Shown here one piece after another: positions 1-64,000 of a stretch of 64,000 bases of DNA; the stretch's first letter is position 1, and the number at the start of each line of letters is the position of its first letter. The stretch comes from Myxococcales bacterium (GTDB taxonomy: Bacteria; Myxococcota_A; Polyangia; Fen-1088), in contig JANXXE010000143.1 in the NCBI GenBank assembly GCA_025350815.1, positions 1 to 64,000 of the forward strand. The letters run 5' to 3'. A program made the position numbers and the translations under genes. Under the pieces are notes generated by a model. The model was not told the origin of the DNA. It did no database searches and worked only from the letters and a program-made list of their open reading frames with translations.

Positions 1-163
1 CCGCCCCGGCAACCGGGGGCGCGGAACAGGCCGGACTGGCCCCACCGCCCGGGTGTCCGCCATTCCCCGCCGCATCCTGGGCCGGGATTTGCCCGCCCGA
101 ATTTCCCGACACGCACTAGACTATTGGTGATCGAGCACCGAATCACTTTCCGGGAGAGATGGC

Positions 164-433
164 GTGAGCACTTTGGCACCTGATCAGCCCCGAGCACGGT
201 CAGTAGAATTTTCTGACGGTGAGCTGTGCGTCCACCTGGTCGACGGGCGGACGATTCAGGTGCCGCTGGAGTGGTTCCCGAAGCTGCGGGATGCGCCTGC
301 AGCCGACCTGCAGAAGTGGCGCCTCATCGGCCAGGGGGTGGGCATCCACTGGGAGAAGCTGGACGAGGACATCTCGGTCCGTGGTCTCCTCATGCCCGAA
401 GCGGCGGTGGCGACCACCCGCAAGAGCGCGTAG
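164..433 (+). CDS. DUF2442 domain-containing protein
   Basis: 89-aa ORF, GTG start with RBS-like gggagag; reads SVEFSDGELCVHLVDGRTIQVPLEWFPKL...RLIGQGVGIHWEKLDEDISVRGLL, typical of DUF2442. Confidence 0.85.
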   Translation: MSTLAPDQPRARSVEFSDGELCVHLVDGRTIQVPLEWFPKLRDAPAADLQKWRLIGQGVGIHWEKLDEDISVRGLLMPEAAVATTRKSA

Positions 434-682
434 CTCAGACCCGGTTCTTCTTCCGGCGGTAGTGCGGCATCGTGTCGTCGATGGCCTCGATGTCGGCCTG
501 GGCCTCGGCGCCGGCCTCGGCAGCCCAGCTACGTGCACCGACATTCCGAAGTATCCCGTACGCAACTGCGACACGCATAAGATCACCCAGGAATCCCCCC
601 GCGCTACCCTTGCTCCCCGACGACGACCAGCACTCTGGGAGAGCAAGCCAGAACCCAAGGTTCCTTCCGGGGAGGGAAAGCC

Positions 683-1108
683 ATGATCGTCAGGTGTATC
701 GGCAACTCTCCGACAATTATTACGGGCGAAGATGCGGCGAAGAACTTCGCCGAAAGTGTGAATCTGGACGAAATCGGACTGACGATCGGGCAGGACTACA
801 TGGTCTACGGCGTGATTCTAAGCGGTGGGTTCCCGTGGTTCCTTGTGACTGAGGAACCAGGGGACGAGTATCCGGTCCCCCACTTTGGTCAGTTCTTCGA
901 GGTTGTCGACGATCGGGTCCCGCCTGATTGGTCCCTCCACATGGCAGGAGGCAACACCGGTGGACCAGCCATCCTGCCGACCGCGTGGGCGCGAAATCCT
1001 GCGTTTCTTGAGAAACTTGTCGACGGTGTGCCCGAGGCTGTCGCTTCCTTCGGGCGCATGAAGGAGGACCTTTTGGCGTGGCACCGCGGCCAGGGCGAAA
1101 CGCAGTGA
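683..1108 (+). CDS. hypothetical protein
   Basis: 141-aa ORF with strong RBS (ggggaggg) 6 nt upstream of ATG; no family recognised. Confidence 0.6.
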   Translation: MIVRCIGNSPTIITGEDAAKNFAESVNLDEIGLTIGQDYMVYGVILSGGFPWFLVTEEPGDEYPVPHFGQFFEVVDDRVPPDWSLHMAGGNTGGPAILPTAWARNPAFLEKLVDGVPEAVASFGRMKEDLLAWHRGQGETQ

Positions 1109-1306
1109 TCGACGTGGGTCCTGCATCGCTCCGATCATGATGCCTTGGACGGCGTGATCGCGATGAGATGCCTGCCGGGCGTGTCCTTCCGACACGCGCC
1201 CGCGTCCGCCGCCAACACCGTCGCCGCCCAGCCCTCGGCCTACCTTCTTTTCTACAAAGTTGGCGCTTGCTGCGGGGATGTCGCCGTCGCTGGCTGCCGG
1301 CGACGA

Positions 1307-2338
1307 TCAGCGGGCCGGCTGCGCGGGGCGGTCGAAGCGGACGTCGTCGACGAACAGCACGTCCTCGACGTTCCAGGACGTCTGGATCAGCATGAAACCG
1401 ACGCGGTTGCCCGGCGGGATCGTCTGTGGCGCCACCGTCCGGCGCGGCGGGCGGAAATCGTCCACGGGGATCTCCAGGTGCATCCATCGTCCGGCCTGCA
1501 CATCGTCGACGCGGTGGTGGTAGGAGGCGCCCGAGGTGTCGTCGCTTAGCCACAGTTCGACCCAGGGTTTGGCCTGCTCAGTCGACTGTCCCAGCCAGTA
1601 GTCGAACGCGATCACGGTCCCGGGCACCTGATCGAAGATGCCGTCCTTGCGGTTTTCGATGCGCACGCCGACGATGTCGGGCCACTGGCTGTCGTCGGGC
1701 GCTTTGCGGGCCATCAGACAGAACCGGCTGGCGCCATGGGGCGGACAGCGGCGCGTGGGGGCGACGTGCCAGCCGGGCGCGCGGACGCCGTCTTCGAAAT
1801 CGAAGGCGTGGATGATTTCGCGCGGGCCAGTCACGGCGGGGGCTGGCGCGATCACGGTGCGGGGTACGGCAACGGGGGCGGCCGACGGCGCGGGTGTTAG
1901 CGGGGCCGTGGTCGTCAGGGTGCCCGGTCGCTGGGTGGGGGCGGTGCCTTTTGGGACATGCGCCAGCAACAGCCACCCGGCGGCGGCGGCGCAGGCGGCG
2001 CCGGTGATGCCCAGCCAGGCACGACTGCGGTGCACCCAGGTGGCCATGCGCTGGGCGACGCTGCGGCCCTCGATGCCCGCGGTGACCCGCGCCACGAATT
2101 CGTCGCGCGTTTGCTCGGCGGCCAGGCGGGCCGCTGTGGCCCGGACCCAGTCTTCGCCACCGCGCCGGGCCTGCAGGATACCGCGCATCCAGCCATCAAG
2201 GCGCGCGTCCTCCAGCAGTTCCCTGCGCAGGCCTTCGTCAGCCTCGGCCCGCGCCAACAGGGCGGTCAGTTCATTCTCTTCGACCGCCTCGCCGTCGAGG
2301 AAACGGGCCCACGTCCCATCGTTTGGTGTCTCGATCAT
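1307..2338 (-). CDS. putative anti-sigma factor, single TM, C-terminal beta-rich (laminin-G/CBM-like) domain
   Basis: Start refined to ATG at 2338, giving ATGA overlap with the ECF stop; N-terminal FLDGEAVEENELTALLARAEADEGLRRELLEDARLD, TM segment, C-terminal FDYWLGQ...DDVRFDRP. Confidence 0.75.
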   Translation of the reverse strand: MIETPNDGTWARFLDGEAVEENELTALLARAEADEGLRRELLEDARLDGWMRGILQARRGGEDWVRATAARLAAEQTRDEFVARVTAGIEGRSVAQRMATWVHRSRAWLGITGAACAAAAGWLLLAHVPKGTAPTQRPGTLTTTAPLTPAPSAAPVAVPRTVIAPAPAVTGPREIIHAFDFEDGVRAPGWHVAPTRRCPPHGASRFCLMARKAPDDSQWPDIVGVRIENRKDGIFDQVPGTVIAFDYWLGQSTEQAKPWVELWLSDDTSGASYHHRVDDVQAGRWMHLEIPVDDFRPPRRTVAPQTIPPGNRVGFMLIQTSWNVEDVLFVDDVRFDRPAQPAR

Positions 2339-2937
2339 GGCTCCCCCATTGCAAGTCGGCTTTCCATGCATTTGCGGACCGCCGACCGGACGCGCAGCAG
2401 ACTCATTCGCACGGCCCCGGGCGCGCGTTCTTCCTCGCGCGCGATGTCCACGGCCTTCTTCTGATCGACGTAATGAAGTTCCAGCAGCCGCGCGCTTTGT
2501 GGCGGCAGGCCGTCCAGGCAATCGTTCAGCGCCAGCAGTTGGCGTTCGCGTTCAACCAGGGGTTCCTCACCGTCGTCGTCCCCGGCAGTTTGCCAGGCCG
2601 TCAGCGTGGCCCACGCCCGGTCGAGGCCACTCGTGCGCAGGCGGACCACCTTGCGCAGGTGGTCCAGGGTGCGGTTGCGCGCGATGGCCAGCAGCCAGGC
2701 GCCGAAGGGTGCGTCGAACCGGTAGCTGCCGATGCGCTGGAAGGCACGCATGAACGCGTCCTGGCACAAATCATCGGCGATGGAACGGTCGCGGACGAAT
2801 CCGGCCACGTAGCCGCGCAGCCGCCCCTGATAGTGGCCCACCAAACGGGTGAAGGCCGCGACGTCACCGCGTTGCGACGCTGTTATCCAGGCACGCTCGT
2901 CGTCGTCGGTGGGCAGGGCGTTCAGGGTCATGGCCAT
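2335..2937 (-). CDS. ECF-family RNA polymerase sigma factor
   Basis: Region 2 DDLCQDAFMRAFQRIGSYRFDAPFGAWLLAIARNRTLDHLRK; region 4 LPPQSARLLELHYVDQKKAVDIAREEERAPGAVRMSLLRVRSAVRKCM. Confidence 0.92.
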   Translation of the reverse strand: MAMTLNALPTDDDERAWITASQRGDVAAFTRLVGHYQGRLRGYVAGFVRDRSIADDLCQDAFMRAFQRIGSYRFDAPFGAWLLAIARNRTLDHLRKVVRLRTSGLDRAWATLTAWQTAGDDDGEEPLVERERQLLALNDCLDGLPPQSARLLELHYVDQKKAVDIAREEERAPGAVRMSLLRVRSAVRKCMESRLAMGEP

Positions 2938-3012
2938 CTGACTTTACACCAGTCCGCCGCCCGGCCCGCGGTTCAGGTCGGTCGCAACGGTGATGGCCGT
3001 GGTTTTCATGGG

Positions 3013-3040
3013 TTCGCCCGACTTCGATTCGCCCGACTTC
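3013..3040. repeat. 13-bp perfect direct repeat, 15-bp period (TTCGCCCGACTTC x2)
   Basis: Read directly: ttcgcccgacttc-ga-ttcgcccgacttc in the divergent intergenic region. Confidence 0.8.
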
Positions 3041-3155
3041 CGGAAGACCCGGGGTCGTATTGTTGACGACCAGGGTCCCAAAACGTCACGGCACAATCCT
3101 TTTTTGTGACGACACCGCGCCACCCACGTCCTTCTCGCGTCACAAGGGAGGTCTC

Positions 3156-4124
3156 ATGCGATCAAGAACGCGCGCGCGGGCGCTGTGCCGTTGGACCACG
3201 GTTCCGATTTTGGCGTTCGGCCTGAACGCGTGCGCCGCGCCGGGTCGAACGCCCCTGCCGGACCCGGACCCCGGGGCGGTCGACGACACGCCGGCCGTCA
3301 CCCCGGATGCGTCGCGGCCCGTGCCGCCGGCGACCACCAAGTTCGATGCGCGGGCGATGGATCCGGATGTTGCACCCCGGGTGGAGGTTGACGCCCGTGT
3401 GGTCAGCCCAGGTGACGGCGCAATGGCCGAGGCGGCTGCCATGCCGTCCACGCCCCCGCCAGGTCCGGCGGGTTCCGGCTGCGCGGCGCTGCCGGCCGGC
3501 CAGTGCCTGGACTTCGAAAGTGGTCCGATTGCCGCGCCCTGGTCATACGGCAAGCAGGCCGCCGGCATGCGCATCGACAACGTGCATGCGCACAGCGGAA
3601 AAAGTGCGTTGCACGTGACACTGCCTGCAGGAATGGGCCCGCAGTACGGCTACAGCCTGGGCCGGACGCCCCCGACGAATACCGGCGTCCTTTTTGCGCG
3701 GATGTATTTCTACGCGCCGGCGGCATCGCCGGGCCACGCCATGTTGATCGAGGGCGACGGCGCGGACGGGTCCCAGTATCAGTTCAATATTTTGGGCAAA
3801 TCGTTCATCACCCTGGTCTACAAGGCCGCGCACCTGGGCATGAGTTCGTGCGGCGGCACCTGTGTCGACAAGGACAAGGCGACCGCCCCCATCGGCAAAT
3901 GGGTGTGCCTGGAAACCCAATTCGACGGCAAGACGGGCACGCCGGCCAAGGTGTTCGTCGACGGCGCGCAGTTGTCGTTGAATTACAACGGGCTGGAATA
4001 TCCCGTCGTGGGTTCCTTCCGTCGGATCAATTTCGGTTACGAATTGCACGTAGGCGTGCACAACGGCCTCGACGTGTGGATCGACGACGTCGCGGTCAGC
4101 ACCAGCCGCATCGGCTGCGACTAA
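3156..4124 (+). CDS. lipoprotein with Cip1-like / concanavalin-like carbohydrate-associated domain
   Basis: Start refined to ATG 3156 with RBS gggaggt; lipobox-like LNACA; CLDFESGPIAAPWSYGK...GVLFARMYFYAPA...VDGAQL...IDDVAVS pattern. Confidence 0.7.
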   Translation: MRSRTRARALCRWTTVPILAFGLNACAAPGRTPLPDPDPGAVDDTPAVTPDASRPVPPATTKFDARAMDPDVAPRVEVDARVVSPGDGAMAEAAAMPSTPPPGPAGSGCAALPAGQCLDFESGPIAAPWSYGKQAAGMRIDNVHAHSGKSALHVTLPAGMGPQYGYSLGRTPPTNTGVLFARMYFYAPAASPGHAMLIEGDGADGSQYQFNILGKSFITLVYKAAHLGMSSCGGTCVDKDKATAPIGKWVCLETQFDGKTGTPAKVFVDGAQLSLNYNGLEYPVVGSFRRINFGYELHVGVHNGLDVWIDDVAVSTSRIGCD

Positions 4125-4393
4125 CTTTAGGAGCGTGTCGGCACGGCATGCAGTCGGCCTTCCGTTCGTGACATTTTTCGCGCGTTTCTAGGTCCGCGCA
4201 GGCAACAGCGCTGCAAGGGGTGGCCGTCCACGCAGAGGTTTTTTGTCAGGCGCGGGGCAAGGTGTCAACATCGCGCCCGGTGCAACCTTTGAACGCGCGG
4301 ATTGTGAGTGAGGGCTTTGCCCTCGCGCTGCGCACGTACCCGCGGCCCCGCGCAGTGGCGGTGTGTCAACCGGGCCGTGCGGGGACGTAGCTC

Positions 4394-5959
4394 GTGGCTG
4401 ACTACGAGAAGACCCAGTCACAAAAGGCAGAGAAGGGCCACTTCCCCCTCCTGCGGGCACAGACCCCTGCCGTCGGTATTTCGCGCTACGAGGACCTGGA
4501 AGGTGGCAAGGGACGCGAGGTCTTCTTTCGTCCCATGCGCTACGGTCTGTCCGATTTGGGCTCGCTTCAGCCTGTGGCGCGGATCATCCGCCAGGGACAG
4601 ACCTACGAATGTCGGGTTGTAGACGTTTCCCAGAACGGCGTGGCGTTTCGAACACCAACTGCGCTCATCCTGAAAACGGGCGAGGTATTGGACAATGTGA
4701 CGGTTAGCTTCGATCAGCACGAAGCATACTGTGGTGGTGCGAAGGTCGTGTCACTTCGAGATCTGAACGGCGAACGTGTCGTTGGTGTTTCCTTCAGCGA
4801 CGCCCTTATGAGCATCGAAGACGTCCTCGTCATGCGCGACGTGAAAGCCTGGGGCGGCGAGGGTGCCAGTGGCCTGGGTTTGGCTGGGCGGCCGTGGCAT
4901 ACCCCCGGACACGACCACTTCAAGGCTCTTGTTGCGGAGCTAAGGCTGTTTTTGGAGGATGCACAGAAACAATTCTCCGCCCTTGAGGCCACGTTGCCCT
5001 TTCAGGTTGTACATGGGGATCTTGATTCGCCAGCCCGAAGGGCGCTGATTCATCGCGTTCGTACTGAATTTGTCCCACCCGTCATCCGCTACACCGAACA
5101 AGCAGACGCTGCCTTGCGCCACGCCTCACCCGAAGAGGCTCATGCTCTCCGGGAGTACTCGCTTCGTCAGATACATGAGTTCCTGATGCTGTCGCCACTC
5201 ATGGCTCGTGCCCGCTACAAACCCCTCGGATACCCGGGCGACTTTCAGGTTATGCGCTTCATCTACGAGAGGGAGTTCGAGGGTGCCACCCTGTTTGGCA
5301 AGGCCCTGACCCTTGCATTCACCGAGACCGCCGCGGCCCGTGGCGTAAAGAATCGCAAGGATTTTATCAAGTCCGAGATATTGCAGCGAATAGATTCCCA
5401 CAAAGGGTCGTCGCCAATTCGCATCCTTTCCATCGCCGCCGGTCCGGCCCAGGAAGTCTTCGAGCTTCTAAATGAATTGCCGCAACTTGCATCGCCCATT
5501 GAAGTTGTCCTTTTTGACCAGGAAGAACAGGCCCTTGGTTACGCTTATACGCGTCTCAAACGCCTGACGGAAAGGCGGTGGCCCAAGGCCGTAAAGGTTG
5601 TTTACCGTTACGACACTATAAAGCGCCTTTTGGTTGATCGTCAGATCTTTAGGGATTTCGGTGCCTTTGATATCGTGTTTTCGTGTGGCTTGTTCGATTA
5701 CCTCCAGTCTGCCACGGCCGCCAAGCTCTGTCGGAATCTGTTCTCGTGCGTTGGTGCTGCGGGCAGTCTCTACGCTGGAAACATGGTGCCGCAGCATCCG
5801 ACTCGCTGGTTGATGGAGCACCACCTGGACTGGTTCCTGGTCTATAAAACGCACGAAGAGATGCTGTCATTTGCTCGAAAAGCGGTTCCCAAGGCCGAAG
5901 CGGCCATTGTCGGAGATAGTCTCGGTGTCAATCCCTTCGTCCGCATCGTTCAGGATTGA
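4394..5959 (+). CDS. PilZ-like domain + SAM-dependent methyltransferase, PhcB-type (3-hydroxy fatty acid methyl ester synthase family)
   Basis: N-terminal VVDVSQNGVAF PilZ-like motif; C-terminal ILSIAAGPAQEVFELL...VVLFDQEEQALGYAYTRLK, preceded by RYKPLGYPGDFQVMRFIYEREFEGATLFGKAL, typical of proteins annotated as EF 3-hydroxypalmitic acid methyl ester biosynthesis proteins. Confidence 0.75.
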   Translation: MADYEKTQSQKAEKGHFPLLRAQTPAVGISRYEDLEGGKGREVFFRPMRYGLSDLGSLQPVARIIRQGQTYECRVVDVSQNGVAFRTPTALILKTGEVLDNVTVSFDQHEAYCGGAKVVSLRDLNGERVVGVSFSDALMSIEDVLVMRDVKAWGGEGASGLGLAGRPWHTPGHDHFKALVAELRLFLEDAQKQFSALEATLPFQVVHGDLDSPARRALIHRVRTEFVPPVIRYTEQADAALRHASPEEAHALREYSLRQIHEFLMLSPLMARARYKPLGYPGDFQVMRFIYEREFEGATLFGKALTLAFTETAAARGVKNRKDFIKSEILQRIDSHKGSSPIRILSIAAGPAQEVFELLNELPQLASPIEVVLFDQEEQALGYAYTRLKRLTERRWPKAVKVVYRYDTIKRLLVDRQIFRDFGAFDIVFSCGLFDYLQSATAAKLCRNLFSCVGAAGSLYAGNMVPQHPTRWLMEHHLDWFLVYKTHEEMLSFARKAVPKAEAAIVGDSLGVNPFVRIVQD

Positions 5960-8648
5960 GGCCCCCGGCCCCGTAGGACTGGACAAACGCTGGTCGGCTT
6001 GGCGTCTGGACCGCAATCGCCGTGGCATGAGAACCGCGTTGTGGATTGGCGCCATTCTTTATCCCGCCTTTGGCGTCCTTGATTCTCTGTTGGCCCCGCG
6101 AAATGCCCGACCAGCGCTCTATGCGATGCGCGTAACCTTCACGGTCGTCACGCTGATTCTGTTCAGAGTAATTCGAAAGCCGTTTTTCGAGCGCCATTCT
6201 CATGCGCTGTCCGCCGGATACATATTGTTGGCGTCGTTGGGAATAAGCGTGATGACGGTGTTCATGGGCGGATTATCATCGCCATACTATGCGGGGCTAT
6301 CTTTGGCCATGGTTGCCACAGGATTGCTTTTTGTTTGGCCAGCGCCAGTGGTCGTTGTGACATGCGCTTCCATTGTCGCCGCGTTCATTGTTCCCAATAT
6401 AGTCGTTGGGGCCATAGGCAATGTACAGACCGCCGTATCCAATATGTTCTTCCTGGTGTCGACTGCGATTATCGCATGTGCGGGGCAGATCGTGATGTTT
6501 GCGTCATCGCAAGCCCAGGTTCGCAATCAGATTGTCGTCGAGGAGACCAAGTCCAGGTTAGAAGATGCCCACGCGCAGTTGCAACAACTCGACAAGATCA
6601 AGTCCCAGTTCTTCGCCAACGTCACCCATGAACTGCGAACGCCTCTGACAATGATACTGGCGCCACTGGAAAACATGTTGGCGGGGGATTTCGGCCCGCT
6701 TCAGCCCACGCAGCGTGCCTATCTGGAGGCCAATTGGCGCAACGGGATCCGCCTTCTGAAGCTGATCAATGACTTGCTTGATCTTGCAAAAATAGAAGAG
6801 GGCTTCTTGCGACTTCGAACCGAACAGACAGATTTCGTCCCGTTGCTCAATGAAGTTATCGAATACGCCCGGCCACTGGCGGCGCGCAAGAATCTGTCCC
6901 TCGACCTCGATGTCCAGAATGCCGCGCCCGATCTGCATCTTGATCTCGAAAAGCTGGAGCGGGTCCTGGTCAACCTGATCTCGAACGCCCTGAAGTTCAC
7001 CGAAACCGGGGGCGTCAAGGTCGTGCTGGACTGTGATGACGTGGAAGCCCGCGTGGCCATCGAAGACACCGGGATTGGTATTCCCCACGACCGCATCGGT
7101 GCTGTTTTTGAGCGCTTCAATCAGGGGGATGCCACGGTTACCCGACGTTACGGCGGCACTGGTATCGGTCTTGCGTTCGCGCGTGAGATCGTAGAAATGC
7201 ATGGCGGCCGCATCTCCGTTACCAGCACGCCGGGTCAGGGCAGCCGGTTCGTGATTCACCTGCGTCGGGGCGCGGACCACATTCCCGCCGGGATCCGTGA
7301 TCGACGCCAGTCCGGCACCGGCGGTCACGAACTGAAGCGCACTGAGGACCAAGAGCCGCGTGAGTGGGCCATCCGTCTGCAACGCCAGGATGCCTATCGT
7401 TTTTGCGAAATTGGTCTTGTGACCGAGCGCCGACTGGTGCCGCGCGGTTCCAGTCCGGAAAAGCCGACCCGCGTTCTGGTCGTCGAGGATAATTTCGAGA
7501 TCCTGTCCCTGATTCAACTGCAGTTGCGCGACCACTATGCCGTTTACGTTGCGCAAAACGGCAAGATTGGGCTGGACCTTGCGCGTCGCGACCTTCCCGA
7601 CGTGATTGTCAGCGACTTTACGATGCCAGAAATGGACGGCCTCAGCATGCTGCGCGCCTTGCGAGCTGATCCGAAGACCGCCGAAATACCGTTCATTTTG
7701 TTGACGGCGCGCAATCAACTGGCGGACCGCCTTTCAGCGCGCGAGTCCGGCGCTGATATCTATCTGAGCAAGCCATTCAGTCCCCGTGAGCTTGAAGCTT
7801 CGGTGCGACAGTTGCTCGAAAAAAAAGGACGACAGGTGGGTCACCTCATTCGCGCCCACGTCGAGGGCCTAGAGGCGATCAGCGCCGGTCTTGCCCACGA
7901 AATTCATAATCCACTGAACTACATCAAAAATTCGCACGCTCTGATCGTGGAGAACGTGGCCAAGTTGCGCGAGCTGACGGCCGAAAGGACGGCAGATACG
8001 GCAGACACGGAGCGCTCTGCATCCGTCAAGCGCGCCCAGGAGAAGATCGCGCGCGTGGTGGGGACCGCCAGCCGCGGCATAGAACGCATCGAAAACGTGG
8101 TGGCCCTGGTTCGCCGTTACGCCCGCGAGGGCTACCCGAGTGAGCCGTCGGATGTGCGACTGGACGACACCATAAGGGATGTTGTGGCCCTTATTGCCCC
8201 AAGGGGCGACCAGGAATGCGCATTGACGCTAGATCTCGGCGCGGCCGATACCATCGTTCGCTGCATCCCGGAGGAACTCAGCCAATCTATTCGTGCCCTT
8301 GTTCAGAACGGGTTGGACTCGGTCGGTGTTTCGTCCGGTAAGGTTCTGGTGCGAACCCGACCGGAAGGCGGCAAGGTGCTTTTCGAGGTGCGCGACGATG
8401 GGCCAGGAATCGCGCCGGCGAATCTCAACAAGATCTTCACGCCCTTCTTCACCACGAAGCAAGGCAGCGGCATGGGCCTGGGCCTCGCCATCGTTCACCG
8501 CGTGATCCACGCAGCCGGGGGAACCGTGAAGGTCAGCTCGGTGCCCCACCAGGAAACTGTCTTCTGCGTCGAGTTACCCGTGGTTGCGCCCGAAGGGGTC
8601 ACCATCGCCGGGGCGTCTGTGGGCGCGGGTGATGGCGCACGGCGATAA
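5871..8648 (+). CDS. hybrid sensor kinase: 6TM sensor - HisKA/HATPase - REC - HisKA/HATPase (PhcS-PhcR-like fusion)
   Basis: FFANVTHELRTPLTMI / LVNLISNALKFTE / DTGIGIP / GGTGIGLAFA; REC VLVVEDN...IVSDFTMPEMDG...LTAR...SKPF; second kinase ISAGLAHEIHNPLNYIKN / VRDDGPGI / GSGMGLGLAIV. Start ambiguous: TTG 5871, an in-frame GTG near 5925, or ATG 6027. Confidence 0.88.
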   Translation: MLEKRFPRPKRPLSEIVSVSIPSSASFRIEAPGPVGLDKRWSAWRLDRNRRGMRTALWIGAILYPAFGVLDSLLAPRNARPALYAMRVTFTVVTLILFRVIRKPFFERHSHALSAGYILLASLGISVMTVFMGGLSSPYYAGLSLAMVATGLLFVWPAPVVVVTCASIVAAFIVPNIVVGAIGNVQTAVSNMFFLVSTAIIACAGQIVMFASSQAQVRNQIVVEETKSRLEDAHAQLQQLDKIKSQFFANVTHELRTPLTMILAPLENMLAGDFGPLQPTQRAYLEANWRNGIRLLKLINDLLDLAKIEEGFLRLRTEQTDFVPLLNEVIEYARPLAARKNLSLDLDVQNAAPDLHLDLEKLERVLVNLISNALKFTETGGVKVVLDCDDVEARVAIEDTGIGIPHDRIGAVFERFNQGDATVTRRYGGTGIGLAFAREIVEMHGGRISVTSTPGQGSRFVIHLRRGADHIPAGIRDRRQSGTGGHELKRTEDQEPREWAIRLQRQDAYRFCEIGLVTERRLVPRGSSPEKPTRVLVVEDNFEILSLIQLQLRDHYAVYVAQNGKIGLDLARRDLPDVIVSDFTMPEMDGLSMLRALRADPKTAEIPFILLTARNQLADRLSARESGADIYLSKPFSPRELEASVRQLLEKKGRQVGHLIRAHVEGLEAISAGLAHEIHNPLNYIKNSHALIVENVAKLRELTAERTADTADTERSASVKRAQEKIARVVGTASRGIERIENVVALVRRYAREGYPSEPSDVRLDDTIRDVVALIAPRGDQECALTLDLGAADTIVRCIPEELSQSIRALVQNGLDSVGVSSGKVLVRTRPEGGKVLFEVRDDGPGIAPANLNKIFTPFFTTKQGSGMGLGLAIVHRVIHAAGGTVKVSSVPHQETVFCVELPVVAPEGVTIAGASVGAGDGARR

Positions 8649-8702
8649 GGTTGGTTTCCCGGACGGCCGCTGATTTAAAGCGCGGGTTCAACCGATGGTG
8701 AT

Positions 8703-9329
8703 GTGGCGGTGAGTTCGTTATCCAAGCGTTGGGGACGGCGTCCAGGGGATGTGGGCAACGCAAGCAGCACCCTGCGGTCGGTCACGAATGGTGACGATGC
8801 TGTGCGCCGGGTGCTGGCGGGCGATACCGAGGCTTTCGCGGACATCGTGCGCGAGCACCGCGCGGATGTCTGGAAGGTGGTGGTTGCGATGATGGGGGAC
8901 GAGGCGTCGAGCGATGCCTTGGCCCAGCAGACCTTCATCAACGCATACGAGCGCCTGGATCAATATCGTTGGGGCGATCTGGCCCGCTGGCTGAAAGCCA
9001 TCGCGCGCAATCTGGTCCGCAGCGAGATGCGGCGGCGCAGCCGCGAGATCGAACGCATGCGCCACTACCACGATTACATGGTCGCCTTGTACGAGGACGA
9101 TGACCGGGCCGAGGCGCATGAGCACGCCATGGAAAGGGCGGTGGCCAGCTGCCGCGAGACCATGGCCCCGACTGCAGTGCGGGCGTTGACTCTCTATTAT
9201 GACCAGGGCCTGGTTCTGGCGGACGTGGCCGCGGCGATCGGGCGGTCGTTGGTGGCCACACGCCAGTTGCTGTTCCGGGCGCGCGCGGCCGTGCGCCTGT
9301 GTGCGGAACGAAAGTTGGCGGCCGAATGA
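8703..9329 (+). CDS. ECF-family RNA polymerase sigma factor
   Basis: DALAQQTFINAYERLDQYRWGDLARWLKAIARNLVRSEMRRR; C-terminal region 4-like ALTLYYDQGLVLADVAAAIGRSLVATRQLLFRARAAVR. Confidence 0.88.
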   Translation: MAVSSLSKRWGRRPGDVGNASSTLRSVTNGDDAVRRVLAGDTEAFADIVREHRADVWKVVVAMMGDEASSDALAQQTFINAYERLDQYRWGDLARWLKAIARNLVRSEMRRRSREIERMRHYHDYMVALYEDDDRAEAHEHAMERAVASCRETMAPTAVRALTLYYDQGLVLADVAAAIGRSLVATRQLLFRARAAVRLCAERKLAAE

Positions 9330-10780
9330 ACCGTGTCGCGGACTTGACCGGCCGCTTGATCGACGGCGACCTGACGCCTGAAGATGCGCGCGCCCTGGAC
9401 GAATTGCTGCAGAACGATCCGCAGGCGCGCCGGCTGCACGTGCATTTGTTGGAGGTGGACAAGACGTTGCGCGGCCGCGGCCCGGGTGGCGATGTCACAG
9501 CGTCCGTCATGGCGGCGATTCGCACACGGGCCACAGGTGTTCCGCGGAAATCCGAACGCCTGTCGACAGACAGTTCGGCGACGGTGCGACCCACGCGCCG
9601 GCAGCGTCTCTGGTCGCCCGTGGCGTCTCTGGCGGCCGCCGCGGCGATGGTTCTGGTCGGCGGTGTCGGCTGGCGTTTGGCCCGGCACGCAGCGCCGGCC
9701 GATTCGCCGCAGGCGGCACTTGGCCCAGAAGTATCTGCGACGTCGACGGTGGCTGCCTCTGCCACAGTGGGCGGCACGGTTTCGGCGGTCACGGGCCCCG
9801 CCATTTTGTTGCGCCGGGGCGAGCGCCTGGCCGTGCGGGTAGGTGCAGTGGTTCACGCCGGGGATGCCCTTGAGACCGCCGCGGGCGGTGCCCTGAGTGT
9901 GACGCTGGCGCCGGCGACGCACATCGATCTGGGCCCAACGACTTCCGTGATCATCGGCGCGCCGTTCGTTTTGGACAGCGGAAGCCTCAGTGCCGAGGTC
10001 GCCCCGCAAGATCCGGAACGCCCCCTGGTCTTCATGACGCCGCAGGCGCGGGCGACGGTTTTGGGAACGCGGCTGCAGCTGGCGGTGATTCCGGGGCAGA
10101 CGCGGCTTGAGGTTAGCCGGGGCCTGGTCCTGTTCGAGCGGCTGTCCGACAACAGCTCGGTCGAGGTTTCGGCCGGCAAGAGCGCTTTGGCCATCGAGGG
10201 CGACGGTCAGCGGGCCGCGGCGCGTCCCGATGCCGGTGTCGCGCCTTCCGTGGTCGCCACGACGGTTGCCGACTTCAACGTTGTGGGCGACACCTTGCCG
10301 TCAACTTTCAGTCAGGGGCAGTTGGTCACCGAAGGCTGCCCCGGGGGACGGCCGTCGTGCGTGCTGGGAACCCTGCGAATCGGCGACCGCGCCGCGATCA
10401 GCACGGTGTCGATCGAATCCTTCAAGCCTCCGTTGTTTCGGGCCGCCGCCGCCATGGCGATCACGTTTGACTACTGGATGGGGACGGATGCGAACTCGCT
10501 GATGCTGCAGACATGGGACGATGATCGCGGGCAGAACTACCGCCTCGAACTGTCTGACGTTATCCGCGGGCGCTGGGCGCGGGCCGAGTTTCGCTTGCCC
10601 GATCTGCGCGCCGTGGTCGACGACGCGCGACTGGTGGAAGACGGCGATCGCTTCCTGAACATACTCGTTTTCGGCGGCCGCATCGGCGGACAGCCTTTTT
10701 ACATCGACAACCTCCGCGTTCTCGACTACCCGCCCGGTACCGAACCTGCGCAAAGCGCGACACGCCCACTAGAACCTTAG
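9326..10780 (+). CDS. FecR-domain anti-sigma factor with C-terminal beta-rich output domain
   Basis: ATGA overlap with the sigma factor stop; zinc-less ASD-like N-term, TM, FecR region AVRVGAVVHAGDALETAAGGALSVTLAPATHIDLG...ATVLGTRLQLAV, C-terminal FDYWMGTD...DNLRVLDYP. Confidence 0.85.
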   Translation: MNRVADLTGRLIDGDLTPEDARALDELLQNDPQARRLHVHLLEVDKTLRGRGPGGDVTASVMAAIRTRATGVPRKSERLSTDSSATVRPTRRQRLWSPVASLAAAAAMVLVGGVGWRLARHAAPADSPQAALGPEVSATSTVAASATVGGTVSAVTGPAILLRRGERLAVRVGAVVHAGDALETAAGGALSVTLAPATHIDLGPTTSVIIGAPFVLDSGSLSAEVAPQDPERPLVFMTPQARATVLGTRLQLAVIPGQTRLEVSRGLVLFERLSDNSSVEVSAGKSALAIEGDGQRAAARPDAGVAPSVVATTVADFNVVGDTLPSTFSQGQLVTEGCPGGRPSCVLGTLRIGDRAAISTVSIESFKPPLFRAAAAMAITFDYWMGTDANSLMLQTWDDDRGQNYRLELSDVIRGRWARAEFRLPDLRAVVDDARLVEDGDRFLNILVFGGRIGGQPFYIDNLRVLDYPPGTEPAQSATRPLEP

Positions 10781-10834
10781 CCGTCAGACCACCCAGCGGA
10801 CTGGAAAGCCAGCCTGGAATTTCAAGGAGCTGCA

Positions 10835-12664
10835 ATGACTCAAGGCCATTCCTGCGTCCGAAATCTGCGCCGCGAAGTTTTCGTGCCTGGACCGACAGCT
10901 GCGACCTGGGCGGCCGTCCTGATGGTCGCGTTTGCAGCGTGCACCGGCGCCATCCAGTCGGGCGGTCCCCTCGACGACAATGTCGCGCCGGGTCCGTCGA
11001 GCCCGGGTGGCGGCGCGGCAGGCGGCGGGTCGCCCAAGACCCCTGGCAGCCAGGCCCAGCCACCCACGCCGGGGGCGTTGCCCGCACCATCGGTGCCAGG
11101 CGATCGGCCCGTCAGTCAAACCTGCAAGGCCATCGAGCCGGGACCAACGTTGATTCGCCGGCTCACGCGCCTGGAATACAACAACACCGTCCGCGATTTG
11201 CTGGGCACCATCAGTCAGCCCGCGAACGTTTTCCCCCCCGAGACCGTCGTTCACAGCTTCGACAACGAAGCGGCCTCCCTGACGGCGTCGCCCGTGTTGA
11301 TCGAAGAGTACCTGGGTGCGGCGGAACGTGTGGCCACGGACGCCGTCGACAACCGGCTGATCGCGACGCTGGGCTGCGACCCTGCCAAGGACGGCGAGGA
11401 CGCGTGCGCGGGAAAGTTCTTTGAAAACTTCGGCAAACGCGCGTACCGCCGCCCGCTGACGGCAGAAGATCGCACCATCCTGACGGACGTCTACAACGCC
11501 GGAAAGGTAAACGGAGGATTCAAGGGGGGCATTCGCCTGTCGCTTGCGACCATGCTGGCTTCTGTGCACTTTCTTTACCGCGTCGAGTTCGGCGCCCCGC
11601 CGAAGGCAGGCGAAACCGTGACCAGTCTGACGCCGTGGGAGTTGGCCACACGTCTGTCGTATCTGATCTGGCGCAGCATGCCCGACACGAATCTGCTGGC
11701 CGCCGCCGAGGCCAACAAGCTGACCACCCGAACCGAAGTGGACGCCCAGATCACCCGTATGCTGGCCGATCCCAAGGCGCGGGACACCGTGGCTGATTTT
11801 TACGAGCAGTGGCTGCGCCTGCGTGGCATCGAGACCATCACGAAAGATCCAATGGTCTATCCGGCCTTTCACAGCGACACCGCCGGTCTGATGAAGCAGG
11901 AAACGCTGAAGTTCGTCGACAGCGTCGTGTGGGACGGTGACGGCAGCTTGGCCCAACTTTATACGGCGCCCTTCACATTCGTGAACACGGCGCTGGCGAA
12001 ATACTATGGCCTGCCGGCCCCGGCCGGCGCGGGCTTTGGCAAAGTGTCGGGAGACACGCAGGCGCGCGCCGGTCTGTTGACCCAGGGCGGTCTGATGTCG
12101 GTTCTGGCCCAGGAGAATCAGACCCATCCCATTCGCCGCGGGACCTTCGTTCGCAAGGATCTGCTGTGCCAGACGCTGCTACCCCCGCCGGACGGGATCA
12201 AGATTGAATTTCCGCCGGTCAATGCGACGCTGACGGGGCGCGAACGTTTCGTGCAGCACCGCGCGGATCCGCTGTGCGCCACGTGCCACACGCTGATTGA
12301 TCCGATTGGTTTCGGTTTTGAAAATTTCGACGGCATCGGACAGTTCAGGCGGAAGGAAAACGGCAAGGACATCGACGTCTCGGGCGAGGTCGTGGGTCTC
12401 GCGGGCGGTGGCCAGTTCAACGGAGCCGCCGAACTGGGAGGCCTTCTGGCCAGGTCCGAGGAAGCCGCCAGTTGCGTGGTCGTGGCCTGGTTCCGCTACG
12501 GCTACGGCCGTGATCTGGCGGGTGACGCCGACGCGTGTTCGATGGACATGTTGAAGCGCGCGTTCACGGCATCGAAGTTCAAGATCACCGACTTGATCAC
12601 AACCTTGGCGAGAACTGACGCATTCCAGTTTCGCCGCGTCATCACCCCGGGAGGTTTGCAATGA
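10835..12664 (+). CDS. DUF1592/DUF1588/DUF1585-type protein (planctomycete-cytochrome-like family)
   Basis: LTRLEYNNTVRDLLG (DUF1587), DUF1592 core, LLTQGGLMSVLAQENQTHPIRRGTFVRKDLLC (DUF1588), CATCHTLIDPIGFGFENFDGIGQFR haem-like motif, DUF1585 C-term. Confidence 0.9.
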   Translation: MTQGHSCVRNLRREVFVPGPTAATWAAVLMVAFAACTGAIQSGGPLDDNVAPGPSSPGGGAAGGGSPKTPGSQAQPPTPGALPAPSVPGDRPVSQTCKAIEPGPTLIRRLTRLEYNNTVRDLLGTISQPANVFPPETVVHSFDNEAASLTASPVLIEEYLGAAERVATDAVDNRLIATLGCDPAKDGEDACAGKFFENFGKRAYRRPLTAEDRTILTDVYNAGKVNGGFKGGIRLSLATMLASVHFLYRVEFGAPPKAGETVTSLTPWELATRLSYLIWRSMPDTNLLAAAEANKLTTRTEVDAQITRMLADPKARDTVADFYEQWLRLRGIETITKDPMVYPAFHSDTAGLMKQETLKFVDSVVWDGDGSLAQLYTAPFTFVNTALAKYYGLPAPAGAGFGKVSGDTQARAGLLTQGGLMSVLAQENQTHPIRRGTFVRKDLLCQTLLPPPDGIKIEFPPVNATLTGRERFVQHRADPLCATCHTLIDPIGFGFENFDGIGQFRRKENGKDIDVSGEVVGLAGGGQFNGAAELGGLLARSEEAASCVVVAWFRYGYGRDLAGDADACSMDMLKRAFTASKFKITDLITTLARTDAFQFRRVITPGGLQ

Positions 12665-14025
12665 AGCGCATGAATCGCCGCACGGTGCTCAGAGGACTTG
12701 CCGGCACCACCATCGCACTGCCCTGGCTGGAGGCGATGGACGTTCCGAAGGCACACGGGGCGCCCGGCGTGTCCGACACCGGATTTCCGAAACGCTTCAT
12801 CGTGTGGTCGACCCACAATGGCTTTCATCCCCCGATCTGGAATCCGGGTGGGGGTGAGACCGATTTCGTCCTGCGGCCCGTGCATGCGGCCCTGGAACCG
12901 TTTCGGAAGGATCTTGTCATCGTTGCGGGTCTCAACGATGCGGCGTTTGCCCGGGGCGGCGGGGATCTGCATTCGCGCGGCATGTGCACATTTCTCAGCG
13001 GCACCGAATCAATCGTGAACACAGCGGTGAATACGGGCCTTGGCGGCGAATCAAAGTCGGCAGGCGGGATAACGCTGGATCAAGAGATCGTGAAGCGACT
13101 GGCGCCCAAGACGAAGTTTCCATCGCTGGAGATGAACTTCCTGGATGGCGGTGGGGCCTACGGGACCATCAGTTACCTGGACGCCAACAAACCCCTGCCA
13201 GGAGCGCGCGATCCCGTCACCGTTTTCAATCGAATCTTTGCCGGCGGCACGGGCGGCGGGCCCGTCAGTGATCCAGCGGCCGCGGCGCGACTGCAAGCAG
13301 ACCACCGCTCGATCCTGGACGCCGTCGGGAAGACCTACCAGGGATTGCTGCCGAAGCTGGGCATGGCCGACCGGGACAAGGTCGATTCGCATCTGACCCA
13401 GATTCGCGATCTCGAAAAGCGTCTACAGATTGCATCCCCCGCGGCTGCTGGAAGCCCTGCCGCCAGCGGGTGTCCAAAGACCGTCGCGGCACCAGGCGGA
13501 ACCGACCGGCCCGCGCAAGCGGCGGCCTTTGTCGACATCCTGGCGACGGCGATTGCATGTGACCTGACGCGTGTGTCGTCGATGCAGTGGGATCGCACGA
13601 CGGGCAACAGCGTGTATTCCTGGCTGGGCGTGTCCCGGGGTCACCACGACATGAGCCACGACGGCGATGAAAGAACCGATACGATGGCGGACCTAACGAA
13701 GATTCACACCTTCTACACACAGCACCTGGCAAAGCTGATGACCCGCCTGAAGGCGATCCCCGAGGGCAACGGAACCGCCCTCGACAACACCCTGATCTTG
13801 CAGGCCTGCGATCTGGCCCGTGGCAACCAGGGACACACCGCCACGAACAAGTTCCACATGCTGCTGGGACACGCCGGCGGCGCACTGAAGAACGGCGGGC
13901 GCGTCTTGCGTTACAACGGAGATGCCAACAACAAGCTGTTCGTATCGATTCTGAACATGTTCGATATTCCGGCCACGTCGTTCGGCAATCCGACGTTGCC
14001 GCAGGGGCCACTGGCGCAGCTGTAG
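12661..14025 (+). CDS. DUF1552 domain-containing protein
   Basis: Tat-like RRTVLRGLAGTTIALPWLEAM; ATGA overlap with the DUF1592 gene; standard DUF1592-DUF1552 pairing. Confidence 0.9.
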   Translation: MKRMNRRTVLRGLAGTTIALPWLEAMDVPKAHGAPGVSDTGFPKRFIVWSTHNGFHPPIWNPGGGETDFVLRPVHAALEPFRKDLVIVAGLNDAAFARGGGDLHSRGMCTFLSGTESIVNTAVNTGLGGESKSAGGITLDQEIVKRLAPKTKFPSLEMNFLDGGGAYGTISYLDANKPLPGARDPVTVFNRIFAGGTGGGPVSDPAAAARLQADHRSILDAVGKTYQGLLPKLGMADRDKVDSHLTQIRDLEKRLQIASPAAAGSPAASGCPKTVAAPGGTDRPAQAAAFVDILATAIACDLTRVSSMQWDRTTGNSVYSWLGVSRGHHDMSHDGDERTDTMADLTKIHTFYTQHLAKLMTRLKAIPEGNGTALDNTLILQACDLARGNQGHTATNKFHMLLGHAGGALKNGGRVLRYNGDANNKLFVSILNMFDIPATSFGNPTLPQGPLAQL

Positions 14026-14035
14026 CGGCTGCCGG

Positions 14036-14866
14036 TCAGTGCAGGTGCAGCGCGAACTGCCGCCAGGCCACGCCACCGCGCTCGTTGCGCACCACGATCA
14101 GCGCCGCCCCATCGCCCCCCATCGTTGGTTTGCCCGTGACGATGGCTGTGGTCGCGCGGTAATGCTTCACGTCGCCGTAGGCGGTGAACCAGGCGTAGGT
14201 CAAGGGTCCAGCCGTCGCGTCGGCACTGACGACGAAGGTGTGCTCGATGATTTTGCTGGGCATCGTCTCGGTCTTGACGGTCTCGATCAGCACATCGACT
14301 GGGGGCGCGGCTGGATCCGCTGACACCGGCTGACCGTCGACCGTGATGTCCTTGATGGTCGGATTGGGTGTGGGGACCACGCCGCTGCCGGGACGAAGGA
14401 CCACGACCAGCTTGTCCGCGCGCCGGGTTTCGGCGCCAATCGACACGGTCACACGCAGCGAGACTTTCAGCGCCGCCGTCGGCGCCAGGCCCAGGGCCGT
14501 GGCGAAGGCATTGACGGTTGCCTCGTCGGGCGCGTGGGCGAAAAAATCATCGCCTTCGTGTTCGATGAACGCCGACGCCTGGGGCGGCAAGGAAAACGGT
14601 TTGCCGGTCGCCGGATCGGGCGAGAATTCGACCGCGCCGGGTTTCAGCAGTGACGGCACGCCGAGATCGTTTGTCACCAGAACGTCGATGGCGGTCCGCT
14701 GTTCCGGCAGAAGCTGCGGGTCGGCCAGCCGCACCGCCAGGATCTGCGGGAACTTCAGGTCCGACGGCAAACGGTAGGTGTCGCAGCCCGTCCCGACACC
14801 GGCCGCGGACATGGACATGGCCATGGCCAAAAACGCAGGCGTCCAACGTCCACGCGTGCCTGTCAT
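14036..14866 (-). CDS. hypothetical lipoprotein
   Basis: Signal/lipobox-like AAGVGTGCDTY; ATGA overlap with upstream TonB-dependent receptor. Confidence 0.65.
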   Translation of the reverse strand: MTGTRGRWTPAFLAMAMSMSAAGVGTGCDTYRLPSDLKFPQILAVRLADPQLLPEQRTAIDVLVTNDLGVPSLLKPGAVEFSPDPATGKPFSLPPQASAFIEHEGDDFFAHAPDEATVNAFATALGLAPTAALKVSLRVTVSIGAETRRADKLVVVLRPGSGVVPTPNPTIKDITVDGQPVSADPAAPPVDVLIETVKTETMPSKIIEHTFVVSADATAGPLTYAWFTAYGDVKHYRATTAIVTGKPTMGGDGAALIVVRNERGGVAWRQFALHLH

Positions 14867-17247
14867 AGCTCACCTCGCACGCCCAACGCCGGCAGGATGG
14901 GCACGTTCTTGATGGATTGATCCTTGGTGTAATCGTAGGTGTACTGCGCCTGCAGCGGCGCGGGATGCATGTAGATGTTGGTAACGTCCAGGTAGGCCGA
15001 CAGCGTCCAGTGCTGGAACTTCCAGATGCGGTCCACGCGCACGTCCAGCTGATGCTGCGCCTCGTAGCGGCGGGAATTCACCTTGCCGTATTCGGGCTGG
15101 TAATAGCCCAGATCGCTTTGAAATACGGAACCCGTGACAGGTGTGGTGGGCTTGCCCGTCGTGTACTGGAAGCGCCCGCCCAGCCGCCACTTGCCGTCCT
15201 TGAAGGTGCGCGAGCCGACCAGGATCAGCGAATGCGTCTGATCGAAGTCGAACAGTCGTTCAGGCGATCCAGGATCGTCCCGGCGCAGCGAGCGCGACAG
15301 CGTATAAGCCAGCCAGCCGAAGGATCGCTCAGTGCGCGCCCGCACGAACAGCTCGCCGCCGTAGGTCTTCCCGACGCCGCGGTTGTCGTAGGCATCGAGG
15401 CCCGCGCCTGGATCGTTGCGATTCGTCTTCCACCCGATGAGATTGGTGCGCCAGGTATAAAAGCCCGTGGCCTGAAGGGTCAGCCCCTCGCGCAGCTTGT
15501 GTTCGAGGCCCATCGTGGTCTGCCAGGCTTTCTCGGGGTCCAGGCTGCGCTGTGAGAATTCGTCGTTGAAATCCGGTGGCCGCGTATAAAGGCCGCCCGC
15601 CGCGCGCAGCAACAGCCGGTCGGTCAATTTCAGCTTGGCACTGCCACGCGGCTGCAGAACATGGTCGTAGGAGCGCAGAAATCCGTCGTAACGAAGTCCG
15701 GCGCCAATCGTCAAACGCCGGGTCACGTCGACGTCTCCCATCAGCCAAAGGCTGAGGTAGGTCAAGGCCGAAGCTTCCTCGTTAAATTCGATGGGCTTGT
15801 CAAAACTGAAATTCGGGTTCTGCGGATCGCCCTCGCGCGGGGGGCGGGGGAATTTCACGTGGCTGTTGAACCACCAGCGTTCGGCCTCGCCTCCTGTGCG
15901 CACAAGCAGGCGGGGCGTGACGTGGATCCTGGTTTCGTTGCGAAGGGCGGCGCCCGGGCCGTCGAAGCGCAGGTAACGGTCGGGCCCGGCCTCGAAAATG
16001 AATCGACCGTGCATGCCCGAGGCCGTCGTCCGGCTGAACACGCGTTCGCTTTCATAAGTCGCCGACGTGATGGCGCGCAAAAAGGCGGTCTCGTTGACGA
16101 AGGTGGACCCGGTCAGCGAGGGATCCGCGGCGCTGTCCGCGTTGCTGGTCAGCTTGAACAGATCATCGATGCCAAATAGAAAAAATCCCAGGCGCCAGCC
16201 GTCGGTGATCTGCCAGTCGACGCGCGCCTGGTAGTCGTAGTAGCGCGGCAAGGCCGTGAAGCTGAGATCCTTGTTGCCCTTCAGAGCCAGCGGAAGGAGG
16301 GCGTCGATGAATGAGCGCCGAAATCCCAGCGCGAACACCGGATCGTAGCGGCCGGCGTGGTTGGGGCCCAGCAACGGCCCCTGCACGAAACCGCCTGCGT
16401 TGATGAAGGACATCTCGGCGGTGCCGTGATACTGCGACTTCGGCCGGCGCGTCAGCACCTCGACGACGCCGCCCGACGCACGCCCGTATTCCACGCCGAA
16501 GCCGCCCGGCGCGTAGATCACATCGTCGATCATTTCGGATGGCAAGATCGACTGCAGGTTGAAGAAGTGGAAGATGATCGGGACCTCGACGCCGTCCACG
16601 AAAACGCGCGAGTCCGACGGAGCCGAGCCGCGAATGACCAGGCCACCGGCCAGGTTGAAGGTGCCGGTCTGGGCCATGCCCGGCAGGGACTGAACCGCGC
16701 TCAACACGTCGCCGCGCGAGCCAGGGACAACTGTGATCTCCTCGCGGGAAATCTGGGCGCCGCCGGGTGCCGGACGTTCACGCGGGACGATGGTGGTGAC
16801 GCTGACGCTCTCGATCTGGTCGAAGATTCCGATCTCGACCAACTCGGACACGTGTCCGTCGGGTCCGATGGTGACGGGCGTGTCCAGTGCCTCGAAACGG
16901 GGACTGCTGGCGCGCAGGGTCGCGGTCCCGGGTGGCAGCGTGGCGAATTCGAAGATCCCCTGGCGGTTCGAGGTGGTGGTGGCGCCCGTCTCGACCACGG
17001 TGACCTTGGCGCCTGCGACTGTCGTGCCGCGAATCAGGTCCACCACCCGACCGGTCACCGCCGGGCGACTGGGTGCCGCGACCTCTGGCGTGACGGTCGC
17101 CGTGCGCTTGCGCGGCTTGCGGGGAACGGTGCCGGTGGGTGCGCCGGGCTGGCTTTCGATGTCGGGCAGGCGATCGGGATCGGAGTTTGGGTCGAGCGCC
17201 GGTGTGGGCGCCTGCAGAAGAAGCAAAGTGAGGAGGTAGGCAGTCAT
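14863..17247 (-). CDS. TonB-dependent receptor with N-terminal carboxypeptidase-regulatory-like domain
   Basis: Start refined to ATG 17247 (MTAYLLTLLLLQAPTPA); GRVVDLIRGTTVAGAKVTVVETG, plug GLVIRGSAPSDSRVFVDGVEVP, beta-barrel C-terminus. Confidence 0.9.
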   Translation of the reverse strand: MTAYLLTLLLLQAPTPALDPNSDPDRLPDIESQPGAPTGTVPRKPRKRTATVTPEVAAPSRPAVTGRVVDLIRGTTVAGAKVTVVETGATTTSNRQGIFEFATLPPGTATLRASSPRFEALDTPVTIGPDGHVSELVEIGIFDQIESVSVTTIVPRERPAPGGAQISREEITVVPGSRGDVLSAVQSLPGMAQTGTFNLAGGLVIRGSAPSDSRVFVDGVEVPIIFHFFNLQSILPSEMIDDVIYAPGGFGVEYGRASGGVVEVLTRRPKSQYHGTAEMSFINAGGFVQGPLLGPNHAGRYDPVFALGFRRSFIDALLPLALKGNKDLSFTALPRYYDYQARVDWQITDGWRLGFFLFGIDDLFKLTSNADSAADPSLTGSTFVNETAFLRAITSATYESERVFSRTTASGMHGRFIFEAGPDRYLRFDGPGAALRNETRIHVTPRLLVRTGGEAERWWFNSHVKFPRPPREGDPQNPNFSFDKPIEFNEEASALTYLSLWLMGDVDVTRRLTIGAGLRYDGFLRSYDHVLQPRGSAKLKLTDRLLLRAAGGLYTRPPDFNDEFSQRSLDPEKAWQTTMGLEHKLREGLTLQATGFYTWRTNLIGWKTNRNDPGAGLDAYDNRGVGKTYGGELFVRARTERSFGWLAYTLSRSLRRDDPGSPERLFDFDQTHSLILVGSRTFKDGKWRLGGRFQYTTGKPTTPVTGSVFQSDLGYYQPEYGKVNSRRYEAQHQLDVRVDRIWKFQHWTLSAYLDVTNIYMHPAPLQAQYTYDYTKDQSIKNVPILPALGVRGEL

Positions 17248-17277
17248 TGGCGGCCTCGGGCAACGGTGGCGCGGAAA

Positions 17278-17306
17278 AAAGTAGTCAGGAGGCTGACGAT
17301 AGTCAA
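17278..17306 (-). promoter_or_regulatory. sigma70-like promoter for the TonB-dependent receptor gene
   Basis: On the minus strand: -35 TTGACT (17306-17301), 17-nt spacer, -10 TACTTT (17283-17278), about 30 nt upstream of ATG 17247. Confidence 0.5.
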
Positions 17307-17330
17307 GCCCCATGGCGCACCCCGCAAAAT

Positions 17331-17353
17331 ATAATTGCATATATGCGAATTAT
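17331..17353. promoter_or_regulatory. near-perfect palindrome, candidate operator of the ArsR-methyltransferase regulator
   Basis: ATAATT-GCATATATGC-g-AATTAT; preceded by a consensus-like -10 TATAAT at 17330-17335; overlaps the start-codon cluster of the regulator. Confidence 0.55.
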
Positions 17354-18362
17354 GGAATATATGTACGGTGTGTCCGCATCTGTGCAGCCGCGCGTCGAGC
17401 TGTTTCGCCTGTTGGGCGATGAGGATCGCCTGCGTCTTTTGGCCCTGTGTGCCGAGGAGGAATTGACAGTCGGTGAGCTGGCCGCGCTGCTGGGCCAAAG
17501 CCAGCCACAGATCACGAAGAAGACCCAAACCCTGCGAGACGCCGGCCTCATGCTGGGCCGCCGCGACGGGACGCGCACACTGATGCGAACGGCGCCCAGC
17601 GACGATACGGTGCTGGCGGTGGCGCTGGACGAAGGCCGCGCCCTGAGCGCGCGTGACGGCAGTCTGTCGCGTGTCGCGGCGGTCGTGGCCCAGCGGGAAG
17701 ATGCGGCCAGGCACTATTTTGCGACGCCGCCCGTCGCCGCCACCGCCCCGGTGGACGCAGGTGAGCTGGCTGCGCTGTTGCCCATCGTCGTTCCGTTGCT
17801 GCCTGGCCGTGCCTTGGCTGTGGACCTGGGCTGTGGCGAGGGCGCGTTGTTGCCGCTGTTGTCCCCGCTGTACCAGCGGGTGATCGCCATCGATCGCAGC
17901 CCGGCGCGGCTGGCGCGTTGTGCGGCCATGATCGCAGCCCGCGGTCTGCCGAACGTGCGTCTGCGCGAGGGCGAGCTGGACGATCCGGCGCTGGCGCAAG
18001 AGGTGGCGGCCAAGCAGGGTGCCGATCTGGTCGTGATGGCGCGCCTGCTGCACCACGCGGCCCGACCGTCGGATGCGGTCGCTGCCGCCGCCCGCTTGCT
18101 GCGTCCGGGGGGATACCTGGCGACTGTTGATTACTTGCCCCACGACGACGAATCCATGCGCGAGCAGGGCGACGTGTGGCTGGGCTTCGAGGCGCGAAAG
18201 CTGCAGTCGTTTGTGGCAGCCGCCCATCTGCAGTGCGTGGCGAATACGCCGCTGCCGCCACCGCGTGTGGCCCACCAGCCGGGTGACGAGACATCGTTGC
18301 CCCTGCAACTGGTCATGGCCCGCCGGGCCGACGAATCTTCGATTTTTCCGAAACGCAATTGA
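17343..18362 (+). CDS. ArsR-family regulator fused to SAM-methyltransferase-fold domain (SahR-like)
   Basis: w[85 protein letters not shown]; directly upstream of ahcY. In-frame ATGs at 17343, 17352, 17361. Confidence 0.82.
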
Positions 18363-18399
18363 TCAACCACATCTGAAACAATCAATCAGGAGACACGAG

Positions 18400-19857
18400 A
18401 TGGACACGCGAACCGAATTCCCCGCATTCAAGGTCAAGGACATGTCGCTGGCCGAACTTGGCCGCAAGAAGCTGCGCATGGCGGAAAAGGAAATGCCCGG
18501 TCTGATGTCCTTGCGCCAGGAGTTCAAGGGGCAAAATCCGTTGAAGGGCGCGCGCATCGCGGGCTGCCTGCACATGACCATCGAGACCGCCGTGTTGATC
18601 GAGACGCTGGCGTCGCTGGGCGCCGAGGTGACGTGGACCTCGTGCAACATCTATTCGACCCAGGACGAGGCGGCCGCCGCCATCGCCAAGGCGGGCATCC
18701 CGGTTTTTGCGTGGAAGGGCGAGACGCTGCCCGAATACTGGAACAACATCGAGCTGCAACTGACGGCGTTCAAGGGCGGCCTTGGCCCCAACCTGATCCT
18801 CGACGACGGTGGCGATCTGACGCTGCTGGTGCACAAGGGCGTCGAGTGCGAGAAGACCGGCAAGGCGCCGGATCCCGCCAGCGCCACCAACGAGGAAATG
18901 CGGGTGATCTTCCAGTTGTTGCAGGACAGCCTGAAGGCGTCGAAGACACGCTTCACCACGCTGGCCAAGGAAATCAAGGGCGTCTCCGAGGAGACGACGA
19001 CTGGCGTGCACCGCCTGTACGACATGGCCAAGACGGGGTCGCTGCTGTTCCCGGCCATCAACGTCAATGATTCCGTGACCAAGTCCAAATTCGACAATCT
19101 GTACGGCTGCCGCGAATCGCTGTTCGACGGCATCAAGCGCGCCACCGACGTGATGGTCGCGGGCAAGGTGGTTGTCGTTGCGGGCTACGGCGACGTCGGC
19201 AAGGGCTGCGTGCAGGCGGCGCGTGGTCTGGGGGCCCGTCTGATGGTGACCGAGATCGATCCCATCTGTGCCCTGCAGGCGGCGATGGAAGGCTATGACG
19301 TCGTGACGATGGAAGAGGCGGCGCCGCTGGGCGACATCTTCGTGACGGCCACCGGTTGCGTCGACGTCATCCGCAGCGAGCACATGCAGCAGATGAAGGA
19401 CGAGGCCATTCTGTGCAACATCGGCCACTTCGATTCCGAGATCCAGGTGTCGTTCCTCGAGAACAACAAGGAGATCAAGGAAGAGAACATCAAGCCGCAG
19501 GTCGACCAGTTCATCTTCCCGAACGGCAGGCGGCTGACGTTGCTGGCGCGCGGGCGTCTGGTGAACCTGGGCTGCGGCACCGGCCACCCCAGCTTCGTCA
19601 TGTCCAACAGCTTCACCAACCAAAGCATCGCGCAGATCGCGCTGTGGGCGAACGCCACCAAGGGCAAGGACGAAATGACCGGCATGACCTTCGCCAGCGG
19701 CAAGGTCTACACGCTGCCGAAGAAGCTGGACGAAAAGGTCGCCCGGTTGCATCTCGGCAAGGTCGGCGTCAACCTGACCACGCTGACCAAGACCCAGGCC
19801 GAATACCTGGGCGTGCCCGTCGAGGGGCCGTACAAGCCCGAGTACTACCGCTACTAA
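18400..19857 (+). CDS. ahcY: adenosylhomocysteinase (S-adenosyl-L-homocysteine hydrolase)
   Basis: [47 protein letters not shown]...[42 protein letters not shown]...KPEYYRY. Confidence 0.98.
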
Positions 19858-19873
19858 GAAGGTGATTGTCGGT

Positions 19874-19906
19874 GTCGCCCGGGGACCTTGTCGGTCGCCG
19901 GGCGAC
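19874..19906. terminator. stem-loop between convergent genes (candidate terminator)
   Basis: GTCGCCCGG (19874-19882) pairs with CCGGGCGAC (19898-19906), 15-nt loop, no clear U tract. Confidence 0.35.
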
Positions 19907-19948
19907 GCGCGTCAGCGCCGGGGGCCAGTCTTCGCCGCGCCGTGAACA

Positions 19949-21286
19949 CTACTTCGAAGACGGTGCCCCGTGGCCGGGGCCCAGGATTTCCTTCACGGCC
20001 TTGGCGTATTCGAACGGGCCCAGGGTCTGGTCGGCGGTGTGACAGCCAAGGCATACGGTTTCGGGCACCTTGCGCGCGGTTCCCTTCTTCTTGTCCACGG
20101 AACGCACGTGACCGACGCCCGGGCCGTGGCAGGACTCGCAGCCGACGTTGGCGAAAAAGGTGGTCGCGGTCTCCAGGCTGCGCGTGCCGCCGGGCTGCAG
20201 GAAACCGACACTGTGGCAGCCGAGGCACGCGGCATCGTGATTGCGCTTCTTTCTGATCAGCGTCGCCAGGGCGTGGGCGTGGTCGGTGGTTTTCCATTGT
20301 TCGAACGCGGGGGCGTGGCACAGCACGCAGGCGTCGTTGCTGGCGTAGTCCCAGGTCTCGAAGGCGGGCGCCTTCTGGGCACCAGGCACTTTCCTTTGGG
20401 GCAGTATCGGGGCTGCGTCCAGTTGCAGCAGGAGGCCCACGCCCAGTTGCTCGGGTACGCTGGCTGCCAGGGGCGTCACATGGTGCGGCGGCGGGCCGGG
20501 CGTGCCTGTACCCGGCCAGACGACGTCCAGGACGCCGGCTGCGCTTGTGGCGTCGCCCGCCTCGACGATCGACGTCTGTCCGGCGACGCCGGCGATTCGC
20601 GGCGCGCCCTCGGTTGACGCGTGGCCAAGAACGACGACGTTGACGCCGCTAACGGCGGCCAGAATTTCCGTCGCCCGTGCTTGTCCGCCGGCCAGATGGA
20701 ACAGGCCCACTATCAGCGATGCCCCTTTGGCCTTTAGCGCGACGACGGCCTCGCGCGCGGCGGCGACTGGGTCGGTGGTGCGCAGGTTCCAGCCCTCGAT
20801 CAGTCCGAAGACGCCGACAGAACGCGCGCCGAGCGGGACCAGGTGATGCGCCAGAAAAAGGCGCTTGCCGTTGTGGCCCAGCAGATTGGTCGCCACCACC
20901 GTCACGTGGGCTGACCGCGCAAGCGCAGCAAAGCGTTCGGGTCCGGCAACCAGATCGGTCTCGCCCGGCGTCACGACGTCGATTCCCATGCGTGCAGCTG
21001 CGGCCAGCATCAGGGCCGGGCGACGCTGGTCGCCAGGCTGTCCTTCTGGGGTTGAAGGCGGCGACAGATCACCTGCGTCCACCTGCAGGATGTCGCTGCC
21101 GGTCGCCCGCGCCCGATCGACGACGGTCGCCCGTCGGGCAAGGCCGGCCACATGCCCGCGCAGTCCCGCCGTGTACGAAAGGGCCGCGCGGGGCTGGGTG
21201 GCTGCAGTGGGATCACGGGCCGTGTGCGCGACCGCGCCCGCCAGCACCGCCGACAGGACGATCCGCAGGCCTGGATTTCGCGCCAT
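19949..21286 (-). CDS. metallophosphatase-like domain fused to tetrahaem cytochrome c
   Basis: N-term DILQVDAGDLS...TPGETD...VVATNLLGHNGK...VVLGHAS; four CXXCH motifs (CVLCH, CLGCH, CESCH, CLGCH). Confidence 0.78.
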   Translation of the reverse strand: MARNPGLRIVLSAVLAGAVAHTARDPTAATQPRAALSYTAGLRGHVAGLARRATVVDRARATGSDILQVDAGDLSPPSTPEGQPGDQRRPALMLAAAARMGIDVVTPGETDLVAGPERFAALARSAHVTVVATNLLGHNGKRLFLAHHLVPLGARSVGVFGLIEGWNLRTTDPVAAAREAVVALKAKGASLIVGLFHLAGGQARATEILAAVSGVNVVVLGHASTEGAPRIAGVAGQTSIVEAGDATSAAGVLDVVWPGTGTPGPPPHHVTPLAASVPEQLGVGLLLQLDAAPILPQRKVPGAQKAPAFETWDYASNDACVLCHAPAFEQWKTTDHAHALATLIRKKRNHDAACLGCHSVGFLQPGGTRSLETATTFFANVGCESCHGPGVGHVRSVDKKKGTARKVPETVCLGCHTADQTLGPFEYAKAVKEILGPGHGAPSSK

Positions 21287-21295
21287 CGAGACATC

Positions 21296-22540
21296 TTACG
21301 CCACAGGTTGTCGGGAACCCGCCGATTCCTGGAGGCCGGTCATCCGTTCCACCTCGCGCAGCACGGCGGATGCGTCGATGCGTCGCCGGTCGCGCACGAC
21401 GGAAAATTCGGCCGGCAGATCCCCGGGCGCGCAGGCGCGTTCTTCGTCGAGGCACACGATCAGCTTGTCCGCGCTGACCTGCCGCAGATGGGCCAGCTTG
21501 CTGGCGAGGTATTCGGGCGTCCAAAAGCCGACAATTTCAACCAGCACCCGGCGCTGCGGGTGGATGCGGTGCTCGACGAGAAAGTCGGGAAAGATGAGGG
21601 TTCCGCCGGCACGCAGCGGTACAGGCTCGCGGATGAGGTGCCAGTCGGGCGCGAGCCGTTCAAAGTCGTCCGCGAAGCGCTGTTCCAGTCGGCTGTCGAA
21701 GGGCACGGGCGGCGCGGGCGCGAAGATGGGCACGCCGCTTTGTAGCGTGACATCGGTGATGCGGCCCCACAGAAGGGCTTGCGCGCGCAGTTCGAAATGC
21801 GCGCACCACACCAGGTGTGGCAGCAGGGCGGCCAGGGCGCGGCCATACAAAAGGGTGTGGCGGAACAGCGAGAACGGCCCCGAGATATCGAGGACGGGCT
21901 CGGTGTCGGGCGTGGTCTGTTTCACCACGCACAGAAGCCCCTGCAGCTTGGCCAGTCTCACGATGGGGCGTGCGGCCCCGCGCACGCGCAACGCGATCCG
22001 GGACGCCCGCATCAGCGCCGCCTGCGTGACGGCGAGGTTGGTTCGCAACGCCAGTTCGGCCGGGCCCGGCGGTGTGGCGGGGGCGCGCACGCGGCGTTCG
22101 GGCGGCAGATCCGCGAACAGGGATTCCAGCAACGCCGCTTGATCAAGCCCAAGGTCGGCCGCGACCGCGGTCAGAATGTCCGTGGCGGGTGCCCGTGTTG
22201 CCGCCGCTGCCGCGAACACGCGCGCGCGCAGGTCAGGTGGTGGCGCGACGGCGATGTTTTCCCGCCGCCACAGGCGGGCCAGCACCCGGGTTGCGCACCG
22301 GCGCTTGAAGTGGGGCGCCTGGCACGGCAGGGGTTCGGCCAGACGTTCGGCAAGCTCCCGCCAGCGGCGCCCCTCGAAACGCTGCATTTCGCGCAGCAAG
22401 ACCTGCAGCCAGGGCTCGTCCTGTGGGCCCAGGAAGTCGAAGAACGCCTCGCTGTCCGTGACCCTAAGCGGCAGTTCGCGTTCGGGCAGCAAGGGGCTCC
22501 GACCTCCTTTCCGCCTGCGCCATCTCGCCGCTGGCGGCAA
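21296..22540 (-). CDS. DUF790 family protein, Bax1-like nuclease
   Basis: C-terminal nuclease-like YRxGGTLIFPDFLVEHR...RVLVEIVGFWTPEYLASKLAHLRQV...KLIVCLDEE; overlaps an XPB-like helicase gene; exact start uncertain. Confidence 0.8.
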   Translation of the reverse strand: MPPAARWRRRKGGRSPLLPERELPLRVTDSEAFFDFLGPQDEPWLQVLLREMQRFEGRRWRELAERLAEPLPCQAPHFKRRCATRVLARLWRRENIAVAPPPDLRARVFAAAAATRAPATDILTAVAADLGLDQAALLESLFADLPPERRVRAPATPPGPAELALRTNLAVTQAALMRASRIALRVRGAARPIVRLAKLQGLLCVVKQTTPDTEPVLDISGPFSLFRHTLLYGRALAALLPHLVWCAHFELRAQALLWGRITDVTLQSGVPIFAPAPPVPFDSRLEQRFADDFERLAPDWHLIREPVPLRAGGTLIFPDFLVEHRIHPQRRVLVEIVGFWTPEYLASKLAHLRQVSADKLIVCLDEERACAPGDLPAEFSVVRDRRRIDASAVLREVERMTGLQESAGSRQPVA

Positions 22541-23837
22541 TGACCAGTTCGTAGATCAGCGCGCGCTTGCCGGGGGCGGGGCGCAGCAAGCGGCCGACCC
22601 GCTGAACGTGCTCGCGCGCGCCGTGGCTGCCGGCGACGACAATGCCCACCTCGGCGTCGGGAACGTCGATGCCTTCGTTCAGAACCTGCGCTGATACCAG
22701 GGCGCGCAACGAGCCTTCGGCAAAACGCTTCAGAACCGCCTGCCGTTCCCTGGAACCGATGTCGCATGTCAGGGGCATGATCAAATGTTCGCGCGCGATG
22801 GCGTACGCGGTTTCGTTGTTGGCGACGAAGATCAGTGTCCGCTGAGCGTGGTGGCGCGCCAGCAGCACACGCAGGGCATCCTGCTTGCTGCGCGGGTAGG
22901 CCAAAAGGCGACTGGCCCGGCGCCAGGCAGACAGGCCGATGCGTCCCTCGTCGGTGCATCTGGCGTGACGGATGAAATCTTCCCACTGGCTGCCCAGGCG
23001 CGCACCCCGAAAGGCGGCGAAGGCCTTGCGGTACACATCGGTAAGGGCGTCGTATTCGCGGCGTTCGTAGGGATCCAGACGCAGTCGCCATGTGATGCGA
23101 TCAAGCGGCGCCAGCGCGTCCCCGGTCAGATCCCCGACGGCCAGGTGACAGACCACGGGTCCGATCAGCGTCGTGATTCGATCGGTCGCGGCACCCGGCG
23201 CGCAGGGCGTGGCGGTCAGCCCAAGACGCAAGGGCGCGATGGTCATTTCCAGTGCCTCGTCGCGGCCGCCGCTGCCGAAGTGGTGCGCCTCGTCGATGAC
23301 CACCAAACCAAACCGGTCGCCCAGGACGGACATGTGGCGGTGCGCGCTGGCGAAGGTCGCCACTGTGATGGGCGCCAGTGTCCGTTCGCCGTCGCCGAAG
23401 CGTCCGACGACGCCGTCATAGAATTCGTCCAGCGCCCCGCACCACTGGGCCACAAGAGCCCGCGTCGGCACCAGGCACAGGATCGGCGCGCGCGTGGCCG
23501 CCATGGCCGCCATCGCCACGCGGGTTTTCCCGGCACCCGTCGGAAGAACAACCAGCCCGCGTCGGCCGGACATGCGCCACGCTTCAAGGGCGGCCTCCTG
23601 GTAGGGCCGCAGCGGGATGGGATGAAAGCCGGACGGATTGGCCAAACGCGGGGACGGCCTGTCCGACACCGGGACGTCCCGCTGCCGCAACGCCGTCAGC
23701 AGCGAATACGTCAGCCGCGCGGGCGCCCTGAAGCAGCCGACCCGATCGTCCCACAGAACGCCGGGGATCTCCTGGATCCGGGCGCTGTCGGGGACGTCAT
23801 GCAGAAGAAGGGTGCCGCGATCGAAGACCAGTCGCAT
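22464..23837 (-). CDS. XPB/Ssl2-like DEAD/DEAH-box helicase
   Basis: DRD-like N-term FDRGTLLLHDV..IPGVLWDDRVGCFRAPA; Walker A LPTGAGKT; VVIDEAHHFG; motif VI EHVQRVGRLLRP. Confidence 0.88.
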   Translation of the reverse strand: MRLVFDRGTLLLHDVPDSARIQEIPGVLWDDRVGCFRAPARLTYSLLTALRQRDVPVSDRPSPRLANPSGFHPIPLRPYQEAALEAWRMSGRRGLVVLPTGAGKTRVAMAAMAATRAPILCLVPTRALVAQWCGALDEFYDGVVGRFGDGERTLAPITVATFASAHRHMSVLGDRFGLVVIDEAHHFGSGGRDEALEMTIAPLRLGLTATPCAPGAATDRITTLIGPVVCHLAVGDLTGDALAPLDRITWRLRLDPYERREYDALTDVYRKAFAAFRGARLGSQWEDFIRHARCTDEGRIGLSAWRRASRLLAYPRSKQDALRVLLARHHAQRTLIFVANNETAYAIAREHLIMPLTCDIGSRERQAVLKRFAEGSLRALVSAQVLNEGIDVPDAEVGIVVAGSHGAREHVQRVGRLLRPAPGKRALIYELVIAASGEMAQAERRSEPLAARTRTAA

Positions 23838-23879
23838 GCCGTCGCTCGATGCGACGGACGTGCCAAGACGCAGACGCGA

Positions 23880-24857
23880 TCAGTGGGCGCGGATGCGATC
23901 CATGACCCACCCCGTGCGCGCGGCGCTGGTGCCCGTGCTGGGGCAAGAGCCGCGGCCCGTCAGCGCACCCACGATGCTGGTGATCAGGGGCTCTTGCACG
24001 TGCGGCGGATTGGGGATGAAGCTGGTCGTCGTTTGGCCGTCGATGGTGATCTCGTGCGGGATATCCGCGAAGGTGGAGAAGGCGATAAGGCCGCGGCTGC
24101 CGATGATTTCCGTTCGGTCGGCACGATCCCCGGCGGCGAAACACCACGAACCCGTCCCGAGGGCGCCGGACTTGAATCGAAACTGGCCAACGACGATGTC
24201 CTCGGCGTCGTACAGCCCGGCCTGGTTCGCTGTCACGCCGTGCGCATCGTTGATGGGGCCCAAGAAGAAATCGAGCAGGTCCAGCGTGTGGCTGGCCAGA
24301 TCCATGAACAGGCCGCCGCCCGCGATTGCCGGAATCACCCGCCAGGGCAGGTTGGCGTGGTCGGCGTGTGCGGGTGCGGGCGGCTGGCGCAATGACACAG
24401 TCACGGCGCGAATGTCGCCAATCGCCCCGGCTGACAGCAGCCGAGCGATCTCCTGGAAACGCGGCAGCGCCCGGCGGTAGTAGGCCACGAACAGCGGTAC
24501 GCGCGCGCGTTCGGCCGCGGTGATCATCTCCAGACAATCGGCGTGGCTGGTGGCCATGGGCTTTTCCACGTAGACGGGCTTGCCGGCCCCTGCGGCCAAC
24601 ACCGCGTATGTCTTGTGCGATGACGGGGGCGTCGCGATGTAAATGGCGTCGACGTCGGGATCGCCGACCAGCGCGGCTGCGTCGTCGTGAACACGCGGCA
24701 CATTGTGACGGTGGGCGTAGTCTTGCGCGCGGACGCGACTGCGCGACGTGACCGCGACCAGGGACGAATGCGGGGGACGCGCAAAAGCTGGACCGCTTTT
24801 GACTTCGGTCACCTCGCCGCAGCCAATCATTCCCCAGCGAATGGTTGCGGGTGCCAC
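23880..24857 (-). CDS. Gfo/Idh/MocA family oxidoreductase
   Basis: GTG start at 24857; WGMIGCGEVTEVKSGPAF...AIYIATPPSSHKTYAVLAAGAGKPVYVEKPMATSHADCLEM. Confidence 0.93.
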   Translation of the reverse strand: MAPATIRWGMIGCGEVTEVKSGPAFARPPHSSLVAVTSRSRVRAQDYAHRHNVPRVHDDAAALVGDPDVDAIYIATPPSSHKTYAVLAAGAGKPVYVEKPMATSHADCLEMITAAERARVPLFVAYYRRALPRFQEIARLLSAGAIGDIRAVTVSLRQPPAPAHADHANLPWRVIPAIAGGGLFMDLASHTLDLLDFFLGPINDAHGVTANQAGLYDAEDIVVGQFRFKSGALGTGSWCFAAGDRADRTEIIGSRGLIAFSTFADIPHEITIDGQTTTSFIPNPPHVQEPLITSIVGALTGRGSCPSTGTSAARTGWVMDRIRAH

Positions 24858-24862
24858 GGGCC

Positions 24863-25288
24863 CTATCCGATCTTGAAGGTCGATCGCAGCAGCGCCTCGA
24901 CGTCGTCGTCGCTGTCCGTGCCGGCCGCGCTGATTCGTGCGGAGGCATTCGCCCCGTTGCCCCAGGGCCACCACAGACAGTATGCAAAGGCGCCCGCGTG
25001 TAAGACGCCGAGGTCGGCCGTGAACATTTTCTGATCTCCGCGCAGCCCGCCTGTCCCGCGCACCAGCTCGCGAACTGCGTCCGGGGCCTTCGTCAACGTC
25101 GGCGCTGTCCAGACAGTGGGCATCGCGGTGGCGGCGGCGGCGCGCGCTACGGGATCGTGTGTCTTGCTGACCGTCGACAGCGCGCATTCGAAACGTTCAT
25201 CCCAGGTCCACGTGCCGGCCGGCCACGCCGCTCGTATGCGGCTGAAGAGATCCGTTAGGGGTTGCCACCGCGCGTCGCCTGAAGCCAT
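24863..25288 (-). CDS. hypothetical protein
   Basis: 141-aa ORF on the same strand just upstream of the oxidoreductase; no family recognised. Confidence 0.5.
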   Translation of the reverse strand: MASGDARWQPLTDLFSRIRAAWPAGTWTWDERFECALSTVSKTHDPVARAAAATAMPTVWTAPTLTKAPDAVRELVRGTGGLRGDQKMFTADLGVLHAGAFAYCLWWPWGNGANASARISAAGTDSDDDVEALLRSTFKIG

Positions 25289-25382
25289 GGGTCCATATTA
25301 CTTTACTACCCCGGGGGGGCGGGCGAAATGCGGACATCGCCCTGCAGTCGTTTTTGGCGGCCGGTCGTCTTATCGTAGACCC

Positions 25383-26093
25383 GTGACCCTCGACACCTAC
25401 CGCAAGAAGCGGCGCTTTTCTGTTACCACCGAGCCCCAGGGCACGACGGCCGGCGGTGCGCGCAAGACGAAGGCCCTGGCGTTCGTGGTGCAGAAGCACC
25501 GGGCGACGGCGTTGCACTATGACGTGCGGCTGGAATGGGGTGGGGTGATGCTGTCGTGGGCGGTGCCGAAGGGCCCCTGTTACGACCCGACCGTCAAACG
25601 CCTGGCCATGCAGGTCGAGGACCATCCAATCGAATACAACAAGTTCGAGGGCATCATCCCCGAGGGTGAGTACGGCGGCGGCACCGTGATGATCTGGGAC
25701 CATGGTTCCTGGACGCCCGAATCCCCCGATGCGGACGCCGCGCTGAAGAAGGGGGATCTCAAACTAACCTTCCACGGCAAGAAGCTGCGGGGATCCTGGG
25801 TGCTGGTGCGCACGCGTGGGCGCCCCGGCGACGGCAAGCCTGCGTGGTTGATGATCAAACACCGCGACCAGTGGGCCAGCACCGAGGACGTGACGGAACT
25901 GGCGCCGCGGTCAGTGGTGTCCAATCGCCTGCTGATCGAGATCGCCCGCGACGAAGGCGGCGATATGCGCAAGGCGGCCGACGGGGATCCGCGCGCGTTG
26001 CTGCAGGAGATCCTCAAAAACCCCGCGTTGCTGGCGCCGCCGAAGCTGCGGCACAAGAAGGCGGTCTGGCGCTCGAAGAAGGCCGTGTCGTAG
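25383..26093 (+). CDS. LigD-type 3'-phosphoesterase (PE) domain protein, stand-alone
   Basis: FVVQKHRATALHYDVRLEWGGVMLSWAVPKGP...VEDHPIEYNKFEGIIPEGEYGGGTVMIWDHGSW...GSWVLVRTRG; GTG start; no ligase or polymerase domain. Confidence 0.92.
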   Translation: MTLDTYRKKRRFSVTTEPQGTTAGGARKTKALAFVVQKHRATALHYDVRLEWGGVMLSWAVPKGPCYDPTVKRLAMQVEDHPIEYNKFEGIIPEGEYGGGTVMIWDHGSWTPESPDADAALKKGDLKLTFHGKKLRGSWVLVRTRGRPGDGKPAWLMIKHRDQWASTEDVTELAPRSVVSNRLLIEIARDEGGDMRKAADGDPRALLQEILKNPALLAPPKLRHKKAVWRSKKAVS

Positions 26094-26113
26094 CGGCGTG
26101 ACCGCCCGGCCCC

Positions 26114-26995
26114 CTAGTGTGGCCGCTCGCCGGCGGCCAGACGGGCAATGTCGGCCGGGGGCAGCGCGCGGCGGTACAGCAGGACCTCATCGATGATGCC
26201 CTCGAAGTTGTTGGACGCGGTGTCGCTGTTGTCGTCGATGTTGCCGCCGATGGTGAAAGCCGTGGTGTCCGCCGTCGTCGCTTCACCGAGGGTCACGACC
26301 CGGTCCTCGACCCCACCAACGAAAATCCGGCCCACCGTCCCGTCGTAGGTTGCAGCCACGTGTACCCAGACGCCTCTTGGCAACTGGCGCGCCAGGAAGC
26401 CCGCATTATTGAACACGACGATCAGGCCCGCCGGGGTGACGAACAGTGCGTAGTATTCGCCTGAGGACGCGCCGATCTGTCTGGCCAGGATGGTGCCGAA
26501 TTTCACCGAGGAATCGGCAGGATTGATCCAGGCCGCCATCGTGTACGCGTTCCTGATGCTGTTGATGCTGGTGGAGGGGGGGATTTGCACCCATCCCTTG
26601 CGCTCAAAACGTAGCCCCGTGCCAAAATGCCCTGGGGTCCAACTGGTCGTGGCGTCCATGTCGCGCAGGACGCCGGCGTTGGCGTTGGGCGAAGAATCCA
26701 GCGCAGTGCCACTGCCCGACCCGTCGTCCAACGCCCAGTGTCCGATGAGATCCAGGTCGAGGGACGAAGATCCAGGTGGCGTGGGGTTTGCGTCCCGAAT
26801 GTCCCCAGGGCCCGCGTCCGGCGGTGGCGTGGGGTTTGCGTCTCGAATGTTCGCAGGGCCCGCGTCCGGCGGAAAGGCCGCGGCGGCGTCGGACGTTGGT
26901 GTCGCCCCGTTTCGACCGGTAAACAGGGGGTTTGCCCTGTGGCACCCGGATATCGCCGCAAACGGCACGGCAAGAGACAGCATCCAGACACGCAC
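26114..26995 (-). CDS. LamG (concanavalin-A-like) domain lipoprotein
   Basis: LIGHWALDDGSGSGTALDSSPNANAGVL...YTMAAWINPADSSVKFGTILARQ...VHVAATYDGTVGRIFVGGVE. Confidence 0.85.
   Translation of the reverse strand: MRVWMLSLAVPFAAISGCHRANPLFTGRNGATPTSDAAAAFPPDAGPANIRDANPTPPPDAGPGDIRDANPTPPGSSSLDLDLIGHWALDDGSGSGTALDSSPNANAGVLRDMDATTSWTPGHFGTGLRFERKGWVQIPPSTSINSIRNAYTMAAWINPADSSVKFGTILARQIGASSGEYYALFVTPAGLIVVFNNAGFLARQLPRGVWVHVAATYDGTVGRIFVGGVEDRVVTLGEATTADTTAFTIGGNIDDNSDTASNNFEGIIDEVLLYRRALPPADIARLAAGERPH
26777..26872. repeat. two-copy 48-bp in-frame tandem repeat
   Basis: gtggcgtggggtttgcgtc(c/t)cgaatgt(c/t)c(c/g)cagggcccgcgtccggcg repeated; encodes the PPDAGP(A/G)(N/D)IRDANPTP repeat. Confidence 0.8.
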
Positions 26996-27067
26996 TCCGT
27001 AATCAGCATGCCAGACGGCGACGAAGGTGTCACAGATCGCGCCCGACGTCGTGTCGCCCGACGCGGG

Positions 27068-28096
27068 TTAAGGCCGCTGTCGACGCTTGCTGTGCTGGTC
27101 GAAGAAATCGAGAACCCGCGGCTCGGCCAAACCAACGACCGTGGTGTGGGTCGCACCAGCGATCTCAAGGAACTGGGGTGCATGGCCATGTTCCCGCAGC
27201 GCCTTTGCCATCTGTCGCGCCAGCGCCACGGTGCCCGGATCATCCTTTGAACCGACGATCACCATCAGCGCCTTGTCCTTGACCTTGTCGAAGGGGAAGC
27301 CATCGGGCCGCGTGCCGGCGGCGCTGATCGCCAGGCCGGCGAACCTGTCGGCGTATTTGGTGCCGATGTGCCAGCCCCCTGTCCCGCCCGCGGAATGCCC
27401 AAACAGGTAAACGCGCCCGCGGTCGACGGGATATTCCGTTTTGACCAGGTCGAAGACGTTAATCACGTCCTGCTCGCTTAGCGCGCCTTCGCGTTGTCGC
27501 GCAGGATCGTTGGATGCCGACGCGTTGTAGCCTGCGTTGGGGCGATAGCCCAGCGGACACACCACCAGCCAGTTGTGCGCCTCGGCCAGCCTGGCCAGCA
27601 TGCCGCCGTCGCGATCGAAGTAGAAATCGTGATCCCGGGTGTTTCCGTGTAGCACCAGCAGCATGCGCAGTTTCGCCCGGCCATCCCAGGCGGTCGGAAC
27701 GTACACGCGGTAGGGCATGATCTCGTTCGCGGTCTCGAAGAAATAATGCCGTTCGTGATCACCGGTCGCACGGAACAGGGGATCCTTGCCCTGCTCAAGC
27801 GCGTCGAGTAATCCAGCCGAAACGCGCACTTCCTTTGCAAAGTCGAAAGTCTGCGTGCCGTCTTCGCGCAAACCGAAGTCGTTGCTGCCGAGTTTGCGGC
27901 TGCCCTGCTTGATCAGTCTCGCCACATCGAAGGGCCAGCGCACGCTGGCCTTGGCGCTGTCGTGCCCCGGGATGCGGGCCAGGCGGCGCTCGACGGCGGC
28001 GCGCATGGCGATAACTTCATCGACCGTCTGTGCCCGTGCCGGTCCCGTGGCTGCGGCAAGAAGAACCAGGCACAGCCCGAGCGCGGCTAGTCGCAT
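27068..28096 (-). CDS. secreted alpha/beta-hydrolase (esterase/PHB depolymerase-like)
   Basis: Signal MRLAALGLCLVLLAAATGPARA; MLLVLHGNTRDHDFY; nucleophile motif GHSAGG; C-terminal GATHTT. Confidence 0.85.
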   Translation of the reverse strand: MRLAALGLCLVLLAAATGPARAQTVDEVIAMRAAVERRLARIPGHDSAKASVRWPFDVARLIKQGSRKLGSNDFGLREDGTQTFDFAKEVRVSAGLLDALEQGKDPLFRATGDHERHYFFETANEIMPYRVYVPTAWDGRAKLRMLLVLHGNTRDHDFYFDRDGGMLARLAEAHNWLVVCPLGYRPNAGYNASASNDPARQREGALSEQDVINVFDLVKTEYPVDRGRVYLFGHSAGGTGGWHIGTKYADRFAGLAISAAGTRPDGFPFDKVKDKALMVIVGSKDDPGTVALARQMAKALREHGHAPQFLEIAGATHTTVVGLAEPRVLDFFDQHSKRRQRP

Positions 28097-28704
28097 CGAC
28101 CGTCTCGTCCAGCGGCGCGCGCGGCCAGAACCAGGCGTTCGACGTCCAGCCAGGACGTTGCCCGGGGCTCGGCCAGATCGAGATTGGTGGAATTGGAAAA
28201 TACGATGGTCGGGTGCCCATCGGCGCGCAGCGCGGCGATGTTGCTGGGCGAATCCTCGACGTATAGCTGGGCGCCGACGGCGGCCTTGTCCTTCATGAAG
28301 CACAGATCCCAGTAAGGGATCCCGTGGTAGTCGAGCCATTCGACCGTCTGGCTGACCGATTCCTGGTGGAAGTGCTTGATGTAGAGGCGGTGGGTGATGA
28401 TGCGGATTCGGATTCCCCGCTGCGACAGCCGCCGCAGCGCCGCCGCCGCCCCGGGCATAGGTTGCAATTGACGGAACAGGCTGCGCTGGGTGACCGCGAA
28501 GCGGTGCAAATCGTCGTAGGTCCCGACCGAGGCCAGCTTCCACTCGTCCAGTGCGTAGCTGGGGCTGGGTGTCAGGTCGTTCGCCGCAACGCCCAACCAT
28601 TCGGCGGCGATGGGGCGCAGCCCCGCGTAGAAATCAGCCACGACCCCATCGAGGTCAACACCCAGGACGAACATCGGTTCATCAACGTCGTCGGGCTGGG
28701 TCAT
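28087..28704 (-). CDS. 5'(3')-deoxyribonucleotidase-like HAD protein
   Basis: GVDLDGVVADFYAGLRPIAAEWLG...GIRIRIITHRL...DLCFMKDKAAVGAQLYVEDSPSNI. Confidence 0.88.
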   Translation of the reverse strand: MTQPDDVDEPMFVLGVDLDGVVADFYAGLRPIAAEWLGVAANDLTPSPSYALDEWKLASVGTYDDLHRFAVTQRSLFRQLQPMPGAAAALRRLSQRGIRIRIITHRLYIKHFHQESVSQTVEWLDYHGIPYWDLCFMKDKAAVGAQLYVEDSPSNIAALRADGHPTIVFSNSTNLDLAEPRATSWLDVERLVLAARAAGRDGRCD

Positions 28705-28721
28705 GGCCGCAGTCTAATACG

Positions 28722-30002
28722 TCACGGCGCCCGCCGCTGGCAGCGCAGCCTGGCGTTCATGGCAGCGGGGGCCGCCATGGCGACGGCCGGTACAGCCCTG
28801 AATTCCGGGAGGGTGTCCCTCAACAGTGGATCCGGGCTGGCGACCAGAATGAGGTCGCGTCCCACGACATACGCTGTCCAGGGGCCCTGGCAGGCCAGCC
28901 TCGACGCCAACGCATGCGCCGCGTCCTCGTCGGCGAAACGCATCCGCCAGGTGACGAAGGGCTGGCCCGTTGCCTGGTCAAAATGGACGGAAAGGGCGTC
29001 ACCGGTGAGCGACCGGGCGAAGCGTGGCGCGTCTGTCAATTTCTGGCGGCTGAGAAAGTTTTCCAGAATCCAGGCGCCCAGCCGATCGATGCCGAAAAGG
29101 GCGAACCGTTGCGATAGGGCGGGTACGGCCACTGCGGCCAGGGATTCTTCGGGGGCGATTGGTCCGGCGGCGTCGGCCGCCGCCAGCACCTGGCGCGTCG
29201 ACAGGGGCGGCTGCTCGCGCAGGGCCGTGACGGCTGGCCAGCCCCCCGTGCGCCACGCCCCGGTAACCATCGATCCGCCAAAGGGGTAACGAAAGTGCAA
29301 GGGGGCCAGGGCGACCGGCAGTGGGGATCGGTAAGATTCCTGTCGCGAGGATTGCCGGTAGTCGGCGAACACCTGGTCCCAGTGGATGTCATCAGGCGCG
29401 GTGCCGAACAATCCCAGTCGCACGAGATCCTCCACAAGCGAGGCCTCGCCTTCGGCGATGGACGCCGTGGCCTGCGAACTGTCGAAGTCCGTCGCGAAGC
29501 GTGCGTCCCAGGACGTGAAATCAAGGGCCACGTCTTGCAGCCCATGCGTGAATTCGTGCGCCAGCATGGCCACCGCATACAGTGAATCCATCGGTTGGCC
29601 ATCGTCGATGATCGTGATGGCCTTGTCTTCGTTTGAGTACCACGCGCCCACCCACGCCGAGTCCTGTGCGGCCACCTCGGCCGGGGCGATGTTTGCGGGC
29701 GCCAGTTTCAACAGGGCGAGGGCCGCGTTCCATTGTGCCCCCACCTGTGCGCGGGAATCGTCCGTGGCGGCGTCGTGGGCCGCAGCGATCATATAGGCCT
29801 GGCGTGTGATGACTTTGACCGGGATCTCGGCGGCGGGCACGCCGCGCAGGCAGGCGGTGGCCTGGAAGGTGTCCTGCTGGCAGGGGACATCGCGGATGTC
29901 GCAGACGCGCAGGCCGCAAGGGGGCGGCGCTTCGCAAGCGGCCATCAGCAGGACAACGACAGCCGTAGATCCCAGGCGCGAGGCAGTCACTGCCGTTTTC
30001 AT
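28722..30002 (-). CDS. putative lipoprotein metallopeptidase-like protein
   Basis: Lipobox LLMAACE; AMLAHEFTHGLQD (HEXXH) and downstream EGEASLVED. Confidence 0.65.
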   Translation of the reverse strand: MKTAVTASRLGSTAVVVLLMAACEAPPPCGLRVCDIRDVPCQQDTFQATACLRGVPAAEIPVKVITRQAYMIAAAHDAATDDSRAQVGAQWNAALALLKLAPANIAPAEVAAQDSAWVGAWYSNEDKAITIIDDGQPMDSLYAVAMLAHEFTHGLQDVALDFTSWDARFATDFDSSQATASIAEGEASLVEDLVRLGLFGTAPDDIHWDQVFADYRQSSRQESYRSPLPVALAPLHFRYPFGGSMVTGAWRTGGWPAVTALREQPPLSTRQVLAAADAAGPIAPEESLAAVAVPALSQRFALFGIDRLGAWILENFLSRQKLTDAPRFARSLTGDALSVHFDQATGQPFVTWRMRFADEDAAHALASRLACQGPWTAYVVGRDLILVASPDPLLRDTLPEFRAVPAVAMAAPAAMNARLRCQRRAP

Positions 30003-30589
30003 CGCAGTTTCCAGCCCAGGCCGATGCTGACCGTCGGGATCGGTCGTCGTTCTGATGCGGGCAGGTTGGTCTGCAGCGGATAGCCGTAGCCGGCCTGGGC
30101 GCGAAACAAAAAACCGCCTTCAGAGACGAATTCGTAACCGAAGTTGGCCATCAGGCCATAAGTGTTGTGGGTCGCGACCCAGGACGTGTGCAAATACAGG
30201 GATTCTGCCGCCAGGGTCCCGTAAGCGGCGTCGGCGACGATCCGGTGCCGACTGCCGAATACCCCTGTCAGTCCAACAGTTACACCCGGCGGCGCCTGGG
30301 GTCTGGCCTTGTCATCGGGCACGATGCCCATGCCGCCCCCGAAGTGGGGCACCAACGAGATTGGCACGGTGGGCAAGCGGAAGTAGTAGCCAAGTTGCGC
30401 CCCGGCCAGCCCGTAGTCGTTACCGATGCCCACGGACAGTGCGGGGCCGCTGGTCTCGCTGCGTCTGGACGTGATCACACCGTCCGTCGCGCGGGCCGCG
30501 GCGGGCCACCCCACGAGCGCCCAGACGCAGGCGACCAGTACCGGTGGCAGGGGGCGTCGATTCGGGGTCTTGGTAGTGAGAGATGTCAT
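29999..30589 (-). CDS. putative outer-membrane protein
   Basis: Signal-like N-terminus, glycine/aromatic beta-barrel pattern, C-terminal ...SIGLGWKLR; 4-bp overlap with next gene. Confidence 0.6.
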   Translation of the reverse strand: MTSLTTKTPNRRPLPPVLVACVWALVGWPAAARATDGVITSRRSETSGPALSVGIGNDYGLAGAQLGYYFRLPTVPISLVPHFGGGMGIVPDDKARPQAPPGVTVGLTGVFGSRHRIVADAAYGTLAAESLYLHTSWVATHNTYGLMANFGYEFVSEGGFLFRAQAGYGYPLQTNLPASERRPIPTVSIGLGWKLR

Positions 30590-30646
30590 GATGGCGGGGG
30601 TATCGGCGCGTGCGCCGCCGGGTTGCTGGTAGGCTGCGTATGCTTC

Positions 30647-31636
30647 ATGGGACGCGGGTTGGTTTTCTGGGCCTTGGTTTCACTGGCGGGCTGCGGAAGC
30701 GAGCCGCAGGTGCGTCCGGTGTCGCCCCCGCCAAAACGAAGCGAAAGACCGCCCGCCCTCACGTCTGTCCCGCCGCCCGCCGCACTTGTCCCTCCGCCTC
30801 TGCCCGTGCGGCCTTCACCCGGCTCCGCCCTGTCGGCGTCAGACGTCGAGACGAAGCACCTGTCCGAAAAGGAATGGACCGAGGGCATGCGCCAGACCGT
30901 TGCGCAGCGCTGGAAGGTTGAACCGAGCGCCCTTCGCCTGTCCCAGTCGCAGACGCAGGTCGCGTTCGTGCAAGCCCCGGTCGCCACTGCAAGGGCGAAG
31001 TCCCGGGTGCGGGCGATCCCGGGTCCCTACACCATCATGGTCGTCGACAACCAGGGCCACCAGCAGGCGCGCTTTCGCCCCGTGCAGGCCCCGCGGATGC
31101 ACGAGCCGCCGAAGGATCTGCAATTTCTGGGCGACGATCGACTGGTGTACGAGGTGGCAGTGCACCCCCCGGGCGCGGCGGCCGCCAAAGGATCAGCGCC
31201 CGGGCGCCTGTTCGTGATTCAGCCCGTGCGTGGCCGCAGCCGCGTCGTGCGTTGTGTGGGCGGGCGGTTCGCGCTGTCCGCCAGCCACATCGCTTTCATC
31301 GGCGGCCAGCCGGGCAAGCAATTCGTGGCCGTCGACGGTCAGCAGGTGTATCCACGGCAGCGCACCCGAACCGGTATCGTCAGCGAGTTGGCCTGGTCGA
31401 GCAATGGCATGGCGCTGGCGTTCCTGGAGGCACGGCCGGAGGCGGGTGGGCAAACCCACCTGGTCCTGCTGGCCGATGTGGGCAATGCGACGGGTGATAC
31501 GACCTGGGATCTGCCGCCGGCTGCCGTGCTGGATGGCTTGCACGTGTTCTGGGCGGACGCGCAGAAATTGGTGGTGGGCAAGAGCCTGGCGCGGCCGGTC
31601 TTCGCCACATCCTTCCAGGTCGAGCGTCCCCAATAA
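30647..31636 (+). CDS. hypothetical lipoprotein
   Basis: Start refined to ATG 30647: MGRGLVFWALVSLAGCGSEP lipobox; Pro-rich linker; WD40/propeller-like repeats. Confidence 0.65.
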   Translation: MGRGLVFWALVSLAGCGSEPQVRPVSPPPKRSERPPALTSVPPPAALVPPPLPVRPSPGSALSASDVETKHLSEKEWTEGMRQTVAQRWKVEPSALRLSQSQTQVAFVQAPVATARAKSRVRAIPGPYTIMVVDNQGHQQARFRPVQAPRMHEPPKDLQFLGDDRLVYEVAVHPPGAAAAKGSAPGRLFVIQPVRGRSRVVRCVGGRFALSASHIAFIGGQPGKQFVAVDGQQVYPRQRTRTGIVSELAWSSNGMALAFLEARPEAGGQTHLVLLADVGNATGDTTWDLPPAAVLDGLHVFWADAQKLVVGKSLARPVFATSFQVERPQ

Positions 31637-31667
31637 AAAACGAGGACCGGGGGTTAGCCGGTCCTCG
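31635..31667 (-). terminator. intrinsic terminator of amt (minus strand)
   Basis: CGAGGACCGG/CCGGTCCTCG 10-bp perfect stem (31641-31650/31658-31667), 7-nt loop, followed on minus strand by TTTTTTATT. Confidence 0.85.
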
Positions 31668-31695
31668 CCAATCGGTCTATCGAATCGCTGCGGGT

Positions 31696-33417
31696 CTAGT
31701 CGGCGAGGGCAATCTTCGCCGTTGCGAGCGACGCCTTGGCGGCGGCGATCTCTTCGGCGGGGACGTCCGACGGGGACTGCGGCGCGATGTACTCGGGGTA
31801 TCCCGGGACGCCCATTTCGGGAACGTCCAGACCGGCGATTTCGACCGAGGCCGAGACGCGGTTGCCGACCAGCTTGCCGATCACCCAGAACACCAGGCCG
31901 CCGACGACGACGTTCCAGGCAATGCCGGCGCCGACCTCGAAGAACTGGGCCACCAGCTGCCGGGAATCACCGTAGAACAGGCCCGTGACGCCCTTCAATG
32001 CTGCGCCCGTGCTGCCGAGGTATTCGGTGGCGCCCACGGCGTTCCAGCCCTGACCGTAGCTGCCGTCCGAGAACAGACCGACCGCAATGAGGCCCCAGGC
32101 GCCGTTGACGCCGTGAACGCTGATGGCGCCGACGGGATCGTCGATCTTCAGCTTGTCGAAGAAGAACACGCTGGCAACGACCAGGACGCCCGCGATGGCG
32201 CCGATGGCGAAGGCGCCCATCGGCGTGACGAAGGCGCAGGGGGCGGTGATGGCCACCAGGCCGGCCAGCATGCTGTTGCACATCATGCAGGGATCGGGTT
32301 TCCCGTAGCGGGCCCACATATAAAGGACGCCGGTGACGGTCGCCGACATGCCGGCGATCATCGTGTTGACGGCGACGATGCCGATGCGGCCGTCGGCGCC
32401 CGCCAGCGAGCTGCCGGCGTTGAAACCAAACCAGCCGAACGCCAAAATGAAGGTGCCGAGCTGAACCATCGGGACGTTGTGCGCGAGGATCGGCTTGACC
32501 TTGCCGTCCTTGTCGTACTTTCCGATCCGGGGGCCAATCATGATCGCGGTGATCAAGGCCAGCGCGCCGCCTTGAAGGTGAACGACGCCCGAGCCCGCGT
32601 AGTCGACGGCACCGTGGCCAAGGCCCATGCGGTAACCCAACTGCGCAAGCCACCCGCCGCCCCACACCCAGTTTCCGAACACGGGGTAGATGAAGCCGCC
32701 GATGATGACGCTGAAGATGCAGAAGCTCTTGAACGTCCAGCGTTCGGCGCACGCGCCGGTGACGATGGTGGCGGTGGTGTCCATGAAGACCATCATGAAC
32801 AAGAACAGCACGACGACCGAGGCGTCATAGCCGTTGCCAGTCAGGAAGAAGCCGGTCGTGCCAAGCAAACCCCAGCCGTGATCGCCGTTGATGGCCGAGC
32901 CGACGGTCAACATCGAGTGCAGGGTCGGTACGCCACCCAGGGTCACCGGGCCGCCGATGGCCGTTCCGTTGAGGCCGCCGCACATGAACGCGAAGCCGCA
33001 CACGAAAAAGCCCAGCATGCCGAGGCCGTACACCATGAAGTTCATCGACATGGTGTGGCCCGCGTTCTTGGCGCGGATGAGACCCGTCTCGACCAGCGCG
33101 AAGCCCGCCTGCATGAACATGACGAGGAAGCCCGCGATCAGCACCCAAACGAAGTTCACGGCGAAAACACCGTGCGAGGTCGCCTGCGCGACGGCGTCGA
33201 CGGCGGTCGCAAGGTCCTTGATGGTCGCCTTGGCGGGATCCGGCTTCGTATAGCCGGGGACCGAGTACGCCGTGGGCGTTGTTTGAAATGCGCCCGTCTT
33301 GTCGGGTGCGGGATCATCCGCCTGCGCGCGCGGCGCAAATGCCCCCAGCAGCCCCACCACGACGGCGGCTGCCGCCACCCAATGTCTTTGCCTTCGGAAC
33401 AATCCTGCCTTCAGCAT
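31696..33417 (-). CDS. amt: ammonium transporter (Amt family) with N-terminal signal-like extension
   Basis: FVWVLIAGFLVMFMQAGFALVETGLIRAKNAGHTMSMNFMVYGLG...DYAGSGVVHLQGGALALITAIMIGPR...GWFGFNAGSSL. Confidence 0.96.
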   Translation of the reverse strand: MLKAGLFRRQRHWVAAAAVVVGLLGAFAPRAQADDPAPDKTGAFQTTPTAYSVPGYTKPDPAKATIKDLATAVDAVAQATSHGVFAVNFVWVLIAGFLVMFMQAGFALVETGLIRAKNAGHTMSMNFMVYGLGMLGFFVCGFAFMCGGLNGTAIGGPVTLGGVPTLHSMLTVGSAINGDHGWGLLGTTGFFLTGNGYDASVVVLFLFMMVFMDTTATIVTGACAERWTFKSFCIFSVIIGGFIYPVFGNWVWGGGWLAQLGYRMGLGHGAVDYAGSGVVHLQGGALALITAIMIGPRIGKYDKDGKVKPILAHNVPMVQLGTFILAFGWFGFNAGSSLAGADGRIGIVAVNTMIAGMSATVTGVLYMWARYGKPDPCMMCNSMLAGLVAITAPCAFVTPMGAFAIGAIAGVLVVASVFFFDKLKIDDPVGAISVHGVNGAWGLIAVGLFSDGSYGQGWNAVGATEYLGSTGAALKGVTGLFYGDSRQLVAQFFEVGAGIAWNVVVGGLVFWVIGKLVGNRVSASVEIAGLDVPEMGVPGYPEYIAPQSPSDVPAEEIAAAKASLATAKIALAD

Positions 33418-33442
33418 GCGTTTTCTCCTGTGTGCTTTCGTT

Positions 33443-33637
33443 TCATCCAATTTGTCGTTTGAAATTCTTCTTGAGCCGATGCGCCCACGCGGCACCAAAG
33501 GCGGCACCCACCTGCATCATCAGCACGAACATCGCAGTCGTCAGCGCGCGTCGGCCAAGCGTCCCGTACAGCTGCCATGCGGCGATGGCTATCACCAGTT
33601 GCGTACCAATGAAGGTCTTCTTGTACTGTTCCCACAT
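33443..33637 (-). CDS. small membrane protein
   Basis: MWEQYKKTFIGTQLVIAIAAWQLYGTLGRRALTTAMFVLMMQVGAAFGAAWAHRLKK; two hydrophobic segments; same strand upstream of amt. Confidence 0.6.
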   Translation of the reverse strand: MWEQYKKTFIGTQLVIAIAAWQLYGTLGRRALTTAMFVLMMQVGAAFGAAWAHRLKKNFKRQIG

Positions 33638-33867
33638 GAGGCGTCTCCGGAATCGAGGGCGCATTCGGCGTCACGGAATGTGACTCCAAATGTTTCTGCC
33701 GTGTTAATTAACGCCGTTTGGCCCGCCGTTTCGAAAAGCACTCTAAGCGCACATATGTGAACAGCGTGTTTCGTGGTCGCGAAACCTGCGTAAACTGTCT
33801 CTGCTGCGACTTGGCACCGCTGTGCGAAAAGCGGCATGATGTCGCGGTTTACGAGGGGACTACGACT

Positions 33868-34704
33868 TTGCTCACAGACATGTTGGTTTGCCTGGAGGGA
33901 TCGCCCAGCAGTGGCGACGCGGTTTCGTTGGCCATCCATATGGCGCGCGCCATGGGGGCGACCCTGTTTGGCCTCGCCATTGTCGACGAGCCGGGCATCA
34001 AGGCCGGGACGCCCATGGGCATTGGCGGCAGCAGCTACAAGCAACAACGCGATACCGCCCTTTTGAAGGACGCCGAGTTGCGGGCCGACGAGTGGCTAGA
34101 GCGATTTGGTGCCGAGTGCGACGCTGCCGGTGTGAAGTCAACGGTCTCGAAGCGGCAGGGCCGACCGTCAGCGGTGATCTTGGAGGAATCGCAGAATCAC
34201 GATCTCAGCATTGTTGCGCGCGAGATGAACTTCCGTTTCGAAACGGACGAGCTGGATCGCCAGACGCGGGGCAAGGTTCTTCACGGGGCCCGAAAACCCG
34301 TGATGATCGTCCCGCAAGGGGTGACGCGAATCCAGGGCGCGGTACTGATTGCGTACGACGGCAGTTCGGCGTCGAAGCGTGCGCTGAACAGTTTTGCGGA
34401 CAGTGGACTTGCGGCAGGGCGCGCGCTGCACGTCATGACCGTGGGTGACGTCGGTGCGACCGCCTGGGAGGTCGCGAACGTCGCTGTTCAGTCGCTGAAG
34501 GACAGGGGCCTTCCCGCCGAGCTTCACAATGTTGTTTCCATCCTGACCATCGCTGACGCCATTTTGGGCCTCCGCACCAAGCTGGGCGCGGGGATGATTG
34601 TGATGGGTGCCTACGCGCATTCGCGCATCAAGGAACTGGTCTGGGGCTCGGTCACGCAAGAGTTGCTGGAGAAAAGCGGCGTGCCGCTGTTCCTGCATCA
34701 TTGA
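33868..34704 (+). CDS. tandem universal stress protein (UspA-like)
   Basis: Two Usp-like halves; ...GAVLIAYDGSSASKRAL...GAGMIVMGAYAHSRIKELVWGSVTQELLEKSGVPLFLHH; TTG 33868 with RBS gagggga, or ATG 33880. Confidence 0.88.
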   Translation: MLTDMLVCLEGSPSSGDAVSLAIHMARAMGATLFGLAIVDEPGIKAGTPMGIGGSSYKQQRDTALLKDAELRADEWLERFGAECDAAGVKSTVSKRQGRPSAVILEESQNHDLSIVAREMNFRFETDELDRQTRGKVLHGARKPVMIVPQGVTRIQGAVLIAYDGSSASKRALNSFADSGLAAGRALHVMTVGDVGATAWEVANVAVQSLKDRGLPAELHNVVSILTIADAILGLRTKLGAGMIVMGAYAHSRIKELVWGSVTQELLEKSGVPLFLHH

Positions 34705-34711
34705 GGCGAGG

Positions 34712-35665
34712 TCAAATCTTCGGGGCAGACCTGATCCGCAGCGCCAGGGTGCGCACCACGGACGGGGGCGGTAGCAGCGTCCGATTGCCTCGCACGGTGT
34801 AGATGCGCAGCAGGGTGGGGGCGTCGATTGGGACGCCGGCTTCGATCGCCGAAGCTATGTCGCGGCCGAGCCCACCTTCCACCTGGCCGAACCAGAACCA
34901 GTCGCGGGCGGTGTCCAGCCAGTCAAATCCCCGCTTGGCGCCCAGAACGGTGCGGACCAGATGGGCGTCGCTGGTTCCGGCGCGGAAGGCGATGACCCGC
35001 GCGCTGGCCAGGCCCAGCGACAGGATGGTGCGGACGGCGAAGGTGTGGATGCAGGTTGCCAGGGCCAGTTCGGAAACCTCGACCGCCAGGGCCAGTCCGT
35101 CCCGGCGCAAAACGGCGAAGGGGAGGCGATCTTCGAGGTAGCGCGCCGCCCGCTCGATGTGTCGCAGTTCAGCGGCCGGCCCAGTCAGGCCGGCCTTGTT
35201 CAGCCAGTGGCGAATCTGTCCCTCCGAGGCGGGTAGCCGATCGGCGATGAGACCGATGGCGCGCTTGAGGACGTTGTCGAGGGGGCTTGTTCGACCCCGC
35301 GAATCTGATGTCGCGGAGGCGTACTGAGGTCGGCTCTGGCACGACAGCACATCAACGACGCCGTACAGCCCGAACCCCGGAATCTGCAGGAGGCGCCCGT
35401 AGGTCCAGCGACCGCGAGGCGAGCCCGTGTCCAGGAAACGGCGAAGCACGTTGTGGGTTCGCGGGCGAATGGGCATGCGCCCGATGATCTGCGTCGGGGA
35501 CGGCGCGGACTGCACAAGGAAGCCGATAGGCGGGCGCCCGGCCGGTTGCATGGGCGCGTGCAGGCCCGTAAGGGCGCGGAAGCGTTTGACCAGCGTCCCG
35601 TGCGCCAGCCTGCCAGTGTTGGCAGGTGGTGCGTCGGTGGCATCTTCGAGTAGCGACAGGGTCAC
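34712..35665 (-). CDS. protein with RNAP alpha-CTD-like helix-hairpin-helix segment
   Basis: MPIRPRTHNVLRRFLDTGSPRGRWTYGRLLQIPGFGLYGVVDVLS resembles the alpha-CTD HhH pattern; remainder unrecognised. Confidence 0.55.
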   Translation of the reverse strand: MTLSLLEDATDAPPANTGRLAHGTLVKRFRALTGLHAPMQPAGRPPIGFLVQSAPSPTQIIGRMPIRPRTHNVLRRFLDTGSPRGRWTYGRLLQIPGFGLYGVVDVLSCQSRPQYASATSDSRGRTSPLDNVLKRAIGLIADRLPASEGQIRHWLNKAGLTGPAAELRHIERAARYLEDRLPFAVLRRDGLALAVEVSELALATCIHTFAVRTILSLGLASARVIAFRAGTSDAHLVRTVLGAKRGFDWLDTARDWFWFGQVEGGLGRDIASAIEAGVPIDAPTLLRIYTVRGNRTLLPPPSVVRTLALRIRSAPKI

Positions 35666-35818
35666 AGCGGCTGCCAGTGTAACGACGCCACATAGACGAA
35701 TTGTTTCCGTTACAGAAATTGTGCGTAACAGCCGGTGGGGCGATGCAAGCAGTTACCCGCAAGAAGTTACCTGACGGAAAAGCGCCCGAAACAATTGCCG
35801 CGGTATCGCTGCTACACG

Positions 35819-37152
35819 GTGCCGGCAATACCCCCGACCTGGATGGTGGCACCCTTCGTTGCCTATCTGGTGCTGATAGCGGGCACGCCGCTGTTGTACG
35901 GGGAGTTCTGGGGCAAGAACCGCAATAAACTTGTGGTCGCGATGGCTGTCTCGTGCCCGGTCATCGTTTACCTGCTGCTGCGCCACCCGGGTGGAACGCA
36001 CCTGCTGCTGGACGCCTGTCGGGAATACCTGGCGTTCATGGCGTTGCTGGCGTCGTTGTTTGCGATTTCGGGTGGGATCTATCTGCGTGGATCACTGGCG
36101 GGGACGCCGCTGGTCAACACCGCATTTCTGGGCGTGGGCGGCCTTTTGGCCAGCGTGATTGGCACGACGGGCGCGTCCGTCTTGTTGATCCGGCCGCTTT
36201 TGCGCGCGAACGTCAAACGGAAGCGTACCGCCCACATTTTCGTCTTCTTCATCTTCATCGTGTCGAACGGCGCGGGGCTGCTGACGCCGCTGGGCGATCC
36301 GCCGCTGTTCCTGGGCTTCCTACGTGGCGTGCCTTTCCTGTGGACGCTGCGGCTGGTGGCGCCGTGGGCTGTGTCGAACGGGGTGTTGGTGCTGCTGTTC
36401 AGCTTTATCGACCAGGGCATCCTCAACAAAGAAGAGCGCCAGCGTCCGGGCGCACAACTCGAAGAGGTCCAGAAGGTCGCCGAGCCGTTGAGCCTGCAGG
36501 GGCGTCTGAACCTGCTGTGGTTGCTGGGGGTGGTGGGCGTCATCTATGTGGTGGGCACCTACGGCGGGGCCATCAGCGACAATCCATTGGTGCCCTGGGC
36601 GCTGCAGGTCGGGGGCATGCTGGCCTTTGCGGGTCTGTCGCTGTGGACCACGCCGCGATCGATTCACGAGGCGAATAACTTTGGCTGGGGTCCCATCGTC
36701 GAGGTGGCGGTGGTGTTCGTGGGTATCTTTCTGACGATGGTGCCGGCCCTGGCCGTCTTGCAGGCCAAGGGCACGGCGCTGGGGATCGCCCGGCCGTGGC
36801 AGTTCTTCTGGGCCTCGGGGATCCTGTCGAGCTTTCTCGACAACGCGCCCACGTACCTGACTTTCGCCTCGGTGGCGACGGGGGTGGTCAACCAGTTGGC
36901 GGGTAGCAGCCTTGAGGCCGCGAATCTCGGGGCCCTCGCCGCACATCCGCTGGGCGCCACCTTCCTGGCCGCGGTATCCTGCGGGTCGGTCCTGATGGGC
37001 GCGGTCACATATATCGGCAACGGTCCCAATTTCATGGTGAAAGCCATCGCCGAGGAGAACCACGTCCGGATGCCCAGCTTCTTCGGCTACATGGCCTGGT
37101 CGGTTGGTATCCTGATCCCGCTGTTCATCGTCATGACGTTTCTGTTCTTTTG

Positions 37153-37153
<1 letters not shown>
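35819..37153 (+). CDS. sodium:proton antiporter / NhaD-ArsB-type transporter
   Basis: Polytopic protein; GTTGASVLLIRPLLRANVKRKRTAH...SNGAGLLTPLGDPPLFLGFLRGVPFLWTL...NAPTYLTF...GPNFMVKAIAEE; GTG 35819 start proposed. Confidence 0.88.
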
Positions 37154-39733
<2,580 letters not shown>

Positions 39734-39751
39734 CAGGGTACGGTCTTGCCG

Positions 39752-40678
39752 ATGTCACCCGAGGAAGGCTTTCAGAATGATTTGCTGCGCGATGCCCTTA
39801 CGGCTGGGCTTGGCGGCCGGCCGGTCGAACTCGAACGCCTCTTGTGCCGCGCGGGGGCGGTGCTGACGCCGCGACCGAACATGAAACTGGCGGCCGCGTT
39901 TGGCGCCGAAATGTCTGCGTATGCGGGCAAGGCGGCGCGCCTTTTGACCCGGCTTGCCGGCGACGACGCCGCGCCGGACACAGACCGGGCCTTCTTGCCC
40001 ATCGCGGCCGCACACGGCTGGGCCGGTCGGGTGCGCGCCCACCGCGAAGTCGAGGAGGCGTGGCTGGCGCTGGCGCATCTTGCGGCCGACGAGCGCTCTC
40101 CGGTGCGGGTCGGCACACTGGACGCACTGCTGTCTCTGGGCGTGCGCGAAGGCGGGGCGGACGAGCTGGTCGAACGCGGCCTGTCGTGGCTGCGCGCCGA
40201 ATCGGACGCCGGCGCCGTGGGCAGGGAAGCGCGCTTCGGTACAGCCGCGCTGGTGGTCGAGGTGCTGGGCGATCGCCGCGTCTTGTCGCGCGTGCGCGAT
40301 GGCGAACCGTTGCTCGCATACCTGTCGCTGGCGCTGACCGAGGTCACCGAGGCGCCGCGTTCGGCCGAGCGTTCGGATGCGCGGCGGCGGCTGCTGATGT
40401 CGTTGCCGGGGGCGCTGGCCGCCGTGATAGCCAATCCCGCGATGGCCGAGCGTGCCCAGTCCTGGTTCGCGGCCGAATGCGCACGGGCCGACCGGACCGA
40501 CGTGCGCCACGCGCTGTCCGCGGCCATCCTGGCGCTGCGTTCACCGGCCCACGGTCAAAGCGTGATCGTCATAGAAACGTTGCGGGGGGCGCTGCAAGGC
40601 AGTGCCAAACCTTTACGCGATCCCAGTCGTCTGCGCCCCGGAACCGGCCGCGGGAAGGCCTCGCGGCGGACAAGGTAG
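39752..40678 (+). CDS. hypothetical helical-repeat protein
   Basis: Ala/Leu-rich helical periodicity; same strand just downstream of the MnmC-like gene. Confidence 0.6.
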   Translation: MSPEEGFQNDLLRDALTAGLGGRPVELERLLCRAGAVLTPRPNMKLAAAFGAEMSAYAGKAARLLTRLAGDDAAPDTDRAFLPIAAAHGWAGRVRAHREVEEAWLALAHLAADERSPVRVGTLDALLSLGVREGGADELVERGLSWLRAESDAGAVGREARFGTAALVVEVLGDRRVLSRVRDGEPLLAYLSLALTEVTEAPRSAERSDARRRLLMSLPGALAAVIANPAMAERAQSWFAAECARADRTDVRHALSAAILALRSPAHGQSVIVIETLRGALQGSAKPLRDPSRLRPGTGRGKASRRTR

Positions 40679-40682
40679 GTCG

Positions 40683-42203
40683 ATGAGGCGCGTCCGTCTT
40701 GTCCTGGAAATCGCCGTCGCTGCGACAGTGGCGTTTGCCTACGCACGCGCCGCCGGCCCGGCGCTGTCACCCATGGGGGCTGGCCCCGAGGGGGATCTCA
40801 AATTCGATGTGCGTGATGCCCCGGACGGACGGGCGATCCCATGCAAGCTGACGTTCGTCGGTGTAGACGGCACGGCGGATCCGCAGTTCACCCACAACGA
40901 CATCGGCCGGCCGATCGGGATGACGGGCATCGCTGCCTTTTCGCGCGTGATGTCAGCGTCCGGATCGGGAACCGTGCGCGTGCCCATCGGCACGTACGAC
41001 GTTTATATCAGCCGCGGCCCCGAATGGGACGTCATGGTCGAGCGGCGCCTGCGTGTTACGGCCGACGGAGTCGTCGTCACGGCGCGCCTGAACCATGTGA
41101 TCGACACGCGTGGTTGGCTTTCTGCGGATTTTCACGTTCATGCGGCGCCGTCGCCCGATTCCGTCGTGCCGCTGCAGCACCGGGTAATCGAGTTCGCCGC
41201 CGACGGCGTCGAGATGATCGTTTCCACCGATCACAACGTCGTCTCGAACTATCAACCCAGCATCGATGAGCTGGGCCTGGGCGAAATTCTCACCAGCGCC
41301 ATGGGCGACGAGATCACGACCAACGGCTGGGGTCATTTCGGGGCCTTTCCGTTGCCGCGCAATCTGGAACAGGCGGGGCACGGTGCCTTGCTGGCGCACG
41401 GGCGCACCGCCACGAACATCTTCAATGACGTCCGGAAGACTGCGCCGGGGGCCATCATCGATGTGCATCACCCGCGGCTGGAAGACGTCGGTTATTTCAA
41501 TCTGGGCAAGTTCAGTCCGCACACGGATCGCGCCGACAGGTCGGGTTTCTCGTTCGACTTCGACGCCGTCGAGGTCCTGAACGGCTATCAAGATCCTGTC
41601 CGGCGCAGCGTGGACCGCACCATCGATGACTGGCTGGGTCTGCTGAACCACGGTCACCTGGTCACGGCCACCGGCAACTCGGACACGCACCACCTGACAT
41701 ACAACATGGGCGGCTACCCGCGGAATTACGTGCGCGTGCGCGACGACCGGCCTTCCCGCGTGACGCCCGCTGAAGTCGCGGAGGCCGTCCGCGGGCACCA
41801 CGCGTTCTTCACGACCGCGCCTTTTGTGCGCGTGTCCGTCGGCGGCGGCGGGCCCGGCGATCTGGTGGCGGTGCGCGGGGGACAGGCGCGCGCTGAAGTC
41901 GAGGTGCAGGCCGCCCCGTGGGTGTCCGTGAACCGCGTCATTCTGTACCAGAACGGCAATGAGGTCCGACGCTGGCCTGTCGCCGCTTCGGCGGACGTGC
42001 TGCGCTTCCGTGTGGCGGTGGATCTGCCGGTGGCCGGCGACGGCTATATCGTCGTGCGCGTCGACGGCGACAAGCTGCTGGCCCCGGTGGTGGGTGACAC
42101 CAAGACCTTCGGCGTGCGGGCGCTGGCCCTGACCAACCCGATCTTCCTCGACGCCAACGGCAATGGCCGGTACGACCCCGCGTTCAAGCACGGCCGGCAC
42201 TGA
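40683..42203 (+). CDS. CehA/McbA-family PHP metallohydrolase
   Basis: SADFHVHAAPSPDSVVPLQHRVIEFAADGVEMIVSTDHNVVSNY...GAIIDVHHPRLE...GNSDTHH. Confidence 0.85.
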   Translation: MRRVRLVLEIAVAATVAFAYARAAGPALSPMGAGPEGDLKFDVRDAPDGRAIPCKLTFVGVDGTADPQFTHNDIGRPIGMTGIAAFSRVMSASGSGTVRVPIGTYDVYISRGPEWDVMVERRLRVTADGVVVTARLNHVIDTRGWLSADFHVHAAPSPDSVVPLQHRVIEFAADGVEMIVSTDHNVVSNYQPSIDELGLGEILTSAMGDEITTNGWGHFGAFPLPRNLEQAGHGALLAHGRTATNIFNDVRKTAPGAIIDVHHPRLEDVGYFNLGKFSPHTDRADRSGFSFDFDAVEVLNGYQDPVRRSVDRTIDDWLGLLNHGHLVTATGNSDTHHLTYNMGGYPRNYVRVRDDRPSRVTPAEVAEAVRGHHAFFTTAPFVRVSVGGGGPGDLVAVRGGQARAEVEVQAAPWVSVNRVILYQNGNEVRRWPVAASADVLRFRVAVDLPVAGDGYIVVRVDGDKLLAPVVGDTKTFGVRALALTNPIFLDANGNGRYDPAFKHGRH

Positions 42204-42228
42204 CCGCCGCCGCGATTCACGGATCACA

Positions 42229-44034
42229 TCATTCGTCGTCGTCCGCCGACGGCCACGACGGTGGAACGCCCCCGGCTTCGATGTCGACCCGCACAGGGTG
42301 CCCCGTCAGTCGTTCAAGCGACCGGCGGGCGTAATAGCGCACCAGCGGGTACGGATTCGCAAGCTGCCCGGCGACATCCTGGGTGGCCTCGGTGATATGC
42401 GCCTCGCCCAGGGCCGCAACGGCGACGGCCTGCTCGTGTGCCTTTCCGCGCGTGACGGTCGCCCGCAACACGGACGCGTCCAGAGCCCCGTAAAGGGTCG
42501 TCAGGCGGCGGCGATCGTAGGTCTTGCCCCAGAAACGCTCGACGGCAGACAGCATGTCCTGCACCCGCGCGCCCTGGTGGCACAGTACGCACTCAAGCGG
42601 GCGATCCCCTTCGACGCGCGCGCGGTCGGTCGGCGAGCCAATGCGGTGATAACGGGTCAGCTCATAACCAAGACCCATGTTCTTGCGCGGCATGTGACAG
42701 GCGATGCACGCGCCGCCCGCCCCCGCGGGGTCATGGTGGGCGTGTGCCTTTAGCGCCTTCGGTTCGGCGTACGCGCCGTGGCAGGTGGTGCACACGTGAT
42801 TCCCGGCGGGCGTGGCCAGCGCGGCCAGTTTCGCGCGATCGTCCTCGCCGTGCGGGTCGTGGCAGGCGGTACAGGCCATTTGGCGCGCGCACCCGCCCAG
42901 CAGAAAATCGCGCGCCTCGCCCGAGGTGATGTGGCTGCCGCCGGGCGCCCCGCCGCGGCGGGTTTCCCCCTCCCATGTCCACGGGTAGCGCGAGAACAAC
43001 ACCTGGTGACAGCGGGCGCAGCCGCGGTTGATCGATTCCGCGCGCGTGATCTCGCCGTGTCCCGGCGGTGGCACGACCTTCAGGAATGGGCTTTGCGGGG
43101 CGAACGATGGCAGGACGCCGCGTTGGTATACGTGCGCGCGGCTGCCGCCGTGACAAGCCTCGCAGCCGATTCCCACCTCGACCAGGTGCGATTGGTTCAG
43201 TCGAATATCGATCGTATGAATCGCCGCCGCCAGGGTGGGACGAACGGCGGCCGGGGCGGCCGAAGGCGCGCCGCCAAGAAATGACACCTCGTCGGAAAGC
43301 GCGCCCATCAACGCCACCGGATCGGTAATTCGCAGGTGAAAACGGCGGTCAGATGGCAGGGCGCGGTCGACCACCTCGCCCTGGTACGACGGCGCCCCGG
43401 CGCCCATCACCGCACCCCAAAGACCATCGAACAGGGGGGCGGTATTGTGGCAAAGGATGCATTGCCGGTTCCACACACCGCCGGCCTTCAGCCCCGGCCG
43501 TTCCCCGACCATCACCGAGTAACCCTTCAGCCGGAAGGATCGCGTGTCGAACACATAAGAGACCGGCAGGATCAATTCGTCCGTCGTGTTGCCGATGACT
43601 GGCGCGTCGGGCTCCGTCGATGACACCTCACGCCCGGCGAAATCCTCGCGATACCGGCCGCCTATCACCTTGGTCACGCGATACAGATGATCGCCGTAGG
43701 CCACCGAATGCAGGCGCACGAAACGGGCGTCGCCCCGGCTGTCGAAATGGGCGCTGTCTTGCTTGAAGGAAAACGTGGCTCCATCGAAAGGCGCGCGCAC
43801 GGAGGCCTGTGCGGGCAGGCGGGTCATGTTGTGCATAGGCGAATGGCGCCACGCCTCGTAGATCTTGGGGTGGCAGCCCGCGCACGCTTCCGAGCCGGCG
43901 TAATCGGTCCGCAAGATGTTGCTGACCGGCGGTGTACCCGTCGACACGACGGCCCGGGGCGTCCGACCGCGACCCGCGCACGCCGCCAGCATCACGGCAA
44001 GGACCAGCGGGCACGTTGCACGCAAGGCAGTCAA
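42229..44034 (-). CDS. octahaem c-type cytochrome lipoprotein
   Basis: Eight CXXCH motifs (CAGCH, CILCH, CEACH, CARCH, CTACH, CTTCH, CIACH, CVLCH); lipobox MLAACAG; TTG start overlapping the tonB stop. Confidence 0.9.
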   Translation of the reverse strand: MTALRATCPLVLAVMLAACAGRGRTPRAVVSTGTPPVSNILRTDYAGSEACAGCHPKIYEAWRHSPMHNMTRLPAQASVRAPFDGATFSFKQDSAHFDSRGDARFVRLHSVAYGDHLYRVTKVIGGRYREDFAGREVSSTEPDAPVIGNTTDELILPVSYVFDTRSFRLKGYSVMVGERPGLKAGGVWNRQCILCHNTAPLFDGLWGAVMGAGAPSYQGEVVDRALPSDRRFHLRITDPVALMGALSDEVSFLGGAPSAAPAAVRPTLAAAIHTIDIRLNQSHLVEVGIGCEACHGGSRAHVYQRGVLPSFAPQSPFLKVVPPPGHGEITRAESINRGCARCHQVLFSRYPWTWEGETRRGGAPGGSHITSGEARDFLLGGCARQMACTACHDPHGEDDRAKLAALATPAGNHVCTTCHGAYAEPKALKAHAHHDPAGAGGACIACHMPRKNMGLGYELTRYHRIGSPTDRARVEGDRPLECVLCHQGARVQDMLSAVERFWGKTYDRRRLTTLYGALDASVLRATVTRGKAHEQAVAVAALGEAHITEATQDVAGQLANPYPLVRYYARRSLERLTGHPVRVDIEAGGVPPSWPSADDDE

Positions 44035-44881
44035 TCCAGCTCGAAGTGGATGGTGAACGGGATCTCCGTCGCCACCGTGCGGCCGTTGACCCGCGCCGGT
44101 TTGAATCGATATTGCCGGGCCAGTTTCGTCGCGGCGGCCGCAAAGCCGTTGCCCGGGTCGGCAAGGACGGTCACCTTGACCACCGTGCCGTCGTCGTCGA
44201 CCACCAGTCGGGTGCGCACGGCCGTTTCAATTTTCGCCTTGCGCGCGTCCTCTGGATAAAAGCGCCGGACTTGTTCAGGCGAGACGTTGTTCAAGAACAC
44301 CGGCTCCTCGGTCAGTGCGTAGGGCGCTGCATATTCTTTGGCCTTGTAGGGTTTGGCGTCCTCGGGATTGGTCTTCGCAGTTCGTTCGCCGTACAGCGTG
44401 TTACCGACGGCGACCTTGAAGGCACCCGCCGTGGTGGTCGACGACAGCGAAAGGCCCGTCACGATCTGCGGCACTGCCTTGTCGACGGGCGCCTCCTGGT
44501 TGGGCGGCGGGGGTGCCACGACGGGTACGGGTGGGGGCGGCTCGTGTGTCAGTGCAAGTTTTCGCCTCTGCCGTTCCACCGGTACGGGTCGCGGCAGCTC
44601 GGCTTGCGGTGGTTCGGGCGGCGGCGGCAGGGGCTTCTCTATGACGGCCACCTTCAAGGTTTCCACCTTGCGTGGCAGACTGGCCTGCGCACGGCGCAGC
44701 CCGGAGATTGCCTTGCCCCCGATAAGGTGCGCCCCCGCGCTCAGCAACAGCGCACAGGCAAAAAGAAGTGCGCCAGGGGCCCGATCGACGACCGTCGTCC
44801 TGCCGGCGGCGATTGCCGTCTTTGGCGGTGCGACGATTTGCCGTCTGTGCCCGCGCGGCAGCTTGGGTCCCCAGCGTTGGG

Positions 44882-44885
<4 letters not shown>
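44031..44885 (-). CDS. tonB: TonB family energy transducer
   Basis: N-terminal TM, Pro-rich linker PPPPEPPQAELPRP, C-terminal TonB fold ...TVVKVTVLADPGNGFAAAATKLARQYRFKPARVNGRTVATEIPFTIHFELD. Confidence 0.88.
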
Positions 44886-45295
<410 letters not shown>

Positions 45296-45305
45296 GGCTG
45301 ATGTG

Positions 45306-45986
45306 CTATTTGGCGGGCGCGTCCGGGGTGACCGTCTTCAGATGGCTGGCCAGTGCGTGCCCGACACATTCGCTGCGCGCGACGATGGTCTTCAGCCAGC
45401 GTCCGAAGATGTTGTAGACCGCGACGGCGGGCAGCGCGACCAGCAGGCCCACCGCTGTTGCCACCAGCGCCTCTGAAATCCCCGACATGATGTTGGCCGC
45501 GCCCTCGGCCACTGCGCCCGCCTTCGCCTGCGACGCCAGGGCGGCGAAGGCCTCGACGATGCCCAACACCGTTCCGAACAATCCAATGAACGGCGCGTTG
45601 TTGCCCAGCGTTCCCAGATACGACAGAAAACGTTCGTAGTGCAGGCGCTGCCTGACGATGGTGGCCTCGACCATTTCCTCGACGGCCTCGGCCCCCCGCG
45701 GGGCCGCGCGTGCGCCCGCGCGCAGAACCTCGGCCACCAGGCCGCGGTGGTCGCCCACCAGTTTGACGGCCCCATCGAGATCACCTTCGGCCAGTTTTGC
45801 CAGCAGGCCATCGACGTCGCCAAACGAATGCCGGCTGAAATACACCGCGCGCTCGATGATCACCGCGACGGAGATCACCGACAGGCCAATCAGTAGCCAC
45901 ATGACCCAGCCGGCGCCCATGTTCCGGAAGACAATCGCCAGCTGTTCAATGATCGGGTCGTTCTGGTGAATCGCGGCGACTGACAT
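45306..45986 (-). CDS. exbB: ExbB/TolQ/MotA proton channel
   Basis: LGTLGNNAPFIGLFGTVLGIVEAFAALASQAKAGAVAEGAANIMSGISEALVATAVGLLVALPAVAVYNIF. Confidence 0.96.
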   Translation of the reverse strand: MSVAAIHQNDPIIEQLAIVFRNMGAGWVMWLLIGLSVISVAVIIERAVYFSRHSFGDVDGLLAKLAEGDLDGAVKLVGDHRGLVAEVLRAGARAAPRGAEAVEEMVEATIVRQRLHYERFLSYLGTLGNNAPFIGLFGTVLGIVEAFAALASQAKAGAVAEGAANIMSGISEALVATAVGLLVALPAVAVYNIFGRWLKTIVARSECVGHALASHLKTVTPDAPAK

Positions 45987-46094
45987 GCGCTGCTCCTGTG
46001 GAAAAGGGTTCTTTGCCGATTAGGCATAGGGTACAGGGGAGATTCCGCGAGCGCCCGTGCGTTCTTGGGCTATGTTTCGCCTGTCGGGCCACAC

Positions 46095-46688
46095 ATGCTC
46101 TCGATTTTGGCAGCGTCGTTTGCCTTGCTGGTTTCCGCAACCGAGGCCTTGCCCGACGTGGCCGTCACGCAGCCGCGCTGGCAGGTGAACGCCGCCGCCT
46201 CCAGCGGCACGCCCCCGGTCTTGCCGGATGGCTTGTCCTTCGGGGCCGCCGTCGAGGGGCAGCGGCGCTTGTCGACCTTCCCCGGTTTTCTGTCAGCGCG
46301 CATCGTTTGGTCGCGGGCCTCAGCCGCCAACGACGCCTGGATCATCGATCACCACCAGTTCGTCGCGGCCCTTGGGGTCGGCGTTGCCGCGCGCCTGGGC
46401 GTCGGTCGGGTGTGGGCGCAGGCCGGCGCTGGCACGAGCGGCCTTTACGAAGTCCTGAGCCGCCACCAGCGCCTGCGCATTGAAGTCGCACAGGTCTCAG
46501 GTGGCGTCGAAACGACTTTCTCGGCCGGGCCGTACGCCTTCGCCGAGTTGGGCGTGGCGCTTCTGATGAGGGGCCACGTCAGCGGATTTCTCGCAGGCGG
46601 TCCGACGCTGGCGCGCACCGTCGTGACGGGGGACGTCCTGACCCGGCTGGGCGGCGCCGTGAGACTGGGGGTGGCGTATGGTTTCTAA
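46095..46688 (+). CDS. hypothetical secreted/outer-membrane protein
   Basis: Signal-like MLSILAASFALLVSATEA; beta-barrel-like pattern; overlaps next ORF. Confidence 0.6.
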   Translation: MLSILAASFALLVSATEALPDVAVTQPRWQVNAAASSGTPPVLPDGLSFGAAVEGQRRLSTFPGFLSARIVWSRASAANDAWIIDHHQFVAALGVGVAARLGVGRVWAQAGAGTSGLYEVLSRHQRLRIEVAQVSGGVETTFSAGPYAFAELGVALLMRGHVSGFLAGGPTLARTVVTGDVLTRLGGAVRLGVAYGF

Positions 46689-47658
46689 GCGTGGGGCGCT
46701 GCTGCTGGGCCTGTTGCTGGCCGGCTGCGGCCAGGGCGTCCACGATCTGTCGGTTTCAGGCGATCCCTTGTTGGTTGTTCACGGCCACGTCGATCTTTCG
46801 GCGCTGAAGCGCCAGCACCCCGAGGCGCCCCTGATAGGCGCGCTGGTATGGGCGGGGATTCCGCAGGTCAGTCCCTTGTGTCTGAAGTTCGACGACGACC
46901 GCATCAAGCCCGCCTGCCCCGATCCCTACGGCTACTTCTACGGGGAAATCGAACACGCCGCGCCGGTGGATGCCGACGGCAATTTTGCGCTGCCGCTGCC
47001 GCATCTGCCGAAGGCCAGCGTTTCGGTGGGCGACGAACGAACGCGCATCGCCTATGGATCCTTGCTGGTGGCCGAGGATCGGAACCAAGACGGCCAACTG
47101 TCGCTGATTTCCGCGGGGTCCTCGCGCAGAAATCGGGATCGCGGTGATTTGCCGGCGCTGTTGGGGGATCCGGACACCATTGTGGGGGCGTCGTTCTATA
47201 CGTTGCGCGGGGATCAGCAGCGGCTTGTCTTCCGCGAGGGGGGCTTCGTCGAGGCTTCCAATTTCTACCCGGCGCCGGGCTGCGCCCCGCCGCCGCCCAG
47301 TTTTTCGGTGATGCTGGCCCCGCCTCTCGTCGAGCCGCCGGCGGTGCCCGGCGTGTGCGCGTTCTACGACGCTGCCCGCGCGATCGAGGTGGCGCCGCTG
47401 TCGGCCAGCGATGGTCTGGCGATGATGTGCCGGCCGGCGCAGCGCGCTTTTTTCTTCCGCGAACCGCAGGCCGACGAGCCGCCCAGCAAGGGCGCCACTG
47501 TGGTGTGTCTGTCGCACGAGATCTTCGCCGCGGTCGAGTCGGGTCCGTGTCCCCGCTTCCGTGCTTACGCGCTCAAGGGTTGTCAGGACGATCCGTTTTG
47601 TGACAAGCCCGACTGGGACGTGACCCGCTCGCCGCCGACCTGGTGGCCGTGTCGTTAG
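46678..47658 (+). CDS. hypothetical lipoprotein
   Basis: MVSKRGALLLGLLLAGCGQG lipobox. Confidence 0.65.
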   Translation: MVSKRGALLLGLLLAGCGQGVHDLSVSGDPLLVVHGHVDLSALKRQHPEAPLIGALVWAGIPQVSPLCLKFDDDRIKPACPDPYGYFYGEIEHAAPVDADGNFALPLPHLPKASVSVGDERTRIAYGSLLVAEDRNQDGQLSLISAGSSRRNRDRGDLPALLGDPDTIVGASFYTLRGDQQRLVFREGGFVEASNFYPAPGCAPPPPSFSVMLAPPLVEPPAVPGVCAFYDAARAIEVAPLSASDGLAMMCRPAQRAFFFREPQADEPPSKGATVVCLSHEIFAAVESGPCPRFRAYALKGCQDDPFCDKPDWDVTRSPPTWWPCR

Positions 47659-48377
47659 CGTTGATTCTGGTGACTGTCCTGGCCGGGGATCCCGCGCCCG
47701 CGCCCGCGCCCGCGCCTGATGTCCACGTCATCGACGAAAAAGAGCGCATCGATCTGCAACAGACGGACAACGTCCGGCTGAGTCTGCCCACGCAGAGCGA
47801 TCGCGACGCCTGGGCAAGTCCCGGACTGCGGGTCCAGTTGGGGTATGCCTACGGCATCCTGCAAGGCACGGGCCCGGCGCTGTCTTTTAGAAGCAAGGGC
47901 GCGATGTTCCGGCCCAGCGTTCGCCTCGACGAATACTGGGCGCTGGGGGTGGCGATGCTGTACGGCACGGGCCCGAACGGGCAGCGCTGGAGCGTCACCG
48001 CCGAGCCGACGTTCTTTCCCTGGCGGCAGGTCGGTATCACGGTGGGCCTTGGCTACGGTGGTCTTGCCATCAGCGATCCCAACGCCTCGGCCGGCAGGCT
48101 GCGTGGCCCCGACGAGATCGTCAGTCGCGATCTGAACGCCGGCGAGAGGCTGACGTCCTGCGAGGGGTCGGCCCTGTCGTCCTTGTTGCGCGTCGAGAAT
48201 TTGTTTGTTTCGGGCGCGCTTTTCGCCACCGGTCCCTTCGCGCAGGTGAATTTTCAGTGGACCCGTTGCCAGGTTTCGTTTGGTCGCATTGACCAGGAAA
48301 CCGGCCAGCAGGTGCTGCTGACCCAGTGGTGGCGTCACAACGGCGCGACCCTCGGATGGTGGTTCGCTTGGCGATGA
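47643..48377 (+). CDS. hypothetical secreted beta-rich protein
   Basis: Signal-like N-term; PAPAPAPAP linker; overlaps neighbours on both sides. Confidence 0.6.
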   Translation: MAVSLALILVTVLAGDPAPAPAPAPDVHVIDEKERIDLQQTDNVRLSLPTQSDRDAWASPGLRVQLGYAYGILQGTGPALSFRSKGAMFRPSVRLDEYWALGVAMLYGTGPNGQRWSVTAEPTFFPWRQVGITVGLGYGGLAISDPNASAGRLRGPDEIVSRDLNAGERLTSCEGSALSSLLRVENLFVSGALFATGPFAQVNFQWTRCQVSFGRIDQETGQQVLLTQWWRHNGATLGWWFAWR

Positions 48378-50962
48378 ATCGCGCGTGGCTGCTGGCGCTG
48401 TTTCTTCTGGTCGGCAACTCCGCCGCGGCGCAAACAGAGCAGGCGCCGTCTGCCGAAAAGCCTGCCGCCGAAACGCCCGCGAATCACATTCTGACGCCAC
48501 CCGCCCCGGTGGCGATGCCGACCATCGATCTGCCGCCGGAGGCACCGCCCCTGACCGCGCCGGTCGAGATCGACGTCGTCTTGACCATCGACGAGTCGGG
48601 CGCCGTCACCGCGGTCGAGATCACCCGGTCGGGCGGGGATGTTCTTGATGGCGCCGTCGCTGCGGGCGCCAAGAAATTCACCTTCAAGCCCGCCACACAG
48701 GACGGCGTGCCCATTCCCGTGCGGATCCCCTTCACCCAGAAATTCGAGCCACCCCCGCCGCCACTTGTCCCGGCCGCACCCGAGTTGGACGCGTTCATCG
48801 AAGGTATCGTTGCCACCCACGGCACGCGGTCGCCGGTGTCCGGCGCCACGGTGGCTGGCCTCGATTCGGAAACCGGCAGGGAATCGCTGGTGTTGTCGGA
48901 TGCGAACGGCGTTTTCAAGCTGCCGGTGCGATCGGGTCGATGGATAGACGTGCGCATCGCCGCCGCCGAGCACGACAAGTTCGTTCAGAAAGAACGCCTC
49001 GCGCCCAACCAGGTCCTGAAGGTCAAGTACCTCATCGATCGCAAGAGCTACGGGCAGTATGAATCGTTCGTCCGCGCCGAGACCGACCGCACCGAGGTGT
49101 CGCGCACGACGCTGTCCGGACGCGAAATCACACGCATCCCGGGCACATTTGGCGATCCGTTTCGCGTGATCAATGTGCTGCCGGGGGTTAGCTCGGCCAT
49201 GAGTCTGCTGCCACTTCCCATCGTGCGTGGGTCAAGCCCGGGCAACACCGGAATCTTGCTGGACGGGATTCGCCTGCCGTTGCTGTTTCATCTTTTCGCC
49301 GGCCCCAGCGTCATTCACCCCGAATTCATCGACAGGGTCGATTTCTACCCCGGTGGCTTCCCGGTGAATTACGGCGGCTACACCGGCGGCATCGTCGACG
49401 GCGTCACCCGCGCGGCGCGCCCCGAAGAAAGCCGGGTCGATCTCGACGTCACCCTCACGCAGACCGGCGTGCTGGTGCGTGAGCCCATCAAATCGGTTGG
49501 CGTGACCGCGACGGTCGCCGGCCGAATTGGCTATCCGGGCCTGCTTCTGGGCCTATTGAACCCCGACGTTTCGCTTGGGTACTGGGACTACCAGGCACGG
49601 TTCGATGGCGGTACGGCGCAAAGGCACTGGTCGGTGTTCTTCTACGGCGCCGAGGACGAACTCAAGCGTCGTCCGGCGCCCGGCCAGGACATGCAGACCG
49701 TCGCGCGCTTTGCCTTTCACCGCTCTGACCTGCGTTACGAACGCAGCGGCGAGGGCTCGCGCGAGCTGTACCGGGTCGTGCTGGGATACGACGACAGCCT
49801 TTTTGGCGGCGACAACCAGCAGGTCGCGGGCAACGGGGCACTGGGCAACGGCACCTGGTCGGTCAATCCGCAGTTCAGATTCCGTCGCACGCCGATCCCG
49901 TGGTTCGAGCTGAACCTGGGCGCCGAGTCGGCGCTGCGCACCGTGACCACGCCACCGGCCGGCCCCAATCCGGTGGTGTCCAAGAATCAGACGGATGCCG
50001 CCCAGCTGTTCAACCAGAACGGATTCTTCAGCGCCTCGGGCGTTTTTGCCGAGACGGTGCTGCGCGTATCGCCGCGCCTGCGCCTGATTCCGGGGCTGCG
50101 CGCGGATCTCTACGACGAACGACACAGCAGCAGCGCCAGCGTCAGCCAGTGGAATCTCGACCCGCGCTTTCTTGCGCGCTACCGGCTGTCGGATTCCGAA
50201 CGTGGCATCTGGCTCAAGGGTGTCATTGGTCGCTACCACCAGCCGCCCCGCCTGTTCGTTCCGATACCGGGCGTTGACGCCTCGTCGCTGAACCTGGGTC
50301 TGCTGGCGTCCACCCAGTACAGCGTCGGGGCCGAGGCGCGCCTCGGGGCGGCAGCCGAGATCGATGTGAACGCCTATTTCAATTCGATGGATCCGATCCT
50401 GTTCGACCTGACCGTCAATCCGACGGCGGGCGACGTGCAGCAGGCGCAGCCGTCATACCCCGCGTGGCAGTTGCCGCCGGCCAACCGCAGTACGCCGAGC
50501 GATCTCGCCGACTTCTTCGCCCGCCGATCGGGCCGCAGCTACGGACTTGAGGTCTTGCTGCGCCGGCGCGACGCGGAACACCTGTTCGGCTGGGTCAGCT
50601 ACACGCTGTCACATTCGGAAAGACGCTCGGCCGAGGGCTGGATACCGTTCGACTTCGACCGGCTGCATATGCTGAATTTCGTCGCGGGCCTGCGCCTGCC
50701 GCGCAACTGGGAATTCGGGACGCGCGTGCTGTTGCAAACCGGCACGCCGCTGACCACCATTTTCGGCCAGAACGTCACGCGCAGCGATGGGCAGTTTCGT
50801 CTGGACCTGCGTCTGGACAAGCGGGCCGTGTGGAACAAGTGGCTGCTGGATTTCTATGTCGACATCATCAACGCGACCGAGGCCCAGGAAGCCGGGGGGT
50901 TGGTCGGCGCGGCGCCCATTCGCTATGTGATTCCGACCGTGGGTTTTCGCGCGGTGCTTTAG
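48374..50962 (+). CDS. TonB-dependent receptor with N-terminal TonB C-terminal-like domain and carboxypeptidase-regulatory domain
   Basis: EIDVVLTIDESGAVTAVEITRSGGDVLDGAVAAGAKKFTFKPATQDGVPIPVRIPFTQKF (TonB CTD), then FIEGIVATHGTRSPVSGATVAGLD, plug and barrel; ATGA overlap upstream. Confidence 0.9.
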   Translation: MNRAWLLALFLLVGNSAAAQTEQAPSAEKPAAETPANHILTPPAPVAMPTIDLPPEAPPLTAPVEIDVVLTIDESGAVTAVEITRSGGDVLDGAVAAGAKKFTFKPATQDGVPIPVRIPFTQKFEPPPPPLVPAAPELDAFIEGIVATHGTRSPVSGATVAGLDSETGRESLVLSDANGVFKLPVRSGRWIDVRIAAAEHDKFVQKERLAPNQVLKVKYLIDRKSYGQYESFVRAETDRTEVSRTTLSGREITRIPGTFGDPFRVINVLPGVSSAMSLLPLPIVRGSSPGNTGILLDGIRLPLLFHLFAGPSVIHPEFIDRVDFYPGGFPVNYGGYTGGIVDGVTRAARPEESRVDLDVTLTQTGVLVREPIKSVGVTATVAGRIGYPGLLLGLLNPDVSLGYWDYQARFDGGTAQRHWSVFFYGAEDELKRRPAPGQDMQTVARFAFHRSDLRYERSGEGSRELYRVVLGYDDSLFGGDNQQVAGNGALGNGTWSVNPQFRFRRTPIPWFELNLGAESALRTVTTPPAGPNPVVSKNQTDAAQLFNQNGFFSASGVFAETVLRVSPRLRLIPGLRADLYDERHSSSASVSQWNLDPRFLARYRLSDSERGIWLKGVIGRYHQPPRLFVPIPGVDASSLNLGLLASTQYSVGAEARLGAAAEIDVNAYFNSMDPILFDLTVNPTAGDVQQAQPSYPAWQLPPANRSTPSDLADFFARRSGRSYGLEVLLRRRDAEHLFGWVSYTLSHSERRSAEGWIPFDFDRLHMLNFVAGLRLPRNWEFGTRVLLQTGTPLTTIFGQNVTRSDGQFRLDLRLDKRAVWNKWLLDFYVDIINATEAQEAGGLVGAAPIRYVIPTVGFRAVL

Positions 50963-50980
50963 CTGCTGTCAGGGCCGCAA

Positions 50981-51406
50981 TCACCATTCGCCCTGGCTGG
51001 GCATCGACGCCCACGGCTCACATTTTTCCAGGGCCTCGCCCCGTTGCAGAAGCTCGATGGAATGTCCGTCGGGTGACTTGATGAAGGCCATATGCCCGTC
51101 GCGGGGCGGCCGCAGGATGTCGATGCCGCAGGCGCGCAGGCGGGTGCAGGTCTCGTAGATGTTGTCGACCTCGTAGGCCAGGTGGCCGAAGAAGCGCCCG
51201 GTCGGGTAGGGCGTCGGCTGGTCCCAGTTGTGCGTCAACTCGACCTCGGACGGATCGTCCGCGGCGCCCGAGCCAACAAAGACCAGCGTGAACCGTCCGG
51301 TCTGACTGTCCTTGCGGCGCAGTTCGCGCAGGCCCAGCTTTCCGACGAAGAAGGCCAGGGCCGCGTCCAGATCGCGCACGCGCAGCATGGTGTGCAGGTA
51401 GCGCAT
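50981..51406 (-). CDS. gloA: lactoylglutathione lyase (glyoxalase I)
   Basis: MRYLHTMLRVRDLDAALAFFVGKLGLRELRRKDSQTGRFTLVFVG...VELTHNWD...GHLAYEVDNIYETC...AFIKSPDGHSIELLQRG. Confidence 0.95.
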   Translation of the reverse strand: MRYLHTMLRVRDLDAALAFFVGKLGLRELRRKDSQTGRFTLVFVGSGAADDPSEVELTHNWDQPTPYPTGRFFGHLAYEVDNIYETCTRLRACGIDILRPPRDGHMAFIKSPDGHSIELLQRGEALEKCEPWASMPSQGEW

Positions 51407-51471
51407 GAAATGCAGAGGGGGAGCGCGACCGAAGCCGTGCCCCCCCTCAGGAAGTGAAATGTGGTGTTGGC

Positions 51472-52197
51472 CTAGAAGACCATGCTGACGCAGGCCAGCT
51501 TGGACCCGGCGACGCCACCGTCGGCCGTTCGCATGACGTGAATGACGATCGCCTTGGCCTCGCCCGTGCGCGGCTTCCAGTCCACCGTCGTCGTCGCCGT
51601 TCCGGCGCCCGCGGCGTTGGTCGTGAAGTCCAGCCAGATTTCGTTCGTCGGGCTGGCCACAGTGGCGGGGCCGGCGTCACCCGTCGGTGGCACGTTCTGG
51701 TAGTGCCCGCCCGCCATCGTGTCGGCGCAGGCCAGCTTGTGCAGGTGGGATCCGAACTCCATGTTCGGGGTCAGGCCAGTCACGTTCAGGACGAATCGGG
51801 TCTTGCCGCCGCCTGCATCGAAGGCATCAATCGTGCCCGCGACGTTCATGGCCGGGTTGGCCGCAGCGGTCGCCGCCGCGTCCGGGTTGGCCGCGGGTGT
51901 CGTCTGCGGAAAGATGACCCAGGCGCCCGTTGACGACGCCAGCTTCGCGGCGCCCGCGGCATCGCCGGTGCTGCCGGCGGTGTCGCCCGCGCTGGCGGCT
52001 GTGTCAGGTGTCGTGGCGGCCGAATCAGCGGCCTTGGCGGCGTCGACGGTGGTGGTGGTGGCCGCGCCGTCTGCGGTGGTTGTGCTCCCGTCGGTCGCGG
52101 GGGTGGTCTTGCTGCTGCTGCACGCGCCAAGCGTGGACAGAATCGCCAGCGTCGCGCACGCGCCACTGAGCCATCCGGATCGAGTAAGTTTGGTCAT
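51472..52197 (-). CDS. Cu/Zn-SOD-like-fold lipoprotein
   Basis: Lipobox STLGACSSS, Ala/Thr linker; GSHLHKLACAD..AGGHYQN...AKAIVIHVM...GSKLACVSMVF aligns with the SodC framework. Confidence 0.65.
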   Translation of the reverse strand: MTKLTRSGWLSGACATLAILSTLGACSSSKTTPATDGSTTTADGAATTTTVDAAKAADSAATTPDTAASAGDTAGSTGDAAGAAKLASSTGAWVIFPQTTPAANPDAAATAAANPAMNVAGTIDAFDAGGGKTRFVLNVTGLTPNMEFGSHLHKLACADTMAGGHYQNVPPTGDAGPATVASPTNEIWLDFTTNAAGAGTATTTVDWKPRTGEAKAIVIHVMRTADGGVAGSKLACVSMVF

Positions 52198-52452
52198 TTT
52201 TGGGGCCCTCCGCGGCGCACTATACACGGAAGGCGGCTCCGCGCAGCAGGAAGTGTAAGGCGCCTGGACATTGGACATGGCCTCTGTGTTCTGTTAAATG
52301 ATGGGGCTCAAGGTGCCGGGGGGCGCCTGCACCCGCGAAAGAGGATCTCACCCCCGCCCGCGTGTGTTACGCGACCGTGTGTTTCGCTGCCTGGTGCGTC
52401 CTGACTGCGTCTGCCGAATCGTGGGTTAGCGGTGGACCGCCAAGGAGCGTCC

Positions 52453-52998
52453 ATGGAACCGAAGACACGGGAAAGTACGACACCGATACCATTGATCGAG
52501 GAGTGCAAGGTGCGCGCCTCGCTGTTGTGCAAAGATCTGCGAGGCGCCGATCCGCAGCGGGCCGCGGCGGCCTTGCGGCGTATGTCGCGTCTGGAACCGC
52601 CTGGCCCCGGGCCTTCGGCGTTCCAGCACAAGCACGCGCTGGCGGTGGTTGCGGGCGAGATCGGCTACCCGTCCTGGACCGAGCTGACAGATGACAGCAG
52701 CGCCCGGCCCGAGATCACGAAGGTGGCGGTGGACACCTGGGCGAGCCGGCTGTGTCCCCGGTCGGCCGGCGGTTTCCTGAACCATTGGTTTGTCGCCTAC
52801 GCCGAAGCGCAGGAGCTGCGCGCGCGGCAAGGCGGGTACTTGCTGCCGTACCGCGCCCAGTTCTTTGTTTGTCAGGCCGGATTCATCGCGGCCCTCGGCC
52901 TTTTGCCCGAGCATTCTGACTGGCAAGCGATCGATTGGGACTGGGTCAGGCCACGGGATCTGCCCGCGTGGCGGCGTCTCAATGTCCTTGTTCACTGA
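52453..52998 (+). CDS. hypothetical protein
   Basis: 182-aa ORF; no clear family. Confidence 0.6.
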   Translation: MEPKTRESTTPIPLIEECKVRASLLCKDLRGADPQRAAAALRRMSRLEPPGPGPSAFQHKHALAVVAGEIGYPSWTELTDDSSARPEITKVAVDTWASRLCPRSAGGFLNHWFVAYAEAQELRARQGGYLLPYRAQFFVCQAGFIAALGLLPEHSDWQAIDWDWVRPRDLPAWRRLNVLVH

Positions 52999-53025
52999 GC
53001 GACGCGCCGGCTACAGTGCCGGCCC

Positions 53026-54012
53026 ATGAAGTTCATCACGCCGCCCAGGAAATTGGTCGCTGCCGTCGTCGTCATGTTGTCGCTGCCGTCCGTTGCGCAG
53101 GCGCAGAACCCCGCTGATCCCCAATTTGCGTTCAGCAAGGCCGAAGAGGCGAAGGCCGCCCAGGCTGCCGCGGTGAAGGCCGCCTTGTGGACCGCGCAGG
53201 TGAAGGGGGGCCTTTTGTACTCGACGGGCAACGCCGAGGTTCGCAATGGCAGCTTCGGCGGTGCGGTGTCGCGGAAGGCGGGCGACAACAAGCTGGCCCT
53301 GGACGTCGGCGCCGCCTACGGCAATTCCACGGTGCGCGTGGCGCGCGACAAGAATATGGACGCCATTCTGCAAGACGCATCCGAGCTGGGCGACGATGCG
53401 GTGGCCGCCACGAACAACTGGAACACGCGCGGGCGTTACGATCGTTTCGTGACCGCGAACAACGCGGCCTACGTGCTGGCCCAGATCGGCGCTGATCGAA
53501 TTGCCGGCAAGAGGCTGCTGGGCAGCAGCCAGGCCGGGTACAGCCGGCAGTTGCTCAAAAGCGACGCCCACACCTGGGTGGCTGAATTGGGTTACGACTT
53601 TTCGTATGAATCCTATCTGGCGGCACCGGCGGGCAGCCCGCAGTCGGTGGCCATCCATTCGGCGCGTTTGTACGTCGGCGAGATCTGGAAGATCTCCGGA
53701 GAAACCGGCGTTTACGCCAACACCGAAGTCCTGTTCAACCTGAGCCGTGAAAAGGCGCTGAAGGCATCCGACACCACGGGCGCAACGGCCACCGTGGCAC
53801 CCTTTGGTGACACGCGCGCCGTCGGCAAGGCGGGTCTGACGACGACCTTGTGGAAGAACGTCAGCTTCGGCTTCGGTGTGACCCTGCGCTACGATCAGAA
53901 TCCGGCGCCACGCCCGGCCCCGAAAGGATTCACTTACGCCCCGGGGTTTCAGCCCTTCGCGCAGACCCTGGATACCGCGACGGAGGCGACCTTGATCATA
54001 ACGTTTCTGTAG
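53026..54012 (+). CDS. DUF481-like outer-membrane protein
   Basis: Signal peptide ...LPSVAQAQ; TAQVKGGLLYSTGNAEVRNGSFGGAVSRKAGDNKLALDVGAAYG...; terminal aromatic/hydrophobic strand. Confidence 0.7.
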   Translation: MKFITPPRKLVAAVVVMLSLPSVAQAQNPADPQFAFSKAEEAKAAQAAAVKAALWTAQVKGGLLYSTGNAEVRNGSFGGAVSRKAGDNKLALDVGAAYGNSTVRVARDKNMDAILQDASELGDDAVAATNNWNTRGRYDRFVTANNAAYVLAQIGADRIAGKRLLGSSQAGYSRQLLKSDAHTWVAELGYDFSYESYLAAPAGSPQSVAIHSARLYVGEIWKISGETGVYANTEVLFNLSREKALKASDTTGATATVAPFGDTRAVGKAGLTTTLWKNVSFGFGVTLRYDQNPAPRPAPKGFTYAPGFQPFAQTLDTATEATLIITFL

Positions 54013-54113
54013 TTTCCGGCTGATTTGCTGGCGAATTCTCTACCTTCCGGATCGCAACGGGTACATCGTTCCGTCTCGGAATCCAGGCGATCGCATATGT
54101 GATGGAGGTCTCA

Positions 54114-55184
54114 ATGAAAATCAATGCACGCACAGCGGCTCTCTTCTTTGGTGTGGCCGGGCTGGCCTTGCCGGGAATCGGACGGGCGCAGACATTCAAG
54201 GTCGACAAGTACAACATCGGTGGTGAAGGCGGCACGGACTACGTGACGGCGGAACCGGGCACCGGGCGCGTTTTCATCTCGCGCGGCACGCACGTTATGG
54301 TCGTCGACGGTCTGACGGGCAAGGTGGTCGGCGACATTCTGGATACGCCGCGCGTGCACGGCATTGGCCTGGCCCCGAAGGCGAATCACGGGTTCACGAC
54401 CAACGCTGGAGATTCATCGTTGACGATGTTCGACCTCAAGACGCTGGCGACCATCAAGAAGATCGAGACGCACACGACCGGTCTTGACGGCATCATGTAC
54501 GACGAGTCGGACGATCGGATCATCCTGACCAACCACAGCCGCCCGATTGGCACGGCCACCGCCATCGAGCCGAAGACCGGCAACATCGTCGGCACGGTCG
54601 AGCTCGAGGACAATTCGCCCGAGGGTGCGGCCTCGAACGGCAAGGGCCGCATCTACGTGAACAACGAGGGCAAGGATTCAATCCAGGTTATCGACGTCAA
54701 GACGATGAAGTCGGTCGCGTCGTGGCCCCTGGCCCCGTGCAAGAGCCCCACCGGCATCGCCTACGACAAGAAAACCGACCGCATCTTTGCCGGTTGCAGC
54801 GATACCTCGGTCGTGGTCGACGGTACGTCCGGAAAGGTGGTCGCGTCGATCCCGAACGGCGCCGGCGTGGATGCCCTTGGCTGGGACGGGCAGGACAAGT
54901 TGATTTACATCCCGGCTGGCCGCGCTGGCACCGTCACCGTCGCGCACCAGGATTCTCCGGACAAGTACACCGTCGTCGCCACGGTCCCGACCCGACAGGG
55001 CGGCAAGACCATCGCCGTCGACCCGGTCAAGCACAGGGCCTACGTGTTCGCGCCCGAATACGGTCCCGCACCCACACCGCCCGCGGGTGCGCCGGCCCCG
55101 GCCACGCCGCCCGGTGGTGGTGGTGGTCGCGGCGGACCGCGCGGCCCGATCGTCGCTGCCTGGTTCTTCGCGATCAAGCACTGA
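54114..55184 (+). CDS. YncE-like beta-propeller secreted protein
   Basis: Repeated blades RVFISRGTHVMVVDGLTGKVVGDI...RIYVNNEGKDSIQVIDVKTMKSVASWPL...; Pro/Gly-rich C-term. Confidence 0.82.
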   Translation: MKINARTAALFFGVAGLALPGIGRAQTFKVDKYNIGGEGGTDYVTAEPGTGRVFISRGTHVMVVDGLTGKVVGDILDTPRVHGIGLAPKANHGFTTNAGDSSLTMFDLKTLATIKKIETHTTGLDGIMYDESDDRIILTNHSRPIGTATAIEPKTGNIVGTVELEDNSPEGAASNGKGRIYVNNEGKDSIQVIDVKTMKSVASWPLAPCKSPTGIAYDKKTDRIFAGCSDTSVVVDGTSGKVVASIPNGAGVDALGWDGQDKLIYIPAGRAGTVTVAHQDSPDKYTVVATVPTRQGGKTIAVDPVKHRAYVFAPEYGPAPTPPAGAPAPATPPGGGGGRGGPRGPIVAAWFFAIKH

Positions 55185-55251
55185 GCCCGTTAAGAATCTG
55201 GCGCTGTCTGCCGAAAATCAGGGGCGGGGTGGCAATGGCTGACCCCGTCCC

Positions 55252-56052
55252 ATGCACGTCACACCCTCGTACGATTTCGATCAGTTCTCGGACCGCGACC
55301 GCAAGGCCGAACTGACGCGCCTGCAACGGCAGGCGACGCTGCTGATCGACCGCGAGCTGGCCATGCTGCGCGCGGTGGGCCTGGCCCCGGCAAGCAACGC
55401 CCTGGAGATTGGCTGTGGTCCCGGGTTCTTGACCGGGGCGATAGCCGACGTCGTGGCGCCCGGGAATGCCACAGGCCTCGACACCAGTGCCGAATTGCTC
55501 GAAGCCGCGCGGGCCATGGTTCAGCCCAGGCACCCCAACCTGCGTTTCATCGAGGGCAACGCGTACAGCACGGGTCTGGCCGATGGGACATTTGACTTCG
55601 TCTACAGTCGCCTCGTCTATCAGCACCTCGACAAGCCCGCCGCCGCCTTGCGGGAAGCCCGGCGCATCGTTCGACCGGGCGGCAAGGTGTGTGTGATGGA
55701 TGTGGACGACGGCTGGCTGACGCTGGAGCCGCCTTGCGAGGCCTTCGAAACCTTCACGCGACTGGCGCGCGAGGCGCAGATCACCAACGGGGGCGACCGG
55801 CTGATCGGACGAAAGCTGCCCGGCCTCATGAAGCAGGCCGGGTTCGCGCGGGTCGACCTGCAGGTGATTTCTGCATCGTCACTGGACCTGGGCTTGGCGA
55901 CGTTTCTCGACATCACCACCCGCTTTAAGGCGATCCAGATCAAGACGGCCGAGGCGACCGTGTTGCTGGACGAGATCCAGCGCTTCGCGGTTGCGCATGG
56001 GGATACGGCGCTGGGCGTGGTGGGGGTCTTTGTGGCGGTCGGGACTGTCTGA
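55252..56052 (+). CDS. class I SAM-dependent methyltransferase
   Basis: NALEIGCGPGFLTGAIADVVAPGNATGLDTSAELLEAAR...FDFVYSRLVYQHLDKPAAALREARRIVRPGGKVCVMDVDDGW. Confidence 0.93.
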   Translation: MHVTPSYDFDQFSDRDRKAELTRLQRQATLLIDRELAMLRAVGLAPASNALEIGCGPGFLTGAIADVVAPGNATGLDTSAELLEAARAMVQPRHPNLRFIEGNAYSTGLADGTFDFVYSRLVYQHLDKPAAALREARRIVRPGGKVCVMDVDDGWLTLEPPCEAFETFTRLAREAQITNGGDRLIGRKLPGLMKQAGFARVDLQVISASSLDLGLATFLDITTRFKAIQIKTAEATVLLDEIQRFAVAHGDTALGVVGVFVAVGTV

Positions 56053-56055
56053 AGC

Positions 56056-57195
56056 ATGTTCGCCGACTGGATGACCCGACTGGAAGTCGTGCACCGCGCG
56101 GACAGCCCCGCCGAACGGGATGCGGTCTATCGCTTTCGCTATACGGTCTACGTGGAAGAGCTGCACAAAGCAGTCGCAACGGCCGACCACACGCGACGGT
56201 GGATTCGCGACCCGGAGGATGATCGTCCCGAGAACGTCCTGCTGTACACCGGCACGCCCGATGCCGTGACCGGGACCTTGCGCATGGACATCTGGAATCC
56301 GGGGACGGTACCCGAGCACATTGATCGGCGATTCTCGCTGTCGTTCTTTCCCGAGATTGGCAAGTACACGATTTGCGAGACAGCGCGCTTGATGGTGGCG
56401 CGCAAGCTGCGGGGCAAGCTGATCTTGCCGGCGCTTTCGCGCGAGGCGTACCGCCACGCGGCCGAACGTGAGATCTATTTTCTTTTTGGCTACTGCGCCC
56501 CGGGACTGGTCGGCGCGTATCGGCGCCTCGGTTCACGGCCGTATGCAGGCGATCTCATCTCTGCGGATGACGGCTTGCGCGTGCCTCTCGTCAATCTGAC
56601 GCCTGACGTTCGTTACTACCGCGCGATGAATTCGCCCATGTTGTCGCTGGTGCGCGAATATTACGGCGGCAACAAGACGCTGGACTTCGATCTCAAGCGC
56701 TACGCCCTGCTGGTCGACGGCGCCGGCGCCAGCGAATCCGACGTCGCGGCGCTCTGGGATCAGCTTGAGGAGGAATTGACCGACGAGGGTCAGCCGTCAC
56801 TGTTTGACGATTTGCCGGCGGCGGGTGCCAAGACGCTGCTTGAACAGTCGTACACGCTGGACGTTCGCCCCGGGCAGGTGGTGACGCGCGCTGATCTGGT
56901 CGAGCAGGAAATGTTCATCATCGTCGACGGGACTTTCGAGGTGGTCGCCAGCGATGGCCGCCGCCTGGCCGTGTTGACCAAGGGTGACATGTTCGGCGAG
57001 TTGGCCATGTTCTTGGCGTCCGGTCGTCGGACGGCCTCCATCCGCGCGCGCACGCCGGGCAAAGTGTTGATGCTGCGCCGGAAGTATTTGCGCGAGTTGA
57101 TCGAACGCGATCCGGGCCTGGCATCCCGGGTGTTGTTCAACATTGGCCGCGTCATGGCGGAACGTATGGCTTCACTGATCGAGGCAGGACGCTAA
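56056..57195 (+). CDS. GNAT/autoinducer-synthase-like (LuxI/FeeM-fold) domain fused to cyclic-nucleotide-binding domain
   Basis: N-term YRFRYTVYVEELHK...GTLRMDIW...ICETARLMVARKLRGK; C-term VRPGQVVTRADLVEQEMFIIVDGTFEVV...KGDMFGELAMFLASGRRTASIRA (CNBD). Confidence 0.78.
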   Translation: MFADWMTRLEVVHRADSPAERDAVYRFRYTVYVEELHKAVATADHTRRWIRDPEDDRPENVLLYTGTPDAVTGTLRMDIWNPGTVPEHIDRRFSLSFFPEIGKYTICETARLMVARKLRGKLILPALSREAYRHAAEREIYFLFGYCAPGLVGAYRRLGSRPYAGDLISADDGLRVPLVNLTPDVRYYRAMNSPMLSLVREYYGGNKTLDFDLKRYALLVDGAGASESDVAALWDQLEEELTDEGQPSLFDDLPAAGAKTLLEQSYTLDVRPGQVVTRADLVEQEMFIIVDGTFEVVASDGRRLAVLTKGDMFGELAMFLASGRRTASIRARTPGKVLMLRRKYLRELIERDPGLASRVLFNIGRVMAERMASLIEAGR

Positions 57196-57226
57196 ATGGG
57201 TCTAAATGGGTAAGGAAGGATCGAGC

Positions 57227-57715
57227 ATGAAAACGCTGAGCGCAATTCTGATTTCGATGGCCGTTTCGGGCGCCACCCTGGCATGGGCTGCCGGCCCCAA
57301 AGACGAAGAGGACATCAAGTTCCAGATCGCCGCCTTCGACGAGGCGTGGAACAAGGGCGATCTCGGCGCCCTCGGCGCTTTCTTCACGGACGATGCCACT
57401 CTGATCACGGACGACGCGACGTTGACCGACCCGATGGGGATGGACTTCACCGGGAAGGCCGCCATCATGGAGCACTTCAAGTTCATGCTGACGGGGCCCA
57501 TGAAGGGCAGCAAGCACAAGATGGCAGCGCGGCGGATCCAGTTTGTGGGGCCGGACGTTGCCGTCGGCGACGGATCCATCGAAGTCGGCGGCATGCAGGC
57601 CATGCCCGCTGTCAGGGCCAAGGGCATTGCAGTTTTCGTCAAGATCAAGGGCAAGTGGTTGTACGCATCCCTGCGCGCCTTCGTGCATATGCCTGCGGTC
57701 AGCCCGCGCAAGTAG
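57227..57715 (+). CDS. SnoaL/DUF4440-like NTF2-fold secreted protein
   Basis: Signal peptide; IAAFDEAWNKGDLGALGAFFTDDATLITDDATLTDPMGMDFTGKAAIMEHFKFML. Confidence 0.85.
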   Translation: MKTLSAILISMAVSGATLAWAAGPKDEEDIKFQIAAFDEAWNKGDLGALGAFFTDDATLITDDATLTDPMGMDFTGKAAIMEHFKFMLTGPMKGSKHKMAARRIQFVGPDVAVGDGSIEVGGMQAMPAVRAKGIAVFVKIKGKWLYASLRAFVHMPAVSPRK

Positions 57716-57794
57716 CGGCAGCGACGGTCCGCAGCACCTGCGGCGCCCGTGAGATCTTGACTGTCAGGACCCCTCGGCTAGGGTGACAGCCTCC

Positions 57795-59648
57795 ATGGCT
57801 GGCCTTCTCGCAGTGTCCTGGAAACCGGGTGCCGATCAGGCCGCCAACGCCGTGTTCGACCGCGCCCGTGATTCCTTTGCGCGCCTCAAGGGGCTGTCCT
57901 GTAACGCGGATGTGCGTCGGGCAAGGGTTCGGATCGCCCGCTTTGCCACGCCCGGCGCGCCCAGCCCCGGCATCCACGAAGAAGGGGAATCGCTGGCGGC
58001 CTGTGCGGGTTGGATATTTTTCCGTGGCGCGCGCGTGCCCGCGGCGGAACTTTTGCCAGAGCTTTCGCGGCGCTTTGCCAGCGTCGGGGCACGTGCCCTC
58101 GCCGACTTGCAGGGCCAGTACCTGGCGGTGGTGATGGCCGCGGGTCAGCAGACCCTGAGGGGCGCGGGCGACAAACCCGGATTCTTTCCGGCCTTCGTCA
58201 CCGAGACACCTGATGCCGCCTGGCTGTGCACGTCCTCGATTGTGCTGGCCTCGGCACTGGGGGGCACATTGGATGTCGAGGCATTGCGCGCGCTGTTCAT
58301 GGACAGCACCATCCGCACGCCTCGCAGCGCCTTCGCCGGAATCCGACGGCTGGCCATCGGCGAGGAAGTCGAGCTGACCGATGGAAAACTGCAGGTGGAA
58401 AAGGTGTGGCGACCGTTCTTCTCCACGCGGCCCCTGCGCAGCGTCGCGGATGCGGCTGCAGAGGGTAGCGCGCTGCTCGGCCAGGTTGCTGAGCGGGTGG
58501 CCACGTACTGGCCGAAGCCGATCTGCGATCTGACTTCGGGCCTGGATTCCCGGCTCATCGCTGCGCACATCGCGCCGCTGGTGTCAGATTTCGCCGTGAC
58601 CGTCAGTGGTCCCAGCGGCAACCCAGACGTGGACATTGCGCGTGCCATCGCCGACCGCTTCGGCTGGGAGTTCAACCAGGTGGTCCGCCCGCCCAATTGG
58701 GGACACAAGCGATTGCCGCTTTTCGACCGCTCGATGGCCCTGGTCGATGGCGCCATGTCGGGGCAGGCATTCGAGGCGGTTCTGGATCTGAAGCAAGCCT
58801 TCGCCGGTCGCTTCCAGGCGTGCCTGGGCGGAGGCATCGGTGAGCTGTACAAGGAATTCTTCTGGCAGCAGGAGTCGTGGCGAATTGGCCGCACGTCAAC
58901 TCTTGATGTCCGCCGGTTGTTGCGCTACCGATTCTTCTATTCGTCCGACCCGAACATGTCGTTGTTCGAACAGGATTGGCGCCCTGATTACCTGGCCGAT
59001 CAGGAGAATACGATTCGTCAGATAATCGAGCAGGCGCCGGACGCGCTCAACACGGCCAAGCTTGACGCCACCTATATGTGGAAGCAGTCCGGTCACGCCG
59101 GTCTCTATAACGGTTCCACGAACGCGTTGCTGCCGTCGCCGCTGGTGTTGGGCGTATCCGACCTTCTGGAATTCACGCTGTCGCTGCCGTGGCGATTCCG
59201 GATGCTGGGCGCACTGATGCGCCACATGATCACGCAGGCGAATCCTGCGCTGGCCGCACTGCCCACCTGGTACGGCGGTTCAGCCGAGCCGTTTCGTCTT
59301 TCCCGGCCGCAACACTACGTGCCGTTCTTCGTTGAAACAGCGAAGAAGGTCGTGCGCAAGCTGGGCCAGATCGCCATCAATCACCCCATCTTTCCCGATC
59401 CCATCGATGCTGTGTCCCTGCCGAGCGGATCGTGGGACGAGGATTTCGTCAAGGCGCTGGACGCCCGGAACCTGTTGAACGTGGACCAGTTGCGGTCGGC
59501 AAGTCTGTACCGGGTCGACGGGTTGCGCCGCTTCCTGGATGATATTCGGCAAGGACGGTCTCGCGCGTACCACCAACTGTGGCCCATCGTGTCCGTCGAG
59601 CTCATCTGCCGGCACGCCCAGATCCAGCCGTCGGGCATCCGCCTGTAA
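57795..59648 (+). CDS. asparagine-synthetase-like protein with degenerate glutaminase N-terminus
   Basis: MAGLLAVSW at the position of MCGI; AADDR-like half; PP-loop LTSGLDSRLIAAHI; C-terminal asparagine-synthase-like. Confidence 0.8.
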   Translation: MAGLLAVSWKPGADQAANAVFDRARDSFARLKGLSCNADVRRARVRIARFATPGAPSPGIHEEGESLAACAGWIFFRGARVPAAELLPELSRRFASVGARALADLQGQYLAVVMAAGQQTLRGAGDKPGFFPAFVTETPDAAWLCTSSIVLASALGGTLDVEALRALFMDSTIRTPRSAFAGIRRLAIGEEVELTDGKLQVEKVWRPFFSTRPLRSVADAAAEGSALLGQVAERVATYWPKPICDLTSGLDSRLIAAHIAPLVSDFAVTVSGPSGNPDVDIARAIADRFGWEFNQVVRPPNWGHKRLPLFDRSMALVDGAMSGQAFEAVLDLKQAFAGRFQACLGGGIGELYKEFFWQQESWRIGRTSTLDVRRLLRYRFFYSSDPNMSLFEQDWRPDYLADQENTIRQIIEQAPDALNTAKLDATYMWKQSGHAGLYNGSTNALLPSPLVLGVSDLLEFTLSLPWRFRMLGALMRHMITQANPALAALPTWYGGSAEPFRLSRPQHYVPFFVETAKKVVRKLGQIAINHPIFPDPIDAVSLPSGSWDEDFVKALDARNLLNVDQLRSASLYRVDGLRRFLDDIRQGRSRAYHQLWPIVSVELICRHAQIQPSGIRL

Positions 59649-59719
59649 CCTCGGCTGCGTGGCCGGACATTGACTCCTCGCGGGACGCTGCCGTCCCCGC
59701 AAAAGGAGCCGCCATCGCC

Positions 59720-60928
59720 ATGATGCAGGACAAGACCGTCGCCGGCCGGCATCCTGCGCCAGCGGGCCGCATGGCAAGGCGTCTGGTGCTTGGCCTTGTG
59801 CTGGCCCTGTCAGTCATCGGTTGTGCGGCTGGCGGTGGCGGCAAGGGCAGTCCTGCGGTCGACGATAGTCCCGGTGCCGACGCCAAAGCGGGCCAAGCCG
59901 GCAACGGGGGCGCGGGTACCGGCGGGGGGACGGGAGGCGTCGGCGGCGGGGGCGCGGCAGGCAGCGGCGGCTCGGGCGGCGTGGCACAGTCACCCGACGC
60001 TGGAGCGGGCGGGGCGCTGGGCGGCGCTGGCGCCATGGGGGCGGACGCAGGTGACAGTCGCGATGGCGCGGGCGTGGGGGGTGATGCCCCGAAGACGTCC
60101 GCCACTGATCCAGGCACCGAGGGCAACGGGGACTTCATCGAACCGGCGCCCTACAAGTACACCAAAGATTCAGAACGGCAGCTGGGCGTGCCCCAGGGGA
60201 CCGTCACGTCGTTCGACTGGAACAACAGCAAGGTCTACCCCGGCAGCAAACGGAAGGTCTACGTGTACGTGCCCAAGCAGTACGACGGCATGACGCCGGC
60301 GCCGCTGATGGTCTTTCAGGATGGCTCGGAGCCGTGGGCGTATCTGAACGGCGACTACCGTCCGGCCATCGTCCTCGACAACCTGATCGCGAAGAAAGAA
60401 ATCCCGATCATGATCGCGCTGTTCATTGATCACAGCGATCGCCGCAATGCCGAATATGACGCCGTCAATCCCACCTACGGCCGCTTCGTCATCGAAGAAA
60501 TCATTCCCGAAATCAGCAAGACATTGAAGATCACGCAGGATCCCGAAGGGCACGCGGCCGCGGGCGAAAGCTCGGGCGGAACCGCGGCGTTCGGTATGGG
60601 CTGGTTTCACCCGGATTACTTTCACCGGATCATGACCCACAGCGGTTCGTTCGTGAATTACTCGAACCCCGGGGCTGATACGTACAAGGATCTCGTGCGC
60701 ACCGAACCCGTCAAGCCGCTGCGGGTGTATATGAACGACGATTCGCACGACATCAACGACGGGCCGCGACTGAATTGGCCGGTTGAAAACAAGGCCCTGG
60801 CGGCTGCATTGAAAGCGCGTGGTTATGCCTATCGTTTCACCTTCGGTGACGATGTGCATGGCGGCTTCCATGGCGCCGCGAACTTTCCCGAATCGATGCG
60901 CTGGCTGTGGAAGGGGTATCCGAAATGA
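59720..60928 (+). CDS. secreted esterase (alpha/beta hydrolase) lipoprotein with Gly-rich linker
   Basis: Lipobox VIGCAAG; VPKQYDGMTPAPLMVFQDG; GESSGGTAAFGMGW nucleophile; DDVHGGFHG; RBS aaggag. Confidence 0.87.
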   Translation: MMQDKTVAGRHPAPAGRMARRLVLGLVLALSVIGCAAGGGGKGSPAVDDSPGADAKAGQAGNGGAGTGGGTGGVGGGGAAGSGGSGGVAQSPDAGAGGALGGAGAMGADAGDSRDGAGVGGDAPKTSATDPGTEGNGDFIEPAPYKYTKDSERQLGVPQGTVTSFDWNNSKVYPGSKRKVYVYVPKQYDGMTPAPLMVFQDGSEPWAYLNGDYRPAIVLDNLIAKKEIPIMIALFIDHSDRRNAEYDAVNPTYGRFVIEEIIPEISKTLKITQDPEGHAAAGESSGGTAAFGMGWFHPDYFHRIMTHSGSFVNYSNPGADTYKDLVRTEPVKPLRVYMNDDSHDINDGPRLNWPVENKALAAALKARGYAYRFTFGDDVHGGFHGAANFPESMRWLWKGYPK

Positions 60929-62157
60929 GCGACATGCTTGCAAAACGGGTCATTGCTGGCGTGGCAGTGGCGTGGCTGGTCGGTGTGGTGGCCGCGGGTT
61001 GTTCCAGCAGTGGCGATGGGGGCAAGACCGTCGATCCGGGTAATGACCAGGGGGGCAGCGGCGGCGCCGCGGGCAACGGGGGCAACGGGGGCAACGGGGG
61101 GATGGCGGGCTCGCAGGGCGGCAAGGCCGGGGGCGCGTCCGGGGCGGCCGGCACTGGCGGTGTCGACGCTGGCACCGATGACGCGTCGATGGTGGTCGTC
61201 GATGCGGGTGCCGACGGGTCGCGCGGCGACACGGGAGGCGTGGTGGCCACCGACGCTGCCCCACCGGTCGCGGGCACGTTGCCGGCCGGATTTGTTTGCG
61301 TGCCCGGCGCGGTCTACGGGGCGCCTCTTCCGGCCAACCCGGTGGCGACCCTGATCAAGGGCGGCTACGGCATTGCCGAGGGTCCGGTATGGATCGCGGC
61401 GCAAAAGGCGCTGTATTTCTCGGATTTCCAGGGCACAGGCACCATGGGGCGAATCCAGAAGTACACGCCTGCCAATGGGATGATCGTCGTCTTCGTCGAC
61501 AACGTCGGCACCAACGGGATGGCGGTCGACGGTCAGGGGCAGTTGGTCGCCGCGTCCCACGACATGCAGCGCCTGACCCGATTCGATCCCGTTACCGGTC
61601 AGCGCTCGCAGGTGGAAGGAAGCGCCATGTACATGGGCAAGCCCTTCAACTCGGTCAATGACGTCGTCGCGCGCACCGACGGGAATATGTACTTTTCTGA
61701 TCCCGACTACCAGCTGGGCCTGCGTACCGGACAAGGCGTGACCGCGTACTACCGGTTGTCGCCCGCAGGTCAGGTCACGCGCATCGGTATGCACGCGCAG
61801 CCAAACGGCATCGCCCTGTCACCCGACGGCAAATTCCTGTACGTGTCCAGCAGTGAAATGGCGCCCATGCGGCGATTTCCGGTTGCCGACGACGGCAGCG
61901 TGACAGGCGCCGGGACCGTGTTCAGCAATTTGGGCAGCGATGGCATGGCCATCGATTGCGCGGGCAATCTGTACATCACGACGAACGGCAACGTGATCGT
62001 ACTGTCGCCTGCGGGGCAGATGATCGGCATGGTCACCGGATTTGGCGGGGGCACCACAAATGCCGCCTTCGGCGGCGATGACCGCACAACGTTGTTCGTC
62101 ACCGGCGGCGGCAAGCTGTACCAGATAAAGCTGAACGTGCCCGGCCTGCCCAACTAA
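60925..62157 (+). CDS. SMP-30/gluconolactonase-like beta-propeller lipoprotein
   Basis: ATGA overlap with the esterase; lipobox VVAAGCSSS; GYGIAEGPVWIAAQKALYFSDFQG...NGMAVDGQGQLVAASH...FNSVNDVVARTDGNMYFSDPDYQLG. Confidence 0.92.
   Translation: MSDMLAKRVIAGVAVAWLVGVVAAGCSSSGDGGKTVDPGNDQGGSGGAAGNGGNGGNGGMAGSQGGKAGGASGAAGTGGVDAGTDDASMVVVDAGADGSRGDTGGVVATDAAPPVAGTLPAGFVCVPGAVYGAPLPANPVATLIKGGYGIAEGPVWIAAQKALYFSDFQGTGTMGRIQKYTPANGMIVVFVDNVGTNGMAVDGQGQLVAASHDMQRLTRFDPVTGQRSQVEGSAMYMGKPFNSVNDVVARTDGNMYFSDPDYQLGLRTGQGVTAYYRLSPAGQVTRIGMHAQPNGIALSPDGKFLYVSSSEMAPMRRFPVADDGSVTGAGTVFSNLGSDGMAIDCAGNLYITTNGNVIVLSPAGQMIGMVTGFGGGTTNAAFGGDDRTTLFVTGGGKLYQIKLNVPGLPN
61071..61101 (+). repeat. G-quadruplex-type repeat GGG-CAAC-GGGGG-CAAC-GGGGG-CAAC-GGGGGG
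   Basis: Four G-runs of 3 or more separated by identical CAAC loops, read directly; encodes a Gly-Asn linker. Confidence 0.7.
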
Positions 62158-62295
62158 CGCCAACCCGAGAAAGCGCCTCGCGTCAAGCTGCGAAGGCGCT
62201 ACCTGGAAACTTGAAAGGGTTTCCCCGGGGTGCCGAATCGCCCTGTCTGGCATCCAATACCCGGGCGGCTTAGGTTGCCGCCTGGAGGACGGACG

Positions 62296-62994
62296 ATGAT
62301 CACTTTGCGACCCGCGGCGGATCGGTTTCATACGCAGATCGGCTGGTTGGACAGTTGGCACACGTTTTCGTTCGGCGAGCATTACGACCCGGCCCATATG
62401 GGCTTTCGCGCGCTGCGGGTCATCAACGACGATCGTGTGGCGCCCGCGGCAGGCTTTCCGACGCATCCCCACCGCGACATGGAGATCATTTCCTATGTGC
62501 TGGACGGGGCGATCGCACACCAGGACAGCCTGGGCAACGGGTCGGTCATCAAGCCCGGCGAGGTGCAACGCATGACCGCGGGGACCGGCGTGCGCCACAG
62601 CGAGCACAATCCCTCGCGCACCGAGGCTGTGCATTTTCTGCAAATCTGGTTGCTGCCCGAGCGGCCGGGCCTGACCCCGGGTTATGAGCAAAAGCCTATC
62701 CCGACGGCAGATGACGGGGGACCCTTGCGCCTGGTCGGGGCCGCACCGGGTGGCGGCGGTGCCGTTACGATTCACCAGGACGTGCGCCTGTACGCCGGGC
62801 GACTGACGCCGGGGCAGGGCGCGCGCGTGTCGCTGGCGCCGGGCCGGCATGCGTGGGTGCAGGTCGCGCGCGGCAGCGTGGTGCTGAACGATCGGTCCCT
62901 CGGCGAGGGCGACGGCGCCGCCGTCACCGACGAGACCAGCCTGCAACTGGTGGCGTCAGAATCGGCTGAGGTCTTGGTTTTCGACCTGGCATGA
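62296..62994 (+). CDS. pirin family protein
   Basis: TIGWLDSWHTFSFGEHYDPAHMGF..LRVINDDRVAPAAGFPTHPHRDMEIISYVLDGAIAHQDSLGNGSVIKPGEVQRMTAGTGVRHSEHN. Confidence 0.95.
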   Translation: MITLRPAADRFHTQIGWLDSWHTFSFGEHYDPAHMGFRALRVINDDRVAPAAGFPTHPHRDMEIISYVLDGAIAHQDSLGNGSVIKPGEVQRMTAGTGVRHSEHNPSRTEAVHFLQIWLLPERPGLTPGYEQKPIPTADDGGPLRLVGAAPGGGGAVTIHQDVRLYAGRLTPGQGARVSLAPGRHAWVQVARGSVVLNDRSLGEGDGAAVTDETSLQLVASESAEVLVFDLA

Positions 62995-63013
62995 AACGAA
63001 GGGAAGGAATGGG

Positions 63014-63931
63014 ATGCAGGACAATTTGCAAAGCGGTGTGGGAATCGCGACGCGCGCCCGCCTGCGTTCCGTGAGTCGGGTGGTCAGCAGCATCCAGACC
63101 CTGGAGGGCGGCGGATTCCTGGTGCGCCGGCCTTTCCCGACGCGGACACTGGACAACTTTGATCCATTTTTGTTGTTGGACGAGATGGGTCCGATGGAAG
63201 TCGCCCCCGGCGAAGCCAAGGGCGCGCCCGCGCATCCGCATCGTGGCTTCGAAACCGTTACCTACTTGCTGGCCGGGCGGATGCAGCACAAGGATTCCGC
63301 CGGCAACGCGGGCAAACTGGGTCCCGGCGACGTGCAGTGGATGACCGCGGGTGCGGGGGTGGTGCATGACGAGATGCCCGACGACCAGTTTCAGCGGCAG
63401 GGCGGGCGGATGCACGGGTTTCAGCTGTGGGTGAACCTGCCCCGACAAGACAAGATGATGAAGCCCCGCTACCAGGAGGTTTCGTCGTCGTCGTTGCCGG
63501 TGGCACACAGCGCGGACGGCCTGGTCGAGGTGAAGGTGATTGCGGGGCAGGCGTTGGGGGCGCGGGCGGTGATTGATACGCGAACGCCCATCAGTTACCT
63601 GCACTTCACGGTGGCGCCCGGGGGCGTGGTGGTGCAGCCCGTGCCGGAAAACTACAATGCCTTCGCCTATGTGTTTGCCGGTGCCGGCCAATTCGGTGTC
63701 GACCAGCGGGCGGGCGCCGCCGGGCAAATGCTGGCTTTCGAGCGCGACGGGGACGCCGTCCGCATCGCCAACGCGGCGCAAGGCACAGAATCCTTGTCGG
63801 TGTTGTTGTTGGCGGGCGTGCCGCTGGGCGAACCGATTGCGCGCTACGGCCCCTTCGTGATGAACACCCGCGCCGAGATCAAGCAGGCGATCGACGATTT
63901 TCGCGCCGGGCGAATGGGTCAGATCGACTGA
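63014..63931 (+). CDS. pirin family protein
   Basis: DPFLLLDEMGPMEVAPGEAKGAPAHPHRGFETVTYLLAGRMQHKDSAGNAGKLGPGDVQWMTAGAGVVHDEMP. Confidence 0.96.
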   Translation: MQDNLQSGVGIATRARLRSVSRVVSSIQTLEGGGFLVRRPFPTRTLDNFDPFLLLDEMGPMEVAPGEAKGAPAHPHRGFETVTYLLAGRMQHKDSAGNAGKLGPGDVQWMTAGAGVVHDEMPDDQFQRQGGRMHGFQLWVNLPRQDKMMKPRYQEVSSSSLPVAHSADGLVEVKVIAGQALGARAVIDTRTPISYLHFTVAPGGVVVQPVPENYNAFAYVFAGAGQFGVDQRAGAAGQMLAFERDGDAVRIANAAQGTESLSVLLLAGVPLGEPIARYGPFVMNTRAEIKQAIDDFRAGRMGQID

Positions 63932-63967
63932 CTTGACTCGACGGGGCGGATCTCGAATCGTGGTGCC

Positions 63968-64000
63968 ATGATTCGGGTCGTTCGTCGGGTTCGCGCGTTG
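63968..64000 (+). CDS. possible start of a truncated CDS
   Basis: ATG at 63968 open to the window end (MIRVVRRVRAL); too short to assign. Confidence 0.2.
   Translation, partial: MIRVVRRVRAL

Follow-up and report, generated by a model that had tools for sequence, protein, structure and literature searches.

A FeeM-like N-acyltransferase fused to a cyclic-nucleotide-binding domain, with a methyltransferase partner, as a candidate unit for second-messenger-controlled synthesis of a methylated N-acyl product

What might be made by a myxobacterial gene pair in which a methyltransferase precedes a FeeM-type N-acyltransferase carrying its own cyclic-nucleotide-binding domain (CNBD), and might that synthesis answer to a second messenger? 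The pair lies on the forward strand of the window, i.e. the whole stretch of 64,000 nucleotides analysed here. The methyltransferase ORF (55252-56052, 266 aa, stop codon TGA at 56050-56052) is separated by 3 bases from the ATG at 56056 of the second ORF (56056-57195, 379 aa), which encodes the fusion. An earlier note on this DNA had given both ORFs and their 3-nt spacing correctly, and had read the pair as a route to an N-acyl signal or lipid, possibly methylated, controlled by a cyclic nucleotide; judged from sequence and predicted structure, the evidence used throughout, that interpretation is largely supported. The fusion itself is genuine: the FeeM (PF21926) and cNMP_binding (PF00027) families of Pfam are both matched in the 379-aa protein, and full-length relatives that share its domain order (24-45% identity) occur in many genomes, thus excluding a frameshift or assembly artefact. 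The relatives' genomes are mostly metagenome-assembled, and their gene starts are approximate since genes were called by a simple script. The motifs that had been quoted were all found (RFRY..Y at residues 26-35, GTLRM with R76, ICETARLMV with E108 and R111, and FGELAMFLASGRRTASI at 313-329), and, given the Pfam scores of FeeM, cNMP_binding and Methyltransf_11, their presence is judged to be beyond chance.

The N-terminal domain (56056-56667, residues 1-204) carries the FeeM match at residues 23-165, with 38.5 bits against a gathering cut-off of 27 (E 1.3e-9), and the protein is the only FeeM match in its genome. Because the Foldseek search of the full-length model was dominated by CNBDs and uninformative on this domain, residues 1-204 were modelled separately with AlphaFold2 from 21 sequences (mean pLDDT 93.6). 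The top PDB match of this model is the acyl-homoserine lactone (AHL) synthase TofI (3p2h, E 5e-9), and chains of FeeM (2g0b, best E 1e-8) fill ranks 2-7, with TM-scores by query length of 0.64-0.69. The FeeM TM-scores (0.69 by query, 0.76 by target) are the highest among the matches to TofI, FeeM, BjaI, MesI, RpaI and LasI, the last four of which come next, and generic GNATs and acetyltransferases mostly score lower. The earlier note had named an unrelated acetyltransferase as the match that would speak against its assignment, and TofI and FeeM stand in that place instead. A library of viral structures gave mostly generic GNATs, and the family profile searched against the PDB by sequence alone recovered the AHL synthases TofI (3p2f, E 1e-5) and BjaI (E 5e-4). 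The domain thus shares fold and family profile with FeeM at 15-19% identity to the solved chains, and differs in the addition of a C-terminal CNBD and a dedicated methyltransferase.

This closeness in fold to TofI and BjaI makes it necessary to consider a LuxI-type, SAM-using quorum-sensing synthase with an added regulatory domain. The conserved positions of LuxI are R24, F28, W34, D45, D48, R69 and the E and R of the ExxR pair. By profile alignment to TofI, R28, Y32, D52, D55, R76, E108 and R111 are present, so that the domain shares with TofI, BjaI and LasI most of the signature positions as well as the fold; the Trp34 position is occupied by Lys38. Within the family, the RFRYTVYVEE motif (56131-56160, residues 26-35, including R28, Y32 and E35) contains an FRY.VYVE core that is invariant in 21 relatives; R28, Y32 and R119 are retained by every member or very nearly every one, and R76 and E35 are missing from very few. 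The equivalent of the LuxI ExxR pair, E108-T-A-R111 (56377-56388), aligns with the E..SR of TofI in the profile match. Of this claimed resemblance the arginine holds up, R111 being widely kept, but E108 is confined to the close clade and lost across most of the family. The Pfam autoinducer synthase family (PF00765, Autoind_synth) has no match in the 379-aa protein even at E up to 1 and only one weak match among the 21 aligned relatives, whereas the FeeM score exceeds its cut-off. Given the lysine at the Trp position and the unmatched PF00765, the protein is better described as FeeM-like, and we regard an AHL synthase as very unlikely. The acyltransferase associated with PEP-CTERM/exosortase systems (TIGR03694) reaches 17.6 bits in the 379-aa protein, short of its cut-off of 111.95, with weak matches in 19 of 21 relatives.

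The C-terminal CNBD (56827-57192, about residues 258-379) is matched by PF00027 at 270-352 (65.3 bits, E 5e-18), and the full-length AlphaFold2 model resembles the CNBDs of CNG, HCN, SthK and CRP proteins. Among 21 aligned relatives, cNMP_binding and FeeM are each found in 18 (E up to 0.01). The phosphate-binding cassette FGELAMFLASGRRTASI (56992-57042, residues 313-329) aligns with those of cGMP- and cAMP-binding proteins of solved structure, G314, E315 and R325 included, so that the CNBD, which the earlier note thought might prove to lack ligand-binding residues, retains the Gly-Glu...Arg signature. E315 and R325 are kept in members from Myxococcota, proteobacteria and acidobacteria, and the cyanobacterial and Bacillota members no longer have the cassette arginine; a response to cyclic nucleotides is therefore likely in only part of the family, and such control would not be universal. 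The C-helix (57112-57189, residues 353-378 in the model) includes E369-R370, invariant in the close clade. An alignment that is ungapped from R325 through P353 places R370 and M371 at the positions of CRP Thr127 and Ser128. Ser128 of CRP specifies adenine, an Asn in the same place (Asn143 of PycTIR) uracil, and a Glu in XC_0249 guanine (PMC11224242). With Ser, Asn and Glu all absent from this position of the 379-aa protein, the base of the nucleotide cannot be called; the Met371 found in place of the uracil-specifying Asn argues against a cUMP receptor of the PycTIR type, as far as these residues indicate.

A GNAT-fold domain joined to a CNBD is also the architecture of Rv0998 (MtPatA), the cAMP-regulated lysine acetyltransferase of Mycobacterium tuberculosis, in which cAMP allosterically regulates the GNAT domain, a case of direct second-messenger control (PMC4964394). 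The 379-aa protein could by this precedent be a Pat-like enzyme that acylates a protein instead of a small molecule, both domain types being shared. The NCBIfam equivalog for Pat matches weakly, at 22.8 bits against a cut-off of 460 and on the CNBD part only. The domain order is however opposite, with the CNBD first in Rv0998 and last here, and the N-domain resembles FeeM and the AHL synthases more than it does protein acetyltransferases such as the catalytic domain of Rv0998, which is not FeeM-like. We know of no methyltransferase partner for Rv0998, and the methyltransferase partnership of the present gene, together with the acyl-activating and lipid-handling neighbours of its relatives described below, points to small-molecule chemistry. 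A protein substrate thus seems quite unlikely, and acylation of a small molecule is preferred.

The upstream ORF is a class I SAM-dependent methyltransferase (Methyltransf_11, 83 bits); subtyping with NCBIfam gave BioC and UbiE-like families as best matches, far under cut-off. Its association with the FeeM-CNBD gene can be seen from a search for the methyltransferase that was run independently of FeeM in 378 genomes sampled from the phylum. This returned 28 matches, of which all nine above 190 bits adjoin a FeeM-CNBD gene, two weaker ones fall within a FeeM-CNBD-methyltransferase ORF, and the other 17 show no such linkage. Three arrangements of the partner are found. Immediately upstream of FeeM-CNBD, it occurs in a seven-member clade (97/87) made up of the window and loci L051, L105, L106, L107, L108 and L082, whose methyltransferases are 51-63% identical to that of the window. 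Immediately downstream, a homologue of 43% identity is found in L057. Lastly, it forms the C-terminal part of a fusion with FeeM-CNBD in another clade (97/93), made up of L120, L126, L124, L125:15163-17193, L025 (the same ORF as L137) and L140, with single polypeptides in three genomes (G502, G477 and G103); in some of these fusions the Pfam FeeM match is below cut-off or absent, and the domain is seen only by generic GNAT models or the family profile. The upstream and fused groups are placed apart in the FeeM tree, which for the members of the upstream group is broadly matched by the methyltransferase tree. Chance adjacency does not explain three arrangements of one partner and, on these sequence grounds, the methyltransferase is taken to be a dedicated partner of the FeeM-CNBD gene. 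The coupling proposed in the earlier note therefore gains strong support from conserved adjacency, fusion and broadly congruent trees. One genome also holds a second FeeM-CNBD copy beside its own methyltransferase (L169, G501:C239), which is interrupted by an in-frame TAG and seems to be continued on another short contig; it appears to be a broken gene or an assembly artefact.

Cyclic-nucleotide control finds independent support in the genes that follow FeeM-CNBD in three relatives. In L106 the methyltransferase is followed by FeeM-CNBD and then by a class III nucleotide cyclase, each gene overlapping the next by 4 nt (ATGA and GTGA); the genes of L108 are arranged likewise, the cyclase overlapping its predecessor by 4 nt; and in L051, 15 nt separate FeeM-CNBD from the start of the cyclase. 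Synthesis of the second messenger is thus physically linked to the FeeM-CNBD gene, and of all the evidence this linkage speaks most strongly for the CNBD as a real receptor. The cyclases of L051 and L106 carry a GAF domain and an extra N-terminal region, and the relatives' cyclase domains conserve the two metal-binding Asp residues as well as the positions with Lys and Thr that mark adenylyl cyclases. The genome of the window has one detected class III cyclase (G000:C166), on a different contig and not adjacent to FeeM-CNBD.

A class III cyclase gene beside a CNBD receptor gene is also the layout of the Pycsar anti-phage systems (PycC and PycTIR), and the PADLOC models for PycTIR and PycC recognise the CNBD and the cyclase domain. 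The cyclase could accordingly signal infection to an acyltransferase acting as the CNBD effector. These matches span only the domains that the two kinds of system share, however, and the TIR or membrane effector is replaced by FeeM, with a methyltransferase alongside; FeeM and the CNBD are the only domains found by Pfam in the 379-aa protein, with no TIR or transmembrane effector domain. Met371 takes the place of the uracil-specifying Asn143 of PycTIR. The relatives' cyclases have, besides GAF, further N-terminal regions, and their Lys and Thr residues are typical of adenylyl cyclases by the general rule given above. A role in anti-phage defence is therefore most improbable, and a metabolic role under second-messenger control is preferred.

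The fusion is no isolated case. Its profile was matched in 30 of the 378 genomes sampled from the phylum, and a scan of a genome collection gave 24 loci in Myxococcota, Alpha- and Betaproteobacteria, Cyanobacteriota, Acidobacteriota, Bacillota and Verrucomicrobiota, most of them with a CNBD, which is absent from the verrucomicrobial and Roseomonas loci. Named records of the fusion include Pseudomonadota, Cyanobacteriota, Acidobacteriota and Bacillota. A three-row alignment of close N-domains served as query in the profile search of genome contigs. In the window's own family, the 17 genomes sampled gave no match to the FeeM-type N-domain, and the locus thus appears to be sporadic there. Literature searches, made in a library without most subscription papers, returned no description of the FeeM-CNBD architecture, and the bare domain combination may be listed somewhere undescribed; what is new here is the fusion as a family, its dedicated methyltransferase partner and the co-encoded cyclase in three relatives.

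Some relatives are paired with other enzymes (haem-oxygenase-like proteins, an AMP-ligase with an SDR, or a patatin with a PlsC-like protein), so the FeeM-CNBD core does not by itself dictate the final product. Haem-oxygenase-like iron enzymes (PF14518) recur beside FeeM-like genes (L059:964-1605, L062:7309-7962, L063:173-736, L066:7330-7968 and L070:4269-5720), directly preceding FeeM-CNBD in loci from proteobacteria, acidobacteria and myxobacteria, and a verrucomicrobial locus has the PF14518 domain fused to FeeM without a CNBD; at the sequence level this pairing suggests a family of oxidised N-acyl products. The cyanobacterial FeeM-CNBD genes, whose cassette arginine is lost, are followed by a conserved 230-aa protein that is distantly haem-oxygenase-like (L058:3111-3824, L061:9213-9902 and L065:4770-5468). 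In one myxococcal genus an AMP-ligase, identified by Pfam, and a thioester-reductase-like SDR, identified by eye, precede FeeM-CNBD and replace the methyltransferase (L052:5148-6878, L067:4649-6655 and L004:366-1487). Sporomusa acidovorans has a protein with a B12-binding domain right after FeeM-CNBD (L074:9100-10842) and a PAS histidine kinase before it. Caenimonas sedimenti (L054) has FeeM-CNBD followed by a CNBD-patatin phospholipase with two CNBD stretches and a PlsC-like acyltransferase (9148-11364 and 11409-11999), i.e. two adjoining CNBD enzymes in a lipid context.

The last arrangement, with a PlsC-like O-acyltransferase and a CNBD-patatin downstream, bears on the possibility that the FeeM-like domain is the first enzyme of an N-acyl aminolipid pathway, like OlsB or GlsB, whose product would be a membrane lipid headgroup that is later methylated and not secreted. 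Aminolipids can indeed be methylated after synthesis (PMC11631085), and the ornithine N-acyltransferase OlsB (NCBIfam equivalog NF052554) gives weak matches in 14 of 21 members. Its score in the 379-aa protein is however far under the curated cut-off (21.4 against 350 bits), and no O-acyltransferase was recognised beside the window pair or in the close methyltransferase clade in the stretches examined. We consider an aminolipid product unlikely, and a methylated N-acylated small molecule remains the preferred reading.

Two genes that follow the pair in the window, a SnoaL-like gene (57206-57715) and an asparagine-synthase-like gene (57783-59648), were set aside as pathway members because neither recurs beside the relatives. 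The former seems to begin with a signal peptide, and the latter, shortly after it, encodes a 621-aa protein with a weak match to the albusnodin/ikarugamycin macrolactam-cyclase family (49.7 bits, far under cut-off). Elsewhere in the window, the region 4000-8650, which includes an 873-aa hybrid histidine kinase, is lower in G+C (0.57-0.58, against 0.63-0.69 elsewhere), and at 10835-14025 a PSD/PSCyt-type gene (DUF1592/1588/1587) adjoins a DUF1552 gene.

We propose, with a probability of roughly 0.55, that the pair is a two-gene unit whose product is a methylated N-acylated small molecule and whose activity is controlled by a second messenger. The N-domain, of predicted fold and with a chemistry suggested by FeeM, would use acyl-ACP or acyl-CoA as donor and acylate the amino group of an amino acid, or of another amine, with a fatty chain. 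The CNBD, to judge from the cassette present in its sequence, would bind a cyclic nucleotide, with cAMP and cGMP the likeliest ligands, and binding may switch the acyltransferase allosterically, as CNBD biology and the precedent of Rv0998 suggest. The methyltransferase, its gene being translationally linked, would act in the same pathway; as the simplest guess, its target would be the free carboxylate of the N-acyl amino acid. The product may then be an N-acyl amino acid methyl ester (NAME) that diffuses or acts on membranes. As of 2024 the genes for NAME biosynthesis had still to be identified (PMC11580390), making a gene-level comparison with the present pair impossible. Among N-acyl tyrosine clusters (those of the stieleriacines, and Tyz of M. 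tuberculosis), the stieleriacine type uses ThiF and nitroreductase partners, and a CNBD fusion is not among the features described in the consulted part of the source (PMC10404671).

Relatives carry the three functions in one polypeptide or co-encode a nucleotide cyclase; the only class III cyclase detected in the genome of the window lies elsewhere. The FeeM-CNBD-methyltransferase fusions and the three-gene cyclase operon make the idea testable with one small construct. Synthesis of N-acyl metabolites is usually thought to be controlled by transcription. If the proposal is true, a cyclic-nucleotide receptor built into a FeeM-type enzyme would tie the level of a second messenger directly to the output of a lipid-like metabolite.
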